DNA of 64,000 bases from Egibacteraceae bacterium (GTDB lineage Bacteria > Actinomycetota > Nitriliruptoria > Euzebyales > Egibacteraceae): NCBI GenBank assembly GCA_030446775.1, contig JAUJMQ010000006.1, forward strand, positions 1 to 64,000, read 5' to 3'. Every line of letters begins with the position of its first letter. Within the stretch, counting starts at the first letter, position 1. The position numbers were made by a program, and so were the translations under genes. This document shows positions 1 through 64,000 of this stretch, piece after piece. Under the pieces are notes generated by a model. That model worked only from the letters and a program-made list of their open reading frames with translations, did no database searches and had not been told where the DNA came from.

Positions 1-54
1 ACGCACCTCAAACGCCGGGCGGCTTACGTGCAACGACTCCCTTCGGGAGACAGG
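1..54 (-). repeat. Dispersed 60-bp intergenic repeat, copy 1
   Basis: Read on the minus strand this is one unit of the repeat family also seen at 3573-3627, 22065-22134, 52253-52307 and, in tandem, at 56780-57058. It holds the CTCCC-(3 nt)-GGGAG hairpin (40-52 on the plus strand), then GCCGCCCGGCG and the edge GAGGTGCGT. It begins at the window edge, so its outer end is not visible. The stop codon of the ABC exporter (TAA, 24-26) lies inside it. Confidence 0.85.
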
Positions 55-2000
55 CCCAACGTCGCCGCGACGCCACACGGGGGCGACGAGACCTGGCCGT
101 CGTGTGTGCGGTCTGGTGACGGCTGGCCGTAGGCGGCGGCTTGGAGCGTGAACAGTTCCGCGTACACGCCGCCGAGGCCCATGAGCTCGGCGTGGCTGCC
201 ATGCTCGGCGATCTGGCCGTCGCTCAGCACGTAGATGCGGTCGGCGGTGCGCACGGTGGAGTAGCGGTGAGAGACGAGTAGCACAGTGCGGCCGGCGCAC
301 AAGGTGCGGATGCCGGCGAACAGGTCGTGTTCGGCTCGTGGATCGAGAGCGGCGGTGGGTTCGTCGAGGATGATCAGTGGGGCGTCGCGGATGAACGCGC
401 GGGCCAGTGCGACGCGTTGCCACTGGCCGACTGACAGGTCACGCCCGCCGGCGAACTCGGGGCTGAGGATCGTGTCGTACCCGTCGGGCAGGCGGCTGAG
501 GATCGCATCGGCGCCGGCTTGACCCGCGGCCGTCTGGATGGCGTCGAGGTCGTTGGTGCGCTCGACGGCACCGAGGCCGATGTTCTCCCGGGCGGGCAGG
601 GCGTAGTGCAGGAAGTCCTGGAAGATGACCGCGACGTTGCCTCGCAGCTCGTCGGGGTCGACGGTGGCGGTGTCGGTGCCGTCCCAGCAGATGTGGCCGC
701 TGTCGGGCAGGTACAGGCGGCACAGCAGCTTGGCCAGGGTGGTCTTGCCGGAGCCGTTCTCCCCGACCAGGGCGATGATCTCACCCGCGTCGATCTGCAG
801 GGAGACGTTGCGCAGGGCTGGGCGGGTGGCCGACGGGTAGGTGAACGTGACATCGTCGATGGTGATGCGCCCGAAGCTGGCGGGTGCCGGGAGCTGGGCG
901 CGAGCGGCGACGGCGGAGGGGCCCTGGTCGAGGAAGGTGGTGTAGTCCTCGACGAACAGGCCGGCCTCGTAGATCTCGCCGACGCTCATGACGGTGGTCA
1001 TGGTCCGTTCCCCGAGGATGAGCAGCGCAGCGCCGGCGGTGGCGGCTTCCGCCAGCCCGATGTGGCCGGTCAGGGCCAGGTGCAGCAGCAGGGTGATGGC
1101 GCCGCCGAGGGTGACCGCGAGGCCGAGGTTGCCCAGGACGGCCAGCCGGAAGCGCGTGCGGGCGGTGTCGCGCAGTTCGGTCATGTGCTCGTCGTAGAGG
1201 CTGGCGTGCCGGTCGGTCAGGTGGCCGGTGAGGCCGAACGCCCGCACCTCGGTGGCCGAGGGCTTGGCGGTGAGCAGCTCGTAGAGGTAGTTGCGCTGCC
1301 GCGTCTTCGACGTCATGCGCAGGTGGAAACCGAACAGGGCCTGGCCGGCCTTGAGCACACCGGCCATCAACGGGACCGCCGCGACGAGAAGGAACGGGAC
1401 GAGCCACGGCTGGATGGCCAGCAGCGCGACAACGATGCCGGCGATTCCCGCGAGGGCGCCGATGGTGCCGATGAGCCCGTTGACAAGCTGGATGGGTCGG
1501 TGCTGGCCGCCGGTCGCGGCGCGCACGAGCCGGTCGTGGAAAGCCGGGACCTCGTACGCTCGCAGCTCGACCGCCGTCGCGACGTCGATGATGCGTTCCT
1601 GGGCGTGTCGGGCGGTCTTCTCCGACAGGATCTCGCGGACCTCGCGGCCAGCCGCGGCGACGAGGCCGAGCGCGGACACGATGGCGGCCACGCCGGCGAC
1701 GTGGGGCAGCACCTGCGCGCTGCTGCCGCTGGCCTGGCCGCTGGCGACGACCTCCGTCATGAGGCCGCGGCCCAGCAGCAGCAGCAGGGCCAGGCCCGCG
1801 CCGGAGACGATCTTGAGAGCGATGCTGACGACCAGCTCGCGCGGGGCGGCGGCCCACACCAGCCGGACGGCGTCACGGCAGACTCTGGGCAGCAGCCGCA
1901 GCGACTTGGGCCGGGTGCGTGCCTCCTCGGCGAGGTCGGAGCAGCTGGGCGTGGGCGCAGCCGCCGATCCGGTGTCGGAGCCTGCGGATTCGTCCGTCAC
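24..2000 (-). CDS. ABC exporter, fused permease and ATPase (multidrug/peptide type)
   Basis: A 658-residue half-transporter that should act as a homodimer in the cytoplasmic membrane, exporting a lipophilic or peptide substrate. Several hydrophobic segments occupy roughly residues 45-330. The nucleotide-binding domain follows, with Walker A GENGSGKTT (about residue 412), signature LSVGQWQRV (about 524), Walker B LIILDEPTAALD (about 543) and the H-loop LLVSHR. The GTG start at 2000 is preceded by AGAAGG and overlaps the TGA of a small upstream ORF (GTGA), so the two are probably translationally coupled. The last ~16 codons run into the dispersed repeat, which supplies the stop; the native C-terminus may have been replaced by that insertion. 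The substrate cannot be read from sequence. Confidence 0.9.
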   Translation of the reverse strand: MTDESAGSDTGSAAAPTPSCSDLAEEARTRPKSLRLLPRVCRDAVRLVWAAAPRELVVSIALKIVSGAGLALLLLLGRGLMTEVVASGQASGSSAQVLPHVAGVAAIVSALGLVAAAGREVREILSEKTARHAQERIIDVATAVELRAYEVPAFHDRLVRAATGGQHRPIQLVNGLIGTIGALAGIAGIVVALLAIQPWLVPFLLVAAVPLMAGVLKAGQALFGFHLRMTSKTRQRNYLYELLTAKPSATEVRAFGLTGHLTDRHASLYDEHMTELRDTARTRFRLAVLGNLGLAVTLGGAITLLLHLALTGHIGLAEAATAGAALLILGERTMTTVMSVGEIYEAGLFVEDYTTFLDQGPSAVAARAQLPAPASFGRITIDDVTFTYPSATRPALRNVSLQIDAGEIIALVGENGSGKTTLAKLLCRLYLPDSGHICWDGTDTATVDPDELRGNVAVIFQDFLHYALPARENIGLGAVERTNDLDAIQTAAGQAGADAILSRLPDGYDTILSPEFAGGRDLSVGQWQRVALARAFIRDAPLIILDEPTAALDPRAEHDLFAGIRTLCAGRTVLLVSHRYSTVRTADRIYVLSDGQIAEHGSHAELMGLGGVYAELFTLQAAAYGQPSPDRTHDGQVSSPPCGVAATLGLSPEGSRCT

Positions 2001-2233
2001 GACGGGCCTTCTTTCGGGTCCGGCTGCCCGATCGGGTCGGCTCGGGTTGCGATCGGGTCGCAGCCGTGCAAGCCCCTGACGAGCCGCGTGAGCTGCAGTT
2101 GACCCTGCGCCCGCTCGACCGATCCACGCTCGATGAGGTCGTTCACCACGTGGTCCACGGTAGTGGCGTCGTCGAAGCCCACGAACGCGACCTGTCTCGG
2201 GATCACGAAGATGAGACGGCGAGCCGCGCGCAA
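1997..2233 (-). CDS. Small ORF coupled to the ABC exporter, unknown function
   Basis: A 78-residue ORF that I do not recognise. Its codon pattern looks coding (LIFVIPRQVAFVGFDD near the N-terminus, a hydrophilic tail DPIGQPDPKEGPS). Its TGA overlaps the exporter's GTG by GTGA, the usual sign of translational coupling. The TTG at 2233 is chosen because the frame upstream turns Arg/Ala-rich; a GTG nine codons further in is an alternative. It could be an accessory protein for the exporter, a substrate peptide, or the remnant of a longer gene. Nothing in the sequence decides between these. Confidence 0.45.
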   Translation of the reverse strand: MRAARRLIFVIPRQVAFVGFDDATTVDHVVNDLIERGSVERAQGQLQLTRLVRGLHGCDPIATRADPIGQPDPKEGPS

Positions 2234-2390
2234 CTGGTCGGTACACCGGTCGGCGGCTCCTGACCAGGTCCGCTTGCCCGAGCCCACCCGCCGGCGGGTC
2301 CCGGCGGCTGCCGCACCACCCGAGGGTGCCGACGGCCTTCGCCGCGTACGATGCGGGGCCGCCGCACCGAGCGTTCGAGGTGGAGCCGCC

Positions 2391-3572
2391 GTGGACTTCG
2401 ACCTGTCCGAGCAGCAGCAGCAGATCCGCAAGCTCGCCCGGGACTTCTGCGACGCCGAGGTCGCGCCGCACGCCCGCGAGCTGGACCGCACCGAGGCGTT
2501 TCCCGACGAGCTGCTGCCCAAGCTGTTCGAGACCGGCTTCCTCGGCGCGTCGATCCCCGAGGAGTACGGCGGGATGGGCGTGGACTACCTGTCCTACGGC
2601 CTCATCGTCGAGGAGCTCGGGCGCACCGACGCCTCGATCCGCTCCCTGGTCAGCGTGAGCTGCGGCCTGGCCGCCACGTGCCTGCTGAACTGGGGCACCG
2701 AGGAGCAGAAGCGCGAGTGGCTGCCGCGGCTGGCGACCGAGGGCCTCGGCGCGTTCGGCCTGACCGAGCCCAACGCCGGCTCGGACCCGGCCTCGATGAC
2801 GACGGGCGCGAGCCGCGACGGGTCCGACTGGCTGCTCAACGGCACGAAGATGTGGATCACGAACGGCAGCCGGGGGTTGTTCACGATCGTGTTCGCCCGG
2901 ACCGACGCCGCGCGCGGCGCCAGCGGTGAGGGCGCCGGCGGCGGGCGGTCGAGCGGCATCACCGCGTTCCTCGTGCCGCAGGACAGCCGCGGCTACGACG
3001 GCAACCCGATCCACGGCAAGCTCGGCCTGCGCGCCGGCGACACCGCCGAGGTTGTCCTCCGCGACGTGCGCGTGCCCGACGCGAACCGGCTCGGGGAGGT
3101 CGGCGACGGCCTCAAGGTGGCCTTCAACGCCCTGGACTCCGGCCGCTTCTCGCTGGCCGCCGGCGCCACCGGCATCTCCCAGGCATGCCTGGACGCCTCG
3201 GTCCGCTACGCCGACGACCGGCTCCAGTTCGGCCGCAAGATCAGCTCCTTCCAGCTCGTCCAGGCGCTCATCAGCGAGATCTACCTCGACCTGGAGGCCA
3301 GCCGTGCCCTGTACTGGAAGGTCGCCTGGAAGCACATGAAGGGCGAGCGTCACACCGTCGAGTCGTCGGTGGCCAAGACGTTCTGCTCGGAGGCTGCCGT
3401 CCGCAACGCCGACCGCGCCGTGCAGGTCCACGGCGGCTACGGCTACTCCGACGAGTACCCCGTAGGGCGCTACCTGCGCGACGCCCGCGTCACGACCCTG
3501 TACGAAGGCACCAGCCAGATCCAGCGGCTGCTGCTGGGACGCCACCTGACCGGCGAGAACGCGTTCGTCTAG
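2391..3572 (+). CDS. Acyl-CoA dehydrogenase
   Basis: A 393-residue FAD enzyme of the acyl-CoA dehydrogenase family, normally a homotetramer, catalysing alpha,beta-dehydrogenation of acyl-CoA and passing electrons to ETF. Visible family marks are the N-terminal helical domain, FGLTEPNAGSDP and MWITNGS in the FAD/substrate-binding middle domain, and LYEGTSQIQR near residue 371, whose Glu is the usual catalytic base of the short-chain/glutaryl-type group. The GTG at 2391 follows GAGGTGGAG, and a TACGAT -10-like box lies at 2347-2352. The gene is intact and full length. A dispersed repeat begins immediately after its TAG. Confidence 0.93.
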   Translation: MDFDLSEQQQQIRKLARDFCDAEVAPHARELDRTEAFPDELLPKLFETGFLGASIPEEYGGMGVDYLSYGLIVEELGRTDASIRSLVSVSCGLAATCLLNWGTEEQKREWLPRLATEGLGAFGLTEPNAGSDPASMTTGASRDGSDWLLNGTKMWITNGSRGLFTIVFARTDAARGASGEGAGGGRSSGITAFLVPQDSRGYDGNPIHGKLGLRAGDTAEVVLRDVRVPDANRLGEVGDGLKVAFNALDSGRFSLAAGATGISQACLDASVRYADDRLQFGRKISSFQLVQALISEIYLDLEASRALYWKVAWKHMKGERHTVESSVAKTFCSEAAVRNADRAVQVHGGYGYSDEYPVGRYLRDARVTTLYEGTSQIQRLLLGRHLTGENAFV

Positions 3573-3627
3573 GACGCACCTCAAACGCCGGGCGGCGTAG
3601 GTCCAACGACTCCCTTCGGGAGACAGG
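3573..3627 (-). repeat. Dispersed 60-bp intergenic repeat, copy 2
   Basis: Begins one base after the acyl-CoA dehydrogenase stop codon and reads on the minus strand. It has the intact hairpin CTCCCTTCGGGAG (plus-strand reading), the GCCGCCCGGCG core and the GAGGTGCGTCC edge. On the minus strand that edge is followed by TAGACG, a poor -10-like hexamer pointing antisense into the dehydrogenase gene. Confidence 0.85.
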
Positions 3628-3661
3628 TGCCAGGAGCACGCAGCCTGTCGCAGCGGGCATG

Positions 3662-3667
3662 TAGGGT
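3662..3667 (+). promoter_or_regulatory. -10 box TAGGGT upstream of the PHP gene
   Basis: TAGGGT lies 40 nt before the TTG start of the PHP gene and just after dispersed repeat copy 2. No convincing -35 hexamer is seen. Confidence 0.4.
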
Positions 3668-3707
3668 GCGGTCCTGGCGACCAGGACGGCGAGGACGGCA
3701 CAGCGCG

Positions 3708-4580
3708 TTGGCCTTCGACCTGCACACCCACAGCACCTGCTCGGACGGGACGACCGCCCCGGCCGAGACGGTCGCGCTGGCCGCTCGGGCGGGACTGGAC
3801 GGGCTGGCGCTGACCGACCACGACACCACCGCGGGATGGGACGAGGCGGCGCAGGCGTGCGCCGACGCCGGGCTGACCTTCGTGCCGGGCCTGGAGCTGT
3901 CGACCGAGGTCGGCGGTCGCGGCGTGCACCTGCTCGCCTACTTCGTGGACGCCTCCCACGCCGACCTCGTCGCCGAATGCGACCGGCTGCGCAACGAGCG
4001 GCTCCGCCGCGCCGAGGCGATCGTCGCCCAACTCGCGCAGCTGGGAGCCGCCGTCGACATCGACGCCGTGCTCGCCGCCGCCGGAGGGGCTCCGGTCGGG
4101 CGACCCCACATCGCGGCGGCGATGGTCGGCGCCGGCGTCGTGGCCGACGTCGAGGCGGCCTTCGACGGCTACCTCGCCGACGGCGGGCCGGCGTACGTCG
4201 AGAAGCACGCGTTGCACCCCCTCGACGCGGTCGCCCTGATCCGCCGCGCGGGCGGAGCGGCGGTCCTGGCCCACCCCGGTCTCGGCGAACGCACAGGGCG
4301 CGTAGGCGAGGCGCTGCTGGACGCGCTCGCCGCCGCAGGACTGGCCGGGATCGAGGCCGACCACGCCGGCCACGACGAGCCGACCCGCCAGGCCTGGCGG
4401 GAGGCGGCGGCGCGACGCGACCTGTGCGTCACCGGATCAAGTGACTTCCATGGCACGCGCGACGACTGCACCGTCGGGGCCTCCACGACCCCAGGGGCCG
4501 TGCTCGACGAGCTTCGTGCGCGTGCCGGCCAGCCGGTCCCCGCGACGGTCGGGGCGCACAGGGAGCGTCTGAGGTGGTAG
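3708..4580 (+). CDS. PHP-domain phosphoesterase (YciV/RNase AM-like)
   Basis: A 290-residue metal-dependent phosphoesterase of the PHP family. N-terminal DLHTHSTCSDG and LALTDHDT give the first metal ligands; HPGL and the late GSSDFHG complete the set. Length and order fit the YciV/TrpH group, whose members remove nucleotides from 5'-ends of RNA or hydrolyse nucleoside 3',5'-bisphosphates. The TTG at 3708 is chosen because homology begins at AFDLHTH and the sequence before it is non-conserved. The 3' end overlaps the next gene by 7 nt, indicating an operon with the FHA-LuxR regulator. Confidence 0.85.
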   Translation: MAFDLHTHSTCSDGTTAPAETVALAARAGLDGLALTDHDTTAGWDEAAQACADAGLTFVPGLELSTEVGGRGVHLLAYFVDASHADLVAECDRLRNERLRRAEAIVAQLAQLGAAVDIDAVLAAAGGAPVGRPHIAAAMVGAGVVADVEAAFDGYLADGGPAYVEKHALHPLDAVALIRRAGGAAVLAHPGLGERTGRVGEALLDALAAAGLAGIEADHAGHDEPTRQAWREAAARRDLCVTGSSDFHGTRDDCTVGASTTPGAVLDELRARAGQPVPATVGAHRERLRW

Positions 4581-5158
4581 GTCCCGCCAAGCGGCTGACG
4601 CCGCTGCCGATGTTCGTGGTGACCAGCGAGGGTCCGCTGCGCGGGCAGGTGCTCGTCGTCGAGGGCGACGAGCAGGTGCTCGGTCGCCGCAAGAACTCCG
4701 ACCTGCATCTGTCTGACCCGCACGTCAGCCGCGCGCACGCCGTCATCCGCCGCCAGAGCGGCGCTGTGTGGCTGGAGGACCTCGGGTCGACGGGCGGCAC
4801 GATCGTCAACGGCGAGCCGGTCACCGGCTCGCAGGCGCTGCGCCACGGTGACGTCGTCAAGTTCGGCACGGTCGAGACCCGCTTCGAGGACCGCAGCTCG
4901 CTCATGGACGCCAGCGACGCGACCCAGATGATCGAGCTGCCGCCCGCCGAGGACAAGCCGGTGCTGTCGCCCCGTCAGGCCGAGGTGCTGAACTACCTCA
5001 AGGACGGGCTGACCAACCCCGAGATCGCGGTCAAGCTCGGCGTCACCGAGCGGACCGTCAAGGCGCACTGCCAGGAGGTCTTCGACCGGCTCGGCGCCCG
5101 CAACCGGACCGCCGCGGTGGCCGCGGCGATGCGCATGGGCCTCATCGGCACCGAGTAG
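4574..5158 (+). CDS. FHA domain fused to a LuxR/NarL-type HTH, regulator
   Basis: A 194-residue protein with an N-terminal FHA phosphothreonine-binding domain (about residues 15-105: LGRRKNSDLHLSDPHVSRAHA, then LEDLGSTGGTIVNG) and a C-terminal LuxR/GerE HTH (about 130-190: LSPRQAEVLNYLKDGLTNPE and VTERTVKAHCQEVFDRL). It lacks a receiver domain, so DNA binding is presumably controlled by binding a Ser/Thr-kinase substrate rather than by Asp phosphorylation. The GTG at 4574 overlaps the PHP gene; an ATG at 4609 is an alternative start. No kinase gene is in the window. Confidence 0.88.
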   Translation: MVGPAKRLTPLPMFVVTSEGPLRGQVLVVEGDEQVLGRRKNSDLHLSDPHVSRAHAVIRRQSGAVWLEDLGSTGGTIVNGEPVTGSQALRHGDVVKFGTVETRFEDRSSLMDASDATQMIELPPAEDKPVLSPRQAEVLNYLKDGLTNPEIAVKLGVTERTVKAHCQEVFDRLGARNRTAAVAAAMRMGLIGTE

Positions 5159-5587
5159 CGCCGCTATTGCGCACCCGGGCCGTCCCGGTGGCCGGGCCGG
5201 CGTCGCCGGATGCCGCAGTCGGCGCTAGCCTTGCCGAGGTAGAAGCAGCGGACCACCCAGGCCCCGTCCTCCACACAACCGCTCGGAGACTTTTCACAAA
5301 CCAGTGGGTCGTCGCGAGCTCTCCGCGCCGCCGCCGCATGACGGTCGGGCGGTGCCGAGCAGCCGGAGACCCCGTACTGGCAGCCCCTGACCGCCGAGGA
5401 TGGCGTGAAGCCACCCGCTGACGCGGTTCACGCTCCGGAGTGGATTCTTTCGCTCTGAGACGGGCTTGTACCGGAGGGCGGGACCTGGGTGGTCCGCTCT
5501 GGTGCCGTCCTGTCGGCCCGCACGACTGTCTCGCGCCCGCCGGCCGCCGCCCGAAGGGCCCCGCGCCGCGCAGCCAGGACCGCCGCC
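5159..5587. other. 429-bp intergenic stretch, no firm gene
   Basis: No conserved gene recognised. One frame ending at 5460 reads PYWQPLTAEDGVKPPADAVH, which looks protein-like, but it has no start codon in frame after the stop at 5339-5341. It may be the tail of a small gene damaged by an indel. The stretch should also hold the marC promoter, which I could not pin down. Confidence 0.4.
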
Positions 5588-6217
5588 ATGTCTGTTGCCG
5601 ACCTCGCGCTGGACACGACGCTGTTCACCCAGGCCTTCGTCACCGTGCTCGTGATCATGGACCCGCTCGGCAACATCCCGGTGTTCTTGACGCTGACGCG
5701 CGGCGAGAGCCGCGCCGGGCGGCGGCTGGCTGCGCTGCAGGCGGTGTCCGTCGCGGCGGGCGTGATCCTGCTGTTCGCCTTGTTCGGCCAGCGGATCCTG
5801 GACCTGCTCGGGATCTCCTTGGAGGCACTGCAGGTCGCGGGCGGCCTGCTCCTCGTGCTCATCGCGCTGGAGCTGCTGCGACCCGAGGACGGCACCGCGG
5901 CGGCCGCCAGCCGCGGGCAGAACGTCGCGCTCGTCCCGCTCGGGACGCCGCTGCTCGCCGGGCCGGGCGCCATCGCGGCGACGATGCTGGCGATGCGCCG
6001 CGCGGAGACGCTCGGGGGGATGCTGTCGGTCGTGCTCGCCCTGACCGGCGCGCTGGGCGTCGTGTACCTGACGATGCGGTACGCCGGCGTCATCGGCAGC
6101 ATCCTCAAAGAGAACGGGATCAACCTCGTGTCCCGCGTCATGGGGCTGCTGCTGGCCGCGATCGCCGTGCAGCTGGTGGCCAGCGGCGTCGCCGAGTGGG
6201 TCCGGGTCGGCGTGTAG
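5588..6217 (+). CDS. MarC-family integral membrane protein
   Basis: A 209-residue protein with six hydrophobic segments, matching the MarC (UPF0056) family. Typical marks are MDPLGNIPVFLTLT in the first transmembrane region and PLGTPLLAGPGAIAATM in the middle. The family's transport role is unproven despite its historical name (multiple antibiotic resistance). The ATG at 5588 begins the first hydrophobic segment properly; a longer in-frame extension upstream is Pro/Arg-rich and unlikely to be translated. It converges with the DUF4190 gene across a strong hairpin. Confidence 0.88.
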   Translation: MSVADLALDTTLFTQAFVTVLVIMDPLGNIPVFLTLTRGESRAGRRLAALQAVSVAAGVILLFALFGQRILDLLGISLEALQVAGGLLLVLIALELLRPEDGTAAAASRGQNVALVPLGTPLLAGPGAIAATMLAMRRAETLGGMLSVVLALTGALGVVYLTMRYAGVIGSILKENGINLVSRVMGLLLAAIAVQLVASGVAEWVRVGV

Positions 6218-6284
6218 CCGGACAGCAGGTTCCCAAGGCCGGTATGAGGCGACGTGCCCAGGGTGACGCCCCAGGCACAACGAA

Positions 6285-6309
6285 GGACCCGCGCCGTCGG
6301 CGCGGGCCC
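6285..6309. terminator. Bidirectional hairpin terminator
   Basis: CCCGCGCC-GTC-GGCGCGGG (6288-6306), with a partly paired extension, sits between the converging marC and DUF4190 genes. It has no long U tract on either side, as is common in GC-rich bacteria. Confidence 0.7.
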
Positions 6310-6332
6310 TTGCCGTTCGGACGGCGGTCTGG

Positions 6333-6779
6333 CTAGCTCTGCACGTCCTCGGCGGTGTCCTCGATCTGGTTCTGCAGCTGCGGGTTGCTCGAGACCTGGT
6401 TGAACAACGTCACCCCGCCGACGGCGACGGCGGCGAACAGCAGGACGGCGAGCACGCCGCTGACGATGCCCGATACCGCCAGGCCCTTGTGCAGGCCGCC
6501 AAGGCGCTTGGCGTTGCCCACACCCTTGGCGCCCATGCCGATCGCGATCAGCCCGAACAGCAGGCCGGCGACGACCGAGACGACGGAGATGGCGAAGGTC
6601 ACGGCGAGCATGCCCAGGACGAATGCGGCGATGGCCGTGCCGTTGCCGTCGGTTGTCGCCGGAGCGAACCCGGGCTGCTGGGGACGGGGAGCGGTCACGT
6701 CGACGGAGCGGTCGGCGTGGGTGTCGATCACATCGACGGTCTCGTCGGTGCGGTTGAGGTCTTCGGCGCGGCGGGACAT
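6333..6779 (-). CDS. DUF4190-type small membrane protein
   Basis: A 148-residue protein with a polar N-terminal third rich in Asp, Thr and Pro, then two hydrophobic segments. The pattern TAIAAFVLGMLAVTFA ... GLLFGLIAIGMGAKG ... GLAVSGIVSGVLAVLL is typical of DUF4190. A short tail after the second segment ends in NQIEDTAEDVQS. Function unknown. The ATG at 6779 has AGGAAA in front. A 13-bp tandem direct repeat lies 57-82 nt upstream, a possible operator. Confidence 0.8.
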   Translation of the reverse strand: MSRRAEDLNRTDETVDVIDTHADRSVDVTAPRPQQPGFAPATTDGNGTAIAAFVLGMLAVTFAISVVSVVAGLLFGLIAIGMGAKGVGNAKRLGGLHKGLAVSGIVSGVLAVLLFAAVAVGGVTLFNQVSSNPQLQNQIEDTAEDVQS

Positions 6780-6835
6780 CGGTTTCCTATCGGTGGGGAT
6801 GAGCCGTCGATGTTCCCGCAGACGCCCAGCACTAA

Positions 6836-6861
6836 TCGGAGATAAGTCTCGGAGATAAGTC
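6836..6861 (-). promoter_or_regulatory. 13-bp tandem direct repeat, putative operator
   Basis: TCGGAGATAAGTC occurs twice head to tail (6836-6848 and 6849-6861), upstream of the DUF4190 gene and downstream of the sigma-factor gene. The AT-rich ATAAG core stands out from the GC-rich surroundings. A regulator binding side by side on one DNA face is a reasonable guess. Confidence 0.45.
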
Positions 6862-6988
6862 CACGGCCGCAATGCCGTTTCTCGCGCCGGCCCGGCGCCC
6901 GCAGCGCCGGCCGGCCTGACGACGCGATGGGGGTTGGTCTTCCACCTGCCGGCCGGCGGCGGAACCACCGCGCCGGGGGTAGTTGGGG

Positions 6989-7882
6989 TCAGGCGACGGC
7001 GGTGGCGCGGCGGGCCAGGCCGGGAGCGACGGCGCCGGCGCCGGCGTCCAGACGCGCCCGCCAGTCGCTTGAAGCGCTCATCGTGGCGACGTAGGCCGCG
7101 CGGCGGCGCAGGCCGGGGGCGTCGGCCGCGACGGCGGGGACGCCCTCGAACGCCGTGCCGAAGTAGGCGCGCATCGCCGTGAGGGCCTCGCTGCGGATCT
7201 GCGACACCCGCGCCTCGGTCACCCCGAGGGAGTCGGCGATGTCGCGCAGCAGCTCGCCGGCGAAGTAGTAGCGCTCCACGACCGCACGCTGGATCTCGGG
7301 CAGGTGCGCGACCGCGGTGCGGGTCGTGCCGATGAGCTCCTGCTGCTCCACGGCCTCGGCGGGCAGGACGGCGCTGTCGCGCTCCTTGACGCGCTCCGAC
7401 AGGGTCACCTCGCCGTCCTCACCGCCGGGGACGGTGTGGTCAAGGTGCAGCAGGGTCGCCGTGGCGGCGTCGCCCCGGTGCCCGGCGAGCTTCTCAACGC
7501 TGATTCCCAGCGCGCCGGCGAGCTCGACGGAGTCGGGGCTGCGGCCGTGCCGCTCCTCGAACGCCTCGTCGGCCCGGCGGACGTTGCGCATCTCGCGCCG
7601 CAGGCCGCGGGTCGCCCAGTCCCGCGACCGGGTCGAGTCCAGGATGGCGCCGCGGATCCGGATCGTGGCGTAGCGCGCGAACGGGATGCCGGTGTCCGGG
7701 TCGTAGCGCCGTGAGGCGTCGACGAGACCGTGCGCACCGGCGCTCCACAGCTCGCCGCGGTCGACGTGGCGCGGGAAGCGCCCCACCAGCGAGCTGACCA
7801 CGTGCTGCACGAGGTACAGGTGCTCGGTGACGAGGTGGTTGGCCGCCGTCGTGTCGGTCGCCGCGTCCGAGGCCTTGCCCAT
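6989..7882 (-). CDS. FliA/WhiG-type RNA polymerase sigma factor
   Basis: A 297-residue sigma-70 family protein lacking region 1. Region 2 is seen at LVTEHLYLVQHVV ... GELWSAGAHGLVDASRRYD and PFARYATIRIRGAILD, region 3 at RHGRSPDSVELAGALGIS, and region 4.2 at LPEIQRAVVERYYFAGELLRDIADSLGVTEARVSQI. RIRGAILD is characteristic of the FliA/WhiG flagellar-sporulation group. A non-conserved tail of about 50 residues follows region 4. The divergent FlgN-like gene downstream of the intergenic region supports a flagellar role, but this is inference. Confidence 0.88.
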   Translation of the reverse strand: MGKASDAATDTTAANHLVTEHLYLVQHVVSSLVGRFPRHVDRGELWSAGAHGLVDASRRYDPDTGIPFARYATIRIRGAILDSTRSRDWATRGLRREMRNVRRADEAFEERHGRSPDSVELAGALGISVEKLAGHRGDAATATLLHLDHTVPGGEDGEVTLSERVKERDSAVLPAEAVEQQELIGTTRTAVAHLPEIQRAVVERYYFAGELLRDIADSLGVTEARVSQIRSEALTAMRAYFGTAFEGVPAVAADAPGLRRRAAYVATMSASSDWRARLDAGAGAVAPGLARRATAVA

Positions 7883-8236
7883 TGGAGTCCCACCCTCTGT
7901 CGCCCATGCGTGCCCGCACTGCTTCGGGCGCGACGGTGTGGAACTTGAGGACTCGGTGCCAAGATGACCAACAATGACCAGGAGGGCCTACGCACGTGGA
8001 CTAGGCATGTCGCCCCGCCGCCGTCCGATCGCTGTAGCCGGTCCGCCGGTGCGCACTCTGGCGTGCCATCTCGACCGTGGCGGCCACCGGCTCCGAGCGT
8101 CGCGTCGGTAGTGGCGGCGGCGACGGTCGCCTGCCGGGGCCGCGGCCTGACCGCCGCGGCTTCAGCGCGCCACCTGGCGGCCGACAGGACGCGGGAGCGC
8201 CGGCTCGACGCCGACGGCTCGGAAGGTCCCCACGCC
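7883..8236. other. 354-bp intergenic stretch upstream of the sigma gene
   Basis: Should contain the promoter of the minus-strand sigma gene. I see only GGTGGGA as a possible ribosome site in front of its ATG and no clear promoter hexamers. Readable frames here are Arg/Ala/Pro-rich with no recognisable domain. Confidence 0.4.
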
Positions 8237-8446
8237 ATGAGCACCCCCGCCGACTCCCCCCGCCCCGGCGCCCCGACGCCGCTGCTCGCGGCGCCCTCGT
8301 CGCGCACCCACCGGCGGGTCCGCCGCGCGGCGGTGCGGCCGCTGCGTCACCGCCTGAACGGGGCGGGCGCCGGCGGGGCCGGGCGCAGCGGTCATGAGCT
8401 CGTGGTCCCGACGCGGCAGCCCCGGCGCGTCGTCATCGGCGCGTAG
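8237..8446 (+). CDS. Possible small hypothetical protein
   Basis: A 69-codon ORF starting MSTPADSPRPGAPTPLLAAP and ending in RRVVIGA. Pro/Ala/Arg-rich, with no domain recognised. It sits between the sigma gene and the FlgN-like gene. It is included only because it is the cleanest ORF there; it may not be real. Confidence 0.25.
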   Translation: MSTPADSPRPGAPTPLLAAPSSRTHRRVRRAAVRPLRHRLNGAGAGGAGRSGHELVVPTRQPRRVVIGA

Positions 8447-8521
8447 TGTGGGCCCCAGATCGGGCCCGCCAGCGTCGCGGCAACTCCTCCGGTGCGCGAG
8501 GAACGGCCCGACCGCCAGGAC

Positions 8522-8968
8522 GTGAGTGACGTCCTGTCCTGCTCGCCCGCGAGCGCGAGCTGCTGGAGGTCGTGCTGTTCACCGTCGAGCAGCAGGGTCC
8601 GCTGCTCGAGGACGGCGCGCCCGGGGCTGCGCGCCGTCGCCGAGGGTGGCCGACCTCCTCGACGAGCTGCGCCACGTCGAGCTGCTGCGCGCGATGGCCG
8701 TGGCGGCGCTGGACCTCGGGCCCGACCCGACCCTGCTGGACGTGGCGGCGGCGTGCGGCGGGCGCTGGGGCGCATGGTCTGCCACCACCACACGGCGCTG
8801 CTCGCGATGGGCGCAGAGCTCGCACAGGCCGCCAGGGACAACCGCGTCCTGGTGGCCCGCGCCGTCGGCGAGACCCCGGCCCTGCAGCCGGGCGCCACGG
8901 AGGCGACCCGCGGCTGCGACGACCTCATCCCGCGCTCGCTGCGCGACTTCCTCCGCGACGGCCCCTGA
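8522..8968 (+). CDS. FlgN-like flagellar chaperone family protein, frameshifted
   Basis: The coding signal moves between frames: VSDVLSC, then LLARERELLEVVLFTVEQQG, then LLDELRHVELLRAMAVAALD, and finally back to the first frame at HHTALLAMGAELAQAARDNR through the TGA at 8966-8968. The heptad-like helical pattern and the ERELLEVVLF...EQQ / E...LR..ELLRA arrangement fit actinobacterial FlgN-like proteins, which chaperone the hook-associated proteins FlgK and FlgL. At least three indels are needed to restore one frame. The neighbouring FliA-type sigma gene supports the call. GTG at 8522 taken as start. Confidence 0.55.
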   Translation: MSDVLSCSPASASCWRSCCSPSSSRVRCSRTARPGLRAVAEGGRPPRRAAPRRAAARDGRGGAGPRARPDPAGRGGGVRRALGRMVCHHHTALLAMGAELAQAARDNRVLVARAVGETPALQPGATEATRGCDDLIPRSLRDFLRDGP

Positions 8969-9136
8969 CCGCTCGGTGGGCTGTGAGCCGGCGACGCCGC
9001 CCGCGGTGCCGATGACCTTGTGCGGAGTCCGCCGCGCGGCTCCTCCGCCACCGCTGCTGCAACCTTCCGCGCGGCGGCCAAGGGTCACGACCCTGAGCGT
9101 CGCGGCGCCGGCTCGGGCGTGGCCCGCGAGCTCGAC

Positions 9137-9142
9137 TAGGCT
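9137..9142 (+). promoter_or_regulatory. -10 box TAGGCT, leaderless start
   Basis: TAGGCT ends 6 nt before the aminotransferase ATG at 9149, which would place the transcript start at or next to the A of ATG. Confidence 0.65.
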
Positions 9143-9148
9143 CGTGGC

Positions 9149-10322
9149 ATGCCGCGCACGAGCCGCAAGGCCGACCAGTTCACCGAGTCCGTCATCCGCG
9201 AGATGACCCGCCTCGCCGCCGCCCACTCCACCCGGAGCGGCCCGTGGTCAACCTGGCCCAGGGGTTTCCCGACTTTCCGGCGCCGGCGGCGGTGAAAGAG
9301 GCGGCGCAGCGGGCGGTCGCCGAGGACGTCAACCAGTACGCGATCACCTGGGGTGCTCGATCGCTGCGGTACGCGCTGGCGCCAAGTACCGGCGGCACTA
9401 CGGCTGGGACGTCGATCCCGAGACGGAGCTGACCGTCACCTGCGGGGCGACCGAGGGGATGATCGCGAGCCTGCTGGCCGTCATCGACCCCGGCGACGAG
9501 GTCATCGTCTTCGAGCCGTTCTACGAGAACTACGGCGCCGACACGGTGCTGTCGAGGGCCGTGCCCAGCTACGTGGTCCTCGACCCGGCCGACGACTTCC
9601 GCCTCGACCCCGAGCGGCTCCGCGCCGCGGTCACGCCCCGCACGCGCGGCATCATCGTCAACTCGCCGAACAACCCCACGGGCAAGGTGCTGTCCGCCGA
9701 GGAGCTCGGCGTCATCCGCGACCTGTGCGTCGAGCACGACCTCGTGGCGTTCACCGACGAGATCTACGAGCACATCGTCTACGACGGCGCCGAGCACGTG
9801 CCGTTGGCGACCCTGGACGGGATGGCCGAGCGGACCTGCACGGTGAGCGCGCTGTCGAAGACGTTCTCGGTGACGGGGTGGCGGGTCGGCTGGGTCGTCG
9901 CGCCACCGCCCTGACCACCGCGGTGCGCAAGGTCCACGACTTCCTCACCGTCGGGGCCGCCGCACCGCTGCAGGAGGCCGGGGCGGTCGCCGTCGCGCTC
10001 GACGACGACTACTACCAGGGCCTCGGGGCGTTCTACCTCCAGCGCCGCGACGCCCTCGTCGGCGTCCTGGACAAGGTCGGGTTGTCACCCGTCGTGCCGC
10101 GTGGCGCGTACTACACGATGGCCGACTGCTCGCCGTTCGCCGCCGACGACGTGGCCTTCGCGACCCGGCTCGATGTCCGAGCTCGGCGTCGCCTGCGTTC
10201 CCGGCTCGTCGTTCTTCTCCGAGGCGTCGCTGGGCGCGGGCATCGTGCGGTTCGCGTTCTGCAAGCGCCTGGAGACGCTCGAGGCCGCCGGCGAGCGCCT
10301 CGCCGGGCTCGCGTCCTGGTGA
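9149..10322 (+). CDS. Class I/II PLP-dependent aminotransferase, frameshifted
   Basis: A fold-type I aminotransferase of about 390 residues when frames are joined. In order: PVVNLAQGFPDFPAPAAVKEAA, TVTCGATEGMIASLLAVIDP, NSPNNPTGKVLSAEELG, the PLP-lysine motif VSALSKTFSVTGWRVGW, RGAYYTMADCSPF, and a late IVRFAFCKRLETLEAA with the carboxylate-binding Arg. The pattern resembles kynurenine/glutamine-type and DapC/MetC-like transaminases; the substrate is open. Frame breaks fall near 9230, 9370, 9910 and 10175. The start is leaderless behind TAGGCT. The TGA at 10320-10322 overlaps the next gene's GTG. Confidence 0.8.
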
Positions 10323-11087
10323 CCTCCGCCGCGCCGGCGGCGCTGCTCGCCCTGGCCGAGCGCGTCGCCCGGCGCGCCCGCCGAGCTGCTCGCACGCCGC
10401 GGCGATGCCGGCGCCGTGTCGTACAAGACGAGCGCCACCGATCCCGTCAGCGAGGCCGACCGCGCGTCGAGGCGCTGATCGTCGGCGCGCTGACCAGCGA
10501 GCGGCCCGACGACGGGCTGCTGGGGAGGAGGGCGCGGACCGGCCGGGAACGTCGGGCCTGCGCTGGGTCGTCGACCCGCTCGACGGGACCGTGAACTACC
10601 TGTACGGGCTGGGCGACTGGGCCGTGAGCGTCGCCTGCGAGGACGGCGGGGCCGTCGTCGGGGTCGTGCACGACCCCTGCGCGAGGAGATGTTCAGCGCG
10701 GCGCGCGGCGAGGGCGCCCGCTGCGACGGCCGCCCGCTGCGGGTCAACGACCCGGTGCCGCTCGCGCGAGCGTTGATCGCGACCGGCTTCTCCTACGACC
10801 CCGGGCATCGCGACCGGCAGGCCCGGGCGGTCGCCGCCCTCCTGCCGCGGATCCGCGACATCCGCCGCGCCGGCGGCGCCGCGCTGGACCTGTGCGCGGT
10901 CGCGTCGGTCGGGTCGACGGCTACTACGAGGACTCCACGTCGCGGTGGGACTGGGCCGCAGGGGACTGATCGCGCGTGAGGCCGGCGCGGTGGTCAGCGG
11001 GCTTGGTGACGGGCTGGTGGTCGCCGGGCCGGCCCTGCACCCGAGCTCGTCGCCGCCCTGGCCGCAGCGGGCGCCGGTCGCGGCTGA
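10319..11087 (+). CDS. Inositol-monophosphatase-family phosphatase, frameshifted
   Basis: Joined frames give a Mg-dependent phosphatase of the inositol monophosphatase superfamily of about 255 residues. The motif WVVDPLDGTVNYLYG holds the metal-binding DPLDGT; SYKTSATDPVSEADRA lies before it and RDIRRAGGAALDLCAVAS after it. The C-terminal DWAAG...AREAGAVVSGL matches the family's second motif region. Breaks fall near 10365, 10460, 10535, 10680, 10910 and 10960. Substrate could be inositol-1-phosphate, histidinol phosphate or similar; mycothiol synthesis would need an inositol phosphatase, but that link is only suggestive. GTGA overlap with the upstream gene. Confidence 0.7.
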
Positions 11088-11099
11088 GCCGCACCGAAA

Positions 11100-13868
11100 T
11101 CAGTCGGCGATCCGCAGCGCCACCGCGGGGCGGATGCGCCGCCTGCGGGCCGGGGCCGCGGTGGCGGCCAGCGAGGCGACCAGCGCGGTGCCGAGCACGA
11201 ACGCCAGCTGGCCCCACGGGATGACGAAGGCCGCGCAGGTCGCCCAGCGCGTCGGAGTTCACGACGATCTGGTAGCTCGTCACCAGCGCCAGCGCGGTAC
11301 CGATGACGATCCCCTCCAGCGCCACGAAGCCGCTTTCGAACAGGAACGCCGCCCGGACCTTCGACGCGGAGAAGCCGAGGCTGCGCAGCATCCCGATCTG
11401 GCGGCGGCGCTCGCGCACCGCCCGCACCATGATCACGCCCAGCCCGGCGATCCCGACGACGAGGCCGAGGGCGAGGTAGCCCTGCATGAGCCGGAAGAAC
11501 TGCGTGGTCGCGGTGGAGTTGTCCGCGACGAGCGACCTGAAGGTGTCGGCCCGCACGCCGGCCTCGACGAACTGCCCCGCAGGCGGGACGCGAGCGCCTC
11601 GGCGTCCACGCCGTCGGCCACCGCGACGTAGGAGCGGGTCGGGGCGACGGCGGTGACGGCGTCGCGCACCGAGTCCGCCGACATCCAGTGCTGAACGTGA
11701 GACCGGCGTCGGACAGGGCGGCGACGGTGCGGTCGCCTGACCCTGCCGGTGGCCGGGTCGCGGACCGCCAGCACGTCGCCGACCGCGACGACGTCCTCCG
11801 GCGGCCCGCTGCCGCTCTGGCCGAAAAGGGCGTCCACGACCGCCAGCGACGGGTTGTCGAGCACGGCCTGCCACAACGCCGCCTCGTCGGGATAGGTCCC
11901 GGCGTCCCACTTCCGCAGCGCCGGCGGGCCGCCGTCGACGAAGGCCGCGTCGACACCGGCGATCCCCAGGGCATGAAGTCGTCGTCTGACGGCACCGGTA
12001 CAGCGCCCCGCCGACGAGCAGCGTGCTGACCGCGTCGACGCCGTCGACGGCCGCGAGCTCGTCGGGGTCGACCGGGTTGGTGGGTGACGCTTCGACGAGC
12101 AGGTCGTAGCCGCCCTCGTCGACCGTCGCGGCGCCCGTCAGGCTGGCGAACACCTGCGACAGGACCGAGATGAACACCAGGGTGAAGATCACCAGGCTGT
12201 ACATCGCCAGGGTCATGCCCGTGCGGAAGCGGCGGGCCAGCGGATAGGCGAGGCCCAGCCGGGCGACGAGGCTGCGGTCTGCCGACAGCCGCCCAGGGCC
12301 GCGCCGATCGACTCCTGGTTCTGGCTGACCAGCGCGACCGCCGACGCGGTCAGCACGACGCCCTGGACGACGAACACGTTGATGTCGCCGCCGGAGAAGC
12401 CGACGATCTGGTCGGCGAGGACCGCGTAGACGAGGACGCCCAGGGCCAACACGGAGATGATCGCGCGGCGCGGAGCAGGGCCGACAGCGGCGGCGCGGCG
12501 CACAGGGCCGCCAGCGCCGGCAGCGCCAGCCCCCGAGCGACTCGTTGTCGGCGATGGCGGCGGCGCCCAGCCCCGCGAACACGACCGCCGCCACCGCCTG
12601 GAGGGCGAGGGCGGCCACGCCGGCGTCGCTCGGTCGGTTCGGGCAGGTCGCGGATCGCCCGGATGATGTTGACCCGCGCGATGCGGGCTCGTCAGCAGGA
12701 TCGTCGCCACGGCCATGAGCATGCCGACGAAGAAGCCGGTCAGGATGCTCGCCGGCGGCGCGGTGAACGTCGGCGTCAGGTCGCCGAACGACGAGAAGAT
12801 GCCGCTGGTGACCAGGACGATGACGCGGCCGACGGCGATGCCGAGCAGCGCCCCGAGCGCGGCCGACGCCAGCGAGTACAGCGCGCCTTCGATGACGAAG
12901 ACCGCACCAGGTCCCCTCGGCGCGCACGGCGCGCAGCATCCCCAGCTCGGACTTCCTCCTCGGCGAGCATCACGAAGATGCTGACGAGCAGCAGGATCCC
13001 GGCGAGCACCGCGAACGAGCCGATGGCCAAAAACAGCTGGCCGAACCCCTCCCCTTGCGTCTCGGGCGTTGTCGAGCGTCTCCTGCTTGACCGGCCGGAC
13101 GTCGACCCCTCGACCCCGGCCAGCGCCCGCTCGAGCTCGGCGGTGACGGCGTCGGTCGCTCCGGCGCCCTCATGGCCCGCCGGCGGCCGACACGGCACGA
13201 GCTCGGCGGCGGCTGCGCGGTCGCGGCGATCGGTCCGCGCGCCGGCGCAGGTCGCCGATCGTGCCGGCCGCGACGAAGGCGTTCATCGAGGTCGCGTCGG
13301 GATGGTCCAGGGCCGGCGACTCCGGTGCGCGGCAGGACGCCGGCGACGCGCAACTCCCGCCTCGCGCCGTAGGCGACGCCTCGACGGTGTCACCGACGCC
13401 GATCCCAGCTCGTCGGCGGTCGCAGCGACCGTCACCGGCACCAGGGCCTGCTGCCCGGCGCCGGTCGCGGCGGCGCCGAAGGCCGCCGCGTCGGCGAAGT
13501 CGACCTCCAGCGGCGCTGGGCTGCGCCCGGCGGTCCTCGTCGTCGCCTCCCGCGGGCACCGAGGTCGGCCGCGCGGCGGCGGCGCGCAGCGCAAGCACCG
13601 TCGACGTTTCTGTCGGCATCCAGCGCGGCGGCGTCGTCGCCCGCCGGCCACCGCCTCCGCGTCGGTGCCGGAGATGACGTCGGTGAGGCGGTGGTCCATG
13701 GCCGGAACGAGGCGTCGAGCGTGGTCGCCCACCAGCGGCGACCCCGTGTGATCGCGGTGCCCAACGAAGGCGAGGACGACGAGCACAGTCGCCTTGCGCC
13801 GGAAGGCGCCCGGACGGCGATGCGCGCGAGCACCGGGCGGCACGCACCCGCCGCGGTATCGCGGCCAT
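11100..13868 (-). CDS. FtsX-like ABC transporter permease (two FtsX domains), heavily frameshifted
   Basis: A long permease with an N-terminal transmembrane segment (KATVLVVLAFVGTAI), a periplasmic domain, a first FtsX core near 12700-13060 (FLAIGSFAVLAGILLLVSIF) and a second near 11160-11480 (LALGLVVGIAGLGVIMVRAV, IGMLRSLGFSASKVRAAF). It ends PARRRRIRPAVALRIAD. This is the layout of the large permeases paired with MacB/LolD-type ATPases, thought to work by mechanotransmission rather than classical transport. More than ten indels break the frame. The ATPase gene lies directly upstream on the same strand. Start taken at MAAIPRR (13868). Confidence 0.75.
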
Positions 13869-14605
13869 GTCCAGCGCCGCCAGCAGCAAAGGCGGCCATC
13901 TGCCGGCGGCCGCGTCGCGCGCGGCATCCGCGGTGTCGCGGGCGACATCACCTTCGATGACACCGTCGCGCATGTTCGATCAGCCGCTGCGCCAGGCTAC
14001 CGATGTCGGCATCGTGGGTGACCAGCAGCAGGGTGAGACCTTCGGCGTGCAGCTCGGCGAGCAGCTCCAGGACACGGTCGGCGGTGTACGCGTGTCCAGG
14101 TTGCCGGTGGGCTCCGTCGGCCCACGATCGCCGGCTCGTTGACCAGCGCCCGGCGATCGTCACACGCTGCTCGCCGCCCGACAGCTCGTTGGGGCGGTGG
14201 TCGTGGCGATGGGACAGCTCGACACGGTCCAGCGTCGCGGTGGCCCGCGAGCGCGCTTCGGAGCGACGCCGTTGAGCAGCAGCGGCAGCTCGACGTTCCT
14301 CGGCCGCCGACCCGGCACGGATATGAGGTTGTACGCCTGGAAGATGAACCCCATGCGGCGGGCACGGTGGGCGGTGCGGGCCGCGTCGCGCAGGGCGTGG
14401 ATGTCCGATCCCTCGACGACGACCGATCCCCGTCGATGTCGTCCAGCCCGGACAGGCAGTTCAGCAGGGTGGTCTTGCCCGACCCGGACGGTCCCATGAC
14501 CGCCACGAACTCGCCGCGGGCGACGGTGAGGTCGAGCGACCGCAGCGCCTCCACCTCCAGCGCACCGGTCCGGTAGACCTTCCGGACACCGGTGGCCACG
14601 AGCAT
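13868..14605 (-). CDS. ABC transporter ATP-binding protein (MacB/LolD type), frameshifted
   Basis: ATPase partner of the FtsX-type permease. Begins [20 protein letters not shown], then Walker [14 protein letters not shown], the MacB-type Q-loop [11 protein letters not shown], a damaged signature region, ALVNEPAIV before a damaged Walker B, and [20 protein letters not shown]. Breaks fall near 14105, 14130, 14170, 14230, 14310 and 14430. In the present sequence the C-terminal frame runs on into the permease without a stop. Given the indels, an overlapping or adjacent gene end near 13868 is more likely than a true fusion. The ATG at 14605 follows a -10 candidate about 85 nt upstream. Confidence 0.75.
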
Positions 14606-14690
14606 GTCTCGGTCGCCGTCACCGCCATCGCGTTCGGCGGCGGCCCTGGTTCGCAGGCGCACGTCGTCCTTCCGAGCTGCCGTGGCCGGC

Positions 14691-14696
14691 AACCTA
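14691..14696 (-). promoter_or_regulatory. -10 box TAGGTT upstream of the ABC transporter
   Basis: TAGGTT on the minus strand lies about 85 nt before the ATPase start and overlaps the end of the upstream helicase gene. No clear -35. Confidence 0.4.
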
Positions 14697-17001
14697 CGGC
14701 AGGTGGGCGATGACGAGCGGCCGCTGGAGCGTGGGCCGACCGTCGCCGCGGACGGCGGCGATCCCGCTGCGGTCGCCCGCGGCGGGCACGTGCACGGTGC
14801 GCGTCGCCACCGCGCTGCGCGGGCTGGTCGCAACACCGCTGCGGTCCTCGGGGCGCCGGCCGGACCGGGTGCCGGCGGAACGGCGGGCGGTGACCCCACG
14901 GCGCGTCGCGCGCACGGTGCGGGGCGAGCGGCGTTCGGAGGGGTCACGCCGCCGCGAGCGCGCGCCGGCACCCGTGTCCGGCTCCCGCCGGACGGGGCCC
15001 GGTGGTCGGCGGCGGCTCGTGTCCTCGTCGCGGGGGGCGTCCTGGGGGATGGCGGCCTCGACCGTCACGGCGGCGGGTCCGCACCCGGCGCACCGTCCGC
15101 TCGGCACCCGCGGGCTCGTCCGCCGGCGCCGCGTCCGCGGCGGCCTCCCCGACCTGTGCGGAGTCCCGCTCGCGCCGAGCGTCGTCGCTTCGGCGGTGTT
15201 CTGCCACGCCGACCGCCGAGGCTTCGGCGGTGTCCCTGCTCACGCCGAGCGCCGCGGCTTCGGCGGTGTCTCCGCTCACGCCGAGCGCCGCGGCTTCTCG
15301 CCGAGCCCCGCCGCCCCGGCGGTGTCCCCGCCGTCGCCCAGTGCCGCAGCCTCGCCGGCCCGCGCGCCCGCCGTGGCGTCGGACGCTCCCGACCCGGCCG
15401 CCGCGCCGTCGGCGGGGACGCCGTCTGGCGGTGCCGTCGTGGTGCCGCGGCGGCTGCGGACGCGCCGGCGGGTCGCCGGGCGCTGCCCCTCGTCGCCCGC
15501 ACCGGTGGGCGTGGGCCGGCCCGAGGCGGTCGCCGTGGCAGGCGCCGCGGGACGCCGTCGCCCTCCGAGCCGCGCGCCGTCGCGGACGCCTGCCCGGCAC
15601 CTCGGACCGGGCGGACAGCGCCTCGCTGTCAGCGCCCCGGCGACCACGCCCACGGCGTCCGCCCCGCCGTCGGCCGGCCCGGTCGGGGCCGGCCTCGCCG
15701 TCGCCGCGCTGGCTGCGCGGGGACGCCGCCCGGGCGGGGGCTCGCTGCGCCGGGGTACGCCCCGGGCGGCGACGGGCTCGTCGTCGACGGGCCCGGCCAT
15801 GCGGCGCCGGGCGCCGCGACCGCGCGGCGGCAGGTCGAACAGCTCGTCGAGCAGCGGCGACGTCGAGAACACCTCGACGGTCTCGGTGACGATCCCGAGG
15901 GCCTTCTTGATCATCTCGAGGCGGGCCAGCTCGTTCCACAGCGCGAACGTGATCGCGACCCCGCTCCCGCCCGCGCGGCCGGTGCGGCCGATGCGGTGCA
16001 GGTACATCTTCTCGTCGTCGGGGCAGTCGTAGTTCACGACGTGGGTGACGTCGGTGATGTCCAGCCCGCGGGCGGCGACCTCGGTGGCCACGAGGACGTC
16101 GATCGTGCCGTTGCGGAAGCGTGCCATCGCCCGCTCACGGGCGTCCTGGCGCAGGTCGGAGTGCAGTGGCGACGCGTTGATGCCACGCTCCCGCAGCTCC
16201 TCGGCCAGGATGTCGGCCATCCGCTTCGTGCGGTTGAACACGACGCACAGGCCGCGTTGCGGGCTCTGCAGGATCCGCGCGAGCACCGCCGCCTTGTCCA
16301 TGCGGTGGCAGGAGAAGAAGTACTGCTCGGTCTCCGGCGCGATGCGGACCTCCTCGACCTCGGCCCGCAGGAAGGTCGGCTTGCGCATGTAGCGGCGCGC
16401 GAGCGCGACGACCGGCGACGGCATCGTCGCGGAGAACAGCATCGTCTGGCGGTCGTCCGCGCAGGCCTGGAGCAGCGCCGCTCGACGTCGGGCAGAAAGC
16501 CCAGGTCCAGCATCTCGTCGGCCTCGTCCAGGACCAGGCCGGTCACGGTCGACAGGTCCAGCGCGCCGCGGCGCAGCAGGTCCAGCAGCCGGCCGGGGTG
16601 CCGACGACCACGGGCGCGTCAGCGGCGATCGCGTCGATCTGCGCATCGATCGGGCGGCCGCCGTAGGCGGCGACGACGGTCACGCCCTTGCCGGCGCCGG
16701 CGAGGGCGAGGTCGTCGCGGACCTGCAGGCACAGCTCGCGGGTCGGCACGACCACCAGCGCCTGGTGCGCCGGTCGGCGAGGTCGAGGCGCTGGAGCAGC
16801 GGGACCCCGAAGGCCAGGGTCTTGCCGGTGCCGGTGCGTGCCTGGCCGATGAGGTCGGCGCCCGACAGCGCGAGCGGGAGCGTCAGCTCCTGGATCGGGA
16901 ACGGGGTGGTGATGCCGGCGTCGGTCAGGGGACTCGACGATCGCATCGTCCACGCCGAAGTCGGAGAAGCGGGCGGCCGCGGGGGCCGAGGTGTCGGTCA
17001 A
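14694..17001 (-). CDS. DEAD-box RNA helicase with long disordered tail
   Basis: ATP-dependent RNA helicase. The core shows the Q-motif region [14 protein letters not shown]...[13 protein letters not shown], motif I ARTGTGKT, Ia [49 protein letters not shown] and [12 protein letters not shown]. The C-terminal third (roughly 14694-15870) is Ala/Arg/Pro-rich low-complexity sequence, normal for actinobacterial DEAD-box proteins in the RhlE/DeaD group. It includes 12-residue repeats. Frame breaks occur near 16480, 16595, 16770, 16925 and in the tail, so the exact C-terminus is uncertain. The TTG at 17001 follows the rhodanese gene by 32 bp, suggesting an operon. Confidence 0.82.
15187..15300 (-). 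repeat. 36-bp tandem repeats in the helicase tail
   Basis: A 36-bp unit containing the sequence CGGCTTCGGCGGTGTC recurs at 15205-15240, 15241-15276 and 15277 onward, with a partial copy before. It encodes a 12-residue Ala/Gly/Thr-rich repeat (LGVSxDTAEAAA) in the disordered C-terminal part of the helicase. Confidence 0.7.
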
Positions 17002-17033
17002 GGCGAGGTTCTCGGTTCTGTCTTGAGAAGACG

Positions 17034-17354
17034 TCAGTAGGCGGGGATCGACGGGTCCACGTCTGTGGACCAGCGGTCGATCCCGCCGTCGAGGTTGGCG
17101 ACGCGGTCGTACCTCTGCCGGTGCAGCCACGCCGCCACCTGCGCGCTGCGACTGCCGTGGTGGCAGAAGAACACGAGGTCGCGGTCGCGGGGGATCTCGC
17201 CCAGTCGCGCGGGGATGTCACCGAGCGGGACGGCGAGTGCGCCGGGGATGGCGGCGCGGTCGCGCTCCCAGTCCTCGCGCACGTCGACCAGCAGCGGCGG
17301 GTCGTCGGAGCGCAGACGGGCGGCGACCTCGGCGGGGGTAAGGTCGGAAGCCAT
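17034..17354 (-). CDS. Rhodanese-like single-domain protein
   Basis: A 106-residue rhodanese/Cdc25-fold protein: DPPLLVDVREDWERD at the start, then LVFFCHHGSRSAQVAAWL with the active-site Cys in the CHHGSRS loop, and VANLDGGIDRW. Likely a sulfurtransferase of the GlpE/PspE size class; the physiological acceptor is unknown. The ATG at 17354 follows a TAGGCT -10 (17366-17371 on the plus strand) by 11 nt, so the 5' leader would be only a few nucleotides. Upstream of the helicase in one likely operon. Confidence 0.87.
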   Translation of the reverse strand: MASDLTPAEVAARLRSDDPPLLVDVREDWERDRAAIPGALAVPLGDIPARLGEIPRDRDLVFFCHHGSRSAQVAAWLHRQRYDRVANLDGGIDRWSTDVDPSIPAY

Positions 17355-17397
17355 CTGGTGGGACCAGCCTATCAGCGCGGCAGATCGGCTCTCCTCG

Positions 17398-19077
17398 GTG
17401 ACGCCCCCCGCAGCGCGCACGACGGTCGACGAGGTCTTCGGCGACTTGTTGGCCTTCCTCGTCGACACGTCGCCGACGACGGCGACACAGCTCGGGAACC
17501 ACCGCCGCGACGGCGACCTCGACGACTGGGGTCCGGACGAGGCCGAGCGGCGGATGCGGACGCTGTCGGGGCTGGCGGCGCGCATCGACGAGCTCGACGC
17601 CGGCGACGACGCCGAGGCGGCCGGCGACGCGGTGCTGGTGGGCGACGCCGTCGCCGCCCTGCGCTTCGAGCTGGAGGGTCTGCGCGCGCACGCCACCGAC
17701 CCGCTGCACTACCTGGGGCTGGCGACGGGGTCGGTGTATGACCTCATCCGGCGCGACGACCTCCCGGCCGCCCCCCGCCAGCAGGCTGCCGCGTCGCGGG
17801 CGGCGCAGGTCCCCAGGCTGCTCGAGCAGGCAGCGACCAATCTCACCGAGCTGCCGGCTCCCCACCGGGAGCTCGCCCTCGTCCGGTTACCCGGCGCCGC
17901 GGCGCTGTTCCGCGACACGCTGCCCGGCTTCGCGCCGGACGCTGCGGAGGCCGGCGAGGCCGCGGCCCGAGCGTGCGAGGCGTTCGGCGCGGTCCTGTCG
18001 GACCGCGCGGACGACCCCGCGCCCGACTGGCGGCTGGGCGCCGACCGCTGGGCCGACGCGCTGCGCCTCGCCCTGGGCGTGCGGATGCCCGCCGAGGAGG
18101 TCTGGGAGCGCGCCAACGCGTCGCTGCCCGTCCTGCAGGGCGAGGCCGAACAGCTCGCGGCGCAGGTGCTCGACGGGCGCACCGACGGGCTGCGCGGGCG
18201 CGAGCTCGTCGCGGCGGGCCTGGCCGAGGTCGCGCGCGACCGGTCCGAGCGCGACGCCCTCGTCGACGACGCCGCTGGGGTGCTCGGCGGGATCAAGGAG
18301 TTCCTGCGCGCCGACGGCGCCTTCGAGCTGCCCGACCCCGACGCGCTGCGGGTCGAGCATGTCCCCGACTTTTTGCAGGGCTACGCGGTCGCGTTCTTCA
18401 TGCCGGCGCCGCCGCTGGAGCCGGCCGCGGCCCACACCTACTACCTGTCGCCGGTGCCCGACGCCTGGGACGGCGAGCAGGCGGCGTCGTTCCTGCGGGA
18501 GTACAACGTCCACGCCCTGCGGTCGGTCGGGATCCACGAGGCCTACCCCGGCCACTACGTGCAGCTCGCCGCGGCACAGCGCCACCCGCGCCTGCTTCGG
18601 CGGGCGTTGTGGAACTCGGCGTTCGCCGAAGGCTGGGCGGTCTACGCCGAGCGCGAGGTCGTCGCCGCCGGCTACGACGGCGGCCCGCCGCAGCAGCCGG
18701 ACTCCGACCGGCGCGCCCGGCTGCGGCTCGTCTCGGCGAAGATGGAGATGCGCGCGGTCGCCAACGCGCTGCTCGACCAGGGCCTGCACGTCGCCGGCTG
18801 GTCCGACGACCAGGCTCTGGAGCTGCTCGTCGGCACGACCTACCAGGAGCGGTCCGAGGCGACCGGCAAGCTCGTGCGCGGCAAGGTCAGCGCCGGGCAG
18901 CTGTCGACCTACTTCGTCGGCGGCGAGGAGATGGACGACCTGCGCCGCGACGTCGAGGCCGCGCGGGGCGGCGGGTTCGAGGCTCGGGCGTTCCACCGCG
19001 ACGTGCTGGCGGAGGGCACGCCGCCGTTCGCGGTGCTGCGGCGGGCGCTCCTGGCGCAGCCGGAGCGGCAAGGGTGA
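17398..19077 (+). CDS. DUF885-family putative metallohydrolase
   Basis: A 559-residue DUF885 protein, normally a cytoplasmic or secreted zinc-peptidase-like enzyme. The hallmark HEAYPGHYVQ (about residue 380, the HExYPGH ligand motif) is followed by FAEGWAVYAE, which contributes the downstream Glu. YYLSPVPDAWD also matches the family. No signal peptide is seen. The GTG at 17398 gives the first plausible N-terminus. The stop overlaps the GTG of the next small gene. Peptidase activity is inferred from the family. Confidence 0.85.
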   Translation: MTPPAARTTVDEVFGDLLAFLVDTSPTTATQLGNHRRDGDLDDWGPDEAERRMRTLSGLAARIDELDAGDDAEAAGDAVLVGDAVAALRFELEGLRAHATDPLHYLGLATGSVYDLIRRDDLPAAPRQQAAASRAAQVPRLLEQAATNLTELPAPHRELALVRLPGAAALFRDTLPGFAPDAAEAGEAAARACEAFGAVLSDRADDPAPDWRLGADRWADALRLALGVRMPAEEVWERANASLPVLQGEAEQLAAQVLDGRTDGLRGRELVAAGLAEVARDRSERDALVDDAAGVLGGIKEFLRADGAFELPDPDALRVEHVPDFLQGYAVAFFMPAPPLEPAAAHTYYLSPVPDAWDGEQAASFLREYNVHALRSVGIHEAYPGHYVQLAAAQRHPRLLRRALWNSAFAEGWAVYAEREVVAAGYDGGPPQQPDSDRRARLRLVSAKMEMRAVANALLDQGLHVAGWSDDQALELLVGTTYQERSEATGKLVRGKVSAGQLSTYFVGGEEMDDLRRDVEAARGGGFEARAFHRDVLAEGTPPFAVLRRALLAQPERQG

Positions 19078-19289
19078 TCCGGCTGACCGTTCCCGACGAG
19101 GCCCTGGCGGTGCTGCGGCCGCTGTTCGTCGCTGTCGAGGGCTCGTGCGAGGCGTGGGCCGACGACGAGGTCGTCCGCCGTGTGCTCATCCGCGGGGCGA
19201 TGGAGTACGCCAAGAGCGCCGGCCGACCCTTCGACGAGGCGGTCGCGGTGGCGGCGGACCTGCGCGCCGCCCTGCCGGCGGGGTCGTGA
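19074..19289 (+). CDS. Small hypothetical protein coupled to the DUF885 gene
   Basis: A 71-residue ORF beginning VIRLTVPDEALAVLRPLF and ending DLRAALPAGS. Its GTG overlaps the DUF885 stop as GTGA. Mostly helical by composition, with no domain recognised. Translational coupling supports it being real. Confidence 0.55.
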   Translation: MIRLTVPDEALAVLRPLFVAVEGSCEAWADDEVVRRVLIRGAMEYAKSAGRPFDEAVAVAADLRAALPAGS

Positions 19290-19332
19290 CCGGCAGCCGT
19301 CGCGGCTCGGCCTCGCGGAGCGGCTGCGTACC

Positions 19333-19358
19333 GACGACGGCTCGGGGAGCCGGTCGTC
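19333..19358. terminator. Hairpin between convergent genes
   Basis: GACGACGGCTC-GGG-GAGCCGGTCGTC forms an almost perfect stem between the small plus-strand ORF and vapC, touching the vapC stop codon. Confidence 0.6.
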
Positions 19359-19785
19359 AACCCGCCAGGGGGTTGTCCCAGCGGATCTCGCGGAAGCGGG
19401 CGAAGTCGGTGTCGGCCGAGCACACGACCAGGCCGTGCTCGATCGCGAGCGCCGCGAGCTGCGCGTCGGGAATCAGGTTGCCGCGCAGCTGGTAGGCGGT
19501 CACCAGGGCGCCGAGCACGCCGGCGTGCCGGTCGGTGGGCGCCGGGATCCAGACCTGGTCGGCGTCCAGCCAGTCCGACACGTGGCTCCAGGCGACGTCT
19601 GGCGGTAGCGGCCGTTGCGATGCCCGAGGATGGCTGCTGATACGCAGGAACGCGCTCAACGAAGGCCATGGCAGTCCGACGCGGCGCGACCCGTTGAGGG
19701 CGTTCTCCAGCCATGACCGGGCGCGGGCATGGAACGGGCTGCTCGCATCGACGGCGAACAGCAAGAGGTTGGCGTCGACCAGCAC
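19357..19785 (-). CDS. vapC: VapC-type PIN-domain ribonuclease toxin
   Basis: A 142-residue PIN-domain protein. The acidic residues that bind Mg are visible in LVDANLLLFAVD (Asp4), NLIPDAQLAALAIEHG (central Asp) and SADTDFARF (C-terminal Asp pair). VapC toxins cut tRNA or rRNA when released from VapB. The GTG at 19785 begins directly after the vapB stop codon, so the pair is one operon. Intact, of normal length for the family and very probably functional. Confidence 0.92.
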   Translation of the reverse strand: MLVDANLLLFAVDASSPFHARARSWLENALNGSRRVGLPWPSLSAFLRISSHPRASQRPLPPDVAWSHVSDWLDADQVWIPAPTDRHAGVLGALVTAYQLRGNLIPDAQLAALAIEHGLVVCSADTDFARFREIRWDNPLAG

Positions 19786-20016
19786 CTATCTGCCGTCGGG
19801 GCCCTCGAGCAGATCCAGCGCCTCCGCGACGTTCGCCACGTCCACTCGCAGACCCATGGGCTGGGTGCGCTGCTCGAAGCGACGATGGCCGGGCCGCGCC
19901 ACCAGGCCCGCCCGGATGAGCTCGTTGACCGCTGCGCTCAGCCCCGTGCCCTTCTCGCGTCGCAGCCGCTGCACCGCTGCAGCGACATCGTCGTCGAGCA
20001 CCACCGTCGTCCTCAT
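19786..20016 (-). CDS. vapB: VapB-type antitoxin (ribbon-helix-helix)
   Basis: A 76-residue antitoxin. The N-terminal MRTTVVLDDDVAAAVQRL and GLSAAVNELIRAGL form a ribbon-helix-helix DNA-binding unit; the C-terminal third (VANVAEALDLLEG) would wrap the toxin. Starts at the ATG 20016, 6 nt behind a TACCTT -10 box. Probably represses its own promoter through the inverted repeat at 20030-20061. Confidence 0.9.
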   Translation of the reverse strand: MRTTVVLDDDVAAAVQRLRREKGTGLSAAVNELIRAGLVARPGHRRFEQRTQPMGLRVDVANVAEALDLLEGPDGR

Positions 20017-20022
20017 GGCGGC

Positions 20023-20061
20023 AAGGTAGCACCTTGATGCGCGCTGTCACGCATCAAGATG
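20023..20061 (-). promoter_or_regulatory. vapBC promoter and operator
   Basis: Minus-strand promoter: -35 GTGACA (20045-20050), 16-bp spacer, -10 TACCTT (20023-20028), ATG 6 nt later. An inverted repeat CACCTTGATGCG / CGCATCAAGATG (20030-20041 and 20050-20061, 11 of 12 matching, 8-bp gap) lies across the spacer and -35, where bound VapB(C) would block polymerase. Confidence 0.75.
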
Positions 20062-20162
20062 CGACAGCCAGCCGGCCATGCGGCCCGTGGTCGTTGCAGC
20101 GGGCCGGCAGGGGCCGAATGCCGCCTCAAGGTATTGCGCCAAACCGGCACGGGGCCTGGCGG

Positions 20163-20432
20163 CTACGCCTTCGGGGTCACGCCCGGGGTCTCCGGTGAGA
20201 AGCCGGGATCCGAGCGCTGCGCGTCGGTGGCGCCCGATCCGACGTCGGGGCCGACGGACCGGAGCACCTCGTCGGCGCTGCGGTAGTCGACCGGCGGAAG
20301 GCTGCGCAGCGCCTTGCGTACGTCCTCGGGGGCGTTGGACTGCTCGGCGTGGACGACCAGATCGTCCTTGGCGATCGGGAAGTCCACCGCGGACAGAGCG
20401 TCCTGCAGGGCACTGCGGCTGACGCTGGCCAT
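20163..20432 (-). CDS. DUF2795-like small protein
   Basis: An 89-residue soluble protein. SRSALQDALSAVDFPIAKDDLVVHAE and EDVRKALRSLPPVDYRSADEVLRSVG match the DUF2795 pattern (a helix, a Pro-containing turn, a YxSxDEV motif). Function unknown. The ATG at 20432 has AGGAG in front. The last ~20 residues are a polar tail. Confidence 0.75.
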   Translation of the reverse strand: MASVSRSALQDALSAVDFPIAKDDLVVHAEQSNAPEDVRKALRSLPPVDYRSADEVLRSVGPDVGSGATDAQRSDPGFSPETPGVTPKA

Positions 20433-20494
20433 CGCTGCTCCTCGGCTGTCGGTGTCGGAGGCCGGCCTACCCGCCAGCCCCTGCGGCGACCCGG

Positions 20495-21001
20495 TTACCC
20501 GTCGGGCAGGCCGGTCAGCAGCGCGGCGACGAGCTCCTCCTGCAGCCACCCGAGGTAGTACAGGACGACGCTGGCGGCGCTGCCCTCGTCGGGTCCCGTC
20601 TCCCACTGGCCCTCGTCGCTGATGCCCAACAGGCAGCCCAGGACGAGCCGGGCGTCATTGACTGCCGACAGCCACGCGTCGGCGGTGGCGGCGTCCAGCT
20701 CCACCGACCAGCCGAGACGGCCGAAGACGCCCCCGTCCAGGCTGGCGGTGAACGTGTCGAGCGCTCGCAGCCGCTCGTCGCGCAGGTCGTCGCCGATCAG
20801 GCGGCGGAACTCGGCGTCGGCGTCGGCGTCGTCGTAGGCCGGCGGGTACAGGCGCCGCGAGACCTCCACGTCGCCGTGCTCGCCGCTGAGGGCCGGGCGC
20901 AGCTGGGCCGGGAGCGAGCGCAGCAACTCGCGCTCCCGGCCGGTGAGGCGCACGCGCAGCCCACCGTCCGGCAGCCGGCGCACGCCTGACAGAAGGCCCA
21001 C
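20495..21001 (-). CDS. DUF2017 protein, ClpS neighbour
   Basis: A 168-residue protein of the actinobacterial DUF2017 family, nearly always encoded just downstream of clpS. The start VGLLSGVRRLPDGGLRVRLTGRE and the late VNDARLVLGCLLGI ... VLYYLGWLQEELVAAL fit the family. The GTG at 21001 lies immediately after the clpS stop, implying coupling. Function unknown, perhaps linked to ClpS/ClpP proteolysis by context. Confidence 0.82.
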   Translation of the reverse strand: MGLLSGVRRLPDGGLRVRLTGRERELLRSLPAQLRPALSGEHGDVEVSRRLYPPAYDDADADAEFRRLIGDDLRDERLRALDTFTASLDGGVFGRLGWSVELDAATADAWLSAVNDARLVLGCLLGISDEGQWETGPDEGSAASVVLYYLGWLQEELVAALLTGLPDG

Positions 21002-21002
21002 A

Positions 21003-21296
21003 TCAGTCCCGCTGCAACGTCGCCTGCAGCCCGTGGGCGTGCAAGCGGGCGACGTCGGCCTCGGACTTCTCACGCGGCCCGGTGGCGACCACGGCCTTGC
21101 CCTCGTGGTGGACCTGCAGCATGAGCTTCGTGGCGGTCGCCTCGTCGTGGCCGAACAGCTTGCGCAGCACGAACACGACGTAGGACATCAGCGTGACCGG
21201 GTCGTTCCAGACCAGCACGTTCCAGGGGCGGTCGAGCTCGTCGACCTCTTCGGTCTCCGGGCGCCGGATCGGTGCGATGGCGGGTGAAGCAGCCAT
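21003..21296 (-). CDS. clpS: ATP-dependent Clp protease adaptor ClpS
   Basis: A 97-residue N-end-rule adaptor that hands N-degron substrates to ClpC/Clp[31 protein letters not shown] carries the Asn-Asp substrate-pocket residues, followed by [17 protein letters not shown] and [23 protein letters not shown] at 21296; the -10 box TATCGT (21304-21309, minus strand) ends 7 nt upstream, so the message is probably leaderless. Confidence 0.94.
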
Positions 21297-21334
21297 GGGA
21301 CCGACGATAACCCGGACGTCGGCGGATGTGGACT

Positions 21335-21373
21335 CCGAGCATGAGAGGCTTCTCATCCTGCCCTCATGCTCGG
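21335..21373. promoter_or_regulatory. 11-bp perfect inverted repeat, putative operator
   Basis: CCGAGCATGAG (21335-21345) and CTCATGCTCGG (21363-21373) are perfect inverted repeats separated by 17 bp, between divergent clpS and the secreted-protein gene. Within the right half CTCAT recurs at 11-bp spacing, the form bound by OmpR-type response regulators. Confidence 0.5.
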
Positions 21374-21404
21374 CCCAGGTCGCCGGCCCATCCTTGTGAG
21401 AGCT

Positions 21405-21844
21405 ATGAGCGCCCGAGCCCTCGTCACCACCCTGCTGGCCCTCCTCGCGTGCGGGATCGCCCTGGGGTCGCTCACCGACGCCCTGCGGGGCGCAGAGGCC
21501 GACGCCGGACAGCCCGTCGAGCGCGCCTGGACAACCGCTCCCGGGCCGCGGGCGCGGGGCCCGCCGGGGACGGCTCCGAGCCCCCGGCACCCGCGGCCGT
21601 CGAGGCGACGCCGACCGCGATCGCGACCGCGCCGTGACCGCGTCGGCGGCAGCTACGACCGGAGAGGTGCGGCCGGCGATGCTCGCGACAACGACGACGA
21701 CCGGCAGGGCAGTGGCGACCGCGCCGACGCGCCCGCGGCCTGCGCCGGCACCGCCCTCGTCGCCGCCGGCGACGACGACGGTCGGGAGGACGGCGACGAC
21801 GACGGCGGGACGACGGCGATGGCGACGGCGATGGCGACGACTGA
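21405..21844 (+). CDS. Exported Asp/Gly-rich protein, frameshifted
   Basis: Starts [20 protein letters not shown], a good signal peptide or membrane anchor. The mature part is Pro/Ala/Gly-rich and then increasingly acidic. [13 protein letters not shown]-type tail appears in one frame and DGDGDGDD before the TGA at 21842-21844 in another, so at least two or three indels interrupt the gene. No domain recognised; an acidic surface-exposed protein is all the sequence supports. Confidence 0.45.
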
Positions 21845-21853
21845 CCGGCCGCC

Positions 21854-21922
21854 GTGCGGGGCATGGGCTACCGGCTGGACACCGTCTTCGACGTCGGGTC
21901 GCGCGGGAACCCCGGGCCGTGA
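21854..21922 (+). pseudogene. Possible remnant of an OmpR-type response regulator C-terminus
   Basis: The frame reads [20 protein letters not shown] before a TGA. VRGxGYRL is the near-invariant end of the OmpR/PhoB winged helix, but nothing upstream in frame continues the domain (a TGA lies 9 nt before the GTG). A decayed two-component gene or pure chance are both possible. Confidence 0.25.
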
Positions 21923-22064
21923 CGCGTGCGGCCATCGTCGCGCCGGGCGCCGGCCCCTCCGAGACGGACGCCGAGCCTCATCGCGGCCTGCCGCCGCGGT
22001 CAGCGCGTGAGCGCGGCGCGCGGGTCGGAGCCTCGCCTCCCGGCGGGTTGCCGAGGGCATTAGG

Positions 22065-22134
22065 GTCTGTCTCCGGGAAGAGTCGTTGGGCACGAGCCGC
22101 CCGCGGCGCGCGGGTCGGCGTGTGAGGTGCGTCC
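22065..22134 (+). repeat. Dispersed 60-bp repeat, copy 3 (degenerate)
   Basis: Plus-orientation copy with TCTGTCTCCGGGAAGAGTCG matching the hairpin end, a longer GC-rich middle, and the conserved edge TGTGAGGTGCGTCC. The hairpin is imperfect here. The edge directly abuts a TAGCCT -10 box. Confidence 0.7.
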
Positions 22135-22140
22135 TAGCCT
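22135..22140 (+). promoter_or_regulatory. -10 box TAGCCT of the PIG-L gene, abutting the repeat
   Basis: TAGCCT follows GGTGCGTCC, the repeat edge, without a gap; the GTG start is 48 nt downstream of the box. Confidence 0.5.
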
Positions 22141-22188
22141 GTCGCCGTCCGGCGCGAGGGCGCGGCCGGCGCCGGCAGGAGCGACAGA

Positions 22189-22960
22189 GTGCAGTCCGAG
22201 ACGCTGTGGGAACCGGTGCGGCCGTTCAGCCGCGCGCTCGTCGTCGTCGCCCACCCCGACGACGCCGAGTTCGGGGCCGCGGGCACGATCGCGCGTTGGG
22301 TCGCCATGGGGACCGACGTCCGCTACCTCGTGGTCACCGACGGCGCGAGCGGCTCGGCCGATCCCCAGATGCGCCGCGACCGTCTCGTCGCGATCCGCGA
22401 GCGCGAGCAGCGGGCGGCGTGCGACGCCCTCGGCGTCACCGACGTCACGTTCCTCGGCTACGCCGACGGCTACCTCGAGCCGACGTTGGAGGCGCGGCGC
22501 AAGGTGGCCGCCGCGATCCGCCACCACCGCCCGGAGGTCGTCGTCACGCTCAACCCTGACGTCCGCTGGTCGTCGTGGGGCTACGTCAACCACCCTGACC
22601 ACCGCGCGGTCGGCGACCTGGTGCTCCACTCGATCAACCCGGCGGCCTCGACGCGGCTGTGGGACACGACGCTGCTCGACGAGGGCCTGGAGCCGTGGGA
22701 CGTCACCGAGCTGTGGCTCATGAGCTTCGGCGACGGCCCGCACCTCGTCGACGTCACCGACTCGTTCGACCGCAAGCTCGCGGCGTTGCGCTCCCACGCC
22801 TCGCAGCCTGTCGGGCTGGGACCCGGAGCCGCGCATGCGCGAGACCGCCGAGCAGCTCGGCACCAAGGTCGGCGTGGGGCTGGCAGAGGCCTTCACGATG
22901 CTGCGGTTCCGGGCGCTGGACGACGAAGGCTCGGTCCCGGTGTGGTGGCAAGCCCCCGAC
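22189..22960 (+). CDS. PIG-L family N-acetylglucosamine-type deacetylase
   Basis: A zinc-dependent LmbE/PIG-L deacetylase. The first motif VVVAHPDDAEFGAAGTIARW and the later VNHPDHRAVGDLV supply His/Asp/His metal ligands. It resembles the general bacterial PIG-L group more than MshB. The GTG at 22189 has CAGGAG 9 nt upstream. A frameshift near 22820 moves the C-terminus (MRETAEQLGTKVGVGLAEAF) into another frame. No stop appears in that frame until well inside the convergent ligD gene, so the true end (near 22960) is an estimate. Substrate unknown. Confidence 0.82.
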
Positions 22961-25473
22961 CAACGCCAAGCCCTCGGCGCTGAGCGGGCGCCCCCACAGG
23001 CTTACGCCGAGGTCGGCGAGCCGGCATTCGCGAGGCTCGGCGTCGGGGCGCAGCCCCAGGTAGGCGGGGTGCCGCAGCTTGCCGGCGTCGGTCACCTCGC
23101 CGTACTCGACGGCGCAGACCAGCACCGGCTCGACCCAGCGCCCCTGGCGCTCGGGGACGGTGGTGAACGGCGTGTCGTGGCGCGCGTGCTCGGCCAGCAG
23201 GCCTGCGAGCCGGTCGAGCTCGGCGTCGTCGAAGCCGGTGCCCACCCGCCCGACGTGGCGCAGACCGCCGTCGTCGTCGTACAGGCCGACGAGCAGCGCC
23301 CCGAGCCGGCCGCTGCGCCCGTTCTTGCCTCCAGCCAGCCGCCGACCACCGCGTCGACGGTGCGCCGGATCTTCAGCTTGCGCCAGTCGCGGCTGCGGCG
23401 CCCGGGCAGGTAGCGGGAGTCGGCGCGCTTGGCGATGAGCCCTCCAGGCCTTGTCGGCCGCCGCGGCGAACATCGCGACGCCGTCGCGGGGACCGGCGTG
23501 CTGCACAGCAGCGGGCCGCCGGCGACGACGGTCTCGCCCAGGCGCGCGAGCCGCTCGGTCAGGGGCAGGTCGATGAGCGCCTCGCCGTCGACCGCGAGCA
23601 GGTCGAACACGACGTACACCACGGGCGCCGCGGTCCGCGCCCGCGCGACGGCGGCGGCGTCACGGACGTGCATCCGGTGCTGGAGGCGCTGGAACGACGG
23701 GCGGCCGTCCCGGTCGAACGCGACGATCTCACCGTCGAGGACGGCGTTGCGCGCGAGCACCCGCTCCCACAGCGGCGCGAGCTCGGGGTAGGCGGCGCTC
23801 ACGTCGTTGCCGCGGCGGCTGACCAGGGTCGTGGCCGCCTCACGGCCGGTGCCCGGACGGCGGGTGGTCGCGACCGCGCGGACCCCGTCCCACTTGACCT
23901 CGAACAGCCAGCCGGGGTCGTCGAACGCCTCGCCGCCGTCGACGGCGAGCATCGGCGCGAAGGCCGGCGGGTCGGGCGGCACGTCGCCGCGGTCGGCGTC
24001 GGCGCGGGTGACCATCCACTGGCTGGGGTCGTCACGGCCGGTGCGGAACAGGTGGTACTCGCCCGAGTGGCGGGATCCCGCCAGGCGGAACGTCACCTTG
24101 TCGTCGGTCCACTCCAGCAGCTCGTAGGTGCCCTCGTCCCAGATGCGCACCGGCCCGGCGCCGTACTCGCCGGCGGGGATCTCGCCGGAGAACGACAGGT
24201 AGTCCAGCGGGTGGTCCTCGGTGCGGACTGCGAGGTGGCGCACGCCCGGGACGTCGGGCAGGCCCTTGGGCACCGCCCACGACGGGGCGGTGCCGTGCCG
24301 GGCCAGGCGCAGGTCGTGGTGCAGGCGGCGCGCGAGGTGGTGCTGGATGACGAACCGGGGGGCGGCGTCGGCCTCGGCGGCCGGACCGGGAGCGGGCTCG
24401 GGCGTGACCCCGAAGTCGCGCTTGCCGACGTAGGTCGCCAGGCGCTCGGCGGCAGGGGGCGCCGGCGGGCCGACGGTGTGAGCGCCCGGCCCGGGGGCGG
24501 CGTCGGGGTCCATGCCGAGCGCCACCATCGCGCCGCGCAGGTCCTGCCCGCCGCGCAGCACCGGGTCGAACAGGTCCCCGACGGCGTCCACCCGCCGCCA
24601 CAGCGTCGCGATCGTGAAGTCCCGCGGCTCGACGCCGGTGGCGACCTCGTCCCAGCGCAGCGGCGTCGCGACCGGCGCCTCCCGCTCCGGACGGGGCGAG
24701 TACGTCGCGGCGATGTTCTTGCCCTCGGTGTTCATGTTGTGGTCCAGGAACACCTGGCCCCCGCGGCGCTCGACCACCCACTCCATCGTCGTGCGCTCGG
24801 GGTCCGCCCGGTTGATCAGTCGGCAGGCACGCCCGACCCACTCGCGGATCTGGTCGGCCGAGTGCACCCGGTCGGTGGGGACGAACACCTGCATCCCCGT
24901 CGCGCCCGAGGTCCGGGGGTAGCCGCGCAACCCGAGGCGCTCCAGGACGGTCCTGACCAGCAGCGCGACCTCACGGACCATGGCGAACGTCGCCGAGCCC
25001 ATCGGGTCGAGGTCGAAAAACGCGTAGTCCGGACGGCCGATGTCGTCGACGCGGCTGTGCCAGGGGTGCAGCTCGATGCAGCCGAGGTTGGCCAGCCACA
25101 CGACCGTCGCGCGGTCGGCGGCCAGCAGGTAGTCGACGGTCTTGCCGCTGTCGCGTGACACGACGGGGGCGGTGTCGACCCATGCGGGCGTGTGCCCGGG
25201 CGCCTGCTTGGCGTAGAAGAACGCGCCGTCCGCCCCGTCGGGCATGCGCTTGAGCGTCAGCGGCCGGCCCCGCAGGTACGGCAGGGCCAGCGGCGCCGCG
25301 TTGTACCAGTAGGTGAGCAGGTCGGCCTTGGTGTAGCCCTCGGGCTTCCAGTACGGCTTGTCGAGGTTGGACACCTTCAGCGCGCGCCCGTCGACGTCGG
25401 CGAACCACGAGCGCCCCGCCCGTCGCAGCGGCAGGGGCTCGGGGAACGCCAGCGTGGTCGGCGCCTCGGCCAT
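22754..25473 (-). CDS. ligD: NHEJ ATP-dependent DNA ligase LigD (Pol-PE-Lig), frameshifted near the 3' end
   Basis: Multidomain end-joining enzyme in the mycobacterial order. First the polymerase/primase domain (NLDKPYWKPEGYTKADLL, FDLDPM with catalytic Asp pair), then the phosphoesterase domain (FVIQHHLARRLHHDLRLA, GEIPAGEYGAG), then the ligase (FEVKWDGVRAVATT with the adenylated Lys, DGEIVAF, IAKRADSRYLPGRRSRDW). Frame breaks near 23495, 23440 and 23333 split the ligase domain. The in-frame stop at 22754 lies inside the convergent PIG-L gene; homology fades near 23000, so the last ~75 codons are doubtful. ATG at 25473. Divergent from ku, its partner. Confidence 0.9.
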
Positions 25474-25695
25474 CGTCGCGATGGTCTCCCGGTTGGCGGG
25501 CGGTCGAACGTGGCGCCAGCCGACCGTGGCGCGAGCCGACCGTGGCGCGAGCCGGCCGTGCAGCCCGCCGCCACCGCCGTCGTCGTCGTCCGGAGGGCGC
25601 CCGGCACCGGTTGACCCGCTGTGCCCACCGGGTAGACCATGCCTGGGCGGCGAGCGCCACTTTCCCCGACCCGGCGCCGGCAAGGAGCAGAACCG

Positions 25696-26580
25696 ATGCG
25701 CACGCTGTGGAAGGGTTCCCTGTCGTTCGGCCTCGTCACGATCCCGGTGCGGCTGTACCCGGCGACCGACGAGAAGTCGGTGTCGTTCAACCAGCTGCGG
25801 GCGTCCGATCACAGCCGCATCGGCTACCAGCGCGTCGCCAAGGCCGACGGCGAGGAGGTCGGCTACGACGAGATCGTCAAGGGCTACGAGTACGAGCCCG
25901 ACCGCTATGTCGTGTTCGAGCCCGACGAGCTCGACGCGCTGAAGCCGCCGTCGAGCCGGGCGATCGACATCCTGCAGTTCGTGCCGCTGGAGCAGATCGA
26001 CCCGATCTACTTCCAGCGGTCCTACTACCTGGCGCCCGATCCCGCCGGCGCGAAGGCCTACGGGCTGCTGTCACGTGCGATGCGCGACAAGTCGACCGTG
26101 GCCGTCTGCAAGATCACGCTGCGCGACAAGGAGCACCTCGCGACGCTGCGCCTGCGCGACGACCTGTTCGTGCTCGAGACGATGTTCTGGCCCGACGAGA
26201 TCCGGACGCTGTCGTTGGCCGACCTCGACGTGGGGGAGGTGCCCGAGCCCCGCCGCCAGGAGGTTCAGATGGCCGAGGCCCTCATCGAGAACCTCACCGA
26301 GGACTTCGAGCCGACCGCGTACACCGACACCTACCGCCAGAAGGTTCTCGAGGCGGTCCGCGCCAAGGTCGAGGGCTCCGAGATCACCGTCGTGGAGGAG
26401 GCCGGCGAGCCCGCCGCGGTCGTCGACCTGCTCGAGGCGCTGCGGCAGTCGGTGGAGTCCTCGCGGCGCCGCGGCGACACCGCGGCCGCCGACGGCGAGG
26501 CGGACGTCGAGGACGACGGGCAGCGCGACGCGGGCGCCGAGAAGCCCCCGAAGACCACGAGCCGCAAGAAGGCCTCGTAG
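25696..26580 (+). CDS. ku: NHEJ DNA end-binding protein Ku
   Basis: A 294-residue bacterial Ku, which forms a homodimeric ring on double-strand ends and recruits LigD. Starts MRTLWKGSLSFGLVTIPVRL; the core includes GYEYEPDRYVVFEPDELDAL and YYLAPDPAGAKAYGLLSRAM. The C-terminal tail is Lys/Arg-rich (PPKTTSRKKAS), as in Ku proteins whose tail binds DNA and LigD. AAGGAG precedes the ATG by 8 nt, so this message has a leader. Intact. Confidence 0.95.
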   Translation: MRTLWKGSLSFGLVTIPVRLYPATDEKSVSFNQLRASDHSRIGYQRVAKADGEEVGYDEIVKGYEYEPDRYVVFEPDELDALKPPSSRAIDILQFVPLEQIDPIYFQRSYYLAPDPAGAKAYGLLSRAMRDKSTVAVCKITLRDKEHLATLRLRDDLFVLETMFWPDEIRTLSLADLDVGEVPEPRRQEVQMAEALIENLTEDFEPTAYTDTYRQKVLEAVRAKVEGSEITVVEEAGEPAAVVDLLEALRQSVESSRRRGDTAAADGEADVEDDGQRDAGAEKPPKTTSRKKAS

Positions 26581-27125
26581 TGCCGCTGCTGCTGTTCATC
26601 GTCTTCCTCGTCGTCCCGCTCGCCGAGCTGTTCATCATCATCCGCGTCGGCAGCCTCATCGGCGTGCCCGAGACGCTCGTCGTGCTGCTGGCGATGTCGG
26701 TCCTGGGCGCCTGGCTGGTGCGCCGGGAGGGGCGCAGCGCCTGGCGGCGGCTGCGCGAGACGTTCGGGCGCGCGCAGGTGCCCGCCGTCGAGGTCGTCGA
26801 CGGCGCGCTGGTGCTCATCGGCGGCACGCTGCTGCTCACCCCCGGGTTCCTCACCGACATCGTCGGGCTGCTGCTGGTGGTGCCGGCGACACGGGCGCTG
26901 GCCAACCGGGCGGTGCGGGCACGGGTGCGGTCCGCTTTCGGGCTTCCGGGGAACCCGCGGCGGCAGGTGCGGCGGCCGGGTGGGCCGGGTCCTGAGGGCC
27001 GGCCGGAGCCGGGCTCGTCCCGCCCGTCCCGCGCCGGCGGCCGCCGGTCCGCGGAGCCGGTCGACGTCGAGGTCGTCAAGGTCGAGCGCACCCGGCGCGA
27101 CACCGGCCCGCACGCCGGGCGCTGA
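26580..27125 (+). CDS. fxsA: FxsA-family membrane protein
   Basis: A 181-residue inner-membrane protein. LLFIVFLVVPLAELFIIIRVG and GALVLIGGTLLLTPGFLTDIVGLLLVVPATR are the FxsA signature (suppressor of F exclusion of phage T7 in E. coli; wider role unclear). The C-terminal 50 residues are a basic Pro/Arg-rich cytoplasmic tail. The GTG shares bases with the ku TAG (TAGTG), so it is coupled to ku. Confidence 0.88.
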   Translation: MPLLLFIVFLVVPLAELFIIIRVGSLIGVPETLVVLLAMSVLGAWLVRREGRSAWRRLRETFGRAQVPAVEVVDGALVLIGGTLLLTPGFLTDIVGLLLVVPATRALANRAVRARVRSAFGLPGNPRRQVRRPGGPGPEGRPEPGSSRPSRAGGRRSAEPVDVEVVKVERTRRDTGPHAGR

Positions 27126-27262
27126 CGGTCGAAACCCGGTGTCTGGGCTCGGGCGCGACCGGCGCCCCCGCCGCCGTCCTGTCAGCCCCGGCGCGGTGTG
27201 CCACTCGCCATGCGCCCGGCGTGGGCGACGTTCTTGCCGAACGTGTCGGCAGCGCGCATTGG

Positions 27263-27680
27263 CTATCTTGGACTTGACTCGGCCGAAGCGATCTTGCTGG
27301 CGGCCTGCTTGCCCGTCTCCTTGCTGGGCGCCTGCTTGCCGGCACGCTTCTTTGTCGCCTTCTTGGCTTGGACTGCCTCGGCTCCGGCCTCGTTGGTCGT
27401 CGTGCGTCCTGCCCCCTCGCGCACCAGCTTCAGCAGTTGCGAGGCCGGGAATCATCGCCTCGCCTCCTGGCGACCCACTCGCGGATCAGCTGCGTTGGTC
27501 GTAGCCCACGCCTCTCGGCGTGATCGCGAAGATCATTCATGGTTGCGCATGGTGGTCACCATCGGTTCTAGGACGACAGACCCATGCGCTCAGCGCGAGG
27601 TTGTATCGACCTCGTCGTAGTAGGCGGCGACTTCGCGGACCTGCTCTCGGTTCGTCTCATCTAGTCACTGGACGTCATGG
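27263..27680 (-). pseudogene. BrnA-like antitoxin, broken by several frameshifts
   Basis: Fragments in three frames give DETNREQVREVAAYYDEVDT, then MNDLRDHAERRGLRPTQLIR followed by EWVARR, then an unusual Lys/Ala-rich tail (AKKATKKRAGKQAPSKETG) before the TAG at 27263-27265. The middle piece is the CopG/BrnA ribbon-helix-helix pattern, and it lies directly downstream of a BrnT-like toxin gene in the expected order. Either the antitoxin has decayed or the reads are poor here. Confidence 0.5.
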
Positions 27681-27700
27681 CTGGCGAGTATTGCGTATTG

Positions 27701-27969
27701 TCACTGGGCCTTGCGCTTGAACGTGCGCTTCTCGGACTTGTTCATGGTCCTGGCCGTCACGACGAACACCTCGCCGCCGCCCTCGTCCACAACAACAACG
27801 AGGAGGTGACGACCAGCTTCCGTAGTGCCGTAGACAGAGTCGTGCCCTCACGTCCATGGGCTATCCAACGCGGGGGGTCGAACAGGACATCCTCAACTTC
27901 GTCCATGCGGATGTCATGGCTAGCCACGTGCGCCTCAGACCACTCGGTCCATCGCACGTCATGCAACAC
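27701..27969 (-). CDS. BrnT-like toxin, one frameshift
   Basis: About 89 residues: VRWTEWSEAHVASHDIRMDE, VEDVLFDPPRW and, after a frame change near 27840, VYGTTEAGRHLLVVVVDEGG then VFVVTARTMNKSEKRTFKRK. This is the BrnT layout (W.E.K.EH..R.I..EV.dVl.dp, G.t..Gr.l.vv, ArR m...E...Y/F), a RelE-fold ribonuclease. The GTG at 27969 lies 6 nt behind TACGCT (27976-27981). Paired tracts TTGCAATACG upstream may be operator half-sites. Confidence 0.6.
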
Positions 27970-28206
27970 GGAGCCAGCGTATTGCAACCGTATTGCGCGG
28001 GCAACCGCTTCCGAATGAGATCCAGGGCGGCCGCATCGTCGGGCTTACAGGGTGCTACCGGCTGCTCAGGGAGGGGGAAGAGGCGGTGGTGCGTCCTAGG
28101 CTGAAGGGATCCGTGCAGGACGGTCGCCAATGTCTGCGTCGGCGCGGCTGGCGGCGGAACGTGGACGCAGGATGGACAGCCGACCAGGGCTGAGCGGAGG
28201 CGGTGG
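27970..28206. other. Divergent intergenic region between BrnT and the hydrolase
   Basis: Holds the BrnT promoter with two copies of GCAATACG (minus strand, 27983-28002 region), and the hydrolase promoter with -10 TAGGCT at 28097-28102. The latter is preceded directly by GGTGCGTCC, the same nonamer that ends the dispersed repeats. The rest shows no gene. Confidence 0.5.
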
Positions 28207-29157
28207 ATGGGCGACTCGCAGGAGCTCACCTTTCGGGGGACCGCTGGCACGACGCACGCCATCCTGGAGCTGCCCGATGGCCCGGGCCCGCATCCGGGGG
28301 TGGTCCTGGTCGATGGCTCCGGGGGGAACAGCCGCCATGAGTGGGGCGGGTGGCCGCGCTGGGTCGGCTGGCCCGGGGTGGCGACGCTGCGGCACGACAA
28401 GCCAGGCACCGGCGACACGGCGGGTGATTGGCGCGACCAGTCGTTCGACGACCGCGCCGCCGACACGATCGCGGCGGTGGCTGCCTTGGCAGCGTGTGAC
28501 GGCGTCGACGGCGACCGTGTGGGCATCTGGGGTGCGAGCCAGGGAGGCTGGGTTGCGCCACTGGTCGCCAGCCGGTCACCGCAGGTCGCGTTCGTGGGGC
28601 TGCTATCGGCTTCCGGAGTGACGCCGGCAGCGCAGGAGGCCTTCCGCATCGAACGGGCGCTGCAGGAGCGCGGGCTCGCCGGGTCCGAGGCGGGGGCCGG
28701 CATGGAGTGGTTCCATGAGCGCACCGACCGACTGCGCGCGGGTGAGGCGCCTGAATCGGTCTTCGCGTCGGTTCAAGGCCACGCCGCTGCGCCGTGGGCG
28801 GGGGTGGTCGACGAGGGCCTTGACAGGCCAGCGGCGCTCGCCTTCATCCAGCGGTGCTTCGACTTCGACGTGCTGCCCGCGCTCGCGAGCCTCCGCTGCC
28901 CGCTGATGGCCATGTGGGGTGCGGCCGACACGCTCGTGCCGGCGCGCCTGTCGCGGGAGCTGTTCGCCGCTGCCCTGGCCCGCGGTGGCCATCGCGATCA
29001 CGAGCTCCACGTCTTTCCCGGCGGCGACCACGGCTGTTTCATGGCGGATCCCGCCGACGACGTGCCCCGGCATGAGCAGTTCGCGCCGGGATTTCTCGAT
29101 ACGCTGCACGACTGGCTGCGGCGGGTCGGGTCGATTCCCGCTCCGGACATCGGCTAG
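28207..29157 (+). CDS. Alpha/beta hydrolase (dienelactone-hydrolase/BAAT-like)
   Basis: A 316-residue alpha/beta-hydrolase. Nucleophile elbow GIWGASQGGWVAPL (Ser of GASQG), acidic residue in MWGAADTLVPARL, and catalytic His in FPGGDHGCFM. No signal peptide. The early VVLVDGSGGNSRHEWG contributes the oxyanion side. Similar proteins are annotated as acyl-CoA thioesterase-like or generic hydrolases; the substrate is not predictable. GGAGG precedes the ATG. Intact. Confidence 0.87.
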   Translation: MGDSQELTFRGTAGTTHAILELPDGPGPHPGVVLVDGSGGNSRHEWGGWPRWVGWPGVATLRHDKPGTGDTAGDWRDQSFDDRAADTIAAVAALAACDGVDGDRVGIWGASQGGWVAPLVASRSPQVAFVGLLSASGVTPAAQEAFRIERALQERGLAGSEAGAGMEWFHERTDRLRAGEAPESVFASVQGHAAAPWAGVVDEGLDRPAALAFIQRCFDFDVLPALASLRCPLMAMWGAADTLVPARLSRELFAAALARGGHRDHELHVFPGGDHGCFMADPADDVPRHEQFAPGFLDTLHDWLRRVGSIPAPDIG

Positions 29158-29221
29158 GGCTCTCGGCGCGGTCATGACCGGTCGGCTCTCTGGCGTGGTC
29201 GACGGCCCGTTCGGTGCTGCC

Positions 29222-29227
29222 CATACT
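29222..29227 (+). promoter_or_regulatory. -10 box CATACT, leaderless start
   Basis: CATACT ends 7 nt before the ATG (29235) of the HAD phosphatase gene. Confidence 0.5.
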
Positions 29228-29234
29228 GGACACC

Positions 29235-30047
29235 ATGACGACCTCCGCCGCGTTCTTCGACCTGGACCGCACCCTGATGTCGGGCAGCAGCGCCTACCAC
29301 TTCGGCAAGGCGTCCTACCGCGAGGGGTTGCTGCCGCTGCCGCGGTTGGTCGCCGACGGGCTGTCCACGCTGGTGTTCCGGTTCCTCGGCGCCTCCGACG
29401 CGCGCTCGGAGGCGACGCGCGACCGGATCCTGGAGAGCGTCGCCGGCGTGGGCGCCGAGACCTTCCGCCGCATGTCGCCCACCGTCGTCGACGAACTGCT
29501 GGGCCGCATCCGCCCCGAGGCCCAGGCGCTGCTCGACATGCACGTCGAGGCGGGCCGCGACGTCTACATCATCTCCGCCAGCCCCGTGGAGATCGTCAGC
29601 CTGCTCGCCGAGGCTCTGGAGATCTCCGGGGGGCTGGGAACCGAGAGCGAGATCGTCGACGGCGTCTACACCGGACGGCTCGCGGCGCCGTTCTGCTACG
29701 GCGAGGGCAAGGCCGAGGTGATCCGCAAGCTCGTCGCCGACCGCGGCTACGACCTGGCGCAGTGCTACGCCTACTCCGACTCGGCCAGCGACCTGCCGAT
29801 GATGCTCATCGTCGGCCATCCGGTCGCGGTCAACCCCGACCGGGCGATGACCGCGGTGGCGCACCGGCGCGGCTGGCCGGTCGTGGAGTTCAACCGCCAG
29901 GCCAAGCAGGTCGCCAAGCTGTCGGTGGCCGGGGCGCTGACCGCCGGCGGCGCCGCGGGCGGCTGGGTGCTCGGGGCACGTCACGAGCGCCGCGACGCCG
30001 TCCGCCACGCCGAGGCGCACCGCGTGATGCGCCTCGTGCGCCGCTGA
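29235..30047 (+). CDS. HAD-superfamily subclass IB phosphatase
   Basis: A 270-residue HAD-IB hydrolase of the SerB-like group. Motif I FFDLDRTLMSGSS (nucleophile DLD), motif II IISASP, motif III KAEVIRKLVAD, motif IV YSDSASDLPMM. The C-terminal GALTAGGAAGGWVLGARHE is a weakly hydrophobic tail seen in actinobacterial members resembling the lysophospholipid- and phosphoserine-phosphatase-like proteins. Leaderless start behind CATACT. Intact. Substrate unknown. Confidence 0.87.
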   Translation: MTTSAAFFDLDRTLMSGSSAYHFGKASYREGLLPLPRLVADGLSTLVFRFLGASDARSEATRDRILESVAGVGAETFRRMSPTVVDELLGRIRPEAQALLDMHVEAGRDVYIISASPVEIVSLLAEALEISGGLGTESEIVDGVYTGRLAAPFCYGEGKAEVIRKLVADRGYDLAQCYAYSDSASDLPMMLIVGHPVAVNPDRAMTAVAHRRGWPVVEFNRQAKQVAKLSVAGALTAGGAAGGWVLGARHERRDAVRHAEAHRVMRLVRR

Positions 30048-30129
30048 ACGAACCCCCGGGGACGGCGCCCGGGCGCCGGCGGCGTCGGCCGGCCCCGGGG
30101 GATGGGCGCAGGCGCTGCGCCTGGAGGGG

Positions 30130-30932
30130 ATGCCGACGCAGGACGTCGCCGCTGTCGAGTACGCCAACCTCTTGACCGCCGCCGACGCCGAGCCGCGGCT
30201 CGCCGAGGCGCTGTTCGACGCCCCGCTCACGACGCTGGTGGAGCTCCACGGCCTGGTGTGCGCCGGGCTGGTCGACCCGCAGGTGGTCGGCCGCCCGCGG
30301 CGGACGGCGCAGGCGATCGCCGACGGGGCGCAGGGTCGGATCGTCTACCACGCCCCGGACCCCGCCGCCGTTCCGGGGCTCCTCGAGGGGGCTGGCGGCG
30401 TGGTTGTCGTCGGCGGGACGGCGCGGCAGCGCCGCCCTGCCAGCCGTCCTCGTCTCCGCGATCGTCCACGAGCGGCTGCTGGAGTGGCAGCCGTTCGAGG
30501 CCGCGAACGGCAGGGTCGCGCGCGCGGCCGCGCGTCTGGTGCTGCGGGCGCGGGGCGTCGACCCGCTCGGTGCGGCGGTGATCGAGCGGGGCTTCGCCGA
30601 CGATCCGCAGCGCTACTACGCCGAGGTGGCCGCGACGATCCGGCGCCGGGGTGACCTCGGCCGGTGGCTCGAGCGCCACACCGAGGCGGCCGTCACGGCC
30701 CTGCGGCGCGCCGCCGACGTCGTGACGCCGGCTGTGGTGCCGCCGGTCCCGGCGCGGGCACGTCACGCGCTCACCGTCTGGCGCGCCCGGCGAGTCGGTC
30801 ACCGTCACCGAGTACGCCGCGTCGCACGGGGTCAGCCGGGAGACGGCATGGGCGGAGCTGCGGGCGCTGGAGCGGCACGGTTCGCTCGCACGGCAGCCGG
30901 GAACGAGGGGGCTGGGATACCGCCGCCGCTGA
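30130..30932 (+). CDS. Degenerate Fic-fold protein fused to a winged helix, frameshifted
   Basis: The N-terminal EYANLLTAADAEPRLAEALF and LVELHGLVCAGLVDPQVVG resemble Fic inhibitory/core helices. The active-site stretch reads WQPFEAANGRVARAAARLVL, i.e. the HPFxxGNGRxxR motif with His replaced by Gln. After a frame change near 30785 the tail reads SVTVTEYAASHGVSRETAWA then ELRALERHGSLARQ, a winged-helix HTH. Another break lies near 30415. The protein probably begins upstream of the ATG used here, since WAQALRLEG before it also looks conserved. AMPylation is unlikely without the His; a DNA-binding regulator is more plausible. Confidence 0.6.
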
Positions 30933-31026
30933 CTCGCGGGCGCGGGCCGCACCGCTGTGCGGGCCCGGCGGGGTCCCGGCGCAGCGGATGCTGGCGCGCA
31001 CCCGTCCGATCGTGCAAGGATGAAAC

Positions 31027-31046
31027 CCTCCTACAAGGGTAGGAGG
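31027..31046. repeat. Perfect 8-bp inverted repeat upstream of the lipoprotein gene
   Basis: CCTCCTAC-AAGG-GTAGGAGG lies 54 nt before the lipoprotein start and about 95 nt after the Fic-like gene. It could be the terminator of that gene or an operator/leader hairpin of the lipoprotein mRNA. Confidence 0.5.
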
Positions 31047-31099
31047 AGGGGGCACCCCGCAGTGGCGGGACTGCTGAACCCAGATGTTCGGAGGAAGCG

Positions 31100-31252
31100 A
31101 TGAAGAAGAACCTGGTGGCCGGGCTGCTCGCCGGTCTGCTGGCCCTGTCCACGGTCGCGTGCTCCAGCGGCGGCACCGGCGGCGGTACCGGTACCGCAAC
31201 CGACGGCGGCGCCGGCACCGCCACGACGCTCCCGACCGAGGCCTCGAGCTAG
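31100..31252 (+). CDS. Very small predicted lipoprotein
   Basis: A 50-residue ORF: MKKNLVAGLLAGLLALSTVAC, where the cysteine ends a good lipobox (STVAC), followed by SSGGTGGGTGTATDGGAGTA and TTLPTEASS. The mature peptide is only about 30 residues, Gly/Thr-rich and unstructured. GGAGGAAG stands 6 nt before the ATG and a strong terminator follows, so it is a self-contained transcription unit. Function unknown. Confidence 0.75.
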   Translation: MKKNLVAGLLAGLLALSTVACSSGGTGGGTGTATDGGAGTATTLPTEASS

Positions 31253-31277
31253 ACACCAACCGCAAGACCCCGACAGG

Positions 31278-31301
31278 GGCCGCGCCCACCCGGGCGCGGC
31301 C
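31278..31301 (+). terminator. Hairpin terminator after the small lipoprotein
   Basis: GGCCGCGCCC-ACCC-GGGCGCGGCC, a perfect 10-bp stem 26 nt after the lipoprotein stop codon. Confidence 0.8.
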
Positions 31302-31406
31302 TGTCGCGTGGCGCGCCATGCCCGCGCCGGCGCCGGCGTGCTCCGCCGCCGCCGCCGCCGCCGGATGCGCTCGATCGCCGGCAGGCGGGTCCCTCGGACG
31401 CCGACG

Positions 31407-32721
31407 TCAGGTCCGTCGCAGCGACACCATCGTGGCGGATCGCAACGCGTCGAGCCGGTTGCTGCGCCGCACCGTCCAGTCGCCGGCGATCACCGCCGGT
31501 CGCACTGCGGCCACCGCTTCGGTGCAGCGCGTGCGCAGCCCGGCGATCGGCACGGGGTCGAGCGTGCGCCGCCCGGCGCGCATGGCCTCGACGAGCAGCG
31601 GCTCGCCGGCGAGCTGCTCGCCGACGAGCCCGATGACGTCACCGCTGCGCTGGCGCCACACCTGCTTGCGGCCGGGGCTGGTGGTCTTGGCCGGGCTCCC
31701 GCTCAGCTTCATGACCGGCGCGCCGCCGAGCTCGGCGAGCTTGTACACGCCCGACAGCGCCGGGTCCCGACGGGCCGTCAGCAGCGACGTGCCGACGCCG
31801 TAGCCGTCGATGGGCACCTCGGCCTGCTCCAGCGCCGCGACGGCGTGCGCGTCCAGGTCGCCGGACGCCAGGATCTGCACGCCGGGGAAGCCGGCCTCGT
31901 CCAGCAGCCGGCGTGACTCGCATGCCAGCGCCGCGAGGTCGCCGGAGTCCAGCCGCACCCCGGACAGCCGGCCGCCGGCGGCGGCGAGCTCCCGCGCGAC
32001 CGTGATCGCGTTGGGGATCCGCTTCCGAGGGTGTCATAGGTGTCCACCAGCAGGACGCAGTTGCGCGGGAAGGCGCGGGCGTAGGCGCGGAACGACTCCA
32101 GCTCGCTCGCGAAGGCCATGACCCACGCGTGGGCCATCGTCCCGGACACGGCCACGTCGTAGCGCCGGCCCGCCGCCACGTTGGAGGTCGCGGCGCACCC
32201 GCCGATGAGCGCGGCCCGCGCACCGGTGAGGGCGCCGTCGGGCCCGTGCGCTCGCCGGGCGCCGAACTCCAGCACCGACTTGCCGCGTGCCGCGACGGCG
32301 AGCTGCGCGGCGTTGCTCGCGACGAGGGAGCTGTAGCAGATCCGGTTGAGCAGCGCGGTCTCGACGAGCTGCGCCTCGGCCAGCAGGGCGGTGACGCGCA
32401 GCAGCGGCTCGTCGCCGAACACCGGCAGGCCCTCGGGGACCGCCCACACGTCCCCGGTGAACCGCAGGTCACCCAGCACGTCCAGGAACGACCCGTCGAA
32501 CAGGTCCAGCGACGCGAGGTAGCGCAGGTCGTCGTCGTCGAAGCGCAGCGACTCCAGGTGCTCCAAGACGGGCTCGAGCCGCACGCGACGACGAGGTCCA
32601 CCCCCGCCGGCGGGTGGCGGAAGTACAGGTCGAACGTCGCGACCTCCTCGGCGCGCCCGCCGGCGACGTACCCCGCCATCATCGTCAGCTCGTACAGGTC
32701 GGTGAACAGCGCCGTGCTCAC
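31407..32721 (-). CDS. pncB: Nicotinate phosphoribosyltransferase, frameshifted
   Basis: NAD salvage enzyme joining nicotinate and PRPP. Starts STALFTDLYELTMMAGY, then ATFDLYFRHPP, AVPEGLPVFGDEPLLRVTA, LEFGARRAHGPDGA, GTMAHAWVMAF, LLVDTYDTL, SGVRLDSGDLAAL, ILASGDLDAHAVAAL and GYGVGTSLLTARRDPALSGVY, all family motifs in order. Frame breaks near 32583 and 32025. GTG at 32721 with GGGAGGGGG upstream. Degenerate dispersed repeats lie just upstream, between this gene and uvrD2. Confidence 0.92.
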
Positions 32722-32755
32722 GTCGGCATCCCCCTCCCGGGCGGCTGTGGTGGTG

Positions 32756-32818
32756 CACCTCACGCGCCGGGCGGCCTGGTCGTGCACCTCAAGCAAGCGC
32801 CGGGCGGCTCTGGTCGGC
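32756..32818 (-). repeat. Two degenerate partial copies of the dispersed repeat
   Basis: On the minus strand the block GCCGCCCGGCG plus a TGAGGTGCAC edge occurs twice in tandem, overlapping the end of uvrD2 (stop at 32789). The hairpin half of the unit is missing. Similarity to the full units is limited to about 25 bp per copy. Confidence 0.6.
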
Positions 32819-34924
32819 GAGGCCTCGGCCAGGACCCCGCAGGAGGTCCTCGCCGTAGCGGGCGACCTTGGCCGGGCCCATGCCCGTCACGCGGCGCAGC
32901 TCCGCGGGGGTCGTGGGCTGGACGCGGGCGAGCTCGGCGAGCGTCCGGTCGCTGAAGACGACAAAGGCCGGGACCTCGTCGGCATTCGCGCGGGCGCTGC
33001 GCCAGTGCCGCAGGGCGTCGGCGAGCACGGGGCTCGCGCCGCCGCTGAAGCAGGCCCAGCACGCCCCCCGCCTGCGGTCGGCGGAGCCGACCAGCGGGCG
33101 CCCGCAGGCACACTCGCGGGCCGGCCCCTGCGACGGCGCCCCTTTGGCCACGGTGTGCCTCGGGCGGTCGTCGCCGCCGGTCCGCGGGGCGCCCGGCCCG
33201 AGGTTGTACAGCAGCCGGGACGGCCGCCGGCGTACCGTCCTGCCGCCCCACCCGGGCCGCTCCAGCGCCCATGACAGCGTCAGGTGGCGGCGGGCGCGGG
33301 TCACGCCGACGTAGAGCAGCCGCCGTTCCTCCTCGACCTCGGCGTCGGTCTTGGCGTGGGAGATCGGCAACAGCCCCTCCTCGCAGGCGACGAGGAACAC
33401 CGCGTCGAACTCCAGGCCCTTGGCCCTGTGCAGCGTCAGCAGCGTCACGGCACCGCCGTCGCCGGGCGCGTCGGCGCCCTCCGCGGCTCGCCGCTCCAGG
33501 TCGGCGACGACGTCGGCGAACGACGGCGGGGGGTCGGCTGCCGCCACACGGGTGACGGCCTCGACGAGGGCGCCGAGGTTGCGCCAGCGCTCCTGCGCCG
33601 CGTCACCGGCCGGCTCCCGTCTTTCGTCGTAGCCCATCTGCTCGCGCAGGACCCGTCGGACGTCGGCGTCGGGACGCGGCGCGCGGGCCGCGACGGTGTC
33701 CTCCAGCCCCAGCGGGGGAGCGGGAGCGGGGCGTCCGGCGGCGGCGCGAAGGACGGTCAGCGCCTGGCGGATCTCGGGGCGGTCGTAGAAGCCGCCGGCG
33801 CCCCGCACGACGTAGGGCAGGCCGGCGCCGCGCAGCGCGGCCTCGAACGGCTCGGACTGGCTGTTGACGCGGTAGCAGATCGCGATCCCGCCCGGTGCGA
33901 CGCCGCCGTCGATCAGCGCGCGGACGTCGGCGAGCACCGCGTCCACCTCGGCGGCGTCGTCGTCGCACTGCCGGAACCGCGGTGCGGGCCCGGACGCGAG
34001 GGTGGCGCGCAGGCGCTTGCGCGCCGCGTCGGGCTTGGTCCACAGCACGCGGTTGGCGAGGGTGAGGATCTCGGGGGTGGAGCGGTAGTTGTCGCTCAGC
34101 GTCACCGTCCTCGCCCCCGGGAACAGCCGGTGGAAGCCGGTGAGGTGGTCCGACGAGGCGCCGGTGAACGAGTAGATGGTCTGGTCGTCGTCCCCCACGA
34201 CGCACACCTCACGGCCGTCGCCGAGCCAGGCCCGCAGCAGCGCGACCTGGGCCGGGTTGACGTCCTGGAACTCGTCGACGGTGAAGAAGCGGTAGCGGCC
34301 GCGGACCTCCGCGGCGATGTCCGGCCGCTCGGCGATCATCGCGACCGCCCGCAGCAGCATGTCGTCGTAGTCGACGAGCCCCGCCGCGGCCTTGTCGCGC
34401 TCGTAGCGCTGGTAGACGGCGGCCATCTGGTCGGGGGGCAGGGGAGCGTTGCGGTCGCGGGCGGCGGCGGCGTAGCCGTCGGGGTCCAGCCGGCGCGCCT
34501 TCGCCCACTCGATCTCGGCCGCGAGGTCACGGGCCTCGGTGCGGGTGCGCCGGGCGAGCGGGACCAGCAGCCGGACCTTGGACGCCAGCACCTCGGGCAG
34601 CGGACCGGCGTCCAGGCGTGGCCAGAACCAGCGCAGCTGCGCCCACGCCGCGGCGTGGAAGGTCGCGGCGCGCACGGGCGCCGGCAGGCCGAAGCCCCGC
34701 AGCCGACCACGCAGCTCGGTGGCGGCCTTGTCGGTGAACGTGACGGCGAGGATCTGGTCGGGGCGGGCGACGCCCTCGGCGACCTGCACGGCGATGCGGT
34801 GGGTGATCGTGCGCGTCTTGCCGGTCCCTGCGCCCGCCACGATGCACAGCGGCCCGCGGACGGCCTCGGCCGCCTGACGCTGCTCGGGGTTCAGCGCGGC
34901 GAGCAGCTCGGCGGTGGGCCTCAT
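32789..34924 (-). CDS. uvrD2: UvrD2-type superfamily 1 DNA helicase
   Basis: A 711-residue ATP-dependent 3'-5' helicase. Motif I IVAGAGTGKTRTITHR, Ia AVTFTDKAA, II FFTVDEFQDVN, III VVGDDDQTIYSFTGA, IV VTLSDNYRST, V VTLLTLHRAKGLEFDAVFL, VI RRLLYVGVTRARRHL. A four-Cys cluster (CACGRP...CWAC) and a C-terminal HRDC domain (about residues 630-700) are the hallmarks of mycobacterial UvrD2, a repair/replication helicase. Start ATG at 34924, 8 nt behind TACCCT (34933-34938): leaderless. Intact. Confidence 0.92.
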   Translation of the reverse strand: MRPTAELLAALNPEQRQAAEAVRGPLCIVAGAGTGKTRTITHRIAVQVAEGVARPDQILAVTFTDKAATELRGRLRGFGLPAPVRAATFHAAAWAQLRWFWPRLDAGPLPEVLASKVRLLVPLARRTRTEARDLAAEIEWAKARRLDPDGYAAAARDRNAPLPPDQMAAVYQRYERDKAAAGLVDYDDMLLRAVAMIAERPDIAAEVRGRYRFFTVDEFQDVNPAQVALLRAWLGDGREVCVVGDDDQTIYSFTGASSDHLTGFHRLFPGARTVTLSDNYRSTPEILTLANRVLWTKPDAARKRLRATLASGPAPRFRQCDDDAAEVDAVLADVRALIDGGVAPGGIAICYRVNSQSEPFEAALRGAGLPYVVRGAGGFYDRPEIRQALTVLRAAAGRPAPAPPLGLEDTVAARAPRPDADVRRVLREQMGYDERREPAGDAAQERWRNLGALVEAVTRVAAADPPPSFADVVADLERRAAEGADAPGDGGAVTLLTLHRAKGLEFDAVFLVACEEGLLPISHAKTDAEVEEERRLLYVGVTRARRHLTLSWALERPGWGGRTVRRRPSRLLYNLGPGAPRTGGDDRPRHTVAKGAPSQGPARECACGRPLVGSADRRRGACWACFSGGASPVLADALRHWRSARANADEVPAFVVFSDRTLAELARVQPTTPAELRRVTGMGPAKVARYGEDLLRGPGRGLADQSRPALA

Positions 34925-34932
34925 CACCGGCG

Positions 34933-34938
34933 AGGGTA
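34933..34938 (-). promoter_or_regulatory. -10 box TACCCT, leaderless uvrD2
   Basis: The hexamer ends 8 nt before the uvrD2 ATG. Confidence 0.6.
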
Positions 34939-35061
34939 GCGGGGCCTCGCCGGTCAGCCCGCGCTCCCGGTGCGGCCCTGTGACTGCAGCCCGCTCGCCC
35001 CCGGGTCTGCTCTGATCCACCCGCTGGCCACGGAGACCAGAACGAACACCGTGCGGCGGGG

Positions 35062-37161
<2,100 letters not shown>

Positions 37162-37336
37162 GATCCTCCTGGGCGTCGTCGGGTCCGTCGCCGGCGTGCG
37201 TCGGGACGTGATCGGCGAACCACGACAATGCCCCGCCGGCCGCGACCCTACGCACCACCGGCTGGTCCGCGCGACCTTCCGAGGAGCGCCGGCCGACGAC
37301 CCCGCCCCAAGCCACGCGACCTGCGCGGCCGCAGGG

Positions 37337-38887
37337 TCAGCGGATCGCGGTGGGAGGCGCGCCGCCGACGAGCTCCAGGCGCCGTCCCAGCGCCCGCTCG
37401 AAGCGCCTGGCGTTGCGGCCGGCGCCCCAGCGCTCGAGGTCGCCGTCGGTGGCGGCGGCGACCACCAGTCGCACCGCATCGGGCGTGACCTCGGCGGTGA
37501 GGCCGTGCACCGCGCCGGTGCGGCCGGCGTCCAGCCCGTGGGCGACCTGCAGAAGCGCGACGAGGGTGCGCACCGACCGGCGCCGCCTGGACGGCAGGAC
37601 GGCGTACGCGCCGAGGTCGGTCTTGGGCGCGCCGCGCGCGTGGTGGCGCCCGAGGCAGGTCAGGACGGCGACGTCCTCGGGGTCGAAGCCACGCAGGCGC
37701 GCATGCTCGATGAGGTAGGCGCTGTGGCGGGCGTGGTCCTCGGCGGAGATGTGCTCGCCGACGTCGTGGAGCAGGGCGCCGAGCTCGAGCAGCTCGCGGT
37801 CGGCGCCGCCGAGCCCGTGCAGCCGCGCCGTCTGGTCGAACAGCGACAGCGCGAGCCTGGCGACGTGGCGGCTGTGGGCCTCGGGCCAGCCGCAGCGCCG
37901 GCACAGGTCGAGCACGGCCGCGCGGCGGATGGCGTCCGCGTCGCCCGGGGCGGTCAGCGGTTGGTGGCGAGCGAGGGTCTCGAGCAGGATCCCCTCGCGC
38001 AGCGCCCACGCGCCGATCGTCAGGCGGTCCAGACCGAACAGCTCCATCGCGGTCGACAGCAGCACCGTCCCCGCCGGGACCACCGGTGCGCGGCGTGCGT
38101 CGAGCCCCGGGACGCGCCCCCGCTCGGCGGCCCGGAGCGCCAGCAGGAGCTCGGCCGTCGCCTCGAGGTCGTCGCGGCCGACCTCCAGCTGGTTGACCGA
38201 GGTCGGGGCGGTGCCGGCCCGGTGCGTCGCGGCGATCACCGCGAGGTCGGTGAGCGTCCCGCTCGTGCCGACGAGCATCTTCGGCTCGTGCGCCGCGGCG
38301 GCGTCGGCGACCGGCCCGAGCACGTCGGTGACCCGCCGCCGCAGCCGCCGCAGGTCCGCGCGCCGCGGCGGGTCCTGCCGTACGAGCTCGGCGGTCAGCC
38401 GGCCGACGCCCAGCGGCAGGCTGACGGCGGCGCGCAGGCCGGTGGCGTCGCCGACCATGACCTCCAGGCTGCCGCCGCCGAGGTCGAGGCAGACCGCGGG
38501 TGCCGGCTCCAGCACGACGCTGGCCCGCACGGCGGCGAAGATCAGGCGGGCCTCCTCGTCGCCGTCGATGACCCGCACCGCGACACCGGCCTCGGCGGCG
38601 AAGCGGGCGAGGAGCTCGTCGCGGTTGGCGGCGTCACGCATCGCGCTGGTCGCGCACGCGACGAGCTCGGACGCGCCCGCGGCCTCGGCCAGCGCACGGA
38701 AGCGGCGTACCACGCCGACCGCCGCGTCGTCGTGCGGTGGCGGGATGCGGCCCTCACGGGCGACGACGTCGCCCAGTCGGAGCATGTCCTTGTCGCGCAG
38801 GACGGGGGTGATCGTCCCGTCGGGCCTGGTGTCGGCGACCAGGAGGTGGAACGAGTTGCTGCCGAGGTCCAATGCCGCGATCCGCAT
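37337..38887 (-). CDS. ppx: Exopolyphosphatase / pppGpp phosphohydrolase
   Basis: A 516-residue Ppx/GppA of the actin-like ATPase superfamily. [20 protein letters not shown] and [16 protein letters not shown] are the two phosphate-binding motifs; [12 protein letters not shown] and [17 protein letters not shown] also match. The C-terminal region ([17 protein letters not shown]) is an HD-like domain as in two-domain E. coli PPX. Degrades polyP from the ends. ATG at 38887, 7 nt behind TACCAT (38895-38900). Part of a polyphosphate locus with ppk upstream. Confidence 0.92.
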
Positions 38888-38894
38888 GCGGCTC

Positions 38895-38900
38895 ATGGTA
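38895..38900 (-). promoter_or_regulatory. -10 box TACCAT, leaderless ppx
   Basis: Ends 7 nt before the chosen ATG and overlaps an alternative upstream ATG (38896), which supports the downstream start. Confidence 0.55.
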
Positions 38901-38927
38901 GGTGGCGGGTCAGACGCCTCTGGCAGC

Positions 38928-39401
38928 TCAGGCGCGCGGTGCCGGGACGTAGTCCGCGTGGACGAAACGGCCCTGGTGGGTGCGCAGCACCCACGTCGAG
39001 CCCTTCGCCCAACGAGGGCGGGGCGGCAGCCGCAGGCCGTCGGCGGCGAGGGCGGCGAGCACCTCGGGGACGATGTCGCCGTGGGTGCACAGCGCCGCCG
39101 CGCGGCCGGCCAGCCTCCGGACCAGCTCGACCGCCGCGCGCGCGTCGCCCTCGGCCAGGGCATCGACGCGCTCGACGGTCAGGTGGTGGGCGGCGGCCAG
39201 CGGCTCGACGGACTGGACGCAGCGCAGGAACGGGCTGGACAGCACCCGCTCGAGCCCCGCACCGTCGAGCGCTCCCGCCACAGCGTCAGGCAGGGCTCGA
39301 GCCTGGGCGAAGCCCTCGGGCGACAGCGGGCGGGCGCGGTCGTCGCCCTGCCAGTGTTCGCGCTCCCCCGCGTCGGCGTGGCGGACGAGCAGCAGGCTCA
39401 G
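38928..39401 (-). CDS. SixA-like histidine phosphatase
   Basis: About 157 residues of the histidine-phosphatase superfamily. LLVRHADAGEREHWQGDDRA has the catalytic RH motif, then RPLSPEGFAQARAL, LSSPFLRCVQSVEPLA and LCTHGDIVPEVLAAL with the second His. Typical of phosphohistidine phosphatases encoded between ppk and ppx. No normal start codon precedes the RH motif in this frame (the frame begins VALSLLLV); a one-base change would create GTGAGC overlapping the ppk TGA, so an indel is likely. Confidence 0.82.
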   Translation of the reverse strand: MSLLLVRHADAGEREHWQGDDRARPLSPEGFAQARALPDAVAGALDGAGLERVLSSPFLRCVQSVEPLAAAHHLTVERVDALAEGDARAAVELVRRLAGRAAALCTHGDIVPEVLAALAADGLRLPPRPRWAKGSTWVLRTHQGRFVHADYVPAPRA

Positions 39402-41395
39402 CGCGACCCTCTGCCGGAGGCGTCGACCGGCGCCAGCAGCCTGCCACCGCCCGGATCGGCCGGCGCTTGGGCGAGGTCGTCGCGGCGGCGGCGCGCCCGC
39501 GCCTGCGCCAGCTCGTACAACCGGCGTTGGGCGTCCACCGGTTCGGCGTCGCCGGTCACCCGCGACCAGCTGTCGTCGGCGCTGAGCTGCCAGGCCTGGG
39601 TGTTGTCGGCCAGGTTGAGCTCCAGGATCTCCAGCAGCCGCTTGCGCAGCGCCGGCTGGTCGACGGCCACGACGGCCTCGATACGCCGGTCGAGGTTGCG
39701 CGGCATGAGGTCCGCCGAGCCGATGAAGAGCGTGCCGCCACCGTCGTCGGTCCTGCCGAACTGCAGGATCCGCGAATGCTCCAGGTAGCGGCCCACGATC
39801 GAGCGGACGCGGATGTTCTCCGACAGCCCGGGAACGCCGGGACGCAGGCAGCAGATCCCCCGGACGATGAGGTCGATCGAGACGCCGGCCTGTGAGGCCT
39901 CGTACAGCGCGTCGATGACCGCCGCGTCGGCGAGCGCGTTCAGCTTGAGCACGACGCGGCCCCGGTCGCCTGCCTCTGCCTCCGCACGGATGCACTCCAC
40001 GATCCGGTCGCGCAGCGAGGTGGGGGCCAGGACGATGCGGCGGTAGTCGGTGCGGCGGCTGTAGCCGGTGAGCAGGTTGAACAGGTCCGACAGGTCGGCG
40101 CCGAGCGCGCGGTCGGCCGACAGCAGTCCGAGGTCCTCGTAGAGCCGGGCCGTCTTCTCGTTGTAGTTCCCGGTGCCCACGTGGCAGTAGCGGCGGATGC
40201 CGTCGGCTTCCTGGCGCACGACGAGCGCGATCTTGCAGTGGGTCTTGAGCCCCACGAGACCGTAGACGATGCCGTCGGCCTCCTGACGCACGACGAGCGC
40301 GATCTTGCAGTGGGTCTTGAGCCCGACGAGACCGTAGACGTGGATGCCCACCTCCAACGCGCGTGCCCACGCGATGTTCGCCTGCTCGTCGAAGCGGGCC
40401 TTGCGCGCCCCTCCTTCGAGGTCGGGGTCGGGGTCGGGGATGTCGATCCACCGGACGGGCAGCTCGCGCCCCACGGTCTGGCCGGTGGTGGTGTCGTAGC
40501 GGTCGATCCCCACGATCCCGAGCATCTGGAGCCGGCCGCCGGCGGCGAGGTCGGTCGGGTTCGCCGGCAGGAAGCGGTAGAACCCGCTCTCGTTCCCGGC
40601 GTCCTCGGTCTCGTAGACGATCCCGGTCCTGGGGTCGGTCGCCACCGCCTCGTGGGCGAAGCGCCCCATCGCCCGGAGCGGCTGGGGGAACGTGGCCCCC
40701 TGGGCGGTGACCGGCACGGCGAAGTTGTACCCGTGCTTCTGGCTGAGCCGGGTGGTGGTCCCGCGGAACGTGGTGGCGGGCCCGGCCACGGTCTCCTCGC
40801 ACGTGAACCAGCCGGCACCACCGAGCATCAGGCCCCCGGCGCAGTTCACGGTGGTGCCTGCGCTGCTCACGAAGTCGCGCACGAGGCGCATCGCGTCGAT
40901 GTCGACGTCGAGCGTGGTGGTGCCTCCGTAGGCCAGCGGGTCGTACTTCTTCGAGAGGTCGCCGAGCGGGACCATGACGCCGAGGGACGGGTCGCCGGGG
41001 ACGTTGCGGTTCTCGTGGTTCCTGATCAGGCGGACCGAGCCGTCCGGGCGGGCGAAGGCGCCCATCCCGTCGAGGTTGCGGGGGGTGAGCGTGCCGTCGG
41101 CCATGGGCGAACCGAGCTTGCCGAGCACCACGTAGGAGAAGCCGGCGGGGATGGCGAGGTAGGCCGGTCCCGCCGGCTCGTTCGCGGCGGTCCGCCGGGA
41201 CAGCTCCCCGTAGCCACCCTGGTCCTTGCCGTTCGAGCCGCGGCCGCGCCCGCGGTCCGCGCCCTTGTGGGGTGGACCGCCCTTGGCCCACGCGGCGTGT
41301 GCGTCGATGCGGCTCAGGGCGGTCGTGCTGGCGAGGGCGGCGCCGGCGAGCATGCCACCCCGCTTGAGGAAGGAGCGGCGGTCGAGATCGGTCAT
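39398..41395 (-). CDS. Chimeric ORF: PhoX-like Tat phosphatase N-half joined to Ppk C-half
   Basis: A 665-codon open frame. Residues 1-330 are PhoX/DUF839-like: a Tat signal (DRRSFLKRGGMLAGAALA), TLTPRNLDGMGAFARPDGS, LIRNHEN, GWFTCEETVAGP, GRFAHEAVATDPRTGIVYET, WIDIPDPDPDLEGGA. At about 40403 the frame switches into polyphosphate kinase ([17 protein letters not shown]) and runs to the native Ppk C-terminus. A 72-bp direct duplication ([20 protein letters not shown] and four more residues, twice) sits just after the join. An exported Tat signal on a cytoplasmic kinase makes no functional sense, so this is a rearrangement or an assembly chimera. Confidence 0.85.
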   Translation of the reverse strand: MTDLDRRSFLKRGGMLAGAALASTTALSRIDAHAAWAKGGPPHKGADRGRGRGSNGKDQGGYGELSRRTAANEPAGPAYLAIPAGFSYVVLGKLGSPMADGTLTPRNLDGMGAFARPDGSVRLIRNHENRNVPGDPSLGVMVPLGDLSKKYDPLAYGGTTTLDVDIDAMRLVRDFVSSAGTTVNCAGGLMLGGAGWFTCEETVAGPATTFRGTTTRLSQKHGYNFAVPVTAQGATFPQPLRAMGRFAHEAVATDPRTGIVYETEDAGNESGFYRFLPANPTDLAAGGRLQMLGIVGIDRYDTTTGQTVGRELPVRWIDIPDPDPDLEGGARKARFDEQANIAWARALEVGIHVYGLVGLKTHCKIALVVRQEADGIVYGLVGLKTHCKIALVVRQEADGIRRYCHVGTGNYNEKTARLYEDLGLLSADRALGADLSDLFNLLTGYSRRTDYRRIVLAPTSLRDRIVECIRAEAEAGDRGRVVLKLNALADAAVIDALYEASQAGVSIDLIVRGICCLRPGVPGLSENIRVRSIVGRYLEHSRILQFGRTDDGGGTLFIGSADLMPRNLDRRIEAVVAVDQPALRKRLLEILELNLADNTQAWQLSADDSWSRVTGDAEPVDAQRRLYELAQARARRRRDDLAQAPADPGGGRLLAPVDASGRGSR
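39668..40402 (-). repeat. Ppk 3' segment, copy B
   Basis: 735 bp nearly identical to 41531-42199. By eye there are about ten substitutions, a 72-bp tandem duplication (40196-40267 and 40268-40339) and a 6-bp deletion relative to copy A. It continues into the genuine Ppk C-terminus and stop at 39398. Confidence 0.9.
40196..40339 (-). repeat. 72-bp tandem duplication at the allele switch
   Basis: Two units, 40196-40267 and 40268-40339. The first carries the variant bases of copy B; the second matches copy A exactly, as if two alleles of one segment were placed one after the other. Confidence 0.85.
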
Positions 41396-41401
41396 TGCGT
41401 G

Positions 41402-41520
41402 CCAGCTCGCGCGTCAGCAGGGCGCGGACCTCGTCGCTGCAACCTCCTCGACTCCAGGCGCACCCCGCCCTTCGAAGCGCTGCCGGCGCAGCTCCATCTC
41501 CACGGCGGCGAGCAGGTCGT
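41402..41520 (-). repeat. Displaced copy of an internal ppk segment
   Basis: About 119 bp matching 42571-42690 (the [15 protein letters not shown] and VRALLTREL coding region) with a few small indels, inserted between ppk copy A and the PhoX start. Confidence 0.85.
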
Positions 41521-43417
41521 GGGACACCGGCACGACGGCCTCGATACGCCGGTCGAGGTTGCGCGGCATGAGGTCCGCCGAGCCGATGAAGAGCGTGCCG
41601 CCACCGTCGTCGGTCCTGCCGAACTGCAGGATCCGCGAATGCTCCAGGTAGCGGCCCACGATCGAGCGGACGCGGATGTTCTCCGACAGCCCGGGAACGC
41701 CGGGACGCAGGCAGCAGATCCCCCGGACGATGAGGTCGATCGAGACGCCGGCCTGCGAGGCCTCGTACAGCGCGTCGATGACCGCCGCGTCGGCGAGCGC
41801 GTTCAGCTTGAGCACGACGCGGCCCCGGTCGCCTGCCTCGGCCTCCGCACGGATGCATTCCACGATCCGGTCGCGCAGCGAGGTGGGGGCCAGGACGATG
41901 CGGCGGTAGTCGGTGCGGCGGCTGTAGCCGGTGAGCAGGTTGAACAGGTCCGACAGGTCGGCGCCGAGCGCGCGGTCGGCCGACAGCAGTCCGAGGTCCT
42001 CGTAGAGCCGCGCCGTCTTGGAGTTGTAGTTCCCGGTGCCGACGTGGCAGTAGCGGCGGATGCCGTCGGCCTCCTGACGCACGACGAGCGCGATCTTGCA
42101 GTGGGTCTTGAGCCCGACGAGACCGTAGACGACGTGGACGCCCACCTCCTCCAACGCGCGTGCCCACGCGATGTTCGCCTGCTCGTCGAAGCGGGCCTTC
42201 AGCTCGACGAGCGTGGCGACCTGCTTGCCCGACTCCGCCGCCCGGATCAGCGCCTTGACGATCGGGCTGTCCCCGGAGGTGCGGTACAGCGTCTGCTTGA
42301 TGGCCAGGACATCGGGGTCGTCGGCGGCCTGCTCGATGAACGCCTCGACGGAGGTCGAGAACGAGTCGTAGGGATGATGCACCAAGACGTCGTGGGAGCG
42401 CAGCAGCGCGAAGATGTCGACGGGCGCGTCCCCGGCGGTCGCCAGCCCCGGCTGGGTCGTCGGCGCCCAGGTGTCGTCGGTGAGATCGGGGCGGTCCAGG
42501 TCGTGGACCGCCCACAGGCCCGACAGGTCCAGCGGCGCGGAGACCACGTAGACGTCGTCGTCGGACAGGTCCAGCTCGCGCGTCAGCAGGGCGCGGACCT
42601 CGTCGCTGCAACCGTCCTCGACCTCCAGGCGCACCGCCTCTCCGAAGCGCTGCCGGCGCAGCTCCATCTCCACGGCGGCGAGCAGGTCGTCGGCCTCGCC
42701 TTCCTGGAGCGTCAGGTCGGCGTCGCGGGTGACGCGGAACGGGAAGTGGCCGAGTATCTCCATGTCGGGAAACAACGCGTCGAGGTGCGCGGCGATGACC
42801 TGCTCCAACGCCACGAAGCGCTCGCCGTCGGGGAGCGCGACGAAGCGCGGGAGCAGCGGCGGAACCTTGACACGCGCGAAGCGCCTGTCCCCGCTGACCG
42901 GATCGGCGACGACGACGGCGAGGTTCAGCGACAGGTTGGAGATGTAGGGGAAGGGGTGGCCGGGGTCGACCGCGAGCGGCGTGAGGACGGGAAGATCCGC
43001 TCGTCGAAGACCTCGGCGAGCTCCTTGCGGTCGTCGGCGTCGAGGTCGGACCAGTCGGCCAGGCACACGCCCGCCTCCGCGACGGTGCGACGAGCTCACC
43101 GAAGATGCGGCTCTGCTCGCCGACGAGCTCGCCGACGAGCTCGGTGATGGCGCGCATCTGGCTCGCCGGGCTCGTGCCGTCTGCCGCTGGTGCTCAGCCC
43201 GGCCAGGAGCTGGTCTTTGAGCCCCGCGACACGCACCTGGAAGAACTCGTCGAGGTTCGAGCTGAAGATCGCGAGGAACTTCGCCCGCTCCAGCAGCGGC
43301 ACGCCGCCGTCCTCGGCGAGCTGCAGCACCCGTCTGTTGAACTCCAGCCATGACAGCTCGCGGTTGACGTAGCGGCGAGCCGGGGTGTCGGTGTCAACCT
43401 GCTCCGCGGGCCGTCAT
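41414..43417 (-). CDS. ppk: Polyphosphate kinase, 3' end displaced
   Basis: Ppk1 transfers the gamma-phosphate of ATP to polyphosphate. N-terminal domain [20 protein letters not shown] and [20 protein letters not shown], then [74 protein letters not shown] (His of the autophosphorylation loop), GTGNYN and [18 protein letters not shown]. The order then breaks at about 41530 into a short displaced ppk segment, so this copy lacks its native last ~75 residues, which occur at 39398-39668. Frame breaks near 43090-43190 and at the start codon region. ATG 43417 with GGGAG. Confidence 0.88.
41531..42199 (-). repeat. Ppk 3' segment, copy A
   Basis: 669 bp duplicated as 39668-40402. Continuous with the N-terminal part of ppk. 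Confidence 0.9.
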
Positions 43418-43462
43418 CGTGCTCACTCCCGTGTGCCTTTCGCGTCGTGTCGACGGGGAGGC

Positions 43463-43468
43463 ACGCTA
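43463..43468 (-). promoter_or_regulatory. -10 box TAGCGT upstream of ppk
   Basis: TAGCGT on the minus strand, about 45 nt before the ppk ATG. No Pho-box-like repeats noticed. Confidence 0.35.
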
Positions 43469-43506
43469 GGCGATGACGGGAAACAGCGCGCGGACGCGCA
43501 TCGTCC

Positions 43507-43535
43507 TTGCGCTGCCAGAACGTATGTTCGATACT
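43507..43535 (+). promoter_or_regulatory. Promoter with LexA-type SOS box
   Basis: -35 TTGCGC (43507-43512), 17-bp spacer, -10 GATACT (43530-43535), ATG 8 nt later. The spacer contains AGAACGTATGTTCG (43517-43530), one base off the Gram-positive/actinobacterial LexA consensus CGAAC-N4-GTTCG. Bound LexA would cover both promoter elements. Confidence 0.75.
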
Positions 43536-43543
43536 GGACCCGC

Positions 43544-44619
43544 ATGACGTCCCTCGCCGATCTCCAGCGACCACCCGGCGCGGCAGCGCGCCGGACCCGC
43601 CTCCCTGCCGCTGGCGGTGGAGCGGGTCCGCACCTTCGACACTCCCGAGTTCAGCGGCATGCGGTTCCTCGAGGTCGAGTCCAAGACGGCGCTGAACCGG
43701 GTCAAGGGCATGCCATTCCCCTGGAGCATCAATCCCTACCGAGGCTGCTCGCACGCCTGCAGCTACTGCTTCGCGCGGCCGACCCACGCGTACCTGAACC
43801 TGTCGCCGCTGGCCGACTTCTCCACGACCGTCGTCGTCAAGGCCAACGTGGTCGAGGTGCTGCGCCGCGAGCTGGCACGTCCGTCGTGGCGCGGGGAGCA
43901 CGTCGCCATGGGCACCAACACCGATCCGTACCAGCGTTGCGAGGGCCGCTACGCCCTGATGCCGGGCATCATCGAGGCGCTGGCCGCGGCCCGGACGCCG
44001 TTCTCGATCCTGACCAAGGGCACGCTGATCACCCGGGACCTCGACGTGCTACGCGCGGCCGCCGGCGTGGTCCCCGTCAGCGCCGCGCTGACCGTCGGGA
44101 TGCTCGACCGCAGGCTGTGGCGCGCCGCCGAGCCCGGGACGCCGGCGCCGGCGGCCCGGCTGGACGCGGTGCGGGCCCTCAACGACGCCGGCATCCCGAC
44201 CGGGGTGATGCTCGCGCCGATCATGCCCGGGCTCAACGACGACGCCGAGCAGCTCACCGAGCTGGTGGAGCGGTGCGTGCTCGCGGGGCCATGCACGTCA
44301 CGCCGATCGTGCTGCACCTGCGGCCGGCGTGCGCGAGGTCTTCTGGCCGTGGCTCGTCGAGCACCAGCCCGGGCTCGTTGCGCGCTACGAGCGGCTGTAC
44401 CGGGGCTCGGACGCCACCCGCGCCTACCGCGACGAGGTGTGCGCGTTCGTGGCCGCGCGGCGGGCACAGGCGTGGCGTCGCCACGGCAGGCCGCGGGCGC
44501 CCTCCCACTGGCGCGGCCTGCCCGACGACCGCCGCTCCCCGGTGGCCTCCGACCCGGAGGTCGGAGCGCCTGCCGGCGGCGGGGCGGCGGGGCCGCCGGC
44601 GCAGCTGTCGCTGCTGTAG
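43544..44619 (+). CDS. Radical SAM protein, Rv2578c / SPL-related family
   Basis: About 355 residues. The Fe-S motif is in NPYRGCSHACSYCFARPTHA (CxxxCxxC), followed by AMGTNTDPYQRCEGRYALM, FSILTKGTLITRDLDVL and GVMLAPIMPGLND. This is the Rv2578c family, distant relatives of spore photoproduct lyase, with a typical C-terminal YRGSDATRAYRDEV. Frame breaks near 43590 and 44290. The LexA-type box in its promoter makes a DNA-damage role likely by inference; the reaction is unknown. Divergent from ppk. Confidence 0.85.
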
Positions 44620-44744
44620 CGGCCTGGCGCCTCGGCCGCCCGGAGGCTTGCCCCCGACGGTCGTGGCAGACGCACACCCGGCCGGCCGAGGACGCACGCG
44701 GACGCCGTGGAGAGCGCCGACGAAGCGTGCCGTGCGGCGCTGCG

Positions 44745-44750
44745 TAGACT
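44745..44750 (+). promoter_or_regulatory. -10 box TAGACT
   Basis: TAGACT lies 28 nt before the ATG of the glutamate-cysteine-ligase-like gene; an AGGGGAGG ribosome site separates them, so this message has a leader. Confidence 0.45.
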
Positions 44751-44778
44751 CGGCGCGCCGGACAAGGGGAGGCCGCCC

Positions 44779-46265
44779 ATGGGGCGCGACATCGACACCA
44801 CCGAGTTCAGTCGCGAGGACCGGACGAAGTACCGGGAGAAGGTGAAGGGCAACCTCGCGGCGTTGCACCAGCTCATCGACTCCGACCGCTTCGAGACGCG
44901 GACGGCGCACGCTCGGTGTCGAGATGGAGGTCTACATCACCGACCCGGACGGTCACGCGGCGCCGCTGAACGCCCAGCTGCTCGAGCGGATCGCCTCCAA
45001 GGACTTCCAGACCGAGCTCGCGCAGTTCAACGTCGAGTTCGACGTCAAACCCCGACGCCTCGCCGGCCCCTGCTTTCGCGACATCGACGCCGAGCTGCGC
45101 CGGTCGCTGAACCACGCGCACGAGATGGCCGAGACACTCGACGCCCGCGTGATGATCGTCGGGATCCTGCCGACGCTGACCGACTTCGACGTCACCGAGC
45201 AGAACCTGTCGGCCAACCCCGCTACAAGGCGCTCAACGACGTCATCCTCAGCCAGCGGGGCGAGGACATCCTCATCCGTATCGAGGGCAGCGAGATCCTG
45301 GAGACGACCGCCAACTCGATCGTGTTCGAGGCGGCGTGCACGTCGATGCAGCTGCACCTGCAGGTCGACCCGCACGACTTCGCGATGTACTGGAACGCCG
45401 CCCAGGTGCTGTCCGCCCCGCTCGTCGCCGTCGCGGCGAACTCCCCGTTCTTCCTCGGCAAGCAGCTGCACCACGAGACCCGCATCGCGCTGTTCGAGCA
45501 GGCCACCGACACGCGCACCGAGGAGCTCGCCTCGCAGGGTGTGCGTCCCCGCGCGTGGTTCGGCGAGAAGTGGCTGACCGAGGGCATCTTCGAGCTGTTC
45601 GACGAGAACGTCCGCTACTTCCCCGCGCTCCTGCCCATCTGCGGAGACGAGGATCCCCAGCAGGTGCTGCGCGCCGGCAACGTGCCGTCGCTGGCCGAGC
45701 TGACCCTGCACAACGGCACGATCTACCGCTGGAACCGGCCGGTCTACGAGGTCGTCCGCGGCCGGCCGCACCTGCGCGTGGAGAACCGGGTGCTGCCGGC
45801 GGGCCCGACGGTGCCGGACTCGGTCGCGAACGCCGCGCTGTACTACGGGCTGCTCAACGGGCTGGTGTCCCAACGGCCGCACCTGTGGGACCAGATGAGC
45901 TTCGAGGCCGCCTGCGACAACTTCTTCACGGCCGCCCGCGACGGGCTGGAGGCCAAGCTGTTCTGGCCGCGGGTCAGCCGCGAGGTGCCGTCACCGAGCT
46001 CATCCTCAAGCATCTGCTGCCGCTGGCGCGCGAGGGGCTGTTGGACTGGGGCGTGGACGAGACCGACGTCGACCACTACCTCGGGATCATCGAGGAGCGG
46101 ACCCTGACCGGGCAGAACGGGGCCGCCTGGCAGATCGCGACGTGGCGACAGCTCCTCGACGAGCAGGAGCTCGACCGCCCCGAGGCCGCCCGCGAGCTCG
46201 TCCGCCGCTACCAGAAGCTGTCGTTCGACTCCCATCCCGTCCACACCTGGCCGCTGGGCGGCTGA
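44779..46265 (+). CDS. Glutamate-cysteine ligase family protein, frameshifted
   Basis: A GCS2-type carboxylate-amine ligase of about 490 residues: LGVEMEVYITDPDGH (ATP/metal Glu pair), FNVEFDVKPRRL, VGILPTLTDFDVTEQNLS, CTSMQLHLQVDPHDFAMYWN, AANSPFFLGKQLHHETRIAL, RVENRVLPAGPTVPDSVANA. In actinobacteria such proteins occur without glutathione synthesis, and their real substrate is usually unknown; mycothiol genes here argue against a glutathione role. Frame breaks near 44905, 45225 and 45993. ATG at 44779. Confidence 0.82.
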
Positions 46266-46291
46266 GCGGGCCACGCGACGACGCGGGGCGT

Positions 46292-48103
46292 TCAGCTGCC
46301 CCAGCGCGTCCGTGCGTAGCGGGCCAGCCGCCACGCCGTCAGGCCAACCTGTCCCCAGCGCCGCCGCCGCCGGGCGGCGTCGAGCAGGTAGGCCACGCGC
46401 GCAGCCTCCATGTGCGCCCACACCAGCGGCGCGTTGCCCAGCGACTCACCGCGTCCGACGTCGAACTGCTCAGACAGCAGCCGCGGAAGGGCGGCATCGA
46501 GCGCCGCGGCACGGCTCTCGGCTTCGTCCAGACGGCCGGCGAGGACCAGCGCGGCCACCGCCCACCACGACACCGGTGTGAACGTCGCCTCGACGCCGGA
46601 GAAGCCGTCGTCGGCGCCGGCGGGGTAGCGGCGCGAGGCCGGCCCCTCGCCCAGCGCCGCGATCGTCGCCTCGGCCAACCGGGCCGCGCGGGGGTCGCTG
46701 CCGTCCAGCAGCCGGAAGGTGACCGCCATGAGCCCGGCTGCGTCGGGGGTCGCGGTCTCGTCGTCGTAGGCCTGGGGCAGGAAGCCCGCGGGCGTCAGGG
46801 CGCCGATCACCTGCTCGCGGGCGCGGGCCCGCGCGCGCAGCCAGTGGCGCCGCCGGGTCGTCGGCCGCCACAGCCGGGCGATCCACACCGCCCGGTCCAG
46901 GCCGACCCACCGGCCGATGTCGCCCGACACCAGCCGCCGGGCGTCCCGCAGCTCCCAGATCCCCGACGTCTTCTCGGCGACCGGGTCGGCGAGACGGTCT
47001 GCGATGTCGCACACGACCGCCCACACGTCGTCGCCGAGCGCACCGCCGGCCTGCAGGAACACCGACACGCTCTCCACGAGCATCCCCAGCGCGTCGTACT
47101 GCACCTGCGTGCCGGCGGCGTTGCCCACCCGGACCGGGCTCGAGCCGGCCCAGCCGGCGACACCGGCCACCTCCCGCTCGTCGGGCACGGGCTTGCCCCG
47201 GACGTCGGTGACCGGGTGGTCCAGCAGCCGCCCCCGGTCGTGCAGGTCGACGACGAAGGCCAGGTAGCGCTCGGCGAGCTCGCGCAGCCCGAGCAGCGCC
47301 GCCACCGACACGGCGAGCGCCGAGTCGCGGACCCACGTGTAACGGTAGTCGAACTGCCGGTCGCCGCCCACGGCCTCCGGCAGGGAGGTCGTCGGCGCGG
47401 CCACCACCGCGGCGCTCGGGACGTAGGTGCACGCGTCGAGCACCGCCAGCGCGTCGGCGGTCCGCGATCGCAGCGCCTTGGGCAGCTTCGCCTGCGACTG
47501 CCAGGCCTCGCAGGCGCGTCCGGCGTCGAGCAGCTCGTCGAGCAGGTCCGCGGGCTCGGGCGTCGCCCGGGCGTCGACGGCGACCATCACCCCCGACCAG
47601 CGCCCCGCCCGCGCACGGACGACGCTTCGCAACACCGCTCCGGCGGCCTCGCTCCGCCCTCCGGTCACCCGCACGTCGGAGCCGGCCGTCCGCGCGGCGC
47701 CCGTCGCGTCCCAGCGCACCCGCGGCGTGTCGAAGCCGCCGAGCGACAGCTCGTGGACCAGCTCGACGTCGGCGTCGACCGGCCGGACGAGCCGGACCAG
47801 GCGCGGGCCTTCGTGCGGGCGGCGCACCAGCCCGTCGAGGCAGTGCACCCTGGTCGTCCCGACCCTCACCTGGGTGTACAGCACCGGTCCCGCGAGCCGC
47901 CGGCCGACCGACGCGACCCTCGCACCGCACCAGCGTGCCGCGGCTCCCGTGGGATCCAGGAGCGCCCACAGCAGCGGCGGGTCGTCGAACGCCGGCCCGC
48001 ACCACCAGTCGACGGTGGCGTCGGGCCGCAGCAGCGCCGCGCCGTGGCGGTCCGACAGCAGCCGGTGGGTCGCGATCGGGGGAGGTCGCTCGTCGGTGTG
48101 CAC
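46292..48103 (-). CDS. Glycoside hydrolase family 15 (glucoamylase/trehalase-like)
   Basis: A 603-residue GH15 protein. An N-terminal beta-sandwich domain (HRLLSDRHGAALLRPDATVD) precedes the (alpha/alpha)6 barrel with DYRYTWVRDSALAVSVAALL, the classic RYxWxRDxS substrate site, IGRWVGLDRAVWIA, and a late FTPVSWWAVAALVLAGRLDE. No signal peptide, so a cytoplasmic enzyme, consistent with actinobacterial trehalases/glucoamylases of this family. GTG at 48103. Intact. It converges with the GCS-like gene with a 26-bp gap. Confidence 0.88.
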   Translation of the reverse strand: MHTDERPPPIATHRLLSDRHGAALLRPDATVDWWCGPAFDDPPLLWALLDPTGAAARWCGARVASVGRRLAGPVLYTQVRVGTTRVHCLDGLVRRPHEGPRLVRLVRPVDADVELVHELSLGGFDTPRVRWDATGAARTAGSDVRVTGGRSEAAGAVLRSVVRARAGRWSGVMVAVDARATPEPADLLDELLDAGRACEAWQSQAKLPKALRSRTADALAVLDACTYVPSAAVVAAPTTSLPEAVGGDRQFDYRYTWVRDSALAVSVAALLGLRELAERYLAFVVDLHDRGRLLDHPVTDVRGKPVPDEREVAGVAGWAGSSPVRVGNAAGTQVQYDALGMLVESVSVFLQAGGALGDDVWAVVCDIADRLADPVAEKTSGIWELRDARRLVSGDIGRWVGLDRAVWIARLWRPTTRRRHWLRARARAREQVIGALTPAGFLPQAYDDETATPDAAGLMAVTFRLLDGSDPRAARLAEATIAALGEGPASRRYPAGADDGFSGVEATFTPVSWWAVAALVLAGRLDEAESRAAALDAALPRLLSEQFDVGRGESLGNAPLVWAHMEAARVAYLLDAARRRRRWGQVGLTAWRLARYARTRWGS

Positions 48104-48228
48104 GCGGCCATCCTGCCCGGTACCGCTGGGTGCCGTGGCTCGGTAACCGTATCGGTGGCAGATCCACGGCAGCGGGGTGTTGCGCGACGGGCGGGACGGG
48201 TACCGGCTGCTGCGACGAGGAGGCGAAC

Positions 48229-48765
48229 ATGGGAATTCTCGAAGCGGTCGCGCGGGACTCCAGCCCGGGGGCCCGCCGGTTGAGCGCAACGCTGCGGCAA
48301 GGAACCGGAGAGCACCTGCGCCGTCGGCGCACAGTCGCCGGGTTGTCGTTGACCGCGATGGCGTCGCTGGGCGTGGTCACGCTGTACCAGATGGGGCTGC
48401 TGCGCCACCTGCCCGAGCCGCCGCTGCCGGGCCTGGACTCCGACACGGTGGACGCGTCGGGCGAGGCCTACGCGATGTTCTCGATGCCCGACGGGCCCCT
48501 CGGGCTGCTGAGCTACGCGGCGACGCTGTGCCTGGCGGCGATGGGCGGCGCCGACCGCGCCCGCACGAGGCCGTGGCTGCCGCTGGCGATGGCCGCCAAG
48601 GTGGGCGTCGACGCACTCGGCGCGGCGCAGCTGACCGTCGAGCAGGCCACCAAGCACCGCCGCTTCTGCAGCTACTGCCTGACGGCCGCCGTGGCCACCG
48701 CGGCCGCCGTCCCGCAGGTCCTGCCCGAGGCCGGCGCGGCCTGGCGACAGGTTCGCGGGCGCTGA
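48229..48765 (+). CDS. Vitamin K epoxide reductase-like membrane protein
   Basis: A 178-residue protein with about four hydrophobic segments. GLSLTAMASLGVVTLYQMGL, AYAMFSMPDGPLGLLSYAAT and the C-terminal RRFCSYCLTAAVATAAA suggest a VKOR-like fold with the CxxC motif (CSYC) at the membrane face, used in disulfide-bond formation with a DsbA partner. The usual second Cys pair of full VKORs is not evident, so the assignment is at family level only. AGGAGG before the ATG. Confidence 0.65.
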   Translation: MGILEAVARDSSPGARRLSATLRQGTGEHLRRRRTVAGLSLTAMASLGVVTLYQMGLLRHLPEPPLPGLDSDTVDASGEAYAMFSMPDGPLGLLSYAATLCLAAMGGADRARTRPWLPLAMAAKVGVDALGAAQLTVEQATKHRRFCSYCLTAAVATAAAVPQVLPEAGAAWRQVRGR

Positions 48766-48801
48766 GCCGGCGCGGCCACGCCGAACGGCGGGGCCGTCGG
48801 T

Positions 48802-48807
48802 TACAGT
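48802..48807 (+). promoter_or_regulatory. -10 box TACAGT, leaderless start
   Basis: Ends 7 nt before the GTG at 48815. Confidence 0.6.
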
Positions 48808-48814
48808 CCGCGCC

Positions 48815-49855
48815 GTGCTGACCGACGCCGGCCTGTACCTGCGCTTCGACGGCTACGACGAGCTCAAGGAGGTGCTGGCGGGCTCTGACGAGGACGTCCT
48901 CGTCGCCCTCGGCAAGCCGGCGCTCATCCGCATCCCGGGCACCGACCCCGCACCGCGCTCGCGGCTGGCATCGTGCCTGCTGCACGGCAACGAGGACTCC
49001 GGGTACCGCGCGGTGCTCGAGGCGCTGCGGACCGGTGAGCACCACGCCTTCGACCTGTGGGTCATCATCGGCAACGTCCGCGCCGCCCGCACCGACGGCT
49101 GGTTCGCGCACCGGTACCTCGACGACCAGGAGGACTTCAACCGCACCTGGGGCGTGTCCCCGCCGACGACGCGCATGCGGCGCTGCTGCGACGCGATCCT
49201 GGAGATCCTCGTCGACACCGACCTCGAGGCCGCCGTCGACCTGCACAACAACACCGGCAAGAACCCCTACTACTGCGTCGTCCCCGACCCGACGCAGGAG
49301 GCGCTGTACCTGGCGGCCGGGCTGGCCGACACGATCCTGCGCTGGCCGCTGCGCGCGCACACGCTCATGGAGGCCCTGTCGCCGGTGTGCCCCGCGGTGT
49401 CGGTGGAGTGCGGGATGCCGGGCATCCCCGACAGCACCGCCTTCGCGTTCGGCGCGCTCCGCCGCTTCCTGGATCGGCGCGACCTCGGCGAGCCGACCCC
49501 GGCGCCGCGCCGCGTGTTCGAGATGCAGCACCGTGTCGTCGTGCGCCCGGAGGTGCCGTTCGCCTTCGGTGGGGCACTCAGCGAGGAGCTCGACCTGGTG
49601 CTGGCACCCGGGATGGACGGGCACAACTTCGGGATGGTGCTCGCCGGCACGGAGATCGGGCGAGCGCATCCGGGGGCGGCGATGCCGCTGCTCGTCACCG
49701 ACATGCGCGGACGCGAGACCACCGACCGGTTCTTCGCGGTGCGCCCGGACGGGGCGCTCGTCGTCACCGAGGACGTGACGCCCGTCATGTGGACGACGAC
49801 GGTTCGCCAGACGCGGCGTGACTGCCTGTTCTACGTCGCCCGGCGCCGCGCCTGA
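48815..49855 (+). CDS. Succinylglutamate desuccinylase/aspartoacylase-family metallohydrolase
   Basis: A 346-residue M14-like zinc hydrolase. LLHGNEDSGYRAVLEAL (HxxE zinc ligands), AVDLHNNTGKNPYYCV (third ligand His with NNTG), and VECGMPGIPDSTAFAFGALR fit the AstE/AspA superfamily. The enzyme would remove an acyl group from an N-acyl amino acid or similar. Leaderless GTG start. Intact. Specific substrate not predictable. Confidence 0.85.
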   Translation: MLTDAGLYLRFDGYDELKEVLAGSDEDVLVALGKPALIRIPGTDPAPRSRLASCLLHGNEDSGYRAVLEALRTGEHHAFDLWVIIGNVRAARTDGWFAHRYLDDQEDFNRTWGVSPPTTRMRRCCDAILEILVDTDLEAAVDLHNNTGKNPYYCVVPDPTQEALYLAAGLADTILRWPLRAHTLMEALSPVCPAVSVECGMPGIPDSTAFAFGALRRFLDRRDLGEPTPAPRRVFEMQHRVVVRPEVPFAFGGALSEELDLVLAPGMDGHNFGMVLAGTEIGRAHPGAAMPLLVTDMRGRETTDRFFAVRPDGALVVTEDVTPVMWTTTVRQTRRDCLFYVARRRA

Positions 49856-50394
49856 CGCTGCACCGTGGTCTCGGGCTCGCTGTCGGCCGGGTTCGGGCCG
49901 CCGTGGCGTGCCGCCCCGCCGATGCGCCAGTCGCCGTCCTCGAGGACCATCTCGTAGATGAGCTGCACCGGCTCCGCGTCGCCGGTCACCTCCACGAGCA
50001 CCGACGCGCGGCGCCCGTCGGTGACGCACTGCGCCGAGGTGTGCCCGTTCGCGCGTCGTACCTGCGGGAAGCCCTGCTCGATGACCCGCTGGAACGCCTC
50101 GGGGGTGAAGCGGGACCGGAAGCCCCGGGACGCGTGGGTGAGCGCCTGGGTGAAGTCGCCCGCGCGGAACGCGGCGAGCTGCGCGTCGATCCGCTCGTCG
50201 ATCCGGGCGAGCACCGCCGCGTCGCAGTCGTCGACCCTGGCCCGCCCGCGGGGGCTCTCGCTGGGCGCGACGGTCGGTGCCGGCTGCGTCGCCGCGCTCG
50301 GGGGAGCGCTCTGCGCAGAGGGGCCGTCCCGCGTGCAGCCGGCCGCGGTGAGGGCCAGCAGGAAGACGGCGGCGAGCGCCAGGCGGCGGCTCAC
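49831..50394 (-). CDS. DUF4864-like lipoprotein
   Basis: A 187-residue lipoprotein. The signal SRRLALAAVFLLALTAAGC ends in the lipobox TAAGC. A Pro/Ser/Ala-rich linker follows, then AQLAAFRAGDFTQALTHASR and RFTPEAFQRVIEQGFPQVRR, then VEVTGDAEPVQLIYEMVLED, the DUF4864 arrangement. Function unknown. GTG overlaps the mca TGA (GTGA), so it is coupled to mca; its 3' end overlaps the convergent AspA-like gene by 25 bp. Confidence 0.82.
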   Translation of the reverse strand: MSRRLALAAVFLLALTAAGCTRDGPSAQSAPPSAATQPAPTVAPSESPRGRARVDDCDAAVLARIDERIDAQLAAFRAGDFTQALTHASRGFRSRFTPEAFQRVIEQGFPQVRRANGHTSAQCVTDGRRASVLVEVTGDAEPVQLIYEMVLEDGDWRIGGAARHGGPNPADSEPETTVQRQARRRAT

Positions 50395-51254
50395 TCCAGG
50401 CCGGCGAACAGCGAGGTCTCGGGCAGCTCGGTCTCGACCAGGCTGCGGGCGAGCTGGAAGTCCTCCCACGGATAGACCTCGCGCACGACCTCGTCGGGCA
50501 CCCGGAACCACATCCCGGCGGGGTCGATCTGGGTGGCGTGGGCCAGCAGCGCCTGCGAGCGCTGGCCGAGGTAGTCGCCGATGTCGACGGAGGTCGTCGA
50601 CGGGTCCTGCTCGTCGCCCGCCCGTCGCGCCAGCCAGTCGGCGAAGGGCGACTCGATGCCTCGCGCCTCGCAGGCGGCGTGCAGCAGCTCGACGCGCCGG
50701 CGGTTGAACGAGCCCATGTAGTACAGCTTGCGCGCCTGCCACGGCGCGCCGGCGGAGGGGTAGGCGCCGGGGTCGGCGGCCGCGTCGAACGCCGCTGCCG
50801 TGATGTCGTGGCAGCGGATGTGGTCGGGGTGCGGGTAGCCGCCGCCCTGGGGGTAGGTCACGAGCACGTCGGGTCGCTCCCGGCGGACGACCGCGACGAG
50901 CCGCCCGACCGCCTCGGCCAGCGCCACGTTGTAGAAGCAGTCCGGCGCGAGCAGCGAGCCGTCGCCGTCGAAGTCCTCCACGTAGCCCGAGTCGGGGTAA
51001 CCGAGGTCGAACTGGTCGGACACGCCGAGGATCTCCAGCGCCCGCTCGAGCTCCTCCCGGCGGATCTCGACCATCCGCTCCTTGAGGCCGGGTCGGTCCA
51101 TGGCGGGGTTGAGGATGTCGCCGGCCTTGCCGTCGGTGCAGGTGACGACGGTCACGCGGTAGCCCTCTTTGGCGTAGCGGGCCATCGTGCCGGCGCCCTT
51201 GGAGGACTCGTCGTCGGGGTGGGCGTGGACGAACATCGCATGAAGCTCGGGCAT
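50391..51254 (-). CDS. mca: Mycothiol S-conjugate amidase
   Basis: A 287-residue zinc amidase of the PIG-L fold that cleaves mycothiol S-conjugates to mercapturates for detoxification. FVHAHPDDESSKGAGTMARY and GGGYPHPDHIRCHDI are the metal motifs; TCTDGKAGDILNPAMDRPG and KLYYMGSFNRRRVELLH match Mca rather than MshB. The length and C-terminal WFRVPDEVVREVYPWEDFQL are diagnostic. ATG at 51254, 7 nt behind TACCCT (51262-51267): leaderless. Together with mshC it shows the organism makes mycothiol. Confidence 0.93.
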   Translation of the reverse strand: MPELHAMFVHAHPDDESSKGAGTMARYAKEGYRVTVVTCTDGKAGDILNPAMDRPGLKERMVEIRREELERALEILGVSDQFDLGYPDSGYVEDFDGDGSLLAPDCFYNVALAEAVGRLVAVVRRERPDVLVTYPQGGGYPHPDHIRCHDITAAAFDAAADPGAYPSAGAPWQARKLYYMGSFNRRRVELLHAACEARGIESPFADWLARRAGDEQDPSTTSVDIGDYLGQRSQALLAHATQIDPAGMWFRVPDEVVREVYPWEDFQLARSLVETELPETSLFAGLE

Positions 51255-51261
51255 GGGTGCA

Positions 51262-51267
51262 AGGGTA
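51262..51267 (-). promoter_or_regulatory. -10 box TACCCT, leaderless mca
   Basis: Ends 7 nt before the mca ATG. Confidence 0.65.
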
Positions 51268-51339
51268 CCGACCGCGGCCCGGCCGCCGCGAGGGCCGCCG
51301 GCGCGTCTCAGTCGCCGGCGAGCCTGCCATGCCGCGGAG

Positions 51340-52203
51340 TCAGTCGGGCGGCTGCGCCGGCGCCCAGCGGGAGCTCCAGGCCGTCGACAGCCGCGCCGAA
51401 GCCGGGTCGGCGGCGAGGTCGGCGAGGTAGGCGGCGACCAGCGCCATCGCCTGCCTGACCCTGGGCTCGGCACCCTTGAGGCGGACGATGCACTCGCGAC
51501 CGGGATAGGACCCGAGGTGCACGTCCGGATACTCCACGACGATCCGGTCGAAGATCGGGTTGAGGGTCGACTCGGGGTAGGGGTGGGTGACCTCCGCGAC
51601 GTGCTGGGGGTCGCCGCGGCCGGCCAGCAGCGCAGGCGCGACGCCCTCGTCGAAGATCCGCCGGAGCTCGGCGGGGACGCCGGGCAGGACGACGATCGTC
51701 GCGCCCGCCGCCTCGCCGCAGCCGCCGTCGACGTCGACCGCCACCCCGGGGATGAGGCCGGATCCGCCCGAGAGCAGATGGGCTGGTGCCGGCACCCGTG
51801 CCATCTTGCGCATCGAGGCGGCGTGGCCCTCGCTGACCCGGATCCCCCGCGACCGGGTGCGCTCCAGCGACGCGGTGATCCGGTCGTCGATGAGCGGCTC
51901 GGTCCGCAGCGACGTGCCGAGGTGCCGCGCGACCGCCTCGAAAGTCAGGTCGTCGGGGGTCGAACCGATGCCGCCCGACGTCACGACCAGCCGCGGCCGC
52001 TCGCGGGCGAGCTCGGTCGCCAGCGCCTCGTCGATGGCCGCGAGCGTGTCGGGCACCGTCACGACGCGGTCCAGGGGCACCCCCACCGACTGCAGCCGTC
52101 CGGCCATCCAGCCCGAGTTGGTGTCCTGGACGAACCCGCCGAGGATCTCGTCACCGATGACGACGATGGAGACCCGCAGCCTCGCCGCCGCCATGGCCGC
52201 CAT
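51340..52203 (-). CDS. CinA/MoaB-like competence-damage protein (MPT-binding domain)
   Basis: A 287-residue protein with the CinA N-terminal MoCF-biosynthesis fold: VSIVVIGDEILGGFVQDTNS, TSGGIGSTPDDLTFEAVARH, HLLSGGSGLIPGV and IVVLPGVPAELRRIFDE. It lacks the C-terminal nicotinamide-mononucleotide deamidase domain of full-length CinA, so it belongs to the short COG1058 group. ATG at 52203, 8 nt behind TATCCT (52212-52217), leaderless; a second ATG three codons later is possible. Confidence 0.85.
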   Translation of the reverse strand: MAAMAAARLRVSIVVIGDEILGGFVQDTNSGWMAGRLQSVGVPLDRVVTVPDTLAAIDEALATELARERPRLVVTSGGIGSTPDDLTFEAVARHLGTSLRTEPLIDDRITASLERTRSRGIRVSEGHAASMRKMARVPAPAHLLSGGSGLIPGVAVDVDGGCGEAAGATIVVLPGVPAELRRIFDEGVAPALLAGRGDPQHVAEVTHPYPESTLNPIFDRIVVEYPDVHLGSYPGRECIVRLKGAEPRVRQAMALVAAYLADLAADPASARLSTAWSSRWAPAQPPD

Positions 52204-52211
52204 GGCGGTCC

Positions 52212-52217
52212 AGGATA
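52212..52217 (-). promoter_or_regulatory. -10 box TATCCT, leaderless
   Basis: Ends 8 nt before the ATG of the CinA-like gene. Confidence 0.6.
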
Positions 52218-52252
52218 GCCGCGCGCCGCGGGGCGACCCCGCGGCCCCGTAC

Positions 52253-52307
52253 GACGCACTGAAACGCCGGGCGGCTCTCTCGTCCAACGACTCCCTCCGC
52301 CAGACAG
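52253..52307 (-). repeat. Dispersed 60-bp repeat, copy 4
   Basis: Minus-orientation copy between the divergent CinA-like and membrane-protein genes. The GCCGCCCGGCG core, the GTTTCAGTGCGTC edge and GAGTCGTTGGAC are kept, but one hairpin arm is mutated (CTCCCTCCGCCAG), so the stem would not form. Confidence 0.75.
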
Positions 52308-52311
52308 CCCC

Positions 52312-52317
52312 TACCAT
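52312..52317 (+). promoter_or_regulatory. -10 box TACCAT, leaderless
   Basis: Ends 8 nt before the ATG at 52326. Confidence 0.6.
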
Positions 52318-52325
52318 TGGCAGCC

Positions 52326-53201
52326 ATGTACACCTCTCCCGACGAGGCGCGATCGGACCTGTTCCTGGCCGGGGCGGTGTTCCTGTTCGGGCCCCTGCTC
52401 CTCGGCGTCGTGCTCGACCTCCTCCCGCTGGACGGCATCCCCGGTTTCGGTCTCGTCCTGGCGGTCGTCCTGCCGCTCGCCACGACCCTGCTGGTGCCAT
52501 GGCTGCTGATCCGCTACCGCAAGGAGCGGCTGTCGGACTACGGGCTGGGCGTGCCCGCGCAGACGTTCCTGCCCGGGCTGCTGCTCGCCGCGCCGATCGT
52601 CGCCGCGGCGCTGCTCGCCGGGCTGCTGTCGGGTGGTGACGTGCTCGCCGACGTGCCCGTGGTGGCCGCCGCCGCGTCCGGGTCGTGGGTGCAGCTGCTG
52701 GCACGGCTCGTCTCCTGGGTGGGCCTCGTCGGGCTCGCCGTCTACATGACGGTCAAGGCACGCGACGCCTTCCGCGGTGACCCGATGTACCTGCGCACCG
52801 CGCTGCTGCAGATCGGGCGGATCGTCGGCCTCGTCGCGGCGGGGGCGACCGTGCTGCTCGTCGTGTCGACTTTGTTCAACGAGGTGTCGAGCGGGTCGCT
52901 CGGTGTCATCGCCCGGCTGGTCCTGCTGCCTGTGGCGGTGGCCGGAGCGGTGCTGCTGGCGACGCAGCGGCTGCGCGGCAACGTCCTCACCGCCCGCCCG
53001 ACGCTGCTCACCCCGGTGGTCCTGTTGGCGATCGGACCGTTCGCGCTGTCGCTGAACGCCGTGAGCTTTGTGTTCGGTGTGTGGCAGGCAGCCGTCCTCG
53101 CCGGTGTGGGCCTGCTCATCGGGTCGCTGCTGGAGGCGCGCCGCTCGGCGCTGGGACCGCTCGCCCTCGGCCTGGCCCTGGCGGTGACCACCTCGCTGTG
53201 A
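52326..53201 (+). CDS. Polytopic membrane protein of unknown function
   Basis: A 291-residue protein with about eight hydrophobic segments (LFLAGAVFLFGPLLLGVVLD, FGLVLAVVLPLATTLLVPWL, LPGLLLAAPIVAAALLAGLL and others). No transporter or enzyme motif recognised. Its stop overlaps the GTG of the following secreted-protein gene (GTGA), so the two are coupled. Confidence 0.75.
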   Translation: MYTSPDEARSDLFLAGAVFLFGPLLLGVVLDLLPLDGIPGFGLVLAVVLPLATTLLVPWLLIRYRKERLSDYGLGVPAQTFLPGLLLAAPIVAAALLAGLLSGGDVLADVPVVAAAASGSWVQLLARLVSWVGLVGLAVYMTVKARDAFRGDPMYLRTALLQIGRIVGLVAAGATVLLVVSTLFNEVSSGSLGVIARLVLLPVAVAGAVLLATQRLRGNVLTARPTLLTPVVLLAIGPFALSLNAVSFVFGVWQAAVLAGVGLLIGSLLEARRSALGPLALGLALAVTTSL

Positions 53202-54439
53202 GCAGCGGCGAGGAGGCGGGGGAGGACGGCGCGGCAGCTCACGACGTCGCGGGCGACCGGCCCCGACAGCCGGGCCGGCCTCCACCCAGCCGCTGGACCC
53301 GGCCGCTGGCGGCCGTCGTCGCGGCGCTGGCCCTCGTCGCCGCCGTGACCGTGCGCCCGACGGCCGCGGAGCGTGGTGCCGGCGAGCCGGCGCAGCCGGG
53401 TCCGCCGCGCCGCCAGCGGCGGCCGTGTCCAGCGAGCCGCCCGCCGCCGCGCAGGCGAGGCGGCCGCCTCCGGCCGACGCCGGCGCGGCTGGCGGCGCAG
53501 GCCGACGGCTCACACGCCGGCCGTCCCCTCGCGGACGGCTCCGAGCCCGTCCGGGGCGGCCGGGACGCCGGGGCCGGCCTCCGGCGCGCCGCGGCTCCCG
53601 CCGGCGACGCGCCGAGACGCCGGCCGGTCGGCGCTGCGCTCATGCCGGTCGAGCCCCGGCTGACCGCCTTCGCGGGCCTGTCGAGCTGGATCGACGTCTA
53701 CGACACCGCGACCACCGCAGCGGAGCAGGTCGCGACCGCCGCCGGCCACGGTGTGCAGACGCTGTTCGTCCAGTCAGGCAAGTTCGACTCGCCGGGGGAC
53801 CTGCACGACCCCGCCCGCCTGGCGGCCGCGATCGAAGCGGCCCACGACCGGGGGCTGCGCGTCGTGACCTGGTACACCCCCGACTTCGTCGACCTCGCGC
53901 GCGACTACCGGCGCTCGCAGGCCGCCATGGCGTTCGTCACGCCGCGCGGCGATCGCCCCGACGCGTTCGGTCTCGACATCGAGGTCGAGACGCTGGCCGA
54001 CACCGCGGAGCGCACCCGCCGCCTGTTGCAGCTCTCCTCGGCGCTGCGCACCTGGCTCGGCTCGGACTACCCGATGGCGGCGATCGTCCTGCCGCCGCTG
54101 CAGCTGGACCTGCGACCCGGCTGGTGGCCGGGCTTCCCGTACGACCAGCTGCGCAGCTCCTTCGACGTCTTCGTCCCGATGAGCTACAGCTCGTTCCGGG
54201 GCACCGACGCCGCCACGACGCGCCAGTGGAACCTCACCAACGTCGTCGAGCTGCGGCGTCGGGCCGGCGACCCTGCGCTGCCGGTGCACCTGGCCGGCGG
54301 CCTGGCCGACGGACTCGTGGAGGTCGGCGCCTTCGTCGGCGCCGCCGCGGCCGGGCACGTCACCGGCGCCGGCCTGTACGACCTGGAGATCACCCCCGAC
54401 GCCGCCTGGCCGGCACTGCGGCGCCTGCGCACGCCCTGA
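53198..54439 (+). CDS. Membrane-anchored protein with a glycosyl-hydrolase-like (TIM-barrel) domain
   Basis: A 413-residue protein: short cytoplasmic N-terminus, one transmembrane/signal segment (PLAAVVAALALVAAVTV), about 120 residues of Pro/Arg/Ala-rich linker, then a folded domain from about residue 150. FAGLSSWIDVYDTATTAAEQ, VQTLFVQSGKFDSPGDLHDP, ARLAAAIEAAHDRGLRVVTW, FGLDIEVETLADTAERTRRL and FDVFVPMSYSSFRG alternate like strands and helices of a TIM barrel of the putative glycoside hydrolase type. Conserved acidic residues (Asp-Ile-Glu) at the expected barrel ends support this. Specific family uncertain. Confidence 0.6.
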   Translation: MSSGEEAGEDGAAAHDVAGDRPRQPGRPPPSRWTRPLAAVVAALALVAAVTVRPTAAERGAGEPAQPGPPRRQRRPCPASRPPPRRRGGRLRPTPARLAAQADGSHAGRPLADGSEPVRGGRDAGAGLRRAAAPAGDAPRRRPVGAALMPVEPRLTAFAGLSSWIDVYDTATTAAEQVATAAGHGVQTLFVQSGKFDSPGDLHDPARLAAAIEAAHDRGLRVVTWYTPDFVDLARDYRRSQAAMAFVTPRGDRPDAFGLDIEVETLADTAERTRRLLQLSSALRTWLGSDYPMAAIVLPPLQLDLRPGWWPGFPYDQLRSSFDVFVPMSYSSFRGTDAATTRQWNLTNVVELRRRAGDPALPVHLAGGLADGLVEVGAFVGAAAAGHVTGAGLYDLEITPDAAWPALRRLRTP

Positions 54440-54469
54440 CACGGGCGCGGCCGACTCCGCGTGGCGATG

Positions 54470-56659
54470 TCACGCCAGGGCGCTCTCGGTGCCGGCGTCG
54501 TGGGCGAACAGACAGCTCCCGCCGGCGCGTCGCGCCGTCGTGCGGATCTGCTCCAGGTCGGGGCTCTCGGGCAACCCGAACACCATCAGGTCCGGCCGGG
54601 ACGCCTCGTCGCCGGCGTCGAACGCGTCCACGACGCGCGTGGTCGTGTCCCTCGGCAGGCGTCCCGCCGTCGCGAGCCGGTGCAGGTACCCGTCGGCGGC
54701 GTCGCGGTGCCGGGGATCCTGGGCGACGCCGACGAGCGTCAGGTGTGCGCGCCAGTTACGCGTCAGCTGGTAGGCCGCCAGCGTCGCGAGGTCGAGGTTC
54801 GGAAGGTCGCTGCCCAGCTCCCACCCCGGGCCCTGGTCGCCGAGCCACAGTGCGATCCGGCGGCGCCGCCCCAGGCCGGTCCGCGGGTTGTGGCAGAAGA
54901 CGAGGACCCCCAGACCGTGGGCGTGCGCGGCGGCCATGACCGCCGCGAGCTCGCGATCGCGTGAGACGTCGTCGGGAACGCTCAGGAACACCGCGTTCGG
55001 CGTCAGGAACGCCCCGGACAGCGCCTGGATGCTCGTGACCACCCCGCGCTCGAAGCTCTCCGCCTCGACCGTGCTCGCCGTCGCGAACACCCCCTCGTCG
55101 CGGAAGCCCTGGGCGGCTGCGTCCAGCGCAGCCGTCGAGACGCCGGACCCGATCCCGATGATCTTCACCGTCCCCTTCGACGCGACGATGCCGTGGACCA
55201 GCGGGAACGTCGCGCGGACCTCGTCGGGATCGCGCACCGGCTGGAGCAGGTTGGGCTTCCAGCCGCGCTCGTTGGTGCCCCCCAGCTCGATGACCCGCCG
55301 GGCCGCCCACTCGGCCAGCGCCACGAACAGCCCGCTGCGCATGTCTCCCGCCGGCGCCCGCAGCCCGCGGCGCACGAGCACGACGTAGAAGGCGAGCACG
55401 AGGCCGACGGCGAGGAGCCCGAACACGGGGTTGATGATGAACATCGCGAACACGCAACCGAGGGCCCCGATCAGCGGGACGACCCGTGGGATCCGCAACA
55501 GGGGGCGGAAGCTGACCAGCCCGAGGCTCTGCTCGACGAGGACGACGACGTTGATCATCGTGTAGGTGATCAGAAAGAACATCGTGATCAGCGGCGCGAT
55601 CACGTTGAGGTTGCGTAGCAGCAGCGCGCCGAGCACGACCGCTCCGGTCACCAGGGTGGCGTTGCGCGGCTCGCCGCGCCGGTCCTGCCCGGCCCGCCGC
55701 GCGCTCGCCGGCAACACCCCGGTGGCCGCGATCGCCTGCAGGATCCGGGGTGCCCCGACGATGGAGCCCAGGGCCGACGACAGGGTGGCGCCGAGCAGCC
55801 CGGCGAGCACGGCGGGGGCCCACGCGGCGCGGTCGACCATCACGTAGTAGTCGGAGACGAGCACGTCGGGCGGGGCGGAGCGCGCCAACCAGTAGGCGAT
55901 CAGCAGGTAGACGAGCAGGCTGACCCCGATCGCCGACATCGTCCCACGCGGGATGCTGCGGCGCGGGTCGCGCAGGTCGCCCGACAGGTTGGCGCCGGCC
56001 ATGATCCCGGTGGCGGCCGGGAAGAAGACGGCGAACACCGGCCAGAAGCTGGTGCCCTGGAAGCCGGTCTCCGGCGCGCCGGGGAACTGCCCGAACAAGG
56101 TCACGGGCTCGGTCATGGACCCGCCGAACGCCGCGACCGCGATCGAGACGAGCGACACCACGATGGCAGCGAGGATGACGAACTGCACCCGGAAGGCCAG
56201 GCTCGGACCGACGTAGGCGACGCCGAAGACGACGGCGAAGACGGCGAGGTCGACCAGCAGCGACGGCGCCTCGGGGAGGATGTACTGCAGGCCCGCGCGG
56301 AAGCCGAAGATGTACATGGCGACCGCCAGCGCCTGGGACACGTACAGCGGCACCCCGACGGCGCCGCCGACCTCCAGCCCCAGCGACTGGGAGATGATCG
56401 AGTACGCGCCGCCCGCGCCGATGCGGATGTTCGTCGTGAGTGACGACAGCGACAGGCCGGTGGCACCGGTGATCGCGAAGGCGCCGAGGATGATCCCGAC
56501 CGCGCCGAGCAGCCCGGCGTTGCCGACCACCCAACCCGCCCGCAGGTACATGATCACGCCGAGGATCGTCAGCAGCGTCGGTGTGAAGACCCCCTCGAAG
56601 GTGCCGAACTTCTTCGGCGCCGGAGGTGCCTCCTGAGGGCTGGCACCAAGCTCGGTCAC
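54470..56659 (-). CDS. SLC12-like cation-chloride cotransporter / APC-superfamily permease
   Basis: A 729-residue APC-superfamily transporter. FGTFEGVFTPTLLTILGVIM at the start of TM1, then AGWVVGNAGLLG, GAGGAYSIISQSLGLEVGGA and PAATGIMAGANLSGDLRDPR are characteristic of the SLC12 (NKCC/KCC) family rather than amino-acid permeases. About twelve TM segments fill residues 20-440; the C-terminal ~270 residues form a cytoplasmic domain as in bacterial and eukaryotic members. Electroneutral K/Na-Cl cotransport is the family role; the ions here are unknown. GTG at 56659 with GGAGG. Intact. Confidence 0.87.
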   Translation of the reverse strand: MTELGASPQEAPPAPKKFGTFEGVFTPTLLTILGVIMYLRAGWVVGNAGLLGAVGIILGAFAITGATGLSLSSLTTNIRIGAGGAYSIISQSLGLEVGGAVGVPLYVSQALAVAMYIFGFRAGLQYILPEAPSLLVDLAVFAVVFGVAYVGPSLAFRVQFVILAAIVVSLVSIAVAAFGGSMTEPVTLFGQFPGAPETGFQGTSFWPVFAVFFPAATGIMAGANLSGDLRDPRRSIPRGTMSAIGVSLLVYLLIAYWLARSAPPDVLVSDYYVMVDRAAWAPAVLAGLLGATLSSALGSIVGAPRILQAIAATGVLPASARRAGQDRRGEPRNATLVTGAVVLGALLLRNLNVIAPLITMFFLITYTMINVVVLVEQSLGLVSFRPLLRIPRVVPLIGALGCVFAMFIINPVFGLLAVGLVLAFYVVLVRRGLRAPAGDMRSGLFVALAEWAARRVIELGGTNERGWKPNLLQPVRDPDEVRATFPLVHGIVASKGTVKIIGIGSGVSTAALDAAAQGFRDEGVFATASTVEAESFERGVVTSIQALSGAFLTPNAVFLSVPDDVSRDRELAAVMAAAHAHGLGVLVFCHNPRTGLGRRRRIALWLGDQGPGWELGSDLPNLDLATLAAYQLTRNWRAHLTLVGVAQDPRHRDAADGYLHRLATAGRLPRDTTTRVVDAFDAGDEASRPDLMVFGLPESPDLEQIRTTARRAGGSCLFAHDAGTESALA

Positions 56660-56779
56660 GTGTCCTCCCTGATGGATCTGCCGCACCGGTCTGCCGGCGG
56701 CGCCCCGGCGTCGGACTGCGGGCGCCCGGCCCTGATCATGCCGCGCGCGACCCCTGACGCGCCCGACGCCGCGCTCCAG

Positions 56780-57058
56780 GCCGCCGGGTGTTTGAGGTGC
56801 GTCCTGGAAGCCGCCTCCCGGAACCTGCCTCCCGGAGGGAGTCGTTGAACGGAAGCCGCCCGGCGTTTGAGGTGCGTCCTGAATCTGCCTCCCGGAGGGA
56901 GTCGTTGAACGGAAGCCGCCCGGCGTGTGAGGTGCGTCCTGAAGCTGCCTCCCGGAGGGAGTCGTTGAACGAAAGCCGCCCGGCGTTTGAGGTGCGTCCT
57001 GAACCTGCCTCCGGAGGGAGTCGTTGAACGGAAGCCGCCCGGCGTTTGAGGTGCGTCA
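56780..57058 (+). repeat. Tandem array of the 60-bp repeat (one partial and four complete units)
   Basis: A partial unit (56780-56805 plus a short link) is followed by four head-to-tail units at 56821-56880, 56881-56940, 56941-57000 and 57001-57058. Period is exactly 60 bp apart from one missing C in the last unit. Each holds CTCCC-GGA-GGGAG, then GTCGTTGAAC, then GCCGCCCGGCG and the edge TTTGAGGTGCGTCCT. Units differ at only one to three positions. It lies between the divergent SLC12-like gene and ettA and is not a CRISPR (no spacers). Confidence 0.95.
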
Positions 57059-57064
57059 TAGGGT
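57059..57064 (+). promoter_or_regulatory. -10 box TAGGGT of ettA, abutting the repeat array
   Basis: TAGGGT follows the last repeat's GGTGCGTCA without a gap, and the TTG start of ettA is 47 nt downstream of the box. Confidence 0.5.
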
Positions 57065-57111
57065 GGTCGGTCGTGGTCGATCCGCGATCGCAGCCGGCGA
57101 AGGTCTGAGCC

Positions 57112-58785
<1,674 letters not shown>

Positions 58786-58860
58786 CGCGCGCGGGGAACA
58801 TGCCGAGGCCCCGTGGCCGTGGCCGGTCGGGGGCCCCGCGACGCCTTCGGCGGGTTGCGG

Positions 58861-58883
58861 GCGGGACCGCCGGGCGGTCTCGC
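58861..58883. terminator. Hairpin between ettA and mshC
   Basis: GCGGGACCGC-CGG-GCGGTCTCGC forms a 10-bp stem (one G-U pair) between the convergent genes. Confidence 0.55.
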
Positions 58884-58925
58884 GGGCGCTCTCGTGTGGG
58901 TGCGCTGTGCCCCGGGCGGGCGCCG

Positions 58926-60095
58926 TTACACGTCGGCGGACGAAAAGCTGACGGGAAGCGCGAACCCGAGCACGGGCGCGAGGCGGCGCAGCGTCGTGCC
59001 CGCCCCCACCTCGGCGGCCTCGTCGAGGATCCGGATCGCCTCGGGCGTGTCGAGGTCGTCGCGGATCGCCCTGTCGAACGCTGCCGCGAGGTCGTCGCGC
59101 TCCCCCTCGGTTCCCGCCGCCTTCTGCCACCGCTTGAACCCGCAGGCGGCGTCGGCGAGCTCGGTGTCGTCATAGGACCAGTCGGCACGGTAGTGGTGCT
59201 CCAGCAGGTAGCGGCGGACCGCGCCTGCCTCGTAGCGCTCCAGCAGGTCGCGCACGAACACGAGGTTGCCCAGCGACTTGGACATCTTGACCCCGTCGAG
59301 GGCGACCATCCCGACGTGCATCCATACCCGGGCGAACGGACCCTGCCCGGTCAGCGACTCGCTTTGGAGGATCTCCGCGGAGTGGTGCGGGAAGATCAGG
59401 TCGCGGCCGCCGCCGTGGATGTCCACGACGGCGCCGAGCTCCTCGGCCACCATGACCGAGCACTCGATGTGCCACCCCGGCCGCCCGGGACCCCAGTCGC
59501 TGTCCCAGCTCGGCTCGTCGGGGGCGCTGGGCTGCCACAGCAGGAAGTCCAGCGGATCGCGCTTGCCGGCGGCCTGCGGGTCTCCGCCCTTCTCGGCGAA
59601 CTGCGCGAGCATCCCAGGGCGGTCCAGCCCCGACAGCTCCGCGAAGCGCCCGGAGGCGGCGGTGTCGAAGTAGATCCGCCCGTCGGGCGTCGCGTAGGCA
59701 TGGCCGCCGGCGACCAGACCGCGGACGGCCTGGACGATCGCCGGCACCGTCTCGGTGGCCAGCGGCACCGCGTCGGCGGGGCGCACGCCGAGCCGGTCGA
59801 TGTCGGCGTCGAACCGCTGCACCTCGCGCCGTCCGAGCTCGAGGTAGTCCACCCCCAGCTCGCGGGCGCGGCGCAGGATGTCGTCGTCGACGTCGGTGAC
59901 GTTGCGCACCGAAAGGACCCGGTGGCCGACGTGGGTGAGCACGCGGGTCAGCGCGTCGAAGCTCACGTAGGTGAACGCGTGCCCGAGGTGGGTCGAGTCG
60001 TACGGCGTGATCCCGCAGACGTAGAGGCGGACCGTGTGCCCCGCAAGAAAGTCCCGCACCGCCCGGGCACGCGTGTCGTACAGCCGCATCCGCAT
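58926..60095 (-). CDS. mshC: Mycothiol biosynthesis cysteine ligase MshC
   Basis: A 389-residue ATP-dependent ligase that joins Cys to GlcN-Ins. Related to cysteinyl-tRNA synthetase, but with the MshC form of the first motif (YVCGITPYDSTHLGHAFTYV instead of CGPTVYDxxHxGNxR), with NVTDVDDDILRRARELGVDY, GWHIECSVMVAEELG and the KMSKS loop VKMSKSLGNLVFVRDLL. It lacks the C-terminal anticodon-binding domain of CysS. ATG at 60095, 7 nt behind TAGGCT (60103-60108), leaderless. Intact. Partner in the pathway to Mca. Confidence 0.9.
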   Translation of the reverse strand: MRMRLYDTRARAVRDFLAGHTVRLYVCGITPYDSTHLGHAFTYVSFDALTRVLTHVGHRVLSVRNVTDVDDDILRRARELGVDYLELGRREVQRFDADIDRLGVRPADAVPLATETVPAIVQAVRGLVAGGHAYATPDGRIYFDTAASGRFAELSGLDRPGMLAQFAEKGGDPQAAGKRDPLDFLLWQPSAPDEPSWDSDWGPGRPGWHIECSVMVAEELGAVVDIHGGGRDLIFPHHSAEILQSESLTGQGPFARVWMHVGMVALDGVKMSKSLGNLVFVRDLLERYEAGAVRRYLLEHHYRADWSYDDTELADAACGFKRWQKAAGTEGERDDLAAAFDRAIRDDLDTPEAIRILDEAAEVGAGTTLRRLAPVLGFALPVSFSSADV

Positions 60096-60102
60096 CGGCT
60101 CA

Positions 60103-60108
60103 AGCCTA
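60103..60108 (-). promoter_or_regulatory. -10 box TAGGCT, leaderless mshC
   Basis: Ends 7 nt before the mshC ATG. Confidence 0.65.
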
Positions 60109-60432
60109 TGCCGCCGCCGGTCGGGCCTGCGCGGCGCCGCCGGCGGCGGCCCGGCACGAGGAGCCGGGAGCGCGGGTAGGCGTGCCGCCGGGCGGGGTGA
60201 AAGGCCCGGCCGCCTGCGCAGTCAACAAGCGGCCGGGCCCGGGGCCGAGGCGCCCTGGAGCCCCGGCTCGTTCAGCATGCGGCAGCCGAGCACCTGCGTG
60301 CCATGACCCATAGGGATGGTTGCAAAACGGCCTAAACCGACTAGTCAGGGCCGGTCCCTCCGGCGCTTGTTCTCGTCGGTCTCCGCGCGGGAACCGGCGA
60401 GAGCAAGCGTGGGCCGGGGAGGTGCGATGGGA
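60109..60432. other. 324-bp intergenic stretch with terminator
   Basis: Contains the hairpin at 60203-60239 and no recognisable gene. A short AT-richer stretch near 60310-60345 (TTGCAAAACGGCCTAAACCG) is unexplained. Confidence 0.5.
60203..60239. terminator. Strong hairpin terminator downstream of rnhB
   Basis: GGCCCGGCCGC and GCGGCCGGGCC form a perfect 11-bp stem with a 15-nt loop. Confidence 0.75.
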
Positions 60433-61128
60433 TCAGAACAGCTCTGGATCGCCGAGGCCGGCGGCGGCACGGATCGGCGCCCACGTCTGGCGATGCAGGC
60501 GGCAGGGTCCGTGCTCGGCCAGCGACAGCCGGTGGTCGGGCGAGGGGTAGCCCTTGTTCGACGAGAACCGGTAGGCGGGGAAGTCCGGGCAGACCGAGGA
60601 CATGAGCGTGTCGCGGTGGACCTTGGCCACGATGGAGGCGGCAGCGATCGATGCGGAGCGGGCGTCACCGCCGATGATCCGCTCGTTGCGCGTGCCGTAG
60701 CCGGCCAGAAAGTCCCAGTTGCCGTCGACCAGGCACACGTCGGGCCGCGACGGCAGGGCGTCCACCGCCCGGGCCGCCGCGAGGCGGATCGCCGCGGTCA
60801 TTCCGACCTCGTCGATCTCGGCGTTGGAGGCCGAGCCGATGCCGACGCCGACCGCGAAACCCGAGATCCGCTCGGCCAGCTCCTCCCGGCGCCGCGGGTC
60901 CAGGACCTTGGAGTCGCGCAGCTTGTACATCCGGTGGTCACTGGGCAGCACGACGGCCGCGTACGTGACCGGCCCCGCCCAGGCGCCGCGACCGACCTCG
61001 TCGACGCCGGCGACGAGGGCGCCCTCGTCCCACCAGCGTCGCTCCAGGCGCAGCCCCGGCACGTCGGGCAGCCGGCGGCGCCTGCCGTTGGTGTACTGCA
61101 CGTTGCGGCGCTGGCTGGCGGGCAGCAT
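60433..61128 (-). CDS. rnhB: Ribonuclease HII
   Basis: A 231-residue RNase HII that removes ribonucleotides from DNA and RNA-DNA hybrids. ALVAGVDEVGRGAWAGPVTY holds the DEVGRG motif with the Asp-Glu metal pair; LRDSKVLDPRRREELA, VCLVDGNWDF, IVAKVHRDTLM and FSSNKGYPSPDHRLSLAEHG complete the family. An N-terminal basic extension of about 30 residues (RRNVQYTNGRRRRLPD) is somewhat unusual. ATG at 61128, 7 nt behind TAGCGT (61136-61141), leaderless; an in-frame GTG at 61137 is less likely. Intact. Confidence 0.93.
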   Translation of the reverse strand: MLPASQRRNVQYTNGRRRRLPDVPGLRLERRWWDEGALVAGVDEVGRGAWAGPVTYAAVVLPSDHRMYKLRDSKVLDPRRREELAERISGFAVGVGIGSASNAEIDEVGMTAAIRLAAARAVDALPSRPDVCLVDGNWDFLAGYGTRNERIIGGDARSASIAAASIVAKVHRDTLMSSVCPDFPAYRFSSNKGYPSPDHRLSLAEHGPCRLHRQTWAPIRAAAGLGDPELF

Positions 61129-61135
61129 GGCCGTC

Positions 61136-61141
61136 ACGCTA
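61136..61141 (-). promoter_or_regulatory. -10 box TAGCGT, leaderless rnhB
   Basis: Ends 7 nt before the rnhB ATG. Confidence 0.6.
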
Positions 61142-61241
61142 CCGCAGCGAACCGCCGGATCGATGTCCTGGCGCCCGTCCGGTGCTCACGCCACGGCGAG
61201 CGCTTGCGAGGCCGCGGCCGACACCGGCTCACCGAGTCGCG

Positions 61242-61478
61242 TCAGCCGACCCGGCGGCTGACCGCGGCCAGCACCTCTCCCGGCTCGGCATGCCGGCCAG
61301 TGGCCCGCTTGCTGTAGACGACGTCGCCGTCGACGCCGACCTCGAACACACCGCCGCTGGAGGGCACCAGGGTCAGCTCGGCGATGTCGTAGCCGTGCTC
61401 GGCGAGAAGCTCGGCCGCCAGACCGGCGGCACGCTCGGCGTAGCCTCAGACGTTGCAGTACTCGATCGTGACGCGCAC
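61242..61478 (-). CDS. SelW/Rdx-family protein with in-frame TGA, candidate selenoprotein
   Basis: Reading through codon 11 (TGA, 61446-61448) gives a 78-residue thioredoxin-like protein. It starts VRVTIEYCNV-U-GYAERA and continues AAELLAEHGYDIAELTLVPS, SGGVFEVGVDGDVVYSKRAT, GEVLAAVSRRVG, ending at TGA 61242-61244. Every segment fits the SelT/SelW/SelH family, and the TGA falls exactly at the second position of the CxxC/CxxU redox motif; the following Gly-Tyr is also found in animal SelW (CxxUGY). Start GTG 61478 with GTGAGGGGG before it. It lies 33 bp downstream of the malic enzyme gene, probably in one transcript. A read error of TGC to TGA is the main alternative, but the hairpin at 61414-61430 argues for selenocysteine. 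Confidence 0.8.
61414..61430 (-). promoter_or_regulatory. Candidate bacterial SECIS hairpin
   Basis: On the minus strand GCCGCC-GGUCU-GGCGGC: a perfect 6-bp stem with a five-base loop GGUCU, the SelB-contacting loop known from E. coli fdhF. The loop begins 21 nt after the in-frame TGA, within the range reported for bacterial SECIS elements. A weaker lower stem (GAGC with GCUU) extends it. Confidence 0.75.
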
Positions 61479-61511
61479 GCGTGGCCCCCTCACCTGTTGT
61501 GTCCGGGTGGT

Positions 61512-62930
<1,419 letters not shown>

Positions 62931-62944
62931 GCGGGCCATCCTGC

Positions 62945-62950
62945 CAAACT
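62945..62950 (+). promoter_or_regulatory. -10-like CAAACT, possible leaderless start
   Basis: Ends 7 nt before the ATG of the SDR gene. Weaker than the other boxes (C in the first position). Confidence 0.35.
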
Positions 62951-62957
62951 GCGCGGC

Positions 62958-63808
62958 ATGGATCTGGGAATGGACGGCTGGGGTGTGCTCGTGACCGGGG
63001 CGTCCGGCGGGATCGGCTCGGCGACTGCGCGGGCCTTCGCCGCCGAGGGCGCGCGGGTGGCGGTGCACTACCACCGCTCGCGCGACGCCGCGGAGACGGT
63101 GGCCGCCGAGGTCGGCGGCGTGGCCCTGCAGGCCGACCGGCGCGAGGAGCGGGCCGCGGACCGGCTCGTGCCGGCGGCCGTTGCGGCACTCGGTCGTCTC
63201 GACGTCTGTGTCGCGAACGCCGGCGTGTGGCCGCGCGAGGACGTGCCGGTCACCGGGATGGATCTGGACCGCTGGTCGGCGCGACGATCGACGCGAACCT
63301 CACCGCCACGTTCCTGACCGCCCGTGCCTACCTGCGCCACGCCGCCGCGGCACGTGCCGGCTGCCTGGTCCTCGTCGGCTCGACGGCGGGCCGGTTCGGC
63401 GAGGCCGGCCACGCCGACTACGCCGCCGCCAAGTCGGCGATCACCGGCGGGCTGCTGCAGTCGCTGAAGAACGAGGTCGTGCGCACCGCCGCCGGCGCCC
63501 GCGTGAACGCGGTGGCGCCCGGTTGGACGGTGTCGCCGATGACCTCGCGCGACCTCGACGCGGCACTCGTCGAGCGGGTGACCCGCACGATGCCGTTGCG
63601 CAAGGTCGCCACCGCCGACGACGTGGCTCGCGCGATCGTGTGGCGGCCCACGCCCTTGGCCGCCGGACACGACACCGGCGCGCTCGTCACGGGGGCGGGC
63701 GGCATGGAGGGGCGGGTGCTGTGGGGCCGCCCCGGCGGACGACGCCTCGCCCCGCCCGTCCCCCCCGATCCCCCGCCCCGAGCCCCGGCCCCGAACCCGC
63801 CCAGATAG
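62958..63808 (+). CDS. Short-chain dehydrogenase/reductase, frameshifted
   Basis: An NAD(P)-dependent SDR of about 255-280 residues. GVLVTGASGGIGSATARAFA is the TGxxxGIG cofactor loop, VCVANAGVW the NAG motif, LVLVGSTAGRF the Ser region, and HADYAAAKSAITGGLL the YxxxK catalytic pair; NAVAPGWTVSPM follows. A frame break near 63275 lies just before the TIDANLTATF segment. The end after ALVTGAGG is Pro/Arg-rich and may be out of frame, so the native stop could be near 63720. Substrate unknown. Divergent from the malic enzyme gene. Confidence 0.85.
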
Positions 63809-63840
63809 CAGGGTTGGACACGCTGTCGACACCAACCCTG
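63809..63840. terminator. Hairpin terminator after the SDR gene
   Basis: CAGGGTTGG and CCAACCCTG form a perfect 9-bp stem around a 14-nt loop that itself contains TGTCGACA, between convergent genes. Confidence 0.75.
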
Positions 63841-63872
63841 CCGCGAACGGGTGGCGTCGCGGCTGGGTGCGG

Positions 63873-64000
63873 CTACAGGTACAGGCCGGTGGAGCCGGCC
63901 GCGCGCTCACCGGACGCGACGGCGTGGACGTCGCGCTCCCGGACGACGAGGAAGACGTCTCCGCGAACATCGACCTCGATGGCGGCGTCGGGCAGGAACA
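63873..64000 (-). CDS. C-terminal end of a gene running out of the window
   Basis: Minus-strand frame ending at TAG 63873-63875: FLPDAAIEVDVRGDVFLVVR, then ERDVHAVASGERAAGSTGLY and a final Leu. It looks coding (alternating Val/acidic strands), but too little is present to name a family. The rest lies beyond 64000. Confidence 0.55.
   Translation of the reverse strand, partial: FLPDAAIEVDVRGDVFLVVRERDVHAVASGERAAGSTGLYL

Follow-up and report, generated by a model that had tools for sequence, protein, structure and literature searches.

SelW-like selenoproteins are listed in bacterial surveys published from 2005 to 2026 (PMC1088965, PMC1794560, PMC2398784 and PMC13188914, in the available portions of each). 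They outnumbered every other family in the Sargasso Sea set, with 48 genes (PMC1088965), and in the GOS survey they were, along with SelD, the most widespread, with 427 sequences (PMC2398784). A table in a study covering over 5,200 organisms shows 35 and 35 for SelW-like (PMC5029168), and the 2026 inventory gives the family as PF10262 with a CxxU motif and one Sec (PMC13188914). Under Actinobacteria, the available part of PMC1794560 has a single SelW-like entry, Symbiobacterium, and the accessible text of PMC9312934 yielded no mention of SelW or Actinobacteria. A search of the open-access literature turned up no study of Sec or of SelW from Nitriliruptoria.

The gene described here shares with the bacterial SelW-like (SELENOW-like) selenoproteins the same profile, the CxxU motif, the in-frame TGA and a downstream bSECIS-like hairpin; it differs from them in host lineage, a Nitriliruptoria-type actinobacterium. 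It lies in the window, by which we mean the whole 64,000-nucleotide stretch of DNA analysed (Table 1). Judged by its sequence, it is a genuine, well-supported further member of a family that has itself long been known in bacteria. We consider it very probable that the locus encodes a functional selenoprotein of the SelW-like type (Rdx family), on the basis of its observed frame and family, the sequence and conservation of the hairpin, and the presence of Sec genes in the genome.

Table 1. Features of the selW-like locus and its neighbours, in window coordinates.
Feature	Position	Strand	Details
selW-like CDS	61242..61478	minus	78 residues plus stop; GTG start; putative Sec at codon 11; terminal TGA
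GTG start codon of selW-like CDS	61476-61478	minus	
TGC codon 8	61455-61457	minus	Cys of CxxU
TGA codon 11, putative selenocysteine codon	61446-61448	minus	second redox position, C-N-V-U-G-Y
Terminal TGA stop of selW-like CDS	61242-61244	minus	
Shine-Dalgarno-like GAGGGGG	61485..61491	minus	6 nt ahead of GTG; judged by eye
Bacterial SECIS-like hairpin	61414..61430	minus	6-bp stem GCCGCC/GGCGGC; loop GGUCU at 61420-61424; 21 nt from TGA to loop
Malic enzyme	61512..63074	minus	upstream neighbour of selW; also upstream in L070
Ribonuclease HII (rnhB)	60433..61137	minus	next gene downstream of selW; likewise in L068, L069 and L070
MshC-like (CysS-related) ligase	58926..60095	minus	downstream of rnhB; likewise in L068, L069 and L070

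Read from 61478 down to 61242, the selW-like CDS consists of GTG, nine codons, TGA, 67 codons and a final TGA. This last codon was taken as the true stop because nine of the 26 TGA-bearing loci listed end nearby with TAG or TAA. The initial annotation had proposed a SelW-like gene with an in-frame TGA at codon 11, within CxxU, and its coordinates proved exact. Profile searches, run with C substituted for the TGA residue, placed the protein over the cut-off of both Pfam Rdx (PF10262; residues 2-74 on profile positions 1-73 of 74, E 3.4e-21, 75.6 bits against 22.6) and TIGR02174 CXXU_selWTH (55.5 bits against 34.2). The best NCBIfam match was SelTWH_Campy (NF041051); at 84.2 bits it fell under the cut-off of 88, and this assignment was dropped. 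The sole Rdx match in a six-frame search of the window's genome (assembly 60% complete) was the selW locus itself, on contig C32, with one internal TGA.

A phmmer search of the PDB matched the window protein to solved bacterial SelW-related proteins, in whose alignments the internal TGA falls on a Cys. The AlphaFold2 model of the product had a mean pLDDT of 92.9, and the top Foldseek matches of this model were 2obk, 2fa8, 3dex, 2oka, 2ojl and 2p0g (best E 1.1e-8). The model thus predicts for the product a small thioredoxin-like fold, as in the SelW-related proteins of known structure. The Cys-type Rdx proteins SAV_2001 of Streptomyces avermitilis (3dex) and Atu0228 (2fa8) have the same fold and 34-47% identity in structural alignments, but carry Cys at the position of the putative Sec. 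Mouse SelW (2npb), next after the bacterial structures, shares the fold (E 5e-4) but has 26% identity with the window protein; animal SelW has the same CxxU-G-Y context. Eukaryotic SECIS elements sit in the 3'-UTR. They are structurally different from those of bacteria (PMC13188914, available portion).

Nucleotide changes relative to the closest named relative, L068, were counted over 231 ungapped bases. After the TGA, substitutions numbered 23, 10 and 8 at codon positions 3, 1 and 2, and before it, over only 10 codons, 3, 1 and 2. The changes are concentrated at third codon positions.

The distribution of the gene was surveyed in 150 genomes, the window's own included. Rdx matches numbered 36 in 35 of these genomes; 31 had one TGA and five had none. 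Within the window's class, 15 of 66 genomes held Rdx, with a TGA in 14 of the 15. The expectation that most actinobacterial relatives use Cys was not borne out: among the actinobacterial relatives sampled, SelW is more often of the Sec type, with TGA in 31/36 matches. Of the 31 TGA genomes 28 had selA, against 77 of the remaining 119 (Fisher p 0.0044, kinship ignored); matches were over the cut-off in 100 of the 105 selA-bearing genomes, and five of the 77 outside the TGA group were below it.

Named genomes were scanned as well. With a single protein as query the scan confirmed no relatives, and with an alignment as query it confirmed 102, of which 80 were kept; at least six of the 80 loci come from genomes already among the 150. 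A TGA occupied this position in 80/80 kept loci, a count that is no census of Sec versus Cys, as one of the scan's two peptide patterns demands Cys at the second position and its companion, GVFEV.., may be biased towards the Sec-type branch. Record titles among the 80 include Gemmatimonadetes, Chloroflexota, Desulfobulbaceae, Bacillus and Acidobacteria. The closest named relatives were an Egibacteraceae MAG (L068, 75% identity), a Euzebyaceae MAG (L070, 71%) and a Nitriliruptorales MAG (L069, 68%), all from lineages in class Nitriliruptoria, Actinomycetota, to which the window's organism probably belongs as well. Three survey genomes, G005, G014 and G020, belong to the family of the window's genome.

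A tree of 64 rows and 78 columns was built with 34 of the 80 named loci, and six of the 36 survey rows were left out as duplicates of named loci. It was weakly resolved, with eight of 61 inner branches starred. The window protein clustered with L068, L069 and L070 on a branch with SH-aLRT 94, not starred. Four of the phylum's five Cys rows fell outside the Sec rows, with L040 as the exception.

Bacterial SECIS elements are modelled with an apical loop of 3-9 nt, a stem of 4-16 bp and a G within the first two loop positions (PMC13188914, Fig 2A legend), at 16-37 nt from the UGA and with an energy of -7.5 kcal/mol or lower (PMC13188914, available portion). The window hairpin lies within every one of these limits: its loop is 5 nt with G first, its stem 6 bp, its spacing 21 nt and its energy -12.8 kcal/mol (61411-61432). 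When 49 nt starting at the TGA were folded, stability was no greater than that of shuffles (z -0.21). Because this longer fold could not be told from shuffles in so GC-rich a sequence, the analysis turned to the trimmed hairpin, to covariation and to codon choice. The trimmed hairpin was more stable than shuffles (z -2.25), with 6 of 200 shuffles equalling it.

Conservation of the hairpin was assessed across the 31 TGA loci of the survey. GGTCT stands at exactly the same spacing in 25 of them, L030 has AGTTT with the same inner stem, and the five inner stem pairs are all intact in 26. Nine of these 26 leave the outermost pair, 19-35, unpaired. Covariation was limited to one pair, the middle pair 23-31, which is U-A in 12 loci, U-G in eight and C-G in six, and never C-A (Fisher p 0.017). 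The peptides encoded over the stem-loop in the 26 loci are V-GL-T, V-GL-A and A-GL-A (once A-SL-A); A-GL-T is absent. The covariation score was reached by 8 of 500 shuffles with 26 rows and by 3 of 500 with all 31. Two of the five measures in the shuffle tests were unremarkable: pairs altered on both sides (222/500) and further pair types (497/500). Shifting the pairing by 1-3 columns lowered the share of paired cells from 94% to 9-60%. Gly is encoded at the loop in 26 TGA loci, by GGT in 25 of them, against 32 of 211 for the other Gly codons of the same 31 genes. A GGUCU-type loop was absent from all five Cys-type matches.

A whole-genome search with a SECIS model scored the selW site at 64.1 bits, a non-independent value as this site is part of the model, and the next site at 19.1 bits (E 1.44). 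No further selenoprotein gene stood out in this search of the genome, which also missed the hairpin of selD described below.

Five TGA loci (L034, L037, L049, L057 and L061) showed no GGTCT-type hairpin and carry GTG followed by CGC, GGC or AGC at the hairpin site. Folding of two of them gave results no better than shuffles. GTG-type sequences could perhaps represent another SECIS type suited to a different SelB. Similar sequences occur in the Acidimicrobiia loci L089 and L108, the MAG L111, the Gammaproteobacteria loci L104, L123 and L138, and L132 of Immundisolibacterales. Genome G026 lacks the GGTCT-type hairpin, unlike its genus mates G024 and G029.

The initial annotation had named the absence of selB and selC from a complete genome as one observation that would count against a selenoprotein. 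tRNA-Sec, selA, selB and selD, the genes of the bacterial Sec-decoding trait, were each found over their model cut-offs in this 60% complete genome, selB barely so. tRNA-Sec scored 69 bits against the Rfam cut-off of 47, and ARAGORN agreed (tRNA-SeC, anticodon TCA). selA reached 408.6 bits against 267.9, selB, directly after it, 245.7 against 242.25, and selD 352.8 against 125. The first three lie on contig C5 and selD on C75. Among 14 control genomes, the cut-off was reached by tRNA-Sec in five, selA in one, selB in two and selD in two. With family, SECIS-like hairpin, machinery and conservation all in support, the SelW-like selenoprotein reading of the initial annotation has held up.

selD (L025:1501-2433) itself contains one in-frame TGA, in the setting G-U-A-C-K, a known motif. 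Two adjacent strong hairpins lie downstream, the second with a GGUCC loop 32-33 nt after the TGA. selD is likely the second Sec gene of this genome.

In the assembly, selA and selB (L020:7303-10637) adjoin but are split across frames. The selA profile match starts at position 74, with an N-terminal-looking part in another frame (by eye), and the selB region forms two frames when compared with an intact relative. Such breaks would suit a decayed gene, in which the TGA remains, the Sec machinery is dead and the product is a 10-residue stub. Three relatives also fit this picture: in G130 (98% complete), G074 (94%) and G060 (71%) the TGA gene occurs but selA is absent and no selB exceeds the cut-off; absent contigs could be the reason, though not necessarily. 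The same kind of break is, however, seen in the window's EttA-like ABC-F gene (57115-58779), which is broken into four pieces over three frames where G005 has one uninterrupted 649-aa frame. Because this gene is split in like manner, the selA and selB breaks are likelier to be assembly indels, which also fits the 60% completeness. Against decay, too, G005 and G014 hold the selA and selB matches each in long single frames, the selW and selD frames (TGA apart) and hairpins are intact, and the substitutions relative to L068 are biased to third positions. We regard decay as very improbable.

The indel-rich appearance of the assembly bears also on the TGA itself, which might be a normal Cys codon (TGC or TGT) altered by a sequencing or assembly error. 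The errors apparent in this assembly are indels, not substitutions, and the stem of the downstream hairpin is intact in 26 of 31 loci. The TGA is judged not to be a slip of one assembly because it recurs in 31 of the 36 Rdx matches, thus in 30 other genomes of the 150, and at all 80 kept named loci, with the overlap given above. An error of this kind is extremely improbable. Equally hard to credit is that the TGA stands for some ordinary amino acid (Trp, for example, as in code 4) or is passed by near-cognate readthrough, for which the open frame is the sole argument: selW itself ends in TGA where nine of the 26 listed TGA-bearing relatives use TAG or TAA, its internal TGA aligns with Cys of solved homologues, and the genome has tRNA-Sec, selA, selB and selD as well as a SECIS-like hairpin.

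As a functional selenoprotein gene, selW would be expressed as follows. The ribosome would begin at the GTG at 61478 and reach the UGA at codon 11, where SelB carrying Sec-tRNA(Sec) would bind the GGUCU-loop hairpin 21 nt downstream. The UGA would be decoded as Sec, and translation would continue to the true stop at 61242-61244. The predicted product is a 78-residue thioredoxin-like protein with Cys8-x-x-Sec11 between its first strand and first helix. Cys8 and Sec11 most likely would alternate between the selenol/thiol and the selenenylsulfide, and the protein most likely acts as a small redox carrier or reductase. With machinery, SECIS-like hairpin and conservation all present, the locus is a clear example of the kind of selenoprotein gene likely to be truncated or missed in ordinary annotation; the known picture of selenocysteine insertion and of SelW function is unchanged by it.

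The gene neighbourhood was compared in a search of 19 loci, mostly about 3 kb long, and neighbours were found in L149, L068, L069 and L070, of which L149 and L068 are one region of one genome. The arrangement suggests that selW may be co-transcribed with rnhB, but points to no particular functional partner. In L068, about 1.4 kb separates rnhB from the MshC-like gene. In L068 and L069 the gene upstream of selW is not malic enzyme but an SDR gene on the opposite strand. A malic-enzyme match in L069 was weak (33%) and overlapped selW, and was set aside as spurious. The MshC-like protein scored 399 bits for MshC against a cut-off of 485, and 346 bits for CysS against 340. The mycothiol production assumed in the initial annotation would rest on this gene and is no more than plausible. 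Elsewhere in the window, at 56736-57647, a translated ORF beside the ABC-F gene contains near-identical short repeats (like SLREA.SGRTSNAGRLPFN).

A further form of SelW was seen in Verrucomicrobiota. L144, a Verrucomicrobiales MAG from the named-genome scan, has TGA at both redox positions (UxxU) at L144:4001-4228, the same locus as L170. Surveys give SelW-like proteins as CxxU only, in the available portions of PMC13188914, PMC2398784 and PMC1088965, and among the titles found in our literature search no paper announced a UxxU SelW. In a Verrucomicrobiota order, 288 genomes drawn from a larger group included 55 with Rdx, and 13 of these (14 loci) had TGA at both positions: L144 (= L170), L169, L171-L175, L177-L179 and L185-L188. 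A diselenide SelW is a possible identity for the UxxU form. Jointly, these observations could be read to mean that this branch of bacterial SelW has Sec rather than Cys as its ground state, with the Sec form fixed in Nitriliruptoria beside rnhB and the MshC-like gene, maybe as a mycothiol-coupled selenol carrier, and that a Verrucomicrobiota lineage with Sec at both positions makes a diselenide SelW; we put this forward tentatively, as a combination that is rather unlikely to hold. In the genome of L144, the only UxxU genome searched for selB, no selB over the cut-off was found. selA was present in 12 of the 13 UxxU genomes, over the cut-off in 11. Nine of the 14 UxxU loci read ILYUGMUNY, and a similar stem-loop, judged from sequence, follows the second TGA.
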